A stretch of 39,236 bases of DNA from Bacteroidales bacterium (GTDB lineage: Bacteria; Bacteroidota; Bacteroidia; Bacteroidales; UBA10428). This document shows, piece by piece, positions 1-39,236 of the stretch (its first letter is position 1; the number at the start of each line of letters is the position of its first letter). The stretch spans positions 1 through 39,236 of the forward strand of contig JAFGPL010000135.1 of NCBI GenBank assembly GCA_016936215.1. The letters run 5' to 3'. The position numbers were made by a program, and so were the translations under genes. The notes under the pieces are model-generated. The model was not told the origin of the DNA. It did no database searches and saw only the letters and a program-made list of their open reading frames with translations.

Positions 1-270
1 AAAATACTTCACGAAAACTGGATTTTAAAACAAAAACTTGCCTCACAAATAACTAACAACGAGATTGATGATATTTACAAGGCGGGGATCGAAAGCGGGG
101 CTACGGGCGGAAAATTGCTCGGCGCCGGTGGCGGCGGGTTCATGCTTTTTTATTGTGAAAAACAAAAACAGGAAAAACTAACCAGTTCGCTAAAACATTG
201 CAGAAAATTCGATTTTGCATTTGAACGCGACGGTTCAAAACTTATCTATTTTGCCGATGAAAAATTCTGA
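1..270 (+). CDS. hddA: GHMP-type sugar kinase, C-terminal fragment (likely D-glycero-D-manno-heptose 7-phosphate kinase)
   Basis: This is the last 89 codons of a gene that begins before the window; frame 1 is open from base 1 to a TGA at 268-270. The fragment contains a glycine-rich stretch (SGATGGKLLGAGGGGF) typical of the C-terminal motif of GHMP-family kinases, which lies near the phosphate-binding site. Among GHMP kinases, the heptose 7-phosphate kinase HddA is the one usually encoded beside a sedoheptulose-7-phosphate isomerase, and the next gene is such an isomerase overlapping this one by 14 bp. In the known pathway HddA phosphorylates D-glycero-D-manno-heptose 7-phosphate at C1 on the way to a nucleotide-activated heptose. 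The family call is secure; the exact substrate rests on the neighbour because the N-terminal part is missing. Confidence 0.78.
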   Translation, partial: KILHENWILKQKLASQITNNEIDDIYKAGIESGATGGKLLGAGGGGFMLFYCEKQKQEKLTSSLKHCRKFDFAFERDGSKLIYFADEKF

Positions 271-865
271 TTATACCATCTATTTTGAAAAGGTTTCCGA
301 TACCCTGAAAAAAATCGACCAGGGTGTGCTTGATAAAATGGTTCAAGCCATTTTCAGTTGCCGTGAGAAAGGAAAAACCATCTATATATTCGGAAACGGG
401 GGCAGTGCAGCTACTGCTTCGCATATAGCCGGGGATTTTATGAAAGGTATCTCCTATCAGCTCGAGAAACGGTTTAAAGTTATGTGCCTTAGTGACAATA
501 TTCCGGGTATTTCGGCAATTTCCAACGATCTTTCATACGATGAGGTATTTATTGAACCTTTAAAAAGCTTTCTTACAAAAAATGATATGGTGATTGGTAT
601 TTCCGGTAGCGGTAACTCGGTGAATGTCGTGAAAGCTATGGAATATGCAAAATCTGTGGGCGCTGTTACAGTTGCCGTATGTGGCTTTAAGGGGGGTAAA
701 ATAAAAGATATTGCCGATATTGCGGTGCATGTACCTGTAAACGATATGGAGGTGGCAGAGGATATCCACCTGGTTATTTTTCATGCAGTGAAACAAAATA
801 TCATTAAACAACTTAAAGGCGACAGCTATTCTATGGGTTATAACTACGACCAGCGGGTGCAGTAA
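257..865 (+). CDS. gmhA: D-sedoheptulose-7-phosphate isomerase (SIS domain)
   Basis: A 202-residue SIS-domain protein. GmhA converts sedoheptulose 7-phosphate to D-glycero-D-manno-heptose 7-phosphate, the first step of LPS-core heptose synthesis, in the cytoplasm. The sugar-phosphate loop GNGGSAATASH (about residues 47-56) and a second SIS motif GISGSGNS (114-121) are present. His56 and His176 occupy positions where GmhA proteins bind zinc, with Asp60 and Glu168 as likely co-ligands. The frame is open from 215, but ATG 257 gives a start typical of the family and a short (14 bp) overlap with the upstream kinase, suggesting translational coupling. DiaA is a related SIS protein, but the kinase neighbour favours GmhA. 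Confidence 0.88.
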   Translation: MKNSDYTIYFEKVSDTLKKIDQGVLDKMVQAIFSCREKGKTIYIFGNGGSAATASHIAGDFMKGISYQLEKRFKVMCLSDNIPGISAISNDLSYDEVFIEPLKSFLTKNDMVIGISGSGNSVNVVKAMEYAKSVGAVTVAVCGFKGGKIKDIADIAVHVPVNDMEVAEDIHLVIFHAVKQNIIKQLKGDSYSMGYNYDQRVQ

Positions 866-893
866 AGAACAGGCAACCCTTTTATAAAAAAGG

Positions 894-984
894 AAGAGGC
901 TGTCTGAAAAGTTACATTAAATTATATTAGCCACCAAGACATTAAAGGTTTGTGGCGTTTTCTGAACTTTTTGGACAGCCTCTT
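894..984. repeat. MITE-like inverted-repeat element, also a likely bidirectional terminator
   Basis: A 91-bp element with 20-bp terminal inverted repeats: AAGAGGCTGTCTGAAAAGTT at 894-913 and, read on the minus strand, AAGAGGCTGTCCAAAAAGTT at 984-965 (18 of 20 identical, outer 11 bp perfect). The interior is AT-rich and non-coding, with a weaker inner repeat (GCCACCAA / TTTGTGGC). A T-run follows the stem on each strand. It sits between the converging gmhA and GerW-like genes. The ends resemble terminal repeats of some Bacteroidota insertion sequences, from memory only. No clear target duplication was identified. Confidence 0.6.
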
Positions 985-1010
985 TTTTCAAAGTATGAAG
1001 CCGGGGCCCT

Positions 1011-1424
1011 TTATGCTTTTGGTTTTTTTTCTTCTTTTTCTTCTTTGCCCTGGGCGCCTTCCTTTTTCTGTTTCAAATCCATTACCTTTTCAATCAGGTC
1101 GGGGGCTTTTTCAAGAACGGTTTGCAGCCCTTTTTTATTGTCAGAGGAGATAAATGAAATCTCGCCGCTTTTAGTTACAAGAAATCCTACCGGGGTAACC
1201 CCCACGCCACCGCCTGCGCCTACGCCTTTACCTTTGCCTTTAAAACGGTGCCTGTCGTCATCACCTTCGCCGGTGCCCCCACCAAAACCAAGCCCTACTT
1301 TGATTACAGGCCGGCATGAAAATTCGCCCAGAGTGAATTCTTCTCCAAGCACAGTTTCTGTGGTAGCTATCCCCTTTAAGTTTGCGGATAATTTGTCAAG
1401 TAATTGTTCAAAATTTGTTTCCAT
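1011..1424 (-). CDS. GerW/YtfJ-family sporulation-protein homologue
   Basis: A 137-residue protein matching the GerW (YtfJ) family: an N-terminal helix (NFEQLLDKLSANLKGI), a beta segment around GEEFTLGEFSCRPVIKVGLGFGGG, a low-complexity glycine/charged loop (about 48-75), and the PVGFLVTKSGEISFI segment that is the family hallmark. The tail is a Lys/Glu-rich coil (about 112-137). In Bacillus the homologue is a spore protein needed for germination with certain germinants, but this organism does not look like a spore former, so the role here is unknown. It follows the DUF2953-like gene after 11 bp on the same strand, so the two are probably co-transcribed. The 3' end faces the inverted repeat at 894-984. 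Confidence 0.8.
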   Translation of the reverse strand: METNFEQLLDKLSANLKGIATTETVLGEEFTLGEFSCRPVIKVGLGFGGGTGEGDDDRHRFKGKGKGVGAGGGVGVTPVGFLVTKSGEISFISSDNKKGLQTVLEKAPDLIEKVMDLKQKKEGAQGKEEKEEKKPKA

Positions 1425-1435
1425 AATTGTAATAT

Positions 1436-1963
1436 TTATCGGTTAAACATATAAAATCTGATGAATGTGATGAGCAAACCGAACAAGCGTGTCGTGGCAC
1501 TTAAATACAACTCGTTTTTATTGTTGAAATTTATCGTGACCGATACCCTGCTGTCAGACAGACAGGATGCAACAGGGATGAGCTGTGCATTAAGCGGGTA
1601 ATCGCCAGTGTCTATGCTGCAATCGAGCTTTTTAATTCTAAAGTTGGATATTATCCCCGAAATCATTTTCGGGATCATAAATACCGGCAATTTTTTTCTT
1701 CTTTGTTTCGTTTTGGTGGTATCATCATGTTTTATTTCTGCATTTTGCAACTGTTTAAAGGGTTTAAAAGAAAACTTCAGGAAGAATATTAAATAATAAA
1801 ATTTCCAGCCATCTTCTTTTTTAAGAACATTTATGCCGGCTATCCCCGGGAGACATGCATAATAGCGGTTTGTTCGGGTATTAAGCCTTATAAATACCGG
1901 GAAAAACAGCAGGTACAATAGAAATAGTACCACAAGAAATAATATTATCCATCCAGAACCCAT
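1436..1963 (-). CDS. Membrane-anchored protein, DUF2953 (YtfI)-like
   Basis: A 175-residue protein with one strong N-terminal transmembrane helix (about residues 5-25, WIILFLVVLFLLYLLFFPVF), a basic linker (KTKQRRKK near 85-92) and a C-terminal beta-rich part ending in a hydrophobic segment (LFGLLITFIRFYMF). It is only weakly recognisable on its own. The organisation (N-terminal helix, short beta region, central basic linker, C-terminal half with ISNFRIKKLDCSIDTGD) resembles DUF2953 proteins such as Bacillus YtfI, and the downstream neighbour at 11 bp is a YtfJ/GerW homologue, the same pairing as in Bacillus. The assignment therefore leans on context. Function unknown. Confidence 0.55.
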   Translation of the reverse strand: MGSGWIILFLVVLFLLYLLFFPVFIRLNTRTNRYYACLPGIAGINVLKKEDGWKFYYLIFFLKFSFKPFKQLQNAEIKHDDTTKTKQRRKKLPVFMIPKMISGIISNFRIKKLDCSIDTGDYPLNAQLIPVASCLSDSRVSVTINFNNKNELYLSATTRLFGLLITFIRFYMFNR

Positions 1964-2098
1964 ATTGTTGTTTACAATTTATGCAACAAATATATAACCC
2001 CGCTGTGTTATTTTATTTTCATAATAGGCAGGGCAGCCCTTCAAATAGGTGAATGTCGAATATGTGCCGGTAAAGATCACACGAAATAACAGGGGCTG

Positions 2099-4075
2099 TT
2101 ATTCTTCTTTGCCTGAAAACAAGGCAACTGCATTTGCGATTTGTTCCGATTTGCCCATCAGGTATAAATTATCTTCTTTCATAAATATCAGGTCAGGCTC
2201 AGGATTTTCGATTAGTTTGCCATTTCGTAATACTGCAATGAGTGTAACGCCATATTTCCTTCTTAGTTGGGTTACCATAAGGCTTTTACCGATCACCGGT
2301 GAACCTGTATCAAGTTTGTAAACAACAATTTCAATGTTCGGAAGGTCTTGCAGGGTTTTTAGGTCTGCCTGTGTTTCTTTTTCAAGGAAAATACCATAAT
2401 GGTCGTCCCTGATTTTGCTTATTACTGAATTGATTTCTCTTTGAGGTACAAGTTTTATTTTTAGTATCCTTTCAAACAGTTCAATGGCCGTTTCAAACTC
2501 TTCAGGAATTACCTGGCTGGCCCCCATCTTGTAGAGTTTGTCGAGATCGGTTACTTGTCTGGTACGAACGAGAAGGTAAGCATAGCTGTTCATCGCCCTT
2601 ATTTTTTCAATAACAGCCATAGCGGTAATAAGGTTGCCGATAGAGAGCACAACAATCTCTGCTTTGTCAATTTGTGCAAGCTTTAAAATAGGTTCGTTAA
2701 CGGCATCGCCATAGATTACTGTTTCACCTTTTGCCTGTCTTTTGCGTACAGTTTCCGGGTCAAAAACTATAGAGATATACGGAATATTCATGTATTTAGC
2801 CATGATAGAAAGACTTAGTGCCCGTGAATCCTTACCGATGAATACAATATGGTCTTTAAGTACAGGTACTTCAATTTGCTTGAGGGGGAACAGGCCTTCA
2901 ACCATGAATTTTGGCAGGGGAAATTTTAACGCCAGGTTTGCCAACGGCCTCGATACCATCATTATCAATGGTGAAACCGACATGGTAATGATGGCTACCG
3001 ATAAAAATAGCTGATAATAAAAATCGTTGATTATGTGATATTTAATTCCTTCTTTCGCCAGAATAAATGAAAACTCGCCTACCTGGCAAAGTGCAAGCCC
3101 AACAAGTACAGTCCCCCTGAAAGTATGTCCCAAAACAAATGCTGTACCGCCCGCAACCAGTGTTTTTATTGTTAATACCAGTATAACAGTTATAAGTACC
3201 AGAAGAATATTGTCATAAACAAAGTTCAGGTCAAGCAGCATTCCGATTGAAACAAAGAAAAAGCTGGTAAATGTGTCTTTGAAAGGGATCAGGTTGCCAA
3301 ATGCATTGTGGCTGTATTCCGATTCAGATATCATAAGGCCGGCCAAAAATGCCCCGAAAGCCAGGGTCATACCCAACTGAGAGGTGAGCAATGCAACTGA
3401 AAGACATATCAAAAGGATGCTCATTAAAAAAAGTTCCTGGTTTTTTGTCAGGGCAATTGCATGGAGCAGCTTTGGAATAAGCCATTTATTGCCGGCATAT
3501 ACAAGTCCAACAATAAATAAAGTTTTTAATAAAAGTACATATAATTCCCCAGGATTTACCATGCTTCCATCCCCCAGCACAGGAACAAAAAGGAGCAACG
3601 GTACAAGGATCAGGTCCTGAAAAATAAGGATGCCCAGCACTGTACGGCCATAATTTGAGGTTAGTTCAGACCTGTCCTGCAGGAATTTTAAAACCACGGC
3701 TGTACTGCTGAGCGCCGTAAGAATTCCGACAAAAACGGTACTTGACCAGCTCAAATTGTAAAACCTTGAAATAAAAGCAATAATGATTGTAGTCAGCACC
3801 ATTTGCAGAACCCCGCCTAAAAATACAATCCTTCTTATTTTTAGCAGATGTTTCAGCGAAAACTCCATGCCGATGGTGAAAAGCAGCAGTACCACTCCTA
3901 TTTCTGCCATAAGCTCTATCTGGTGGGGGGCTGCGAAAATTTTAAGAAAATGAGGGCCTGCTACTATTCCCGTAAGCAGGTAACCAATAAGGGTAGGGAT
4001 TTTTATCCTGGTGAAAAGAAAATTTACCAGGGTAGACAGCGCGAAAATAATTACAATATCTTTTAAGACGGGCAT
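2099..4075 (-). CDS. KefB-type cation:proton antiporter with TrkA-N and TrkA-C regulatory domains
   Basis: A 658-residue CPA2-family transporter. Residues about 1-385 form a 12- to 13-helix Na+/H+-exchanger domain with typical segments (LIGYLLTGIVAGPHFLKI, ALSSTAVVLKFLQDR, LAFGAFLAGLMISES, FFVSIGMLLDLNFV). A cytoplasmic TrkA-N/RCK domain follows (about 405-530), then a TrkA-C domain (about 575-655, IGKSLMVTQLRRKYGVTLIAVLRNG). Such proteins exchange K+ or Na+ for protons across the inner membrane under ligand control. ATG at 4075 begins MPVLKDIVII, matching the family start; an in-frame ATG at 4114 would add 13 charged residues. The Rossmann glycine motif of the RCK domain is degenerate (IGKDSRA), so nucleotide control may differ. 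The gene stands alone. Ion specificity cannot be read from sequence. Confidence 0.86.
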   Translation of the reverse strand: MPVLKDIVIIFALSTLVNFLFTRIKIPTLIGYLLTGIVAGPHFLKIFAAPHQIELMAEIGVVLLLFTIGMEFSLKHLLKIRRIVFLGGVLQMVLTTIIIAFISRFYNLSWSSTVFVGILTALSSTAVVLKFLQDRSELTSNYGRTVLGILIFQDLILVPLLLFVPVLGDGSMVNPGELYVLLLKTLFIVGLVYAGNKWLIPKLLHAIALTKNQELFLMSILLICLSVALLTSQLGMTLAFGAFLAGLMISESEYSHNAFGNLIPFKDTFTSFFFVSIGMLLDLNFVYDNILLVLITVILVLTIKTLVAGGTAFVLGHTFRGTVLVGLALCQVGEFSFILAKEGIKYHIINDFYYQLFLSVAIITMSVSPLIMMVSRPLANLALKFPLPKFMVEGLFPLKQIEVPVLKDHIVFIGKDSRALSLSIMAKYMNIPYISIVFDPETVRKRQAKGETVIYGDAVNEPILKLAQIDKAEIVVLSIGNLITAMAVIEKIRAMNSYAYLLVRTRQVTDLDKLYKMGASQVIPEEFETAIELFERILKIKLVPQREINSVISKIRDDHYGIFLEKETQADLKTLQDLPNIEIVVYKLDTGSPVIGKSLMVTQLRRKYGVTLIAVLRNGKLIENPEPDLIFMKEDNLYLMGKSEQIANAVALFSGKEE

Positions 4076-4399
4076 AAAACTTCTTTCTCGGAATTTTTTA
4101 ATATCCCATTGCAAATATGCAATAAAGTAATAAAAGTAAAGCTTTAAGCGTTAGAAAAGATATAAACTGTTTTGCAATTTTTTGTGGAATACTTTGCACT
4201 TTTCGTGTAAGAATTTATGAATATGATGAAAATTCAGTGCGATTTTTTTTCGGTTATCTTCAATAATTCGTATATTTAAATACGTCTATTTTAAATATAT
4301 ATAATAAGACGGTGATAAACTACTCTTCAAATCAAAAAGCCGGTTTGTTTTTGAAGATGGTTAAGGAATGGATTACAGTGGTGGATTGATTCTATTCAT
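4076..4399. other. Divergent intergenic region between antiporter and first hybrid kinase
   Basis: About 320 AT-rich bases between two divergent genes, so it must hold both promoters. No complete TAnnTTTG box with a matching upstream TTG was found for either gene, and no long inverted repeat, RNA gene or conserved reading frame. The AT-tract at about 4230-4310 is the most promoter-like part for the plus-strand gene. Confidence 0.5.
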
Positions 4400-7300
4400 A
4401 TGAAGTATATCTTAAATAGTTTTCTGTTATTTTTATTGGCTTCATTTTTTATTTCCGTTGATGCACAAAAAAGCGTTTTAAGGTTCAGGCATTACACCAT
4501 TAACCAGGGTTTGTCTCAAAACATGATAGACTGTATCTATAAAGACAAATATGGTTTCATGTGGTTTGGTACTTTAAACGGGTTGAACCGTTTTGACGGC
4601 TATTCTTTCAGGGTGTATAAACACAATCCGCATGATAAAAAAAGTATATCCAACAACTATATATACTGCATGTGCGGCGATAAATTCGGTAACCTCTGGT
4701 TGGGAACCGCCAGCGGGTTAAATGTGTATATTTTCGAACAGGAAAAATTTATCACTTATCGCCATCATGATGAATCGGACAATTCGATTTCTTATGATAG
4801 GATCAACTCAATTTTTTGCACAAAGGATGGAGACATTTGGGCCGGCACAGGCAATGGCGCTGATAAGATACGTGTACTTGACAACCAGGGGAATATGGTA
4901 GTAACCAGGCACCTTAAACCAAATCAACAATCGGGTCAGTTACTTGGAGAGAATGTACAGGCAATTTTCGAAGATCATGACGGCAATTTATGGTTTGGGA
5001 CCAATAGTGGACTTACCTTTTTAAATGTAAAAAACAATACATTCAACTATTTTGAAAACAGGCTCAACGACCCGTCATCTCTGTCATATAACGAGGTGCA
5101 TACTATATATATGGACCAATACAGCGATTTGTGGGTGGGTACTACTTTTGGCATCAGCAGGTTGGTAAAAAACAAGGAGGGTTTTATAAATTATTTCCAT
5201 AACCCGGGAAACCCCACCTCGCTTATACACAACGCAGTAATGAGCATTACTGAAGATAAAAACGGAAGGCTTCTCATCGGTACATACGGTGGTTTTAGCA
5301 TGTACGACAGGGAAAGGGATAATTTTGTTAATTATAAACAGATATTAAATGCCTCGTATGGCCTTAACAACGACTTTGTTAATTGCCTTTATTCCGACAA
5401 TGATGGTAATGTTTGGATAGGTACCGAAAGAGGGGGCATTAATAAATACAATATACACGAAAAACATTTTGAATTTTTCGAATACGAGCCGGGAATAGTT
5501 AATGGACTGAACCATAGGATTGTAAATTCTATCTACGAAGATGAAGACAACATCTGGATCGGTACAGCCGGAGGAGGGCTGAACAAGTACAACAAACTGA
5601 CTGACAAATTCACACATTATTTAAACAATTTATATGATCCTGCTTCCCTGTCAAGTAATTTTATTACCTCAATTTTTAAAGACAGGCATAATAACCTGTG
5701 GATAGGCTCCTGGAATGGTGGTATAAATAAACTGACACCCGAAAACCTTAATTCAGGAAAATTTATTGTATACCAAAACTTGCCGACAGATGCCTCAAGC
5801 CTCGTAAGCAGTTTTGTTTCCTCCATCGTGGAAGACCAGTGGGGAAAGCTCTGGATAGGCACCCTTGGGGGGCTCGACAGGTTTGACCCTGTCTCTGGTA
5901 AGTTTGAGCATTTTAATGGCAGATACGGAAGAAAAGCAGTTGACCAGGTGGGTTGCCTGCAGTTTGACCTGCACAACAATCTTTGGGTGGGTACCATGGA
6001 AGGCCTCTTTAAAATACCTTCACAGCCAAATTCCCAAATTGATATGAACTCAAACCATATAGAATATTTTGTGTACGATACATTGGATACTGCTTCTATT
6101 AGCGGAAGCTATGTAATTTCCCTCTGTCTCGACCATAAAAACAATTTATGGATCGGGACACATGGCAATGGTTTTAATAAACTTGTGATTGATTCAGTTT
6201 CAAATACAGCAAAATTTGAACGTTACGACGAATCGCACGGATTATCAAACAATGTCGTTTACTGTATACTTGAGGATAACAGCGGAAAATTATGGATGAG
6301 CACCGATTTCGGCATTTCTTGTTTTAACCCGCAAACCAAGAATTTCAATAATTTTTATTCCTCAGATGGTTTGCAAAGCGACCAGTTTTACTGGTCATCG
6401 GGATTCAAAAACAAACAGGGAAAACTTTATTTCGGAAGCATGAATGGCCTCAATAGCTTTATGCCTGAAGAGATTATTGGAGTGCGTGCGGTACCTGTGG
6501 CCAGGATTACCGGTTTGACAATATACAACCAACCCGTGGTTGCCGGGAAAGAATACAGCGGAAAGGTGATTTTGCCAAAATCTATTCTTAACACAAGCAG
6601 TATTAAGCTGTCGCACAAGATCAGGGAATTTTCAATTGTATTCTCGGCGCTTGACTATTACCAGCCTGAAAAAATCCACTACGAATATATCATGTCGGGA
6701 TTCGACAACCAATGGACACGTGTAGGTCCCGAAAGAAGATTTGCCAGCTATACCAACCTTTCCGGGAAAAAATATATTTTCATGGTGCGCGCAAGGAACA
6801 ATGAAGGTATTTGCAGTGAAGAACCTGCAAAATTGTATATAAGGATTATGCCCCCGTTTTATAAGACCTGGTGGTTTATCTGCCTGGGCATATTGCTTGC
6901 ATCAATATTTCTGGTTGCATTCTATAAAATACGGGTGTACAGTATCAACCAGCAACGCATCAAACTTAAAGAAAACGTGTCAAAGAGAACTGCCGAGTTG
7001 TCAGAGGCAAATACCCTGCTCGAAGAAAAGCAGGAAGAGATTATCATGCAGAACGAAGAACTGTCAAGGCACAGGAATAATCTCGAAGACATTGTGGCAG
7101 AAAGAACTGCGGAACTTGAAAATGCAAAAAGAAAAGCAGAGGAAGCCGACAGGCTTAAATCAGCATTTCTGGCCAATATGAGCCACGAAATACGCACACC
7201 TATGAATGCCATCGTGGGCTTTTCAAATCTGTTGCTCACAGAACATGATGACAATGAAAAAGATGAATATATCAGGATTATTAATGATAATTGCGATAAT

Positions 7301-8275
7301 TTAATGGTGCTGATCAACGATATCCTTGATATATCGCTAATTGAAGCCAACCAGTTAAAAACAGAGTTGTTACCTTTTGATACCACCCAGGTGCTTAAAG
7401 ACCTTGAGTCTGTTTACCGTCTTAAAAACAAATCCGGTGTTGGTTTATTTCTTGAAATCCCTGAAAATACGCAGTTAATCCTTAATACAGACCAATACCG
7501 GTTAAGACAGATCATATCGAACCTTCTGAGCAATGCTATAAAATATACCGATAAAGGTGAAATAAGGTTTGGTTATGTTTTGAAAGAAAAAGATGTGGTT
7601 TTTTATGTTTCAGACAGCGGCATAGGAATTGAAAAAAATGACTTCCTGAGGGTATTTGACTATTTCCAGAAACTTGAGAACGATACTACAAAGCTCTATA
7701 AAGGTACCGGTATCGGACTGTCAATTTGTAAAAAACTGGTAGAATTACTTGGTGGTGAAATCTGGCTCGAATCAGAGCCTGGAAAGGGTTCTACTTTTTA
7801 TTTTTCACTGCCTTTAAAAAAGGCTCCGGATTTTATGCCCCAGGGCCATGGCAATTCCAGCGGGAAATCAGGAATGCTGGAACCCGGTACCCGCATTATC
7901 ATTGCCGAAGATGAAGAAACCAATTATCTTTTGCTTGAGAAAATCCTGAGGCCATACAAGGTAAATATTATCTGGGCCAAAGATGGAAAAGAACTCGTGG
8001 AATATGTTAAAAGCATTGCCGAGCTGAGCAATACCATTATTATAATGGATATTAAGATGCCGGTATTAAACGGCCTGGAAGCATTTCATCAGATAAGGGA
8101 AATAAACGCTGTTGTGCCGGTAATAGCTGTAACCGCATATGCTACAGAAAACGAAAGGATTGAGATTATAAAACACGGTTTCAATGATTATATTTCAAAA
8201 CCGGTTAAGATAGATTCATTACTCTACGCTATTAAAAAAGCACTGAGTAAGGACGTTACAAATAGAAGCAGTTAA
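4400..8275 (+). CDS. Hybrid two-component sensor kinase (reg_prop propeller, Y_Y_Y, histidine kinase, receiver)
   Basis: A 1291-residue membrane sensor of the type that detects ligands in the periplasm and signals inside. Order: signal peptide (1-22, ending VDAQ); a beta-propeller of repeated reg_prop units (about 30-700; recurrent FGTLNGLNRFDGY, LWIGTxxGG patterns); a Y_Y_Y domain (about 736-803); one transmembrane helix (about 824-845); a coiled coil rich in Glu/Lys; the histidine-kinase core with H-box His929 (MSHEIRTPMN), N-box NLLSNAIKYTD, and ATP-lid motifs DSGIGI and GTGIGLSICKKL; and a receiver domain (about 1164-1285) with phospho-acceptor Asp1217 in MDIKMPVLNG. Classical Bacteroides HTCS proteins end in an AraC-type DNA-binding domain, which is absent here, so a separate output protein is expected. 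A paralogue follows after 39 bp. Confidence 0.93.
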   Translation: MKYILNSFLLFLLASFFISVDAQKSVLRFRHYTINQGLSQNMIDCIYKDKYGFMWFGTLNGLNRFDGYSFRVYKHNPHDKKSISNNYIYCMCGDKFGNLWLGTASGLNVYIFEQEKFITYRHHDESDNSISYDRINSIFCTKDGDIWAGTGNGADKIRVLDNQGNMVVTRHLKPNQQSGQLLGENVQAIFEDHDGNLWFGTNSGLTFLNVKNNTFNYFENRLNDPSSLSYNEVHTIYMDQYSDLWVGTTFGISRLVKNKEGFINYFHNPGNPTSLIHNAVMSITEDKNGRLLIGTYGGFSMYDRERDNFVNYKQILNASYGLNNDFVNCLYSDNDGNVWIGTERGGINKYNIHEKHFEFFEYEPGIVNGLNHRIVNSIYEDEDNIWIGTAGGGLNKYNKLTDKFTHYLNNLYDPASLSSNFITSIFKDRHNNLWIGSWNGGINKLTPENLNSGKFIVYQNLPTDASSLVSSFVSSIVEDQWGKLWIGTLGGLDRFDPVSGKFEHFNGRYGRKAVDQVGCLQFDLHNNLWVGTMEGLFKIPSQPNSQIDMNSNHIEYFVYDTLDTASISGSYVISLCLDHKNNLWIGTHGNGFNKLVIDSVSNTAKFERYDESHGLSNNVVYCILEDNSGKLWMSTDFGISCFNPQTKNFNNFYSSDGLQSDQFYWSSGFKNKQGKLYFGSMNGLNSFMPEEIIGVRAVPVARITGLTIYNQPVVAGKEYSGKVILPKSILNTSSIKLSHKIREFSIVFSALDYYQPEKIHYEYIMSGFDNQWTRVGPERRFASYTNLSGKKYIFMVRARNNEGICSEEPAKLYIRIMPPFYKTWWFICLGILLASIFLVAFYKIRVYSINQQRIKLKENVSKRTAELSEANTLLEEKQEEIIMQNEELSRHRNNLEDIVAERTAELENAKRKAEEADRLKSAFLANMSHEIRTPMNAIVGFSNLLLTEHDDNEKDEYIRIINDNCDNLMVLINDILDISLIEANQLKTELLPFDTTQVLKDLESVYRLKNKSGVGLFLEIPENTQLILNTDQYRLRQIISNLLSNAIKYTDKGEIRFGYVLKEKDVVFYVSDSGIGIEKNDFLRVFDYFQKLENDTTKLYKGTGIGLSICKKLVELLGGEIWLESEPGKGSTFYFSLPLKKAPDFMPQGHGNSSGKSGMLEPGTRIIIAEDEETNYLLLEKILRPYKVNIIWAKDGKELVEYVKSIAELSNTIIIMDIKMPVLNGLEAFHQIREINAVVPVIAVTAYATENERIEIIKHGFNDYISKPVKIDSLLYAIKKALSKDVTNRSS

Positions 8276-8314
8276 ACTCCCGGTTTTGTTCTTTGTTTTG
8301 TAAAAGGTTTAGGC

Positions 8315-11300
8315 ATGAGAAATAAAGTAAACATTCTGCTGAGAGTATTTCTGATACCGTTAATTCTGGAAACGCTGACGGTTTTTATGGCCTTTCCGGG
8401 TTTTGAACATACCATTCATTCGGGTTATCTTTTCAGAAATATTACCATGGAGAATGGGCTGTCAAACAATAAAGTAAATGCAGTATGCCGTGATCAGGTT
8501 GGCTTTATGTGGTTTGGCACGAATGAAGGGTTAAACCGCTATGACGGTTATAATATGCAGGTTTATAAGCACGATCCTTCCGATTCGTCATCGCTTTGTG
8601 ATAACCTTGTCAGGTGCCTTTTTGTCGACAAAAGCCAAAGGTTGTGGATTGCCACCGATAATGGTCTTGATGTCTGGGAGCATAAAACTGAAACATTTCA
8701 TCATGTTTGCACCGGTAACAATACCCGCCTAACGGGCATAGCCTGGAAGTTACTGGCTTTAGATGAGGACAATATGCTGTTGGCAGCTACCTCCGGGCTT
8801 TACTTTATCAACACCTCAAGCCTTATGGCCGAAAAAGCTAACCAACGTGTGCATATACCCGAAAATGCCGCTATTTTATCATTGTACCTTGATTCTTTAC
8901 AGAATCTTTACATTGGTACTTTTGAAGAAGGACTGTATATTCATAACCTGAAATCAAAACTTACGACACGTTTTGCCTATTCACCAGGCAATAAAAAATC
9001 ACTCAGCGGTAACAGGGTTGAATGCATTTCGCAGGATAAAGACGGTAATATCTGGATAGGAACCAACGAAAACGGGTTGAACTTTTTCAATGCAAGCGAT
9101 TCGTCTTTTGAATGGATTGACCTGGACAGAAACAGAAATTTTCAAATCAGGATAAGGGATATCGTATCAGACAGGTTTGGCAGGTTATGGGTAGGAACAT
9201 ACAAGGGACTTTATCTGAAAGAACCCGGAACCCATAGGTTTCTGCTTTATGCCCACCATAAAGAGGGGATATCGTCAATTTTAAACAATTCTATTTACGA
9301 TATACATATTGATGCCTTTGATATGATGTGGCTGGGGACTTATAGCGGAGGGGTGAACTACTGCGATTTTAACCAGAAAAAATTCAAACATTATACATCC
9401 AGGGAAAATGACAACCGGTTTCTCAACGATCCCAATGTGTTTGCCATTGCCATAGACAGTAAGCAAAATATTTGTGCAGGTACCGAACGCGGGGGGCTTA
9501 ACAGGTTTGACGGTGAAACAGGCCTGTGCTCGTATATTACCGCTGAAAACCACCTGGGGTTTTACAGGGGGAACAATATAAAAGCCTTATGCTTTGATGA
9601 AGATGAAAACCTTTGGATTGGAACATATCAGGGCGGACTGAATTTCTATCACACCAAATTAAAAAAATTTATCAATTACAGGAACGATCCCGACGACAAG
9701 AACAGCCTGATCAGCAATACCATTTATTCTGTGGTTACTGATAATGAGAAAAACCTTTGGATCGGCACCCTTAAAGGAGTTTGCAAGCTTCCTTACAAAA
9801 GTACCCGGTTTATAGATTATACCTATCATACAGATGAAAATGCAGGATTGGGAAAAAACAGGATTTTTACCATTTATAAAGATACACTTGGTAACTTATG
9901 GGTTGGCAGCGAAAAAAAAGGTTTGTATCAATACGACAGGCTTAAAGACTCATTTATAAAGTACAAAAAAAGCTTTGAGGATGTTATGGTTACTTCTGTA
10001 TTTATTGACCGAAATGGCCATATATGGACTGGCAGTAACGATGGCCTCAGGTGTTATAACCCGGGTCAGGATACTTTAATTCATTATACCGAAAAAGCAG
10101 GTTTGCCCACCAGTATTGTATCTTCAATTGTTGCAGATAATGAAGGAAACCTTTGGGTATCAACTGCCAATGGACTTGTGAAATTTGTAAATGGGATAAT
10201 TTCACCTGAAGTTGCTGATTTTAAAATATTTAACACATTAAAAGGTCTTAAAGTTCTCCAATTTGCCAATAATTCCCTGTCTCGAAGCGCATCGGGCGAG
10301 CTTTTTTTCGGGGGTGTTAACGGTTTTATTTCATTCAATCCACACGATATTAAAGACAATCCGCATTTACCTGATGTAAAAATTATAGGGTTGAAAATAG
10401 CGAATAATAATATTGTCCCCGGACAAAAGATAAAAAATCATACCATTATCTCGCAACCTATATATATCACACAAAATATCAGGCTTTCACACAAACATTA
10501 TATTGTAACATTTGAGTTCAGTGCAATGCATTATTCCCAGCCCGGGGGAAACAGGTATGCATACATGCTCGAAGGATTTGACGAGGACTGGAATTATACC
10601 TCTTCGGAAAACAGGTTCGCAACATATACAAGTCTTCCGGGCAAGGAATATGTATTTAAAGTGAAAGCGGTGAACTGCGATAACAACTGGAGTAAAACAC
10701 CTGCAACACTTTTTTTGAAAGTAGTGCCGCCAGTATGGCAGACATGGTGGTTCAGGATACTGTTGTTTATTTTGGCCTTTGCCTTAGTATTGTTGTTTTA
10801 CAGGTTAAGAATTTACAATATCAGGCAACAAAAAAGCAACCTTGAAAAAAAGGTTATTGAAAGAACCCGGGAGTTATCTGAAGTAAATGCCCTGCTCGAA
10901 GAAAAACAGGAGGAGATTGTAATTCAGAATGAAGAACTTGCCCGGCACCGGTATAACCTGGAGCAGCTTGTAGAGGAACGAACTGCCGAACTTGAAAAAG
11001 CAAGGAGAAAAGCAGAAGAGAGCGACCGGTTAAAATCTGCCTTTCTGGCCAATATGAGCCATGAAATACGTACACCAATGAATGCCATTGTTGGTTTTTC
11101 AAATCTTTTATTATCCGAATCAAACGAGGATGAAAAAAGAGAATATGTGAATATTATTACCAACAACTCCGAAACCCTTATAGTGTTAATCAATGATATA
11201 CTTGATATATCAATGATAGAAGCCGATCAGTTGCATATGAACCCGCAGCGTTTTGATGCCAACCCGGTGCTTCAGGAATTTGCAAATACTTACAGGTATA

Positions 11301-12145
11301 AAAATAAGGCCGGTATTGAAATAATCCTCGATTCATTTCCGGCGCCAAACCTTGTTCTTTTTACAGATCAGTTCAGGTTCAGGCAGATTTTAAACAATCT
11401 TCTTGGCAATGCCCTTAAATATACCGACCAGGGGTATATTCGTTTTGGTTATAATATTACCGGTGGTTTTGCAACGTTTTATGTGTCCGATACCGGTGTA
11501 GGCATTGATAAAAAAGACTATGAAAAGGTTTTCAATTACTTTCAGAAACTTGATAACAAAGATGCCAAACTATATCGCGGTGCCGGTATAGGGTTGTCAA
11601 TATGCAAAAAACTGCTTAAAATTATGGGAGGCAGGATATGGCTTGAATCTGAACCCGGCCAGGGTACAACCTTCTTTTTTACATTGCCATGTTATTCAGG
11701 TTCTGAAAATAATAACGATAAACAAATATCTGTAAAACGCACAACCCATCCGGGTGAGTTTTCAGATTGCAGCATCATAATTGCCGAAGATGAACCTGAA
11801 AATTATACCTTATTGGAAAGGATTATAACATCCCTTAAAGCTAATATTTTGTGGATGAAAACCGGAAAGGAAGTTTTGGATTATGTACAACAAAATGCCG
11901 TATTAAAAAACACCGTGATACTGATGGATATTAAGATGTCGGTAATGAATGGAATGCAGGCGTTAACCGAAATCAGGAAAATAAATCAAACTGTTCCGGT
12001 AATAGCAATAACAGCCTATGCTACCGAAAATGAGCGAAATGCTATTATTGATAAGGGTTTCGATCATTATATCTCAAAACCTTTTAGCAATGATTACCTT
12101 TCAAAAATAGTGATAGAATGCTTACAGCGAAGCAAGAACAAATAA
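8315..12145 (+). CDS. Hybrid two-component sensor kinase, paralogue of the preceding gene
   Basis: A 1276-residue sensor with the same order of domains as the gene before it: N-terminal hydrophobic signal or anchor (about 8-28), reg_prop propeller (about 40-690), Y_Y_Y domain (about 723-791), transmembrane helix (about 811-832), coiled coil, kinase core with H-box His916, N-box NLLGNALKYTD, DTGVGI and GAGIGLSICKKL, then a receiver domain with Asp1205. The receiver loop reads MDIKMSVMNG, so the usual proline after KM is serine. No AraC domain is present. The kinase and coiled-coil parts are close to those of the first copy while the propellers differ more, as expected for a tandem duplication whose ligand-binding parts diverged. 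The 39-bp gap suggests co-transcription. It ends 16 bp from the converging aldo/keto reductase gene. Confidence 0.93.
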   Translation: MRNKVNILLRVFLIPLILETLTVFMAFPGFEHTIHSGYLFRNITMENGLSNNKVNAVCRDQVGFMWFGTNEGLNRYDGYNMQVYKHDPSDSSSLCDNLVRCLFVDKSQRLWIATDNGLDVWEHKTETFHHVCTGNNTRLTGIAWKLLALDEDNMLLAATSGLYFINTSSLMAEKANQRVHIPENAAILSLYLDSLQNLYIGTFEEGLYIHNLKSKLTTRFAYSPGNKKSLSGNRVECISQDKDGNIWIGTNENGLNFFNASDSSFEWIDLDRNRNFQIRIRDIVSDRFGRLWVGTYKGLYLKEPGTHRFLLYAHHKEGISSILNNSIYDIHIDAFDMMWLGTYSGGVNYCDFNQKKFKHYTSRENDNRFLNDPNVFAIAIDSKQNICAGTERGGLNRFDGETGLCSYITAENHLGFYRGNNIKALCFDEDENLWIGTYQGGLNFYHTKLKKFINYRNDPDDKNSLISNTIYSVVTDNEKNLWIGTLKGVCKLPYKSTRFIDYTYHTDENAGLGKNRIFTIYKDTLGNLWVGSEKKGLYQYDRLKDSFIKYKKSFEDVMVTSVFIDRNGHIWTGSNDGLRCYNPGQDTLIHYTEKAGLPTSIVSSIVADNEGNLWVSTANGLVKFVNGIISPEVADFKIFNTLKGLKVLQFANNSLSRSASGELFFGGVNGFISFNPHDIKDNPHLPDVKIIGLKIANNNIVPGQKIKNHTIISQPIYITQNIRLSHKHYIVTFEFSAMHYSQPGGNRYAYMLEGFDEDWNYTSSENRFATYTSLPGKEYVFKVKAVNCDNNWSKTPATLFLKVVPPVWQTWWFRILLFILAFALVLLFYRLRIYNIRQQKSNLEKKVIERTRELSEVNALLEEKQEEIVIQNEELARHRYNLEQLVEERTAELEKARRKAEESDRLKSAFLANMSHEIRTPMNAIVGFSNLLLSESNEDEKREYVNIITNNSETLIVLINDILDISMIEADQLHMNPQRFDANPVLQEFANTYRYKNKAGIEIILDSFPAPNLVLFTDQFRFRQILNNLLGNALKYTDQGYIRFGYNITGGFATFYVSDTGVGIDKKDYEKVFNYFQKLDNKDAKLYRGAGIGLSICKKLLKIMGGRIWLESEPGQGTTFFFTLPCYSGSENNNDKQISVKRTTHPGEFSDCSIIIAEDEPENYTLLERIITSLKANILWMKTGKEVLDYVQQNAVLKNTVILMDIKMSVMNGMQALTEIRKINQTVPVIAITAYATENERNAIIDKGFDHYISKPFSNDYLSKIVIECLQRSKNK

Positions 12146-12161
12146 TGTGACTGCAATGGAT

Positions 12162-13658
12162 TTAAAGTATACTTAATAGCTCTGTTTCTGCCCGGTTTCC
12201 TTTTAAATCGTTTACAATAACCTTATATTCTGTTTTTCCGGTTGGCCCTGGCGTGTCCTCAAATTCAAACGGTTTTAAGGTTGTTTGAGGGGTATGGTTA
12301 AGGGTGCCTATGGTTTTTTGGTTTTTCACCACCTCGTAACTCATCAGCGGACTGTCGCCTGCAAACGCTGTATCCCAGGCAAGCTTTATCTTCCCGTTCT
12401 CAAGTTTTTTAATTCTCAGGTTCCGGGCAGCGGTAAGTCCCGGTTTTTCCATCTGGAAGTAGTTTGTCTTGCCGGCTTTTACATGGGCTGTGATTTTTTC
12501 AATTTCTTCCCTGTCGGTTTTACCCAGCCCGTTTGGTGTAACCTGACAAGCCTCAATGTCTTGTGTTAACTGGCATTCGGCCGGATTATCGGAAATCTGC
12601 CCGATACCAATGATCGCCGTGCTTATGCCGGGGGTTGTTAGTGAATATTCTATCAGCGGCCTGAACGGAAGGTTGCTGCTGCCAACCTGCCTTACCACGT
12701 GCGATACCTGGTTCGACCAATGCGCCCCTTTTGAATACATAGCCCCGTCGGCAAAGACTTTCATGGCAATAATGCCCATGTTCCTGGCTGCAGCGACAGG
12801 TATCACGTTGTGCTGCATGTTAAAGTATAATTTATCATTTGGGTTGATGGCCACAAGCAATCCGTCTATCAGGTTTTCAGTGTCGCGCTGAATAAGGTAC
12901 ATCATCGCCGAAGGATCAAAATGGCCTGAAAAACCAATATGCCTGATGAGTTTCTCTTCCTTAGGGTTCAACCCTGTCAGGTTGGTGCCGTCCCTGTAAT
13001 CGCGCAAAGCTGCAAGCGCTCCAATCCTTTCAGCATCGCGGTCGGTGTTGTCAAGGCCTTCATAAATAGTATCCACTTCAGTTTTGTTGTTGAGGCTGTG
13101 GATAAGCACCATGTCGAGGTAGGCGCCCTCAGGATAATTGCCCTTACCATCGCCGAATACCTGCGAAAGGCTGCGTTTAACATCGTCTATGGTATGTGAA
13201 CCTTTTTCACCGTTTGTCCAGTTGCCTACATCCTCAACATTCAGGTCGCCTTTGGCAATTCTGATATGTGTCTTTGACGTAAGGAATATTGATCTTCGTA
13301 ACGATTCGTTATAACCGGTTGTCCCGGGTATCAGGTTTAATTTTCTGAAGGCTTTACCATAATTAGACTGGCTTGGCCCATAAAGGTTAGAGGTGTCGAA
13401 ATAATTAATTTTTTTGTCAAAAGCCTTTAGAATAATGGCAACAGGGTCAACGTCATCAGCAGTCCATTGAATGGATGCCTGTCCCCCGAGGCCAAAGGTA
13501 GTAACCTCATGGTTCAGACGCCCGAAATCCCTTGTCATGATGCGGGGCTTTTTCATGCAACCTGTCAGGGCAGGTGCAAGGCTTAACCCGATTGCAGCAG
13601 TGGCGGTAGATTTTATAAAATCACGGCGGCTTACCTGTTCATATGTTTTTCTTTTCAT
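12162..13658 (-). CDS. Twin-arginine-exported aldo/keto reductase, probable lipoprotein
   Basis: A 498-residue protein with a twin-arginine signal (SRRDFIKS at 10-17, hydrophobic run to about 30) followed by a lipobox-like LTGC with Cys34, so a Tat-exported lipoprotein is likely. The aldo/keto reductase barrel follows, with all four catalytic residues: Asp88 (YFDTS), Tyr93 (LYG), Lys129 (TSKTH) and His187 (LIHSLN). The usual family length is near 320-350 residues; the last 90 or so form an additional fibronectin-III-like beta domain (SPLMSYEVVKN, KTEYKVIVNDLKGNRAE). It should reduce or oxidise a sugar-type carbonyl outside the cytoplasm, substrate unknown. ATG 13658 puts the RR motif at residues 11-12; an upstream ATG at 13691 would bury it. 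It lies beside glycosidase genes with a 223-bp gap. Confidence 0.87.
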   Translation of the reverse strand: MKRKTYEQVSRRDFIKSTATAAIGLSLAPALTGCMKKPRIMTRDFGRLNHEVTTFGLGGQASIQWTADDVDPVAIILKAFDKKINYFDTSNLYGPSQSNYGKAFRKLNLIPGTTGYNESLRRSIFLTSKTHIRIAKGDLNVEDVGNWTNGEKGSHTIDDVKRSLSQVFGDGKGNYPEGAYLDMVLIHSLNNKTEVDTIYEGLDNTDRDAERIGALAALRDYRDGTNLTGLNPKEEKLIRHIGFSGHFDPSAMMYLIQRDTENLIDGLLVAINPNDKLYFNMQHNVIPVAAARNMGIIAMKVFADGAMYSKGAHWSNQVSHVVRQVGSSNLPFRPLIEYSLTTPGISTAIIGIGQISDNPAECQLTQDIEACQVTPNGLGKTDREEIEKITAHVKAGKTNYFQMEKPGLTAARNLRIKKLENGKIKLAWDTAFAGDSPLMSYEVVKNQKTIGTLNHTPQTTLKPFEFEDTPGPTGKTEYKVIVNDLKGNRAETELLSIL

Positions 13659-13881
13659 GGGGTGGATTGTTTCTGTTACATAAATGTACAATATTTAAAG
13701 AATCAAGTCAAGTATACTGCTGCTTTTAACATAGTTATAACATTAAAAAGTATGTTTTGACTTTTCTGAAATGAAAGATTTTTTTCTGATTATCACTCAA
13801 AAAAAAGCAGGTATTCATTGGGATAAAAGATACTGAGGCGGTAATAATTTCAGAAAGTGAAAAAAAGACCGGGATCAATTT

Positions 13882-14913
13882 CTAAAATTTTTTTCTCCTA
13901 GGATTAAGCCTTATTTTAACCGGCTCATCACGGTTGCAGGTTATCTGACCGTCAGCATATTCCAATTCTGCCAACTGGATTGAGCTCCGTCTGGTATTAT
14001 AATTATCCACCCCTTTATTTTCGGGAGTTCTCCCCGGATGGGTAAAATAAAACACAAAAGCTCTTTTTCCGGCTACTACCACATCGGGATGTCCGCCAAT
14101 TACCTGGTCATCTTCTCCAGTGCCGGGCTCTTCAAGAATATTTTTTTCCTGCCTTTGCCAGTCTGTAAGGTTATCTGATGAATAAACGCCAAGTCCGCGC
14201 CAGTTGTCAACCACCATCCAGTATTTTTCTTTCCACCTGAAAACCTTGGGGCCTTCTCCGCCACGGTCGCCAATAACTTTTTTGCCACTGTCTGTCCACC
14301 GGTATAAATCGGGGCTGTCGGCATAGTAAATTGACTTTTTATCGGCTTCGTTGTTGTAATACATCCGCCATGTGCCGTCGGGCATTGGAAAAACGCAGGC
14401 ATCAATGCATCGTTCGGAGGCAAGTTGAAGTGTTGATTCGTATTTCCAGTTGATAAGATTGTGGCTTGTCAGGTGAATGATCCGGCGTGGATGCCTCCAG
14501 TCTTTAAAAACACCAGGCACATAGGTGAGATACATATGGTAGGTGTCGTTATGTTCTATAACTTCAGGCGCCCAGTGGGTATATTCACCCTCACGGTAAT
14601 TGATATCGCAGGTATCACGGTATTTCCATGTTGCAATGCCATCGGCTGATTCTGCAATACCAATACGTGTGCCATGCACCCATGTAACTCCGTCAAGGTC
14701 CCGGGCATTTGCCCTGCGGTTGGTATAGAACATAAACCACTTTTTTTCGGCTTTGTTCCAAATCAGGACAGGGTCGGCTGCCCCATCATAAACCGGGTCC
14801 CGGAACAGTGGTTTATCGGCAGTTTTGCCCCGGTTGAACTTCTGGGCCGTTAAAGTGAAAGAAGATGTTAAGAATATTGCCGCAAGCAGGTTTATGAATA
14901 TCAGGTTTCTCAT
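13882..14913 (-). CDS. Secreted GH43-like glycoside hydrolase (five-bladed propeller)
   Basis: A 343-residue protein with a signal peptide (1-24, ending LTAQ) and the repeating blade pattern of GH43/GH117-type five-bladed propellers: DPVYDGAADPVLIWN with a candidate catalytic-base Asp, YTHWAPEVIEHNDTYHMYLTYV, IDACVFPMPDGTWRMYYNN, GGEGPKVFRWKEKYWMVVDNW with a candidate acid Glu, and GGHPDVVVAGKRAFVFYFTH. Such enzymes cleave arabinose-, xylose- or galactose-type linkages; the substrate here is not known. It starts 21 bp after the DUF1846 gene on the same strand, so the two are probably co-transcribed. No carbohydrate-binding module or cell-surface anchor is seen, and the short basic C-terminus (LNPRRKKF) suggests a complete protein. 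Confidence 0.82.
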   Translation of the reverse strand: MRNLIFINLLAAIFLTSSFTLTAQKFNRGKTADKPLFRDPVYDGAADPVLIWNKAEKKWFMFYTNRRANARDLDGVTWVHGTRIGIAESADGIATWKYRDTCDINYREGEYTHWAPEVIEHNDTYHMYLTYVPGVFKDWRHPRRIIHLTSHNLINWKYESTLQLASERCIDACVFPMPDGTWRMYYNNEADKKSIYYADSPDLYRWTDSGKKVIGDRGGEGPKVFRWKEKYWMVVDNWRGLGVYSSDNLTDWQRQEKNILEEPGTGEDDQVIGGHPDVVVAGKRAFVFYFTHPGRTPENKGVDNYNTRRSSIQLAELEYADGQITCNRDEPVKIRLNPRRKKF

Positions 14914-14934
14914 TATTAAATTTTTGAAGGTTGT

Positions 14935-16461
14935 TTAATTGCTCATAAATAGGCTTTTAGATGAAAATTCAGGATCGCATGTAAGGTTTACATGCAGTTT
15001 GCGAAGCCCTGCTTCATCGCCCGGTGTGGGTATATGGGTAAGGTGTACTTCGCAGTCTTTCAGGTTTTTAAGGTTGTCTAATGCCATCTGGGCTGCCGGG
15101 TTCGATAAGGCGCTTATGCCCAGCACAATTAACGTTTCTTCAAGGTCGAGACTTGCCACTTTCCCGTTTAGAATGTCTTTTTTCAGGTAGGTTACCGAGT
15201 CAATAATGTTTTTGGGTAAGAGGTACATGTTGTCAGGCAATCCGGCCAGGTGTTTGGTAGCATTAAGCACCAGGCTCGAGGCTGCATGCATAAGGGGAGA
15301 GTTTTTACCTGTGATGATTGTTCCGTCTTTTAACTCAATGGCAGCACCGCAGAAAATACCGTCATTCCCCTTATTCTGGCTCATGGCATCGTCTGCAGCT
15401 TTCCGGGCAGGTTTTACCACTTTTCTGTCTTCTACCCGTGCATTCACCCTGTCCATGATCATTTCGGCCCTGTTCAGCGACTCTTTCTCGGACAGGCCCA
15501 TTACATATTCGCAGGCGCACCTGAAATACCGCCTGATGATTTCCTGGTGGGAAGCATCCTGAACAATTTTGTCATTGATTATTCCCGAAGCAGCACGGTT
15601 AACGCCCATATCGGTGGGGGATTTGTAGGGTGAGGCTTCACCTGTGATTTTTTCAAATATTCTTTTAAGCAGCGGAAAAGCTTCAACATCCCTGTTATAA
15701 TTTACGGTTTTAATATTGTATGCTTCAAGATGATGATGGTCTATCAAAACCAGGTCTCTCAGGTCAATGGTAGCCGCTTCATAGGCAATGTTTACCTTGT
15801 GGTTAAGCGGAAGGTTCCATATCGGGAAGGTCTCAAACTTGGCATAACCGGCTTTGATACCGTTACGGTAATCGTGGTAAAGGTTGCACAGGCAGGTGGC
15901 AAGTTTCCCGCTGCCAGGCCCCGGCCCTGTTACCACCACAATGGGCTTCGTGGTTTCTATATATTCGTTGGCGCCATAACCTTCGTCGCTCACGATAGCT
16001 TCTATATCGGTAGGGTAGCCCTTGGTACATTGATGGGTATATACCCTTATGCCATTTCGCTCAAGCTTGTTTTTAAATGCCTTGGCAGGCGGCTGGTCCT
16101 GGTAACGGGTAATGACCACTGCTGTTATGGCTATTCCCCAGTCACGGAAATCATCTATGGTTTTTAGTGCATCCGAATCATAGGTAATACCGAAATCTGC
16201 CCTGATTTTCTTCCTTTCTATATCGCCGGCATGAATACACAGAATAACATCTATTTTGTCCCTTAGTTTTTGCAAAAGACGCATTTTTACATTCGGGTCA
16301 AAGCCAGGCAGAACCCTTGCAGCATGGTAATCATAAAGTATTTTCCCCCCAAATTCAAGATATAATTTATCGTGAAAAAGATTTACCCTTTCGAGTATCG
16401 CAGCAGTCTGCCCTGCAAGGTATTTTTCGTTGTCAAACCCAATGTGGTTGTTATGGCCCAT
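14935..16461 (-). CDS. DUF1846 (UPF0371) family protein
   Basis: A 508-residue protein of the DUF1846 family: the start GFDNEKYLAGQTAAILERVNLFHDKLYLEFGGKI, the loop VVTGPGPGSGKLATCL (a P-loop-like GPGPGSGK near 178-185), AYEAATIDLRDLVLIDHHHLEAY and DMGVNRAASGI are characteristic. The length fits the family. No signal peptide or membrane segment is seen, so it is cytoplasmic. The biochemical role is not established to my knowledge; the P-loop-like motif suggests nucleotide or phosphate binding. The family is best known from Firmicutes. It probably forms a transcription unit with the GH43-like gene 21 bp downstream and is divergent from the other GH43 gene. Confidence 0.88.
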   Translation of the reverse strand: MGHNNHIGFDNEKYLAGQTAAILERVNLFHDKLYLEFGGKILYDYHAARVLPGFDPNVKMRLLQKLRDKIDVILCIHAGDIERKKIRADFGITYDSDALKTIDDFRDWGIAITAVVITRYQDQPPAKAFKNKLERNGIRVYTHQCTKGYPTDIEAIVSDEGYGANEYIETTKPIVVVTGPGPGSGKLATCLCNLYHDYRNGIKAGYAKFETFPIWNLPLNHKVNIAYEAATIDLRDLVLIDHHHLEAYNIKTVNYNRDVEAFPLLKRIFEKITGEASPYKSPTDMGVNRAASGIINDKIVQDASHQEIIRRYFRCACEYVMGLSEKESLNRAEMIMDRVNARVEDRKVVKPARKAADDAMSQNKGNDGIFCGAAIELKDGTIITGKNSPLMHAASSLVLNATKHLAGLPDNMYLLPKNIIDSVTYLKKDILNGKVASLDLEETLIVLGISALSNPAAQMALDNLKNLKDCEVHLTHIPTPGDEAGLRKLHVNLTCDPEFSSKSLFMSN

Positions 16462-16771
16462 AATAAATGAAATATGCTGTTAATGTATAATCCGGCTAAA
16501 AGTTAATGGTGCTAATGTAAAATACTTTTTAATTAAAAATTGATGATATTCGAATAAAAATTTATCTTTATTTATATTTTTTGTTTTAATCCTGCTATGA
16601 CTGATCTGCCGGTAAATGATTTTGCAAATGTGTCAAAAAAACATTATTAATGTCTTTATGTTCAGACAGTCGTTTGGTTCATAAAGTTCATTTCATTTGC
16701 TTTCAAACTTAACGCAAATAGCAGGTTTATGGACAAACACTAATTGGATTGATTATTTTAAACTCTATAAG
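16462..16771. other. Divergent intergenic region between DUF1846 and GH43 genes
   Basis: About 310 bases, very AT-rich at 16520-16600. It must contain promoters in both directions. A TTCATTTG octamer near 16690 differs by one base from TAnnTTTG, but a convincing upstream partner was not found. An in-frame ATG at 16697 exists for the GH43 gene but would place 25 non-signal residues before the signal peptide. No RNA gene or strong hairpin was noticed. Confidence 0.45.
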
Positions 16772-17782
16772 ATGAAAACATTAAAGATTTCAGCGGCCAT
16801 AATTATGGTGCATATATTTTTTTCTTTGAGAACAAGTGGTACACCTCTGTTTTCAAAATCTTCTCAAATCAGCAAACCAATAGATACCGTGTGCAGGATT
16901 GGGAACCCTGTAATTATTCACAAATACACTGCCGACCCGGCAACGCTTGTTCATCGCGATACGGTTTTTTTATACACAGGCCATGATGAAGCCGATGAAA
17001 AATACAATTTTTACAGGATGCACGAATGGTTAGTCTTTTCATCTACCGATATGGTAAACTGGAAAGAACACCCTGTGCCATTAAAGGTAAAAGATTTTGC
17101 CTGGGCAAAAGACGATGCATGGGCCGCGCAGGTAATCCACCGCAATAATAAATTCTACTGGTATGTAACTGTAACCCATGCCACGATCCCGGGTAAGGCA
17201 ATAGGGGTAGCTGTTTCAGACAGCCCTGTAGGGCCTTTTAAAGATGCCCGTGGTTCTGCGCTTATTACCAACGATATGACCACGCATACCTCAATTAGCT
17301 GGGACGACATTGACCCTTCAGTATTTATTGACGACAACGGTCAGGCATATCTTTTCTGGGGAAATACAGTATGCCACTATGTAAAACTGAAAGAAAACAT
17401 GACAGAGATGGATGGCCCGATACATACTGTCAGCCTGCCATATTTTACCGAGGCGCCATGGATACATAAAAAAGATGGCTGGTATTACCTTTCATATGCT
17501 TACCAGTTTCCAGAAAAGACAGCCTATGCAATGAGCCGCAGCATTGAAGGCCCATGGGAGTTTAAGGGCATTCTTAACGAAGTGGCAGGCAATTCAAATA
17601 CCAACCACCAGGCAATTATTGAGTATAAGGGCCAGTGGTATTTTATTTATCATAATGGCAGTATCCCAACGCAGGGTGGGAGCTTCAGGCGTTCGGTATG
17701 TATAGATTATCTGTATTATAACAGCGATGGCACCATCAAACGCATTGTGATGACTTCTGAAGGGGTGAAACCCGCAAAGTAA
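16772..17782 (+). CDS. Secreted glycoside hydrolase family 43 enzyme
   Basis: A 336-residue GH43 protein with a signal peptide (MKTLKISAAIIMVHIFFSL...). The three acidic positions of the family can be placed: Asp in YTADPATLVHRD (base), Asp in IDPSVFIDDNGQAYLFWGN (pKa modulator) and Glu in TEAPWIHKKDGWYYLSYAY (acid). NHQAIIEYKGQWYFIYHNG is the last blade. Family members are beta-xylosidases, alpha-L-arabinofuranosidases or related exo-enzymes. Given the arabinose genes a few kilobases downstream, release of arabinose is plausible but only inferred. ATG 16772 is chosen because it opens directly into the signal peptide. It converges on the aminotransferase gene; no terminator hairpin is evident in the 62-bp gap. 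Confidence 0.88.
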   Translation: MKTLKISAAIIMVHIFFSLRTSGTPLFSKSSQISKPIDTVCRIGNPVIIHKYTADPATLVHRDTVFLYTGHDEADEKYNFYRMHEWLVFSSTDMVNWKEHPVPLKVKDFAWAKDDAWAAQVIHRNNKFYWYVTVTHATIPGKAIGVAVSDSPVGPFKDARGSALITNDMTTHTSISWDDIDPSVFIDDNGQAYLFWGNTVCHYVKLKENMTEMDGPIHTVSLPYFTEAPWIHKKDGWYYLSYAYQFPEKTAYAMSRSIEGPWEFKGILNEVAGNSNTNHQAIIEYKGQWYFIYHNGSIPTQGGSFRRSVCIDYLYYNSDGTIKRIVMTSEGVKPAK

Positions 17783-17844
17783 CACAGGTCATTTAAGCGA
17801 ACGTTACATCCTGTTTCGGGTTTCTTAGCTTTTATCAGGGCAGG

Positions 17845-19128
17845 TTAACTGTTAGCTGTCCAGTCGGTAATTTTGTTGGCAGCTTCAACAATATCTGTGC
17901 AGCAGGTATCAAGAAAAGCTTTATCAAGGTCGCTGCCGGAATATTTTTTACGTGAAAAATTCAATGCGTTTTCACCATCGAAGTTGACATAAGCAATCCG
18001 CGCTGTAAGCTCCTCAGGGTTACGGCCAAAATCGCTGCCCGATAAAATGGCAACCCCGGTCTCTGCCAGGAGGGCATTGCACAAATCATTGGAGGTATGA
18101 ATACCCTTCCTGCTAAGTTTTTCCCTGTATGATCCGAAGTCTGCGAAAAGATAAAATGCGCCCTGGGGCTGGGGCGCCCAAATATTGCATGAATTAAGCC
18201 TTTCTGCAAACCAGTATCCGATTTGTTTTAGGATACGCCTGGTATGAAAAAGATAATCATCCATCCATCCGTCACCCTCAAAGGCAGTAACGGCAGCGTA
18301 CTGAATCGGCGCTGATGTGGCAGTAAAAGTCTCGCTTGCAACAACAGCCATTGCATCAAGCAGCCACTTCAAATCTTTTGGAAATGTAAAAGTGCCCAGT
18401 CTCCAACCTCCCGCACCGCACCATTTGCTCAAACCGCTGCTAATGATGGTACCTTCGGGATAATAGCGTGCAATTGACTGGTGGTTGCCGTCAAACTGTG
18501 TAAGGCCATAAATTTCGTCCGATACAAGAATTACTCTGTATTTTCTGGCCACTTCAGCCAGAAGTTTCAGCCTTTCAACCGGATAAGTGCAACCGGTAGG
18601 GTTTGAAGGGTAGTTGAGGATTACAATTCTGGGCCTGTCAGGGTCATCTTTGCAGAGGCTTTCGAGCTTTTCAGGACTTAACCTCCAGTTATTTGATTTA
18701 TCGGTAGGTACCCAGTAAACATGCCTTTCGGCAATCCTCGCCTGTGGCGCATAAGATACCCAGCTTGGAGTTGGTATAATAAGATCGCCGTAATAGACAA
18801 GCTGCAGAATGAATATTAGCTCTTTGGAACCTGGCCCTATTAATATGTCATCGGCAGAGCTGTCAACCTTTAACATTCGTTTGTTAAACCCTGCAATGGC
18901 TTCCCTGAGTATTGAAAGCCCCCTTACCGGTAAATAATCTTTCTGATGGGCATTTCTGCGCAACGATTCAACAACTTCATCAGGGACAGGAAATGGGGAT
19001 TGCCCCAGCCCCAGCTTGTATATTTTTTTACCCTGTTTTATAAGTCGGTTGCACTGTTCGTTTATTGCCAGCGTGGCCGACGGAGAAAGCCCTCTTACAT
19101 TTAAGTTAAGGTTAATATGATTGCTCAT
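17845..19128 (-). CDS. Class I/II pyridoxal-phosphate-dependent aminotransferase
   Basis: A 427-residue fold-type I aminotransferase. Visible cofactor residues: Asn176 in NYPSNPTG, Asp204 and Tyr207 in SDEIYGLTQF, the Schiff-base lysine Lys235 in SSGLSKWCGAGGWRLG, and Arg243 for the cofactor phosphate. The motif GLGQSPFPVP near residue 40 and TPSWVSYAPQARIA near 120 are typical of the aspartate-aminotransferase-like subgroup. The amino donor and acceptor cannot be assigned. It is a single gene, divergent from the symporter operon. The 165-bp gap holds two palindromes, so it could share regulation with the arabinose genes, but nothing metabolic requires that. Confidence 0.88.
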   Translation of the reverse strand: MSNHINLNLNVRGLSPSATLAINEQCNRLIKQGKKIYKLGLGQSPFPVPDEVVESLRRNAHQKDYLPVRGLSILREAIAGFNKRMLKVDSSADDILIGPGSKELIFILQLVYYGDLIIPTPSWVSYAPQARIAERHVYWVPTDKSNNWRLSPEKLESLCKDDPDRPRIVILNYPSNPTGCTYPVERLKLLAEVARKYRVILVSDEIYGLTQFDGNHQSIARYYPEGTIISSGLSKWCGAGGWRLGTFTFPKDLKWLLDAMAVVASETFTATSAPIQYAAVTAFEGDGWMDDYLFHTRRILKQIGYWFAERLNSCNIWAPQPQGAFYLFADFGSYREKLSRKGIHTSNDLCNALLAETGVAILSGSDFGRNPEELTARIAYVNFDGENALNFSRKKYSGSDLDKAFLDTCCTDIVEAANKITDWTANS

Positions 19129-19170
19129 GCATTATATTTTTTCAATTAAACCCAAAAAATTACTTAAATA

Positions 19171-19191
19171 TATTTAGAAATCTTCTAAATA
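19171..19191. promoter_or_regulatory. Near-perfect palindrome in aminotransferase/symporter intergenic region
   Basis: TATTTAGAA-atc-TTCTAAATA: 9-bp perfect arms around a 3-base centre, 48 bp upstream of the aminotransferase start and about 100 bp upstream of the symporter start. Size and symmetry suit a dimeric regulator site. It does not match the candidate AraR operator downstream. No run of T follows, so it is not a typical terminator. Confidence 0.45.
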
Positions 19192-19204
19192 ACCGAAAAA
19201 AAAT

Positions 19205-19223
19205 AAGTGTTATATCTACTCTT
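19205..19223. promoter_or_regulatory. Candidate AraR operator upstream of the symporter operon
   Basis: AAGTGTT-atatc-TACTCTT, a 19-bp imperfect palindrome (5 of 7 arm pairs) 70 bp before the first symporter gene. It has the same arm sequence pattern and 5-base spacer as the site on the araR promoter at 23300-23318 (11 of 14 arm bases identical). It is nested in a longer inverted repeat with AAAAAATAAG and CTTATTTTTT arms (19198-19230). Binding by AraR is inferred. Confidence 0.5.
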
Positions 19224-19293
19224 ATTTTTTATATTGATTTTATTTATATCTTGCATGGATTTTTGAATTATAAATACTAAACCTTAAATAATT

Positions 19294-21174
19294 ATGGTAA
19301 CATTAGATTGGATTGTTTTAGGACTCTTTTTTCTCGGACTGGTAGGCATAATAGTCTGGGTATTAAAGCAAAAGGAAGAAGACACTACCGATTACTTTCT
19401 GGCTGGCAAAAGTGCAGGATGGTTGTCAATAGGTTCTTCTATATTTGCTTCCAATATTGGTTCGGAACACCTTGTAGGCCTTGCCGGAGCTGGGTTTCTT
19501 AGCGGAATGGCCATGGCGCACTGGGAAATGCATGCCTGGCTTATACTGGTGCTTGGATGGGTGTTTGTACCTTTCTACGACCGTATCAAAATATTTACCA
19601 TGCCCGAATTTCTCGAACGCAGGTTTTCTGCAGGTTCGCGGTCGGTGCTTTCAATCATATCGCTTGTAAGCTATGTGCTTACCAAAGTGGCAGTTACCGT
19701 TTATGCCGGCGGTGTGGTTTTTGACACAGTTTTTGATATAGATTCTGTAAGAATATTTGGCCAGGATGTTGACTTTTTCTGGGTTAGCGCTGTTGGCCTC
19801 GTTTTAATTACAGGTATCTATACCGTACTTGGAGGTATGCGCGCAGTGATGTACACATCTGTTCTTCAAACTCCTGTATTGTTATTCGGCTCTATCGTTA
19901 TCCTGATTGTTGGTTTAATAAAACTCGGCGGCTGGGGTGAAATGGAAAATATTGTCGGTTCAAACCTTAAGCTTGTGCGGCCGGCTTCAGACCCCGATTT
20001 TCCGTGGACAGGCGTTTTGCTTGGTTCGGCCATTATCGGATTCTGGTACTGGTGTACCGACCAGTTTATTGTGCAAAGGGTACTGTCAGGCCGTAATCAA
20101 CAGCAGGCAAGACGAGGTGCCATACTGGCCGGATACTTCAAACTGCTGCCTGTATTTATTTTTCTTGTACCGGGAATGATTGCCTATGCGCTCAATCAGA
20201 AAGGATTGCTCGAAGTTGGCAGCAGCGACTCGGCATTTGCTGCTATGGTGGCAAAATTACTTCCGCAGGGTATTACAGGAATAGTAGTTTGCGGTCTTCT
20301 TGCAGCACTTATGAGTTCACTTGCATCGCTCTTTAACTCTTCGGCAATGTTATTTGTTGAAGACTTTTACAAGAAAATGAGGCCATCGCAATCACCCAAA
20401 CATTACGTGGTGGCAGGAAGGGTAGCCACTGCATCTGTGGTTGTGCTCGGTATCGTCTGGATTCCTGTAATGCTGGGCCTTGGCAAGGTACTTTACGAAT
20501 ACCTGCAGGGTGTACAGGGATTACTTGCACCGGCCATTGCATCGGTATTCCTGCTTGGTGTGTTCTGGCGCAGGATGAGTTCAAAAGGCGCCTTCTGGGG
20601 GATGATTATCGGTTTCGGCCTCGGTATGTTCAGGCTTGTACTTAACATTAAATATGGACTTGTAGGTAAAGTAGGCGGCATGATTAAATCTGTACTTTTC
20701 ATCAACGCCGATAAGGCAAAGAATGATATGGTCACAGACCTTACTTCTGTAAGTGATAAAATTGAACGTACATTCCCTTCAGAACTTGCTGCTACGCTAA
20801 CTGAAAAAGTTAATGCTGCAATAAATTCACTTGGGACACTTACCGCAGAAAGCAAGGCATATGCCTCAGACCTTATTGCACAGGTTAAAGAAGGTGTAAA
20901 TGGTTATTATGCCGAAACCGGAGGATTGATATACAAAATTGCTTCTATCAACTGGTTACACTATACTGTTTTATTGTTCTTTATCTGTATCGCGGTAATG
21001 GTAGGCATCAGCCTTCTTACCAAGAAACCATCGGCAGAACAATTGAAATACACTTATAATGCAGCCACAGCAGAAGAAAAGGCTGCTACCAGGGCAAGCT
21101 GGAATGTTTGGGATGTTGTTCATACCCTGATAATTCTCGGTATCATCATTGCATTCTATTTTTACTTCTGGTAA
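19294..21174 (+). CDS. SGLT-type sodium/solute symporter (SSS family)
   Basis: A 626-residue inner-membrane transporter of the SSS family, closest in look to bacterial sodium/sugar cotransporters: TDYFLAGKSAGWLSIGSSIFASNIGSEHLVGLAG near the N-terminus (with the unwound-helix GSEH motif of SGLTs), YTVLGGMRAVMYTSVLQ, GFWYWCTDQFIVQRVLSGRN, and GLLAALMSSLASLFNSSAML with the Ser/Ser of the Na2 site. About 14 helices are expected. Residues about 457-550 form a long hydrophilic, helix-rich insert between two membrane segments, longer than in vSGLT-like relatives. It is the first gene of a three-gene unit and probably carries L-arabinose, since araR, araD and araB follow. Confidence 0.9.
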   Translation: MVTLDWIVLGLFFLGLVGIIVWVLKQKEEDTTDYFLAGKSAGWLSIGSSIFASNIGSEHLVGLAGAGFLSGMAMAHWEMHAWLILVLGWVFVPFYDRIKIFTMPEFLERRFSAGSRSVLSIISLVSYVLTKVAVTVYAGGVVFDTVFDIDSVRIFGQDVDFFWVSAVGLVLITGIYTVLGGMRAVMYTSVLQTPVLLFGSIVILIVGLIKLGGWGEMENIVGSNLKLVRPASDPDFPWTGVLLGSAIIGFWYWCTDQFIVQRVLSGRNQQQARRGAILAGYFKLLPVFIFLVPGMIAYALNQKGLLEVGSSDSAFAAMVAKLLPQGITGIVVCGLLAALMSSLASLFNSSAMLFVEDFYKKMRPSQSPKHYVVAGRVATASVVVLGIVWIPVMLGLGKVLYEYLQGVQGLLAPAIASVFLLGVFWRRMSSKGAFWGMIIGFGLGMFRLVLNIKYGLVGKVGGMIKSVLFINADKAKNDMVTDLTSVSDKIERTFPSELAATLTEKVNAAINSLGTLTAESKAYASDLIAQVKEGVNGYYAETGGLIYKIASINWLHYTVLLFFICIAVMVGISLLTKKPSAEQLKYTYNAATAEEKAATRASWNVWDVVHTLIILGIIIAFYFYFW

Positions 21175-21233
21175 TAAACCGGATTGCTAATGAATGAATG
21201 ATTGATTGAGGAAAACCATTAAATAAAAAGACT

Positions 21234-22934
21234 ATGGAAAATACTTTCGCTCTGGGCTGGATAGATTACGCAATTATGCTTATCTATTTTGTCTTTGTAC
21301 TCGGTATTGGCTGGGCTTTAAAGAAGTTTATGCGATCGGCCACCGATTTTCTTGAAGCAGGCAGGTCGTTGCCCGCGTGGGTTACCGGGCTGGCTTTTAT
21401 TTCAGCAAACCTGGGTGCCCTTGAGGTAATCGGAATGGCTGCATCAGGCGCCAAATACGGGATGATGACCGTGCACTTTTACTGGATTGGCGCCATACCG
21501 GCCATGATCTTCCTGGCCATCTTTATGATGCCTTTTTATTATGGGTCTAAAGCCAGATCGGTGCCTGAATACCTGAAACTCCGGTTTGACGAGAAAACCA
21601 GGGGGTTCAACGCTTTTGCCTTCGCATTTATGACCATCATGGCGTCGGGGGCTTCGATGCATGCACTTGCATTGCTGGCCGAACAATTACTTGGATGGGA
21701 CTATACCCTTAGTCTTATTGGCTCTGCTGTGATTGTGCTTGTCTATACGTATCTGGGGGGGCTATCTTCGGCCATTTACAACGAAGTATTGCAGTTTTTT
21801 CTTATCGTAATAGGGTTCCTGCCGCTTGTTTTCATAAGCTTAAAAGCCGTTGGCGGATGGGAGGGTGTTAAGGGCAGCCTCGATGCCAATATGCTTCATT
21901 CGTGGAAATATGCGGCCAACCCGGGCCAGAACCCAATGGGCGTGGAATGGATGGGCATTATTGTAGGGCTTGGTTTCGTATTGTCTTTTGGATACTGGTG
22001 TACCAATTTCCTTGTGGTCCAACGTGCCATGGCTGCTGGTTCGATGGGGGCGGCGCGCCGTACCCCGCTTATCGGGGCGTTGCCCAAAATGTTCATCCCT
22101 TTTCTGGTGATACTTCCCGGTATTATTGCTGCTGCACTGCTGCAGGATGACCAGAGTTTTATTCCTTTTAAAGAAGGAAGCGAAACAGTGAGGGATTTTG
22201 ACAAGGTGATACCTGTACTCCTGATGAAATATCTGCCTACCGGTGTGTTAGGGCTTGGTGTTACCGCGCTTATGGCGTCGTTTATGTCGGGAATGGCAGG
22301 GAATGTTACAGCCTTCAACACTGTATTCACGTATGACATATATCAGAGCTACATCAACCCAAACAAGAGCGACAAGCATTATCTTGGCGTAGGGCAGATA
22401 ACTACCATTGCCGGGGTACTCGTGAGCATTCTTGCTGCTTATATTGCCAAACAGTTCAATAACATCATGGATTTTCTGCAATTGATTTTCGCGTTTATCA
22501 ATGCACCTCTGTTTGCAACCTTCCTGCTGGGTATGTTTACCAAAAGGACAACCGGTCATGCTGCCTTCTGGGGATTGCTCTCCGGTACATTCGGCGCCGC
22601 TATACATCACGGGTTGACCGTTCCGGCAGGGGCCGAAAGCCTTATAAAGGGAGGATGGCTGACAGGCAGCGTGGAAAATGCACTGCAGGTGTACCCGAGC
22701 GAAATGGCACAGAACTTCTGGACCGCGATATTTGCATTCGCCCTGGCTTTAATTCTTACACTGGTAATTTCTGCAGTTACAAAACGCAACAAAACCGATG
22801 AAGAACTTAAAGGCCTTGTATACTCGCTTACACCAAAGGTACAGGATGATTCGAAACACTGGTACGAAAAGCCACAGGTGCTGGCCATTATCATCGGTGT
22901 AGTTGCCCTGGCATTAAGTATTATTTTCTGGTAA
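21234..22934 (+). CDS. Second SGLT-type sodium/solute symporter
   Basis: A 566-residue SSS transporter, paralogous to the upstream gene. Landmarks: DFLEAGRSLPAWVTGLAFISANLGALEVIGMAASG, YTYLGGLSSAIYNEVLQFFLI, GYWCTNFLVVQRAMAAGS, and GVTALMASFMSGMAGNVTAFNTVFTYDIYQ (Na2-site region). The SGLT-type GSEH motif is replaced by GALEV, so its substrate or selectivity may differ from the first symporter. It ends in a membrane helix with SIIFW, like the FYFYFW end of its neighbour. The gap to the upstream gene is 59 bp and to the next small gene 19 bp, consistent with an operon. Function as a sugar or polyol carrier is inferred from context. Confidence 0.88.
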   Translation: MENTFALGWIDYAIMLIYFVFVLGIGWALKKFMRSATDFLEAGRSLPAWVTGLAFISANLGALEVIGMAASGAKYGMMTVHFYWIGAIPAMIFLAIFMMPFYYGSKARSVPEYLKLRFDEKTRGFNAFAFAFMTIMASGASMHALALLAEQLLGWDYTLSLIGSAVIVLVYTYLGGLSSAIYNEVLQFFLIVIGFLPLVFISLKAVGGWEGVKGSLDANMLHSWKYAANPGQNPMGVEWMGIIVGLGFVLSFGYWCTNFLVVQRAMAAGSMGAARRTPLIGALPKMFIPFLVILPGIIAAALLQDDQSFIPFKEGSETVRDFDKVIPVLLMKYLPTGVLGLGVTALMASFMSGMAGNVTAFNTVFTYDIYQSYINPNKSDKHYLGVGQITTIAGVLVSILAAYIAKQFNNIMDFLQLIFAFINAPLFATFLLGMFTKRTTGHAAFWGLLSGTFGAAIHHGLTVPAGAESLIKGGWLTGSVENALQVYPSEMAQNFWTAIFAFALALILTLVISAVTKRNKTDEELKGLVYSLTPKVQDDSKHWYEKPQVLAIIIGVVALALSIIFW

Positions 22935-22953
22935 TAACTTAAAGTAAATTAAC

Positions 22954-23166
22954 ATGGGATTAGATATAAAATTTCCGATCGGTTTAATGTTCGCTATTTT
23001 TGGCGTAATGCTTACCATTCAGGGTATTGCTACATCAGGGGCCACAGAATTGTATGCTAAATCTTTTGGGGTTAACGTAAACCTTTGGTCGGGTCTTTTC
23101 ATGTTGGCATTTGGCTCATTAATGCTAATTTTCTCTTTAAAGAAAAAGAAGGCGGAAAATAAATAA
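22954..23166 (+). CDS. Small two-helix membrane protein, symporter-associated
   Basis: A 70-residue protein with two predicted membrane helices (about 8-27, FPIGLMFAIFGVMLTIQGIAT, and 43-62, LWSGLFMLAFGSLMLIFSL) joined by a short loop, and a lysine-rich end (KKKKAENK), which suggests a cytoplasmic C-terminus. It starts 19 bp after the second symporter and is the last gene before a terminator hairpin, so co-expression with the transporters is very likely. No enzymatic motif is present. An accessory or stabilising subunit for one of the symporters is a reasonable hypothesis, by analogy with small partner proteins known for other SSS and NSS carriers. Confidence 0.75.
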   Translation: MGLDIKFPIGLMFAIFGVMLTIQGIATSGATELYAKSFGVNVNLWSGLFMLAFGSLMLIFSLKKKKAENK

Positions 23167-23209
23167 GCATGCTGAATAAGCACGCAGGGAAAGGACTTTA
23201 TTAATATTA

Positions 23210-23248
23210 AAAATCCGGTATCGCGAAGAAATCACGATACCGGATTTT
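23210..23248 (+). terminator. Intrinsic terminator after symporter operon
   Basis: A perfect 14-bp stem (left arm 23210-23223, AAAATCCGGTATCG; right arm 23235-23248) with an 11-base loop; the right arm ends in TTTT. It lies 44 bp after the small membrane protein gene and before the araR promoter, separating the two transcription units. Confidence 0.85.
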
Positions 23249-23263
23249 ATATCACATTAGTTT

Positions 23264-23293
23264 TTTGAATAACCCGTTTTTGATGTAAATTTG
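23264..23293 (+). promoter_or_regulatory. Bacteroidota-type promoter of araR-araD-araB
   Basis: TTTG at 23264-23267 and TAAATTTG at 23286-23293 match the -33 TTTG and -7 TAnnTTTG boxes of Bacteroidota primary-sigma promoters, with 18 bp between. The predicted transcription start falls at about 23300, inside the candidate operator, giving a leader of roughly 40 bases before araR. Confidence 0.6.
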
Positions 23294-23299
23294 ACAGAA

Positions 23300-23318
23300 A
23301 AGCGTATATCCTACACTT
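23300..23318. promoter_or_regulatory. Candidate AraR operator on the araR promoter
   Basis: AAGCGTA-tatcc-TACACTT, a 19-bp palindrome with 6 of 7 arm pairs matching, overlapping the predicted transcription start. It shares geometry with the site at 19205-19223. A regulator bound here would block RNA polymerase, which fits an autoregulated repressor released by arabinose. Confidence 0.55.
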
Positions 23319-23338
23319 AACCCTGATTTTGCCTTATT

Positions 23339-24028
23339 ATGACACCCTATTATGAAGAAAATACCAAACACTATATCGCGGTGGATTGTATAATTTTCGG
23401 ATTTGACGAGGGAGAATTGAAAATTCTTCTTCATAAAAGGAATTTTGAACCGGAGAAAGGTAAATGGTCGCTGATTGGTGGATTTCTGCAGGACAATGAA
23501 AGTATTGATTTTGCTGCCAGGAGAATTTTGCAGCAATACTCTGGTCTTTCAAACCTTTTCATGGAACAACTGTATACTTTCGGCGAGGTTGAACGAGATC
23601 CCGGCGAAAGAGTTATTTCTGTCACATTCTATGCGCTTATAAGGATAGAGGAATACAACAATCAGCTTAAAAGGGAGACTTCTGCCCAATGGTGGCCCAT
23701 TTCGCGTAAGCCTACACTTATATTTGATCACGATAAAATGGTGGTTAAGGCGCTTGAAAGGCTGAAAATCAGGGCTAAAAACCAGCCAATAGGGTTTGAA
23801 TTACTGCCGAGAAAATTTTCAGTTCCAAGGCTTCAAAGCCTTTATGAAGCTATTTATCAACGTAACCTCGATAAAAGAAACTTCAGGAAAAAGATACTTT
23901 CGATGAACCTTTTACAGAAACTGGAAGAGAAAGATAAGGGTGTGTCAAAAAAGGGGGCTTTTTTATACCAGTTCGATAAAAGAAAATATTCCAAACTTGT
24001 TGAGAAGGGATTTCACTTTGAATTATGA
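23339..24028 (+). CDS. araR: Nudix-family transcriptional regulator of arabinose utilisation (AraR)
   Basis: A 229-residue protein of the NrtR-like Nudix regulator family. Residues about 1-150 form the Nudix fold, but the Nudix box is destroyed: GGFLQDNESIDFAARRILQQYSGL (47-70) has arginine-isoleucine and Gln-Gln where active hydrolases carry REUxEE, so it should sense a ligand rather than hydrolyse nucleotides. The C-terminal part (about 150-229, LPRKFSVPRLQSLYEAIYQ, NFRKKILSMNLLQKL, KKGAFLYQFDKRKY) is the winged helix typical of this group. In Bacteroides a regulator of this type (AraR) represses arabinose genes and responds to L-arabinose. araD and araB directly downstream support that name here. 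A strong promoter and operator precede it. Confidence 0.87.
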   Translation: MTPYYEENTKHYIAVDCIIFGFDEGELKILLHKRNFEPEKGKWSLIGGFLQDNESIDFAARRILQQYSGLSNLFMEQLYTFGEVERDPGERVISVTFYALIRIEEYNNQLKRETSAQWWPISRKPTLIFDHDKMVVKALERLKIRAKNQPIGFELLPRKFSVPRLQSLYEAIYQRNLDKRNFRKKILSMNLLQKLEEKDKGVSKKGAFLYQFDKRKYSKLVEKGFHFEL

Positions 24029-24055
24029 AGCAAGAAATTTTAAATTTATTTAAAT

Positions 24056-24739
24056 ATGCTGGAAGAATTAAAACTGCAGGTCTTTAAAGCCAACCTGGCT
24101 TTGGTGGAGCATAATCTGGTGATATTCACCTGGGGGAATGTTAGCGGCATTGACCGTGATAAGAAACTTGTGGTTATTAAACCAAGCGGAGTTTCATACG
24201 AGGAGATGAAACCCGAAGATATGGTTGTAACAGATATGGATGGCAATATTGTGGAAGGAAAACTTAAACCTTCTTCAGATACGGCCACCCACCTGGTACT
24301 TTACCGTAATTTTAAAAATATCGGGGGAATTGTGCATACCCATTCCGAATGGGCCACAAGCTGGGCACAGGCTGGGTTGGGCATTCCCTGCTACGGAACA
24401 ACACATGCGGATTATTTTTACGGTACAATTCCATGTACACGGCGAATGAAAAAGAAAGAGATAAAGGGTAATTATGAGGAAGAAACAGGTAATGTTATCG
24501 TTGAAAGGTTTAGGAAAATAAACCCAGACGATGTGCCCGGTGTTTTGGTTAACAATCACGGGCCTTTCTCGTGGGGTAAAGACCCTGATAATGCCGTTCA
24601 CAATGCTGTAGTGATGGAAGAAGTGGCAAAAATGGCTTTCAGGACCCAGGTGCTCGGCAACGACATACCCATCAGGCAGGCGCTGCTTGATAAGCATTTT
24701 TTAAGAAAGCATGGTAGTAATGCATACTATGGTCAGTAA
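24056..24739 (+). CDS. araD: L-ribulose-5-phosphate 4-epimerase
   Basis: A 227-residue class II aldolase-fold enzyme that converts L-ribulose 5-phosphate to D-xylulose 5-phosphate, which enters the pentose phosphate pathway. Zinc ligands fit those of the E. coli enzyme: His94 and His96 (IVHTHSEWA) and His168 (VNNHGPF); catalytic acids are Asp75 (PSSDTATH) and Asp119 (GTTHADYF). The phosphate-binding segments ([17 protein letters not shown]) are present. It follows araR by 27 bp and precedes araB by 25 bp. No feature is missing. A fuculose-phosphate aldolase reading is unlikely given these residues and the araB neighbour. Confidence 0.95.
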
Positions 24740-24764
24740 ATAATATAACTTAAATTAAAATATT

Positions 24765-26441
24765 ATGAATGAAAAGAAATACACAATAGGGGTTGATTAT
24801 GGTACCGATTCGGTACGCTCGGTAATCGTAGATACCCAAAATGGTGACGAAGTTGCCAGTGCAGTTTTTTATTATCCCCGATGGAAGGAAGGAAAATATT
24901 GTATACCTGCTAAAAACCAGTTCAGGCAGCACCCCAATGATTATACCGAAGGTCTTGAACAAACCATTAGGGAAGCATTGTCAAAATGCCCTGCCGGAGT
25001 GGCTGAGAATGTCGTAGCTATATCTGTTGATACTACCGGGTCAACACCTGTGGCAGTGAACAAAGAGGGGGTCCCCTTATCGCTAACCCCCGAATTTAAA
25101 GACAACCCGAATGCCATGTTTGTGTTGTGGAAAGACCATACAGCCGTGGAAGAGGCTGATGAAATCAACGACCTGGCACGATCATGGGGCGGTGTGGATT
25201 ATACCAAATATGAAGGCGGCGTTTATTCGTCTGAATGGTTCTGGGCAAAAATTCTTCATGTGTTAAGAGAAGACAAGCAGGTGAGGGAAGCTGCCTACTC
25301 ATGGGTTGAACACTGTGACTGGATACCTGCTGTTCTGACCGGGAATACCAATCCGCTTGAGCTGAAGCGTAGCCGCTGTGCCGCAGGCCATAAAGCAATG
25401 TGGCACCCCGATTGGAAAGGACTTCCGGCAGAAGATTTTCTTGTAAAACTCGACCCGCTGCTTAAAGGTTTAAGGGACAGGTTGTTCAAAGATACTTATA
25501 CCAGCGATGTAAGCGCAGGGAAACTTACAGCGGAATGGGCTAAAAAACTGGGGTTGAAATCAACTGTTTCGGTGGGTGTTGGTGCGTTTGATGCACATTT
25601 GGGAGCAGTCGGTGGCGAAATTAAACCTTATTACCTGAGCAAGGTAATGGGTACTTCAACATGCGATATGCTGGTCGCCCCAAAAGAAGATGTTGAAGGA
25701 AAACTTGTGCAGGGAATTTGCGGACAGGTAGATGGCTCTATTGCCCCGGGCATGGTCGGGCTTGAAGCCGGGCAATCGGCATTTGGAGATATTTATGCAT
25801 GGTTTAAAAATGTTTTGATGTGGCCGGCAGAGCAACTCCTGTCGAAAAGTAAAATAGCGGATGAAAAAACAAAAAAGGCATTGATAGATGAGATGTCAGA
25901 CAACCTGATAGCAGAACTTTCGGCTGCAGCCGATAAAGTGCCCATCGAAGAATCGGGCATCGTGGCTATTGACTGGATGAACGGCCGTCGCACACCCGAT
26001 GCCAACCAGGCCTTGAAAGGGGCAATCACAGGATTAACCCTCGGATCGGATGCCCCGCGTATTTTCAGGGCGCTAATCGAGGCCACAGCATTTGGTGCAA
26101 AAGCAATTGTTGACAGGTTTATCAACGAAGGTGTAAGAATAGACGGTGTTATAGCTCTCGGGGGTGTTGCCAAAAAATCGCCTGTAGTTATGCAGATTGT
26201 TGCAGATGTACTGAATATGCCAATACAGGTTGCAAAATCAGAGCAGGCCTGTGCTCTTGGTTCGGCAATGGCTGCAGCAGTGGTAAGTGGCATACACAAA
26301 TCTTTCGAAGATGCACAAAACGCTATGGGCGGCGGATTTGAAAAAGAATACCTGCCTGTTAAAGAAAACGCTTTAAAATACAGGTATTTATACGAAAAGT
26401 ATAAAACCATCGGACAGTTTATTGAAAGTCAGACAAAATAA
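24765..26441 (+). CDS. araB: Ribulokinase
   Basis: A 558-residue FGGY-family kinase that phosphorylates L-ribulose with ATP. The N-terminal phosphate loop (GVDYGTDSVRSVIVD), the sugar-contact region (SVDTTGSTPVAVN, MFVLWKDHTAVEEAD, YSSEWFWAKILHVLRED), and the C-terminal FGGY elements (VMGTSTCDMLVA, DWMNGRRTPDANQALKG, IALGGVAKKSPVVMQIVADVLNMPI) are those of ribulokinases rather than xylulokinases or glycerol kinases. Length is normal. It is the last gene of the araR-araD-araB unit, 25 bp after araD, and is followed by a strong terminator. The expected partner L-arabinose isomerase (araA) is not beside it. Confidence 0.95.
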   Translation: MNEKKYTIGVDYGTDSVRSVIVDTQNGDEVASAVFYYPRWKEGKYCIPAKNQFRQHPNDYTEGLEQTIREALSKCPAGVAENVVAISVDTTGSTPVAVNKEGVPLSLTPEFKDNPNAMFVLWKDHTAVEEADEINDLARSWGGVDYTKYEGGVYSSEWFWAKILHVLREDKQVREAAYSWVEHCDWIPAVLTGNTNPLELKRSRCAAGHKAMWHPDWKGLPAEDFLVKLDPLLKGLRDRLFKDTYTSDVSAGKLTAEWAKKLGLKSTVSVGVGAFDAHLGAVGGEIKPYYLSKVMGTSTCDMLVAPKEDVEGKLVQGICGQVDGSIAPGMVGLEAGQSAFGDIYAWFKNVLMWPAEQLLSKSKIADEKTKKALIDEMSDNLIAELSAAADKVPIEESGIVAIDWMNGRRTPDANQALKGAITGLTLGSDAPRIFRALIEATAFGAKAIVDRFINEGVRIDGVIALGGVAKKSPVVMQIVADVLNMPIQVAKSEQACALGSAMAAAVVSGIHKSFEDAQNAMGGGFEKEYLPVKENALKYRYLYEKYKTIGQFIESQTK

Positions 26442-26458
26442 CGACAGACTATAAAATT

Positions 26459-26487
26459 AAAGCCCGGTGAATCATTCACCGGGCTTT
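26459..26487. terminator. Intrinsic terminator after araB
   Basis: A perfect 13-bp GC-rich stem (left arm 26459-26471, AAAGCCCGGTGAA; right arm 26475-26487) with a 3-base loop. The arms begin and end in A and T runs, so it can work in both directions between araB and the converging outer-membrane protein gene. Confidence 0.88.
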
Positions 26488-26580
26488 CCCAAACTAACCC
26501 ACTAACCATCTAAAAATCCAACCTGTATTTTATCCGTTTTATTCAACCGTTTGCTTTAGAAATGGTCTGAATAATGCCGA

Positions 26581-29067
26581 TTAATAATCGTCACCTGAAT
26601 CAAACTCCATTTCATTGGTATTCTGTCCGTTTCCGTTTACGTTCCGTTCTTTTTGTTTATAGTTATTTATCTTATAAGATACCGAGAAGGTTACTATCTG
26701 TGCCTGCCGTTTCATTCTTGTATACTGCGAAAAGCCTTCACCCTCTGAGGTAAATTCAAATTTTGCTTTGCCCAGGATATCTCTTACCTGCAATGAAAGA
26801 GTGAGTTTTTTATTGAATAAATCCTGTCTCACGCCTACGTTGGTAAAAAAGAACCCTTCACGGTTACCTTGTGTGGTAATGGTTGGCGCCCGGTAAAAAC
26901 CCATCAGTTGGAACTGTGTGCCGGTATTAAGCCTGAACATGGAACTAAACCTGGCATTCCAGCTAAATGTGTTTTCATCAATGTCAATTTCATCAACAGT
27001 GCCTTTTAACCTGTAATTGTAAAGACTAACACTCGAGTTAAGTATCCACCACTTGGCCAGCGGTATGTTTGCCATGCCTTCCACACCTGTGGAATAATCC
27101 CTGTTAATGTTTTTAAATGTGTTGTAAGAAATATTTGTCAGCGTGTCTACTATCGTGTAATGGTCAATAAGGTTTTCGGTGTTTCGGTGGAATAGTTCAA
27201 GCGAGATAAAACCTACGCCCTTTAAAGATTTTTGCATGTTAAACTCATATGAATTGATGTATTCCGGTAATAGTGCCGGATTACCCATTCTCACATTATA
27301 CGGGTCCATGTATGTCTTAAACGGATCAAGCTGTCTTCCCCCTGGCCGGTCAATACGCCGTGAATAACTTGCCAGTAACTGTATTTTGGCCGGAAGTTGC
27401 TTTGAAATATGCAGCGAAGGAAAAAGGTCCCACCTGTTAAACTCATTTCTTTCACCGGTAATATTCTGAACCAGTAACCTGTTGTTATATTCAAGCCTTA
27501 ACCCAACCTGGTAATCGAATATCCTGCCCAGCCCGTTTGAATAGGTCGAATAAACAGAATGGACAATTTCACTAAAATCTTTATCATTAAACATACCTGT
27601 GTTTTCAACATATTCATTTAAAATATTGCTGAAATTGAAGAATTTATAGTCTTCTGAAGAGGTTTCAAAATCGGCCTGGTAACCTGCCTCAAATCTCGAT
27701 TTATCAGAAATCGGCAAGGTATAGTCTACCTTAGCCCTGAATTCTGTTTCCAGTTCATTTTCAAGGGTTTGCTCCCTGTACTGGGGCAGGCCGGTTGTTT
27801 GCCATGTGCTGTTCAAGGTATCCTGCAGGAGGTTATTGACTTCTGAACTGTTCTCGTCCTGGTAATTTAAAGAAGCTGCAAGCTGGTGTCCGTTTTCATT
27901 GAACCGCAGAAGGTAATCTGCTGCCAGTTCGTATGCTTCCCTGGTTCTCCTGAAGTCTGAGGACTGGCCGAAATATAAATCTTCAGCAATAGAAGGTACA
28001 TAATAATGATGCGTGTTTGAAGCAGCATCCCTTCCAAAAGATGCATTGTTGTAACTTCCCATCAGCGTGATAGAACTCTTCGAATCTAAGGCATATTCGA
28101 TGCCTCCTTTAATATTATAACCATCGCGGTGAAATGCCCCTTCTGAACTGGTAACCTGGTAAAAGGTGGTGTCGCCGTTGAATATACCCCTTTCCATGTA
28201 CCCGGTATTGTTAAAAGTCCTGATATTGTAATTGCCTCCAAGAATATAGTTGATCTTGTTCTTTCTCAGGTTGAGGAGTATATCGCCGCCATAGCTGCCG
28301 TTTGTTGAAACCGAAGAATTAACAATACCGTTTACCCCTTGCTGTTTTTGTTTTTTCATGATGATATTGATAATCCCGGCGCTTCCTTCTGCTTCGTACT
28401 TTGCAGACGGGTTGGTTATGAGCTCGATATTCTGGATAGCGCTTGCCGGCAGTTGCTGCAAAGCTTCGTTTCCTTTCAGCACCGATGGCCTGCCATCAAT
28501 CAGCACGGTGAAATTCTCACTTCCGCGAAGCGAAACATTGCCTTCGATATCAACCTGCACAGAAGGGGTATTTTCCAAAACATCAACGGCCGTGCCTCCT
28601 GCTGCAACAATGTTCTGGTCTACCGATATTACTTTTTTATCTATTTTATATTCTATCTGCGGACGTTCGGCAACAATTTCAACAGCTTCCAGTGATGTTG
28701 AGGAAGGTTCGATGGTAATGGTGCCGATATCAACTGTGCTTTTCTCTGGTTTGAGCATTATTTTTGTCAGGCGTGTATTCTTATAACCAATAAAACTGGC
28801 TTCGAGATATAAATTACCATAAGGAAGGCCGCTAATGGTGAAGCTGCCGTCAGGCAGACTGATGGTACCGCCAACAAGTGAAGAGTCAAGCTGGTTGAAA
28901 ACGGCAATGGTTGCATATTCTACCATTTTGTCAGAATTCATATCTTTTACTTTGCCCGTAAGTATGCCATTTTTAGTCCCGGGAAAGTTACCTCCTCCAT
29001 AAGACGATTGAGCATTGAGTGTATAAGTTACCAGTAACATGCTAAAGAAAAGTAGTATTTTTCTCAT
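26581..29067 (-). CDS. TonB-dependent outer-membrane receptor-like beta-barrel protein
   Basis: An 828-residue outer-membrane protein. Order: signal peptide (1-19, ending LNAQ); a carboxypeptidase-regulatory-like beta domain (about 33-115, GILTGKVKDMNSDKMVEYATIAV, GSFTISGLPYGNLYLEASFIGY); a plug domain (about 140-235, GTAVDVLENTPSVQVDIEGNVSLRGSENFTVLIDGRPS, NPSAKYEAEGSAGIINIIMKK); and a large beta-barrel of the outer-membrane-barrel family 3 type. A Gly/Asn/Asp-rich tail follows the final strand (IVTFSVSYKIN). No SusD-like gene accompanies it, so it is not a classical SusC. It is divergent from the LytS/LytTR pair; ligand unknown. Confidence 0.9.
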   Translation of the reverse strand: MRKILLFFSMLLVTYTLNAQSSYGGGNFPGTKNGILTGKVKDMNSDKMVEYATIAVFNQLDSSLVGGTISLPDGSFTISGLPYGNLYLEASFIGYKNTRLTKIMLKPEKSTVDIGTITIEPSSTSLEAVEIVAERPQIEYKIDKKVISVDQNIVAAGGTAVDVLENTPSVQVDIEGNVSLRGSENFTVLIDGRPSVLKGNEALQQLPASAIQNIELITNPSAKYEAEGSAGIINIIMKKQKQQGVNGIVNSSVSTNGSYGGDILLNLRKNKINYILGGNYNIRTFNNTGYMERGIFNGDTTFYQVTSSEGAFHRDGYNIKGGIEYALDSKSSITLMGSYNNASFGRDAASNTHHYYVPSIAEDLYFGQSSDFRRTREAYELAADYLLRFNENGHQLAASLNYQDENSSEVNNLLQDTLNSTWQTTGLPQYREQTLENELETEFRAKVDYTLPISDKSRFEAGYQADFETSSEDYKFFNFSNILNEYVENTGMFNDKDFSEIVHSVYSTYSNGLGRIFDYQVGLRLEYNNRLLVQNITGERNEFNRWDLFPSLHISKQLPAKIQLLASYSRRIDRPGGRQLDPFKTYMDPYNVRMGNPALLPEYINSYEFNMQKSLKGVGFISLELFHRNTENLIDHYTIVDTLTNISYNTFKNINRDYSTGVEGMANIPLAKWWILNSSVSLYNYRLKGTVDEIDIDENTFSWNARFSSMFRLNTGTQFQLMGFYRAPTITTQGNREGFFFTNVGVRQDLFNKKLTLSLQVRDILGKAKFEFTSEGEGFSQYTRMKRQAQIVTFSVSYKINNYKQKERNVNGNGQNTNEMEFDSGDDY

Positions 29068-29304
29068 AATATAAAACTTTAATATAAATTAGTAACAAAG
29101 TTGGCATGATAGTGTTTGGTTTAAAAAAGAAATCTGTAAAACACTGCAAAGAATAGCTGAAATCAAATCGTTAGTCGTTAAGTGTATTTGAATATCAAAA
29201 AGGTTAACTTGCAGATTGATAAAGTGATTTTACCGATTTCCGTGTTTTTTCTTTTCATACCTCCCCAACTTTTAATAATTTGGCACTTTGAATTATCAAC
29301 TGAA

Positions 29305-30327
29305 ATGAAAAAAAGTCAGTCAATATTGATGCACATAGGTTTATGGGTGCTTATTTCGGTGCCTACACTGGTGTTTTTCCTGTTTTTCGACCAGCATATT
29401 TCAGCACATAGGCTCTGGTTTACAGGAATATCATTTATGCTGACCCTTCTGAATTTCTATTTCTTTTACTCTTTTCTTATTCCGCAATTTTACTTCAGGG
29501 AAAAAAAGGTAGCGCTGCTCCTGATTATTACATTTGTATTTATACTTGTATACCCATTCCTGCAGCACCTGTTCTACTCGTATTTAATGGAATTGTTTGA
29601 ATGGAATTTTAAAAAAGTGCGCCACCCGCGTTGGTTTTTCCCTGAGAGTTATACTGTTACCATGCTATACACGGGGCTTGCATATCTTGCAAGGTTTACT
29701 ACAAGATGGATCGTTGACCAGCAAATAAAAGCCGAACTCATCAATCAAAACCAGGCAAGCGAGTTGGCGCTGCTCAGGTCGCAGGTAAACCCTCACTTCC
29801 TGTTTAATACACTTAACAATATTTATTCACTGGTCTACACCAAATCCGATCTGGCACCCGGTGCCATGACGAGGCTTTCTGATATTCTCCGGTATATGCT
29901 CTATGAAGCCAATACCGATAAGGTAGTCTTAACGAAAGAGGCAGAATATCTAAATAGTTATATAGAATTGTTTCAGTTAAGATTATCAGATAAAGAATTT
30001 GTTAAATTTGAAGTTACGGGGGATACAGACAACAAGCTGATTGCCCCTATGCTGCTTATTCCTTTTGTTGAAAACGCATTCAAACACTGCCATAAAAAAT
30101 CTCCGTCACCGGGCATTATGATTTACCTGAATTTGAAGAATAACATACTCACTTTTAAAGTGATCAATGCTTTTAAAAAAGAGACCGAACCTGTTGAAAA
30201 ACAGGAAGGCGGAGTAGGGATGAAAAATGTCAGGCGCCGGCTTGAATTGCTTTACCCGGGTAAGCACACCCTCACGGTTAATGAAGATGCAGGGTATTAT
30301 TCTGTTGAACTAATTATTGAATTATGA
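29305..30327 (+). CDS. LytS-type sensor histidine kinase
   Basis: A 340-residue membrane kinase of the His_kinase family common in Bacteroidota. Four hydrophobic segments occupy about residues 8-150, followed by the phospho-acceptor motif LRSQVNPHFLFNTLNNIYSLV with His164, and an ATPase domain with PFVENAFKHC (N-box) and GVGMKNVRRRLELLYPG (G-box). The frame is open upstream to a GTG at 29182, but that adds an untypical extension; ATG 29305 (MKKSQSILMHIGLWVLI) is how such proteins normally start. It overlaps the response-regulator gene by 4 bp (ATGA), so the two are translationally coupled. The signal it detects is unknown. Confidence 0.9.
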   Translation: MKKSQSILMHIGLWVLISVPTLVFFLFFDQHISAHRLWFTGISFMLTLLNFYFFYSFLIPQFYFREKKVALLLIITFVFILVYPFLQHLFYSYLMELFEWNFKKVRHPRWFFPESYTVTMLYTGLAYLARFTTRWIVDQQIKAELINQNQASELALLRSQVNPHFLFNTLNNIYSLVYTKSDLAPGAMTRLSDILRYMLYEANTDKVVLTKEAEYLNSYIELFQLRLSDKEFVKFEVTGDTDNKLIAPMLLIPFVENAFKHCHKKSPSPGIMIYLNLKNNILTFKVINAFKKETEPVEKQEGGVGMKNVRRRLELLYPGKHTLTVNEDAGYYSVELIIEL

Positions 30328-31064
30328 CAGCACTGAATTGCATTGCCATAGACGATGAGCCGCTTGCCCTCGATATTATTAGGGAATATGCCGCAAAAAT
30401 ACCTTTTCTTAATCTCACAAAAACTTTTGATAATGCCATTGAAGTAATTGAATACCTGAGAAACAACAATGTTGACATCATGTTTCTGGATATACAGATG
30501 GAAGAGCTTACAGGAATTCAATTGCTTAAAGTTCTAACCAACAAACCCAAGGTTATCCTTACAACAGCCTACGATACATTCGCTATCAAAGGTTATGAAC
30601 TTGATGTTACTGATTACCTCTTAAAACCATTCTCTTTCGAACGGTTCACAAAAGCCGTGAACAAAGCATTTGAACAAATTACCTTAAAAAAAGGAAACCT
30701 GCTGCCAGGCAACGATTCCCAGCCTGTTCCGGAAGTGCAGGGAGAGGATTATTTTTTTGTGAAAACAGAGTTCAGGTTACAAAAGGTTGATTTTAAAGAT
30801 ATTCTTTATATCGAAGGACAGGGTGATTACCAGTCTATTGTGACAGTAAAAGGCAAAATCATGACACTTCAGAACCTTGCAAAACTCGAGGGTATTTTAC
30901 CGGCAGGCAATTTTATCAGGGTGCACAAATCGTATATCGTATCGCTTGCACGAATCGAAAAAATTGAAAGAAACCGCATACGTATTGGTGAAAAATCAAT
31001 ACCCATTAGTGATACCTACAAAGAGAAGTTTTTCGATACGCTTACAAAGAGAAGGCTGATTTAA
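30324..31064 (+). CDS. LytTR-family response regulator
   Basis: A 246-residue response regulator, partner of the preceding kinase. The receiver domain (1-120) has the acidic pair Asp10/Asp11 and phospho-acceptor Asp56 (MFLDIQMEELTG); the switch lysine lies in YLLKPFSF. The LytTR DNA-binding domain covers about 145-243 (YFFVKTEFRLQKVDFKDILYIEGQGDYQSI, FIRVHKSYIVSLARIEKIERNRI). Such regulators bind short direct repeats near promoters. The divergent outer-membrane gene is an obvious but unproven target, and self-regulation is also possible. The gene overlaps the kinase stop codon by 4 bp. Confidence 0.93.
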   Translation: MTALNCIAIDDEPLALDIIREYAAKIPFLNLTKTFDNAIEVIEYLRNNNVDIMFLDIQMEELTGIQLLKVLTNKPKVILTTAYDTFAIKGYELDVTDYLLKPFSFERFTKAVNKAFEQITLKKGNLLPGNDSQPVPEVQGEDYFFVKTEFRLQKVDFKDILYIEGQGDYQSIVTVKGKIMTLQNLAKLEGILPAGNFIRVHKSYIVSLARIEKIERNRIRIGEKSIPISDTYKEKFFDTLTKRRLI

Positions 31065-31120
31065 CCTTTTATTCATAAAATTCTTGAACAGTAAGTTCAT
31101 GCAAAGCATAACTAATTGTT

Positions 31121-31912
31121 TCAGAGACAAGCCTGCCATCCACCGTCTACATATATGGTATGCCCATTTATATATTTTGAAGCTTCAGAGGCCAGGAAAA
31201 TAGCGGCGCCTGCCAGGTCTTCCGGCTGACCCCACCGCTGAAGCGGCACTTCGCTTTTCACCCAGGCATCAAATGACGGGTCATCGGATAAAGGTTTTGT
31301 AAGATCGGTAAGGATATATCCGGGCCCGATGGCATTGGTAAGGATATTGTATTTTCCCCACTCGGTGGCCATTGATTTGGTAAGCATTTTTAACCCGCCC
31401 TTGGCTGCACAATAATTGGCAATGGTAGGCCTGGCCGCTTCGGCGTTCAGTGAGGTTATATTAATGATACGGCCGGCCCGTCTGGTAATCATGTATTTTG
31501 CCACTGCTTTAGATACAATGAAAACTGAAGTAAGGTCTGCCTCAACAACCTTGTTCCATTCTTCCATTGTCATGTCTTCAAGCGGCGCCCTGCGGTGTAT
31601 GCCTGCATTGTTGACAAGTACATCCACCGGTCCAACCGAATTTTCAATTTTTTCGATATTTTTCTCAACTTCTGCAGGATTGGTAACATCAAATGCAATG
31701 CCATGCACGCGTAATCCCTCTGAAAGAAGTTGTTTTACCGCTTTTTTCACAGATTCACCTGAGGTGCCGTTAATCAGCACCACCGATCCTGCAGCGGCAA
31801 AGCCCCTGGCAATACTGTAGCCTATGCCCCTGCTCGATCCTGTTACAAGAACAGTTTTATCCTTTACACTAAATAGGTCCTTCACTTTTTTATGATTTTG
31901 AAAACCACACAA
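31121..31912 (-). CDS. SDR-family dehydrogenase, gluconate 5-dehydrogenase-like
   Basis: A 263-residue classical short-chain dehydrogenase/reductase. Cofactor motif TGSSRGIG (24-31) and NNAG (101-104); catalytic Ser154, Tyr167 and Lys171 (NITSLNAEAARPTIANYCAAKGG). The N-terminal VKDLFSVKDKTVLVTG and the segment RPTIANYCAAKGGLKMLTKSMATEWGKYNI resemble gluconate 5-dehydrogenases, which interconvert gluconate and 5-ketogluconate, but sugar-alcohol and 2-deoxy-gluconate enzymes are close relatives, so the substrate is tentative. It is a single gene converging on the LytTR regulator. The cytoplasmic enzyme is complete. Confidence 0.85.
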   Translation of the reverse strand: MCGFQNHKKVKDLFSVKDKTVLVTGSSRGIGYSIARGFAAAGSVVLINGTSGESVKKAVKQLLSEGLRVHGIAFDVTNPAEVEKNIEKIENSVGPVDVLVNNAGIHRRAPLEDMTMEEWNKVVEADLTSVFIVSKAVAKYMITRRAGRIINITSLNAEAARPTIANYCAAKGGLKMLTKSMATEWGKYNILTNAIGPGYILTDLTKPLSDDPSFDAWVKSEVPLQRWGQPEDLAGAAIFLASEASKYINGHTIYVDGGWQACL

Positions 31913-32035
31913 AGATATGGTTTTTTGCCCGCGTGTGTTACTATAACATTAATTGAATAACAAAGCACTGAAATCCAATATATTTGTTTAAATTTGATAT
32001 GTTAACTGACACGCTGGCATTAAAAATACAATGGT

Positions 32036-32899
32036 ATGGGCAGTCATAAAAAAGATAAGGAGAAAAAGAAGCATCAAGGTAAACCGGGAACCGAAACCAA
32101 TACTCAGGTGAAGGACAAAAAGGAAAAGCTTGACAACAATTTTTATGAAAAGGAACTAGAAAAACTTCAGATAGAACTGGTAAAACTGCAGGAGTGGATC
32201 AAAGCCAAAAACCTGAAAGTGGTGGTTATTTTCGAAGGAAGGGATGCAGCAGGCAAGGGTGGGGTAATCAAACGTATCACCCAGCGGTTGAATCCAAGGA
32301 TATGCCGCGTAGTTGCGCTGGGTACACCTACCGAAAAGGAGAAGACACAATGGTATTTTCAGCGTTATGCAGCCCACCTGCCTGCTGCCGGTGAAATGGT
32401 CCTTTTCGACCGTAGCTGGTACAACAGGGCCGGTGTGGAACATGTTATGGGATTCTGTACCCAGGAAGAGTACCAGGAATTTCTGAGGACCTGCCCTGAA
32501 TTCGAGAGAATGCTGTTAAGATCGGGCATTACGCTCATAAAATATTGGTTTTCTGTTTCTGACGAGGTGCAGGAAAAACGTTTCAAAGACCGGCTGGAAG
32601 ACCCTGCCAAACGTTGGAAACTCAGTCCTATGGACCTGGCTTCACGTGAAAAATGGGTTGAATACTCAGAAGCCAAAGACGAAATGTTCAAATATACCGA
32701 CCTGAAACAGTCTCCCTGGTATGTGGTAGAGGCCGATGATAAAAAACGTGCACGCCTTAACTGCATTCATCATCTGTTAAGCCTTATACCTTATAAAGAT
32801 TTAACTCCCGAGCCTATTAAGCTGCCGCCGCGCCAGGAAAGAAAAGGTTATGTCAGGCCTCCTATCTCCGATCAGACCTTCGTTCCTGAAATATATTAG
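32036..32899 (+). CDS. ppk2: Polyphosphate kinase 2
   Basis: A 287-residue PPK2 enzyme, which transfers phosphate between polyphosphate and nucleotides. Walker A EGRDAAGKGG (67-76), the lid-type Arg-rich segments (RITQRLNPRICRVVALGTPTEKEKTQWYFQRY), and Walker B LFDRSWYNRAGVE (123-135) are intact, as are WKLSPMDLASREKW and the C-terminal PP.(R)QERKGYVRPP. The first 30 or so residues are a lysine-rich, low-complexity extension. One PPK2 domain and the family's usual length fit a class I or III enzyme; class cannot be fixed by eye. A single gene with no operon partner. Confidence 0.93.
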   Translation: MGSHKKDKEKKKHQGKPGTETNTQVKDKKEKLDNNFYEKELEKLQIELVKLQEWIKAKNLKVVVIFEGRDAAGKGGVIKRITQRLNPRICRVVALGTPTEKEKTQWYFQRYAAHLPAAGEMVLFDRSWYNRAGVEHVMGFCTQEEYQEFLRTCPEFERMLLRSGITLIKYWFSVSDEVQEKRFKDRLEDPAKRWKLSPMDLASREKWVEYSEAKDEMFKYTDLKQSPWYVVEADDKKRARLNCIHHLLSLIPYKDLTPEPIKLPPRQERKGYVRPPISDQTFVPEIY

Positions 32900-33007
32900 C
32901 CTGTGGCTGTTTTATTTGAAGTTAAGGATTAATACTGAACTGGTTACATTTAATTTGCCCCGTCAAAACAGTTTTAAGGACTAACAATATATTTTTCCTA
33001 TTTACTA

Positions 33008-33038
33008 TTGACTTCCGAAAAAAAATAGAATAACTTTA
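33008..33038 (+). promoter_or_regulatory. Possible promoter of the 96-residue protein gene
   Basis: TTGACT at 33008-33013 is followed after 17 bp by TAACTTTA at 33031-33038, one base from TAnnTTTG. Seventy bases separate it from the start codon at 33109. Plausible for a Bacteroidota or general sigma-70 promoter; no other evidence. Confidence 0.4.
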
Positions 33039-33095
33039 TATAAGTAATTGTATTTATTATTGCTGATTTTCATTTATTTATATAAACCATTCAAA

Positions 33096-33102
33096 AGGAG
33101 GG
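33096..33102 (+). promoter_or_regulatory. Strong Shine-Dalgarno sequence
   Basis: AGGAGGG with a 6- to 7-base spacer to ATG 33109, within AAAAGGAGGGACC. Most genes in the window have no recognisable Shine-Dalgarno, as is usual in Bacteroidota, so this site both fixes the start and implies high translation. Confidence 0.8.
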
Positions 33103-33108
33103 ACCATT

Positions 33109-33399
33109 ATGAAAGCAGGAATAATTTTTGCAGGTTCAGGCCCGGTGCTTATGATGACTTCCCACAAATCGTTTTCCGATCAGAAAATGATAGACAAGCT
33201 TGAAAAGAAAGGAATCAGGAAATTTATCTGCTATGAGGTACCTGTTGACCTTGTTAAGAAAAAATACGGCAACCATTTTGACCTGGTAATGCAAGACCTA
33301 AGACAGGAAGATGACCTGCGGGTGATAGACTTCGACGGCAGCCATGTTTTTTATGGCTTCAGCTTTAAGGATATGGAAAAACCTTTTTACCACGAATAA
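33109..33399 (+). CDS. Small conserved-looking protein of unknown function
   Basis: A 96-residue, soluble, charged protein (MKAGIIFAGSGPVLMMTSHKSF...YGFSFKDMEKPFYHE). It opens with a short hydrophobic beta strand and a glycine-rich turn (FAGSGPV), followed by helical and strand-like stretches (DQKMIDKLEKKGIRKFICYEV, LVMQDLRQEDDLRVIDFDG), so a small alpha/beta fold is likely. No signal peptide, metal motif or DNA-binding motif was recognised. The gene has its own likely promoter and an exceptionally good ribosome binding site, and ends 18 bp from the converging korB gene. I cannot name it. The strong leader argues that it is a real, well-expressed gene. Confidence 0.75.
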   Translation: MKAGIIFAGSGPVLMMTSHKSFSDQKMIDKLEKKGIRKFICYEVPVDLVKKKYGNHFDLVMQDLRQEDDLRVIDFDGSHVFYGFSFKDMEKPFYHE

Positions 33400-33417
33400 A
33401 CTTATTCCGGGTCTGGT

Positions 33418-34440
33418 TTATAATTTGAAGGTGTTTCCGCTCCTCAGCAACTGGTCTACATTTTTAGGGCCGCCGTTTTTCCGGGCATTTCTTATTTGGC
33501 TGTATAATACACTTTCGTATACTTCGCTCTGCCAGCTTCGTATAACGCCCATAGCCACTGGGTAATCGGGCAGCATCATTCTTGAAAGCATGTAAGCCCT
33601 TACATCATCTGCGTTGTGGGCATTATGTACCAGGATGTCGTCTTTGGTAACACCGTTTTCACCGATCTTTACCACTACAAATTTCGAACCTACCTGAATG
33701 AGCCCCTTATCGCGGTTTTTACCAAAAATCATAGGTTTTCCGTGTTGCAGGTAAATCTGATTATCTTCACGCAATTCTTTTGAGGTAATCTCCTCATGTA
33801 CTTTATTGTTAAAAATCACACAGTTTTCAAGAATTTCAACCAGCGAAGTGCCCTTATGGCGGGCAGCTTCTATAAAAACCTCTTTCATCATCTGCAGGTC
33901 ATTATCAACAGTGCGTGCATAAAACGTACCCTGGGCGCCCATAGCCAGCTCACCGGGCAGAAATGGGTTTTCGATGGTGCCGTCGGGCGATGATTTCGTC
34001 ACGCTTCCTTTCGGAGTTGTTGGTGAATACTGTCCCTTGGTTAACCCGTATATTTTATTATTAAAAAGAAGGATGTTTACATTGATATTTCTCCTGAGGA
34101 TATGGATAAAATGGTTACCCCCGATAGCCATCGAATCGCCGTCGCCCGTAACTACCCAAACACTTAGCTTTGGATTGGCTAATTTGATACCCGATGCAAT
34201 TGAAAAAGCACGGCCGTGCAAGCCATGAAAACCATAGGTATTGATATAATAGGGGAACCTTGATGAACACCCGATTCCGGAAACAAATACCACATTCTCT
34301 TTTTTAATTCCTGTTTCGGGCAAAACTTTCATTATTGCAGATAATACTGCATGTCCGCCGCAACCGGGGCACCATTTAACAGGGCCGTCGAGTTTGAAGT
34401 CTTCCGGTGTCAGTGTGGCGTTTTTTAATTCAAAAGCCAT
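33418..34440 (-). CDS. korB: 2-oxoacid:ferredoxin oxidoreductase, beta subunit
   Basis: A 340-residue thiamine-diphosphate subunit. With KorA it oxidatively decarboxylates a 2-oxoacid (2-oxoglutarate or a close relative) to the acyl-CoA, reducing ferredoxin. Cys24 and Cys27 (WCPGCGGH), Cys58 (GIGCSSRFPYY) and Cys207 (ENCVIF) can bind the 4Fe-4S cluster, and VTGDGDSMAIGGNH (97-110) with LLFNNKIYGLTKGQ is the thiamine-diphosphate/Mg2+ site. Its ATG follows the korA stop codon with no gap (TAAATG), implying translational coupling. It is a cytoplasmic, oxygen-sensitive enzyme type common in anaerobes. Substrate is inferred from general resemblance to KorB rather than from unique residues. Confidence 0.92.
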   Translation of the reverse strand: MAFELKNATLTPEDFKLDGPVKWCPGCGGHAVLSAIMKVLPETGIKKENVVFVSGIGCSSRFPYYINTYGFHGLHGRAFSIASGIKLANPKLSVWVVTGDGDSMAIGGNHFIHILRRNINVNILLFNNKIYGLTKGQYSPTTPKGSVTKSSPDGTIENPFLPGELAMGAQGTFYARTVDNDLQMMKEVFIEAARHKGTSLVEILENCVIFNNKVHEEITSKELREDNQIYLQHGKPMIFGKNRDKGLIQVGSKFVVVKIGENGVTKDDILVHNAHNADDVRAYMLSRMMLPDYPVAMGVIRSWQSEVYESVLYSQIRNARKNGGPKNVDQLLRSGNTFKL

Positions 34441-36288
34441 TTATTTTTCCTCCAGAATTATGTTAAATTTCTGTTTCAGTTCAGATATAAAAAAGGGCAG
34501 GCCTTGCACCTTATTGTATTGCAGGTAATTGTATTGTGGCAGTTTTGACCTGAGATAAGCTGCAAACTGGCCCATGTTAAGTTCACATACAATAATTTTC
34601 CTGAATTTACTGAAAATTTCTTCAGTGTTTATTGGCAATGGGTTAATGTAATTGAACTGGGCAAGGCTGATTTTTTTACCTTGTTGTTGCAGGTCTTTTA
34701 CTGCCGATACCAGTGCCCCGTATGTGCCGCCCCAACCAACCACGAGTAAGTCGCCCGTTTCCTTTCCTGTTAATTGCTGGTGAGGAATGAAATGTGCTAT
34801 TCTCTGCACTTTTTCACTCCTGGTCTGGGTCATGATTTCATGGTTAAACGGGTCATATGAAACCTCACCTGTCACATCGGCTTTTTCAAGTCCCCCTATC
34901 CTGTGCCTCAACCCTTCCTGTCCAGGGAATGCCCAGTATCTCGCAAGGTTTTCGGGGTTGCGGTTGTATGGCTGGTAAGACGCATCATTGTCTTTTACAA
35001 GCGGGGGGGTTATCGCGGGCAGGTTTTTAACCGAAGGTATTTTCCATAGTTCAGAACCGTTTGCAAGATATCCGTCAGAAAGTAAAATAACCGGTGTCAT
35101 GTGTTCCATGGCAAGTTTTGCAGCCATATAGGCATAGTCAAAGCAATTGGCAGGGGTGGAAGCAGCCAGTACCACGCAGGGGCATTCACCATGGCGCCCA
35201 TAAAGGGCCTGCAAGAGATCAGATTGTTCGGTTTTGGTCGGCAAACCGGTGGAAGGCCCGCCACGCTGAACGTCAATCACCACAAGGGGCAGTTCGGTAA
35301 TCACCGCAAGGCCTATGGCTTCACTCTTTAATGCAAGACCGGGACCCGAAGTTGAGGTAGCGCCGAGCCTTCCGGCAAAGGATGCGCCAATGGCAGAGGT
35401 TATCCCGGCTATCTCATCCTCGGCCTGGAAAGTTATAGCATTCAGATGCTTCATTTTTGCCAGTTCCTGCAATATTTCTGTTGCAGGAGTTATGGGGTAT
35501 GAGCCCAGAAAAAGCGGCCTGCCTGATTTTTCTGCTGCAGCCAGCAGGCCCCAGGCAGCCGCCACGTTTCCGTTTATATTTCTGAAAAGCCCCTTGCCCT
35601 TTTTTGCAGGAGGAACCTGAAAAGTTGTGGCAATGGCATCAATGGTTTCGGCATAATTGTACCCGGCATGTAAAACGGCTATGTTGGCTTTAATCAATTC
35701 ATCCTTCCCGTGAAACCTGTCTTTGAGATATTCTTCACCAATTTTCAGTTCGCGGTTGAACAGCCAGAACAACATGCCGGAAACAAACTGGTTTTTGGTT
35801 TTATCTGCAGTCCGCGCATCAAGCCCGAATACTCTTACCGTTGAATTGGTGAGATTGGTAATGGGGGCCTTAATCACAGTATAACCCTCAAGGCTGCCGT
35901 CATGTAAGGGGTCTTCAACATAACCGGCTTTTTTATAGTGTTTGTTATCGAAATTATCAACATCTACAATGATGGTTGCCCCTTTTTTCAACCATTTAAG
36001 GTTAGCCCTTAAGGCGGCAGGGTTCATCGCTACCAGCACGTCGGCTTGGTCGCCCGGGGTCTTTACTTCTTTATGCCCGATGTGTACCTGGAAACCCGAA
36101 ACCCCGGCAATGGTTCCCTGGGGCGCCCGTATCTCAGCCGGGTAATCAGGAAAAGTGGCAAGATCGTTGCCAATAAATGCTGATGTATCGGAAAACTGTG
36201 AACCGGTTAATTGTATCCCGTCGCCCGAGTCCCCGGCAAATTTTACTACCACTTCATCGAGTTCTACAACCCTGGTATTTTTTTTCAT
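34441..36288 (-). CDS. korA: 2-oxoacid:ferredoxin oxidoreductase, alpha subunit with fused gamma domain
   Basis: A 615-residue fusion. Residues about 10-190 are the gamma domain (FAGDSGDGIQLTGSQFS, APQGTIAGVSGFQVHIG, DVLVAMNPAALRANL), and about 215-610 the alpha/pyrimidine-binding part (FLGSYPITPATEILQEL, FQAEDEIAGITSAIGASFAG, TSTSGPGLALKSEAIGLAV, DVQRGGPSTGLPTKTEQSDL). This gamma-alpha order is typical for two-subunit KorAB enzymes. It is the first gene of the korAB unit. No separate ferredoxin or delta subunit gene is adjacent, so an external ferredoxin must serve. The promoter lies in the 249-bp gap shared with the carbonic anhydrase gene, but no clear box was found. Confidence 0.93.
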   Translation of the reverse strand: MKKNTRVVELDEVVVKFAGDSGDGIQLTGSQFSDTSAFIGNDLATFPDYPAEIRAPQGTIAGVSGFQVHIGHKEVKTPGDQADVLVAMNPAALRANLKWLKKGATIIVDVDNFDNKHYKKAGYVEDPLHDGSLEGYTVIKAPITNLTNSTVRVFGLDARTADKTKNQFVSGMLFWLFNRELKIGEEYLKDRFHGKDELIKANIAVLHAGYNYAETIDAIATTFQVPPAKKGKGLFRNINGNVAAAWGLLAAAEKSGRPLFLGSYPITPATEILQELAKMKHLNAITFQAEDEIAGITSAIGASFAGRLGATSTSGPGLALKSEAIGLAVITELPLVVIDVQRGGPSTGLPTKTEQSDLLQALYGRHGECPCVVLAASTPANCFDYAYMAAKLAMEHMTPVILLSDGYLANGSELWKIPSVKNLPAITPPLVKDNDASYQPYNRNPENLARYWAFPGQEGLRHRIGGLEKADVTGEVSYDPFNHEIMTQTRSEKVQRIAHFIPHQQLTGKETGDLLVVGWGGTYGALVSAVKDLQQQGKKISLAQFNYINPLPINTEEIFSKFRKIIVCELNMGQFAAYLRSKLPQYNYLQYNKVQGLPFFISELKQKFNIILEEK

Positions 36289-36537
36289 GAAAAGTAACTA
36301 TTTCTGATATATTTTGGGCACAATTTTAACCAATTTTTAAATGATATATCAATTTTATAAACTGAAAATAAGCTATTTATGATAAAAATCATTTAAAATG
36401 TCACCTCGTTTGGAAAACTTATTTTAAATCAGGATGTTTTAAAATCAACCTACAATGCAGTAATATTTTGATGATGAAATTAAAAAATTATCATGTCATT
36501 TTGCATACTTTAGCTGTAACTATTAATTCTAAATTAG

Positions 36538-37056
36538 ATGGCGCTTATAATTCCCGTCAGGGGCTTTGTACCGAAAATTGGTAAAAACTGTTTTTTGGCA
36601 GAAACTGCTGTAATTATTGGTGATGTCGTTATTGGCGACGATTGCAGCATATGGTTTAACGCTGTATTAAGGGGTGATGTCAACTCCATTTCTATTGGGA
36701 ATAAAGTGAATATTCAGGACGGGGCAGTATTGCATACCCTTTATCAGAAGTCAAAGGTATTTATTGAGGATAATGTTACTGTCGGACATAATGCCACGGT
36801 TCATGGGGCAATTATACACAGCAATGTATTGATCGGGATTGGTGCAACCGTTCTTGATAATGCCGAAATCGCCGAAAATACAATAATTGCAGCCAATGCA
36901 CTGGTACTTTCTGATACAAAAACAGAACCGGGAAGTATTTATGGAGGGGTACCGGCCAAAAAAATAAAAAATATTGAACCGCACCAGACCAAAGAAATGA
37001 TTGAGAAAATTGCCGAAAACTATATTTTTTATGCCGGCTGGTATAAGGAAAGTTAA
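36538..37056 (+). CDS. Gamma carbonic anhydrase-family protein
   Basis: A 172-residue left-handed beta-helix protein with hexapeptide repeats (IIGDVVIGDDCSIWFNAVLRGD, ISIGNKVNIQDGAVLH). The three zinc-binding histidines of the gamma class are present: His66 (VLHTL), His84 and His89 (GHNATVHG); Arg45 and Gln60 match conserved active-site positions. Members hydrate CO2 or act in related metal chemistry; many bacterial members have low or untested activity. It is divergent from korAB, which releases CO2, but no functional link is shown. Cytoplasmic, trimeric by family. Confidence 0.92.
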   Translation: MALIIPVRGFVPKIGKNCFLAETAVIIGDVVIGDDCSIWFNAVLRGDVNSISIGNKVNIQDGAVLHTLYQKSKVFIEDNVTVGHNATVHGAIIHSNVLIGIGATVLDNAEIAENTIIAANALVLSDTKTEPGSIYGGVPAKKIKNIEPHQTKEMIEKIAENYIFYAGWYKES

Positions 37057-37127
37057 ATCAGGCTATAAAGATTATTTTCGCCTATCACATTGTACGAAAC
37101 AAAAAACATCAGGTAAAATACCGATGC

Positions 37128-37169
37128 CATATTGACATTTCACCCCGGATATTTAAGTCATATTGACAT
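37128..37169 (+). repeat. Two identical 11-bp direct repeats upstream of hsp20
   Basis: CATATTGACAT at 37128-37138 and again at 37159-37169. The start-to-start distance is 31 bp, about three helical turns, so both copies face the same side of the DNA. They lie roughly 100-140 bp upstream of the sigma-54-like element. They may be activator sites; the second also contains a TTGACA that could serve as a -35 box. Confidence 0.6.
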
Positions 37170-37191
37170 ACAAGCTTCCTTTCTTTATCAT
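37163..37191 (+). promoter_or_regulatory. Possible sigma-70-like promoter of hsp20
   Basis: TTGACA (37163-37168), 17 bp spacer, TATCAT (37186-37191): a good match to the general -35/-10 pattern but not to the TAnnTTTG pattern typical of Bacteroidota. It would give a leader of about 140 bases. It competes with the sigma-54-like candidate downstream. Confidence 0.35.
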
Positions 37192-37269
37192 AATTTTTTA
37201 TGTAGATGAATATATAAAACATTAATTATCATTAAAATGTAAGAAAAACCTTTTTACGGCTTTTTAAAA

Positions 37270-37285
37270 TGGCACAGCATTTGAA
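37270..37285 (+). promoter_or_regulatory. Possible sigma-54-like promoter of hsp20
   Basis: TGGCACagcatTTGAA: the -24 TGGCAC is exact and the -12 TTG is at the right distance (5-base spacer), but the usual TTGC reads TTGA. The start codon is 55 bp downstream. With the two upstream direct repeats it fits an enhancer-dependent promoter; the imperfect -12 box keeps confidence low. Confidence 0.35.
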
Positions 37286-37326
37286 AAAATTCAAATAAAG
37301 TAAACATAATTTTAAACTAAAAAAAT

Positions 37327-37332
37327 GGAGGA
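37327..37332 (+). promoter_or_regulatory. Shine-Dalgarno that decides the hsp20 start
   Basis: GGAGGA, 7 bases before ATG 37340. An in-frame ATG at 37325 overlaps this site, so using 37340 both restores a classical ribosome binding site and gives the usual family N-terminus (MTLARLTNNWFPS). Confidence 0.8.
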
Positions 37333-37339
37333 ATTAGCC

Positions 37340-37792
37340 ATGACACTTGCAAGATTAACAAACAACTGGTTTCCATCATTTCCTTCATTAATAGACAAAT
37401 TCTTTGATGGAGATTTGATGGATTGGAACAACCGGAATTTTGCTGAGAGTAATTCGACCCTTCCGGCAGTGAATGTAAAGGAAAATGAAAACGAGTTTAT
37501 GATCGAAGTTGCTGCCCCGGGCTTAAAAAAGGGTGATTTTAAATTAAATTACGACAACGGAATGCTCACTATCTCTTCTGAAAAGAAGGATGAAAAACAG
37601 GAAAAAGACGGTGAAAAAGTAACGCGTCGTGAGTTCAGTTACCAGGCATTTCAGCGTTCTTTCACCATTCCTGAAAACATCGTAAACGCAGATAAAATTT
37701 CAGCAAAATATGAAGATGGTATTCTTCATGTGGCATTGCCCAAACGTGAAGAAGTGAAACCAAAACCGGTTAAAGAGATAAAGATTTCATAA
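37340..37792 (+). CDS. Small heat-shock protein, Hsp20/alpha-crystallin family
   Basis: A 150-residue ATP-independent holdase chaperone. The short N-terminal arm (MTLARLTNNWFPSFPSLIDKFF) is followed by the alpha-crystallin domain (about 40-135: PAVNVKENENEFMIEVAAPGLKKGDFKLNY, GMLTISSEKKDEKQ, FQRSFTIPENIVNADKISAKYEDGILHVALPKR) and an IxI-type tail (IKIS) used for oligomer assembly. The start was set by the Shine-Dalgarno. It stands alone with an elaborate upstream region and its own terminator, and converges on a DnaJ-type co-chaperone gene. Regulation by heat or other stress is likely; the sigma factor involved is open. Confidence 0.95.
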   Translation: MTLARLTNNWFPSFPSLIDKFFDGDLMDWNNRNFAESNSTLPAVNVKENENEFMIEVAAPGLKKGDFKLNYDNGMLTISSEKKDEKQEKDGEKVTRREFSYQAFQRSFTIPENIVNADKISAKYEDGILHVALPKREEVKPKPVKEIKIS

Positions 37793-37840
37793 GCGACCAA
37801 CTGTATTGAATGTTAGTGTTTTAAAACTTTTGTTAGTGAT

Positions 37841-37879
37841 GAAGCAATTTCTTGAGAAAAGAGATTGCTTCATTTTTTT
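37841..37879 (+). terminator. Intrinsic terminator after hsp20
   Basis: An 11-bp stem (GAAGCAATTTC at 37841-37851 with GAGATTGCTTC at 37861-37871, one G-U pair) with a 9-base loop, followed by ATTTTTTTA. It works on the plus strand only; no T-run follows on the minus strand. Confidence 0.8.
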
Positions 37880-37943
37880 ATATGCCTGGATATATAGCTT
37901 CAATTTTTAACTTGAAAATTCACTGTTTTATCTCATTTCCGCT

Positions 37944-38897
37944 TCAATTCTGACTAAACATATGATTGTTTTTTAATTCTTTTAACTTCCTAAAAAGCTT
38001 GATTTCTTCTTCAGAAAGGTTTCTTGGTATGATAATGTTTAACTGAACATAGAGGTCTCCCGCTTCACCGGGTTTGCCATATTTCGGGATTCCCCTTCCT
38101 TTAAGCCTTAATTTGCTTCCGGTTTGAGAACCTTTAGGGACTGCAATGCTAAGTTTACCCGACAAGGTTTGAGTTTCAATTTTACCTCCGAGTATAGCAG
38201 TATACAAGTCAATATCCACTTTCTTTACAAGGTCGTAACCTTCAATCACATAATCTTTTTCAGGTACAATTTTAATTTTTATAAGAATATCACCCGGTTT
38301 GCCGCCAGGATGTCCCTGCTGGCCTTTGCCTTTAATTCTGAGTTCCTGCCCGCTGTATGCACCGGGTTTTATTTGTAACCTGAGCTTTTCCCCGTTAACA
38401 CTGAGTAAACGTGATGTGCCATTTAATACTTCTGAAAGAGATAATTCCAACTCAGCCTTGTAATCTCCTCCCTTACGCATTTGTCGTGAGCTTGAAAATC
38501 CTGATGTCCTGATGCCAAAATTTCCAAAAAAAGCATTAAAAAAATCTGAAAAACCGTTCCTGGTTTCACCAAACAAATCTCCTAAATCACCTTCAAAATA
38601 AAAGTTTTCACTGCCTGGTGAACCTTTTCCGAAATGTGAAAAGCCAAAATCGTCCGCATTTGCATGCTGAAATTGTTTCCAGTTTGCACCCAGCTGGTCA
38701 TATTTTTTTCTTTTTTCAGCATCACCAAGCACTTCGTAGGCTTCGTTAATTTCTTTAAATCGTTCCTCAGCCTGTTTATTGCCGGGATTTTTGTCAGGAT
38801 GATATTTTACAGCCAGTTTACGATATGCCTTTTTGATCTCATCCTGTGTTGCGCTTTTTGCAACTCCCAATATTTTGTAATAATCTTTATAGTCCAT
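37944..38897 (-). CDS. DnaJ-type co-chaperone without zinc finger (CbpA-like)
   Basis: A 317-residue type II J-protein. J-domain at 1-70 with HPD at 33-35 ([17 protein letters not shown]), a Gly/Phe-rich linker (about 75-135, with [20 protein letters not shown]), then two C-terminal beta domains (about 140-300: [82 protein letters not shown]). The four CxxCxGxG zinc repeats of DnaJ itself are absent, as in CbpA. It stimulates Hsp70 ATPase and delivers clients. It is not linked to dnaK or grpE here, so it is an accessory J-protein. It converges on hsp20. Confidence 0.93.
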
Positions 38898-39236
38898 ATG
38901 CCATCTGTTAATGATATTGGTTTTAAAAGTTCATCTTGTTATTGTAACTAATTGTTAAAATTAAAATGACAACCTTATGGTATGATCAAGACCTAAAACT
39001 TCAGATTAAGATTTCAGATAAGTGCAGAAAAACTCATCAAAAAACAGGCCATACCTTTTAGGGTAAATAGTAAAGTCAAATTGTCTCTCAGATACCTTAA
39101 AATGGAAGGACACACTGTCATTTTGGCTTTTGTATGTAATATTTAAATATCAGAACTCCTGATCTGGAATTGAAAAAATAGGAGTTTTAGGGGATTTTAC
39201 CGCAAAATAAAAAAGCGGTAAATTTGGGGATGCAAT
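38898..39236. other. Region upstream of the DnaJ-type gene to the window end
   Basis: No reading frame with recognisable content on either strand. It should contain the promoter of the minus-strand DnaJ gene. On the minus strand TGGCCTgttttTTGAT (39051-39036) resembles a -24/-12 element but is weaker than the one at hsp20. Two small inverted repeats occur: AACTCCT/AGGAGTT (39154-39186) and TTTACCGC/GCGGTAAA (39196-39222). Confidence 0.45.
39196..39222. terminator. Small hairpin near the window end, possible terminator
   Basis: TTTACCGC (39196-39203) and GCGGTAAA (39215-39222) form an 8-bp stem with an AT-rich 11-base loop; a short TTT follows. It may end a transcript from outside the window or be a regulator site. 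Weak evidence. Confidence 0.35.

Follow-up and report, generated by a model that had tools for sequence, protein, structure and literature searches.

Probable Sigma-54 Promoters of Chaperone Genes in Bacteroidota

In Escherichia coli, the small heat-shock gene ibpB reportedly has a sigma-54 promoter, although sigma-32 is its main regulator there. The hsp20 gene described here resembles ibpB as a small heat-shock gene for which sigma-54 control is proposed, whereas the setting differs: sigma-32 prevails in E. coli, and here a search for HrcA (PF01628) found the protein in none of 60 sampled genomes, including the one that carries this locus (controls were positive in 7 of 14). The closest described system comes from Flavobacterium psychrophilum, in which sigma-54 promoters, termed SM4, were mapped before groESL, lon, dnaK, grpE-dnaJ, htpG, and clpB (PMC9723704). 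The same study counts three activator proteins, suggests that co-expression clusters might have distinct activators, places an activator-LptE operon under an SM5-type promoter (TAnnTTGY), and gives TAnnTTTG as the -7 box of the main sigma factor in a member of the phylum (PMC9723704). It differs from the present case in that hsp20 is missing from its selected table, and we came across no enhancer site or activator assignment in it. Across Bacteroidota, COG0071 (IbpA/Hsp20), DnaK, DnaJ, GrpE, GroES, and GroEL are predicted to be under sigma-54 promoters; this cluster is a statistical one drawn by gene family, and activator specificity is, according to the paper, not available for every one of its organisms (PMC12316311). 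Activators lacking a DNA-binding domain have also been mentioned in Bacteroidetes (PMC3372290).

Sigma-54 control of chaperones is therefore already known for the phylum, and the new and testable part of our analysis is an enhancer, a spacing rule, and the assignment of an activator. Heat-shock control in Bacteroidota is thinly described in the literature that we found; among the titles and abstract openings surveyed, none named either this enhancer or an activator for the chaperones in question. With a defined enhancer sequence, a rule for its spacing, and a single candidate activator, the question becomes open to direct testing.

The window analyzed here is a whole stretch of 39,236 nucleotides from a Bacteroidales bacterium (contig JAFGPL010000135.1). 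It belongs to a draft genome of 332 contigs, which by its Hsp20 is close to MAGs titled Bacteroidales (73% identity) and Bacteroidetes (49%). With good confidence we read the region before hsp20 as a sigma-54 promoter with an upstream pair of enhancer sites, which would be one member of a proteostasis regulon recurring in the order, with the protein P0002 as its most likely activator.

The -24/-12 Element of hsp20

The hsp20 gene (37340–37792, forward strand, PF00011) encodes 150 amino acids and starts at the ATG at 37340, behind a GGAGG ribosome-binding site (37327–37331, forward strand); the ATG at 37325 given in the list of open reading frames lies upstream of this ribosome site. The initial annotation had pointed to two exact copies of CATATTGACAT, to a TGGCAC-N5-TTGA, and to a TTGACA with TATCAT at 17 bp, and its coordinates are right in every case: the copies lie at 37128–37138 and 37159–37169 with a start-to-start distance of 31 bp, TGGCAC-N5-TTGA at 37270–37284, and the two hexamers at 37163 and 37186.

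Judged by pattern counts in the genome and conservation before hsp20, TGGCACAGCATTTGAA (37270–37285, forward strand) is a lineage-typical -24/-12 element. The pattern TGGCACNNNNNTTGMA (TGGCAC-N5-TTGMA) occurs at 12 sites in the genome vs. 1 for the reversed control, and the wider TGGYAYNNNNNTTGAW (TGGYAY-N5-TTGAW) at 77 vs. 21. TTGAA is the form of the -12 box in 11 of these 12 sites, so that the TTGAA of the window, previously described as imperfect, is in fact the local norm. Five of the 12 precede a gene, 38–70 bp from the start codon, and the genes behind them include hsp20, an ABC transporter gene close to that of an activator, and a dnaK recognized by its protein start MGKIIGIDLGTTNSC; the other seven lie inside an open reading frame on one strand or the other.

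A protein search with Hsp20 in the 60 genomes, the own genome included, gave matches in 47. The first set comprised 31 upstream regions (own region included), i.e., 32 minus one that is cut before the start (L029), with one gene broken by a stop codon kept (L036); of four related loci, the two from Bacteroidota were used, and those of Armatimonadota and Bathyarchaeota (L024, L025) were left out of the 31-region counts. TGGYAN6TTG precedes hsp20 in 29 of the 31 regions, compared to a mean of 0.33 and a maximum of 3 in mononucleotide shuffles, and the element sits between -58 and -106 relative to the start codon. The sigma-54 reading put forward from the letters of this DNA thus holds by sequence comparison, and the genome also carries rpoN together with four proteins that have a full sigma-54 activator domain. 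Taking the second G of TGG as -24, transcription would be expected to start near 37296 (forward strand) by the usual register, which would leave hsp20 with a leader of 44 nt.

Predicted Enhancer Sites Upstream of hsp20

The repeats are exact copies, as had been claimed, yet they are not simple direct repeats but the common part of two inverted-repeat sites, which read TGCCA-TAT-TGACA and aGTCA-TAT-TGACA. We termed them UAS1, the distal enhancer site TGCCATATTGACA (37125–37137, core 37126–37136), which contains the first CATATTGACAT, and UAS2, the proximal enhancer site AGTCATATTGACA (37156–37168, core 37157–37167), which contains the second copy as well as the TTGACA; both are predicted from a conserved core. 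An initial consensus, TGYCA-N3-TGRCA, matched only 7 of 31 regions and proved too strict; inspection of the same 31 regions led to the wider GNCA-N3-TGNC. This core lies upstream of the -24 box in 25 of the 31 regions, with 39 sites vs. 0.84 expected (maximum 4), and controls with a spacer of N2, N4, or N5 gave 0, 0, and 2 regions, and four permuted cores 1–3 regions each. Two cores are present in 14 regions, and in 12 of them, including the window, they stand 31–33 bp apart.

Because the core had been derived from these 31 regions, 43 further hsp20 regions were taken as an independent test, some of which had already appeared among the matches of the combined pattern described below. They stem from 44 hsp20 matches without a locus, of which one partial match (G027:C165) was left out; four genes located behind another hsp20 gene (L312, L345–L347) and one partial match (L343) were kept. 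The element was found in 26, the core in 31, and both in the proper order in 22 of the 43 regions (expected 0.8, 2.6, and 0.03); the ordered pair was absent in the other 21, and the hsp20 genes of genomes G041 and G050 have neither element nor core upstream. The repeats are thus conserved, in agreement with the earlier suggestion that they are sites of an enhancer-binding protein.

The exact repeat as such is at chance level, the window holding two exact 11-mer pairs 15–60 bp apart where 40 Markov-2 windows average 0.98 and reach up to 6, and it was dropped as evidence in itself. The strict palindrome TGYCANNNTGRCA was dropped as a genome-wide marker, being found at 18 places vs. 16 for the reversed control, and the genome shows no excess of the core by itself either. 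The significance of the whole arrangement therefore comes from its recurrence before hsp20 of the relatives. One could still argue from the chance-level repeat that element and repeats are accidental matches in AT-rich DNA, a reading with next to no probability in our judgment, as it is already contradicted by a conservation that far exceeds the shuffles.

The initial annotation had also seen a competing promoter of the sigma-70 type, TTGACA-N17-TATCAT (37163–37191, forward strand), from which hsp20 might be read with all the rest being incidental. Both hexamers exist with the 17-bp spacer. Their TTGACA lies within UAS2, the element and cores are those conserved before hsp20 in relatives, and the main sigma factor of a member of the phylum uses TAnnTTTG (PMC9723704), a box that does not occur between 37057 and 37345. 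We judged the hexamer pair to be a by-product of UAS2 and rejected it as a competing promoter; that it drives hsp20 seems very improbable. Very probably, the region before hsp20 is instead a promoter of the sigma-54 type that has a pair of enhancer sites, as it combines a -24/-12 element of fixed spacing and an upstream activator site predicted by sequence with rpoN and AAA+ activators encoded in the genome.

Members of the Proposed Regulon

With a chaperone gene, hsp20, behind its predicted sigma-54 promoter, the locus probably belongs to the sigma-54 protein-quality-control regulon of Bacteroidota. We searched for a combined pattern in which the -24/-12 element and the core are separated by 12–72 bp, where a promoter with two cores may count twice. 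The 60 genomes hold 197 matches (24 with the pattern reversed), and 56 of the genomes carry one or more. The 36 other sampled genomes of the class gave 113 matches vs. 17 reversed, and dnaK, htpG, lon, and hsp20 lie behind some of these sites, compared to 122 vs. 55 in 111 genomes of other classes. These counts suggest that the proteostasis regulon recurs in the order, and also, on thinner sampling, in the class.

Besides hsp20, the pair of core and element precedes clpB, htpG, grpE, dnaK, and a Zn-peptidase gene. The genes that follow the sites were named from the N-terminal residues of their products, and examples were checked with family models: ClpB, DnaK, and HtpG are over the cut-offs, and GrpE, a Clp-type ATPase, and Lon are below, the last two being cut by the locus end. 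Most of the inspected stretches were hand-picked from the matches listed by an A/T-rich core spacer and are not an unbiased census; of the 30 loci that were chosen automatically (L096–L125), 19 have a promoter followed by the gene of a known chaperone, Hsp20, or a co-chaperone, as read from protein starts. A putative neutral zinc metallopeptidase (PF04298) was repeatedly seen with enhancer and promoter (L135, L140, L148, L150, L151, L156), an unexpected member. At another locus (L109, 1568–2671), enhancer and promoter stand before a gene whose best match, below the cut-off, is a ribosome hibernation factor family.

Within the own genome, the pair is found, with the distance of each core to the -24 box in brackets, at clpB on contig C307 (60 and 29 bp), at an hsp20 on C219 (51 and 19 bp), at the Zn-peptidase gene on C71 (29 bp), and at an hsp20 on C226 (50 and 18 bp), here with the weaker TGGCTTATAACTTGT. 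The own dnaK has the element without an exact core within 170 bp, and a look at the first 20 kb of the contig that carries the L002-type gene revealed no grpE of this genome.

The window itself appears to hold a second member. A DnaJ/CbpA-type co-chaperone gene (37944–38897, reverse strand; PF00226, PF01556) is convergent with hsp20 and is preceded by a sigma-54-like element TGGCCTGTTTTTTGAT (39036–39051, reverse strand), which has C for A in the -24 box. One enhancer core (39075–39085) lies 29 bp above this element, measured from the centre of the core to the first T, and two overlapping cores (39109–39119 and 39117–39127, together 39109–39127) lie 63 and 71 bp above. Because the co-chaperone gene has its own element and three cores, the regulon may include the two convergent genes alike, and by sequence this gene is likely a member; none of the other loci L022–L055 contained this neighbor.

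For groES, TTGGCAY is present in all eight loci and a core in six, at 40, 41, 51, 142, 173, and 179 bp, and the TTG at -12 is missing in all eight. The six groES cores (L225, L226, L229, L230, L231, L237) lie inside a hairpin with a T-run that apparently ends the secG operon, and one element may act here as both terminator and enhancer.

Spacing and Helical Phase

The 51 core-to-element distances of regulon genes other than hsp20, for which a range of 18–78 bp was searched, fall at 18–20, 29–31, 50–52, 60–62, and once at 78 bp; they were copied by hand from the locus readings, leaving out one of 153 bp (L117) and genes not counted as regulon members. Their resultant length at 10.3 bp is 0.89, a value that, as with all phasing statistics given here, is too optimistic since the sampled genomes are related. 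The further hsp20 set contributes 33 distances of no more than 92 bp, and 32 of them are within 1.7 bp of 19+10.4k, a lattice that covers 35% of positions. For the first hsp20 set, phasing is clear when each distance is counted once (p 0.001) but only weak when neighboring values are merged (p 0.05).

The hsp20 cores of the window, at distances of 108 and 139 bp to the -24 box, are off the whole-turn lattice, their 31-bp interval placing the two sites on the same side as each other. Promoter-near cores keep whole-turn spacing, but these two do not. Many cores lie only 18–20 bp above the -24 box, which is unusually close for an enhancer site.

Candidate Activator

The four full sigma-54 activators of the genome are P0002, L002, L004, and L005. 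P0002 (408 aa, contig C210) consists of AAA+, lid, and Fis domains without a receiver, and Pfam recognizes no sensor domain in it. Orthologues at 55% identity or more, three of them partial, were found in 57 of the 60 genomes and not in G013 (69% complete), G020 (72%), and G056 (96%). Outside the 60 genomes, an orthologue at 57–68% identity is present in every one of the 36 further genomes sampled from the class, whereas the best values in other classes do not exceed 54% over the aligned part. The recognition helix ISERTLYRK is the same in at least 95% of 72 sequences at each of its positions, and some 100 weakly conserved residues lie between lid and Fis domain.

P0002 resembles PspF (TIGR02974) in joining an AAA+ domain to a Fis-type DNA-binding domain without a receiver; the PspF model aligns to residues 12–405, and solved PspF structures match the AAA+ part. 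It differs in its score, 278.2 bits vs. a curated cut-off of 443.55 and so too low to assign it to the family, in the weakly conserved stretch between lid and Fis domain, and in its neighbor genes. The likeness is therefore meant as an analogy in how the protein would work.

An lptE-like gene follows the P0002-type gene in 19 of 19 loci, and groES-groEL come after secG in eight of them; two stretches end too early and nine show other genes (lptE, secG, groES, and groEL were named by eye from sequence and from PMC9723704). In F. psychrophilum, likewise, lptE comes after a sigma-54 activator gene, the locus tags of the two being near those of groESL, and the promoter there is of the SM5 type (TAnnTTGY) (PMC9723704). 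The activator genes inspected here instead have a TAnnTTTG box upstream (7 of 7 loci). The TAnnTTTG box suggests that the activator gene may be expressed constitutively.

By genome comparison, P0002 is most likely the activator of these promoters, or at least the best candidate. Six of the 60 genomes have a single activator domain, and in five of these (G023, G024, G031, G041, G050) it is of the P0002 type. Among these five, core-plus-element promoters were found before hsp20 in G024, before dnaK, clpB, grpE, and the gene for a hibernation-type factor in G031, and before clpB in G041, and the combined pattern has zero matches in G023 and G050.

Sigma-54 promoters require an AAA+ activator. It is conceivable that the element is real and that GNCA-N3-TGNC is the site of a different factor, such as a repressor or helper, with a separate activator driving the promoter: a position 18–20 bp above the -24 box would also fit a repressor or a class-II-like factor, and the tie between core and P0002 is drawn from sequence, genome G056 having cores at hsp20 yet no P0002 orthologue that we could find. 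Against this speaks that core and element co-occur, that an invariant helix pairs with an invariant core, and that only a P0002-type activator was found in G024, G031, and G041; we regard such a different factor as unlikely. Still somewhat less probable is that hsp20 is driven by L002, L004, or L005. All three are encoded in the genome, and among the matches listed, counterparts of L002 (contig C164) lie 5–16 kb from a grpE promoter in several relatives; but L002 is a receiver-AAA+ protein without a DNA-binding domain, no core stands within 170 bp of the promoter next to L004, and G024, G031, and G041 show no activator except the P0002 type.

With P0002 as activator, sigma-54 RNA polymerase would bind at 37270–37285 and wait in a closed complex. 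The dedicated activator, a protein of PspF layout whose gene precedes an lptE-like gene, secG, groES, and groEL, would bind the GNCA-N3-TGNC sites at 37126–37136 and 37157–37167 and use ATP for opening, whereupon transcription would begin near 37296; the signal would presumably be heat or misfolded protein. In this model, element, cores, conservation, and promoter-near phasing are taken from sequence, and the identity of the activator from comparing genomes.

PspA restrains PspF, and DnaK restrains sigma-32. A far more tentative extension, which we offer as a possibility rather than an expectation, is that the whole heat-shock response in the class Bacteroidia might run through one sensorless enhancer-binding protein, encoded with groESL, that replaces HrcA/sigma-32, acts from phased GNCA-N3-TGNC sites often 18–20 bp above the -24 box, and is restrained by the chaperones that it induces.

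A sigma-54 element without the core was also observed before an ABC transporter gene near the activator L004 (L021, position 1501, and L165), and this L004-adjacent element probably belongs to a separate sigma-54 circuit.
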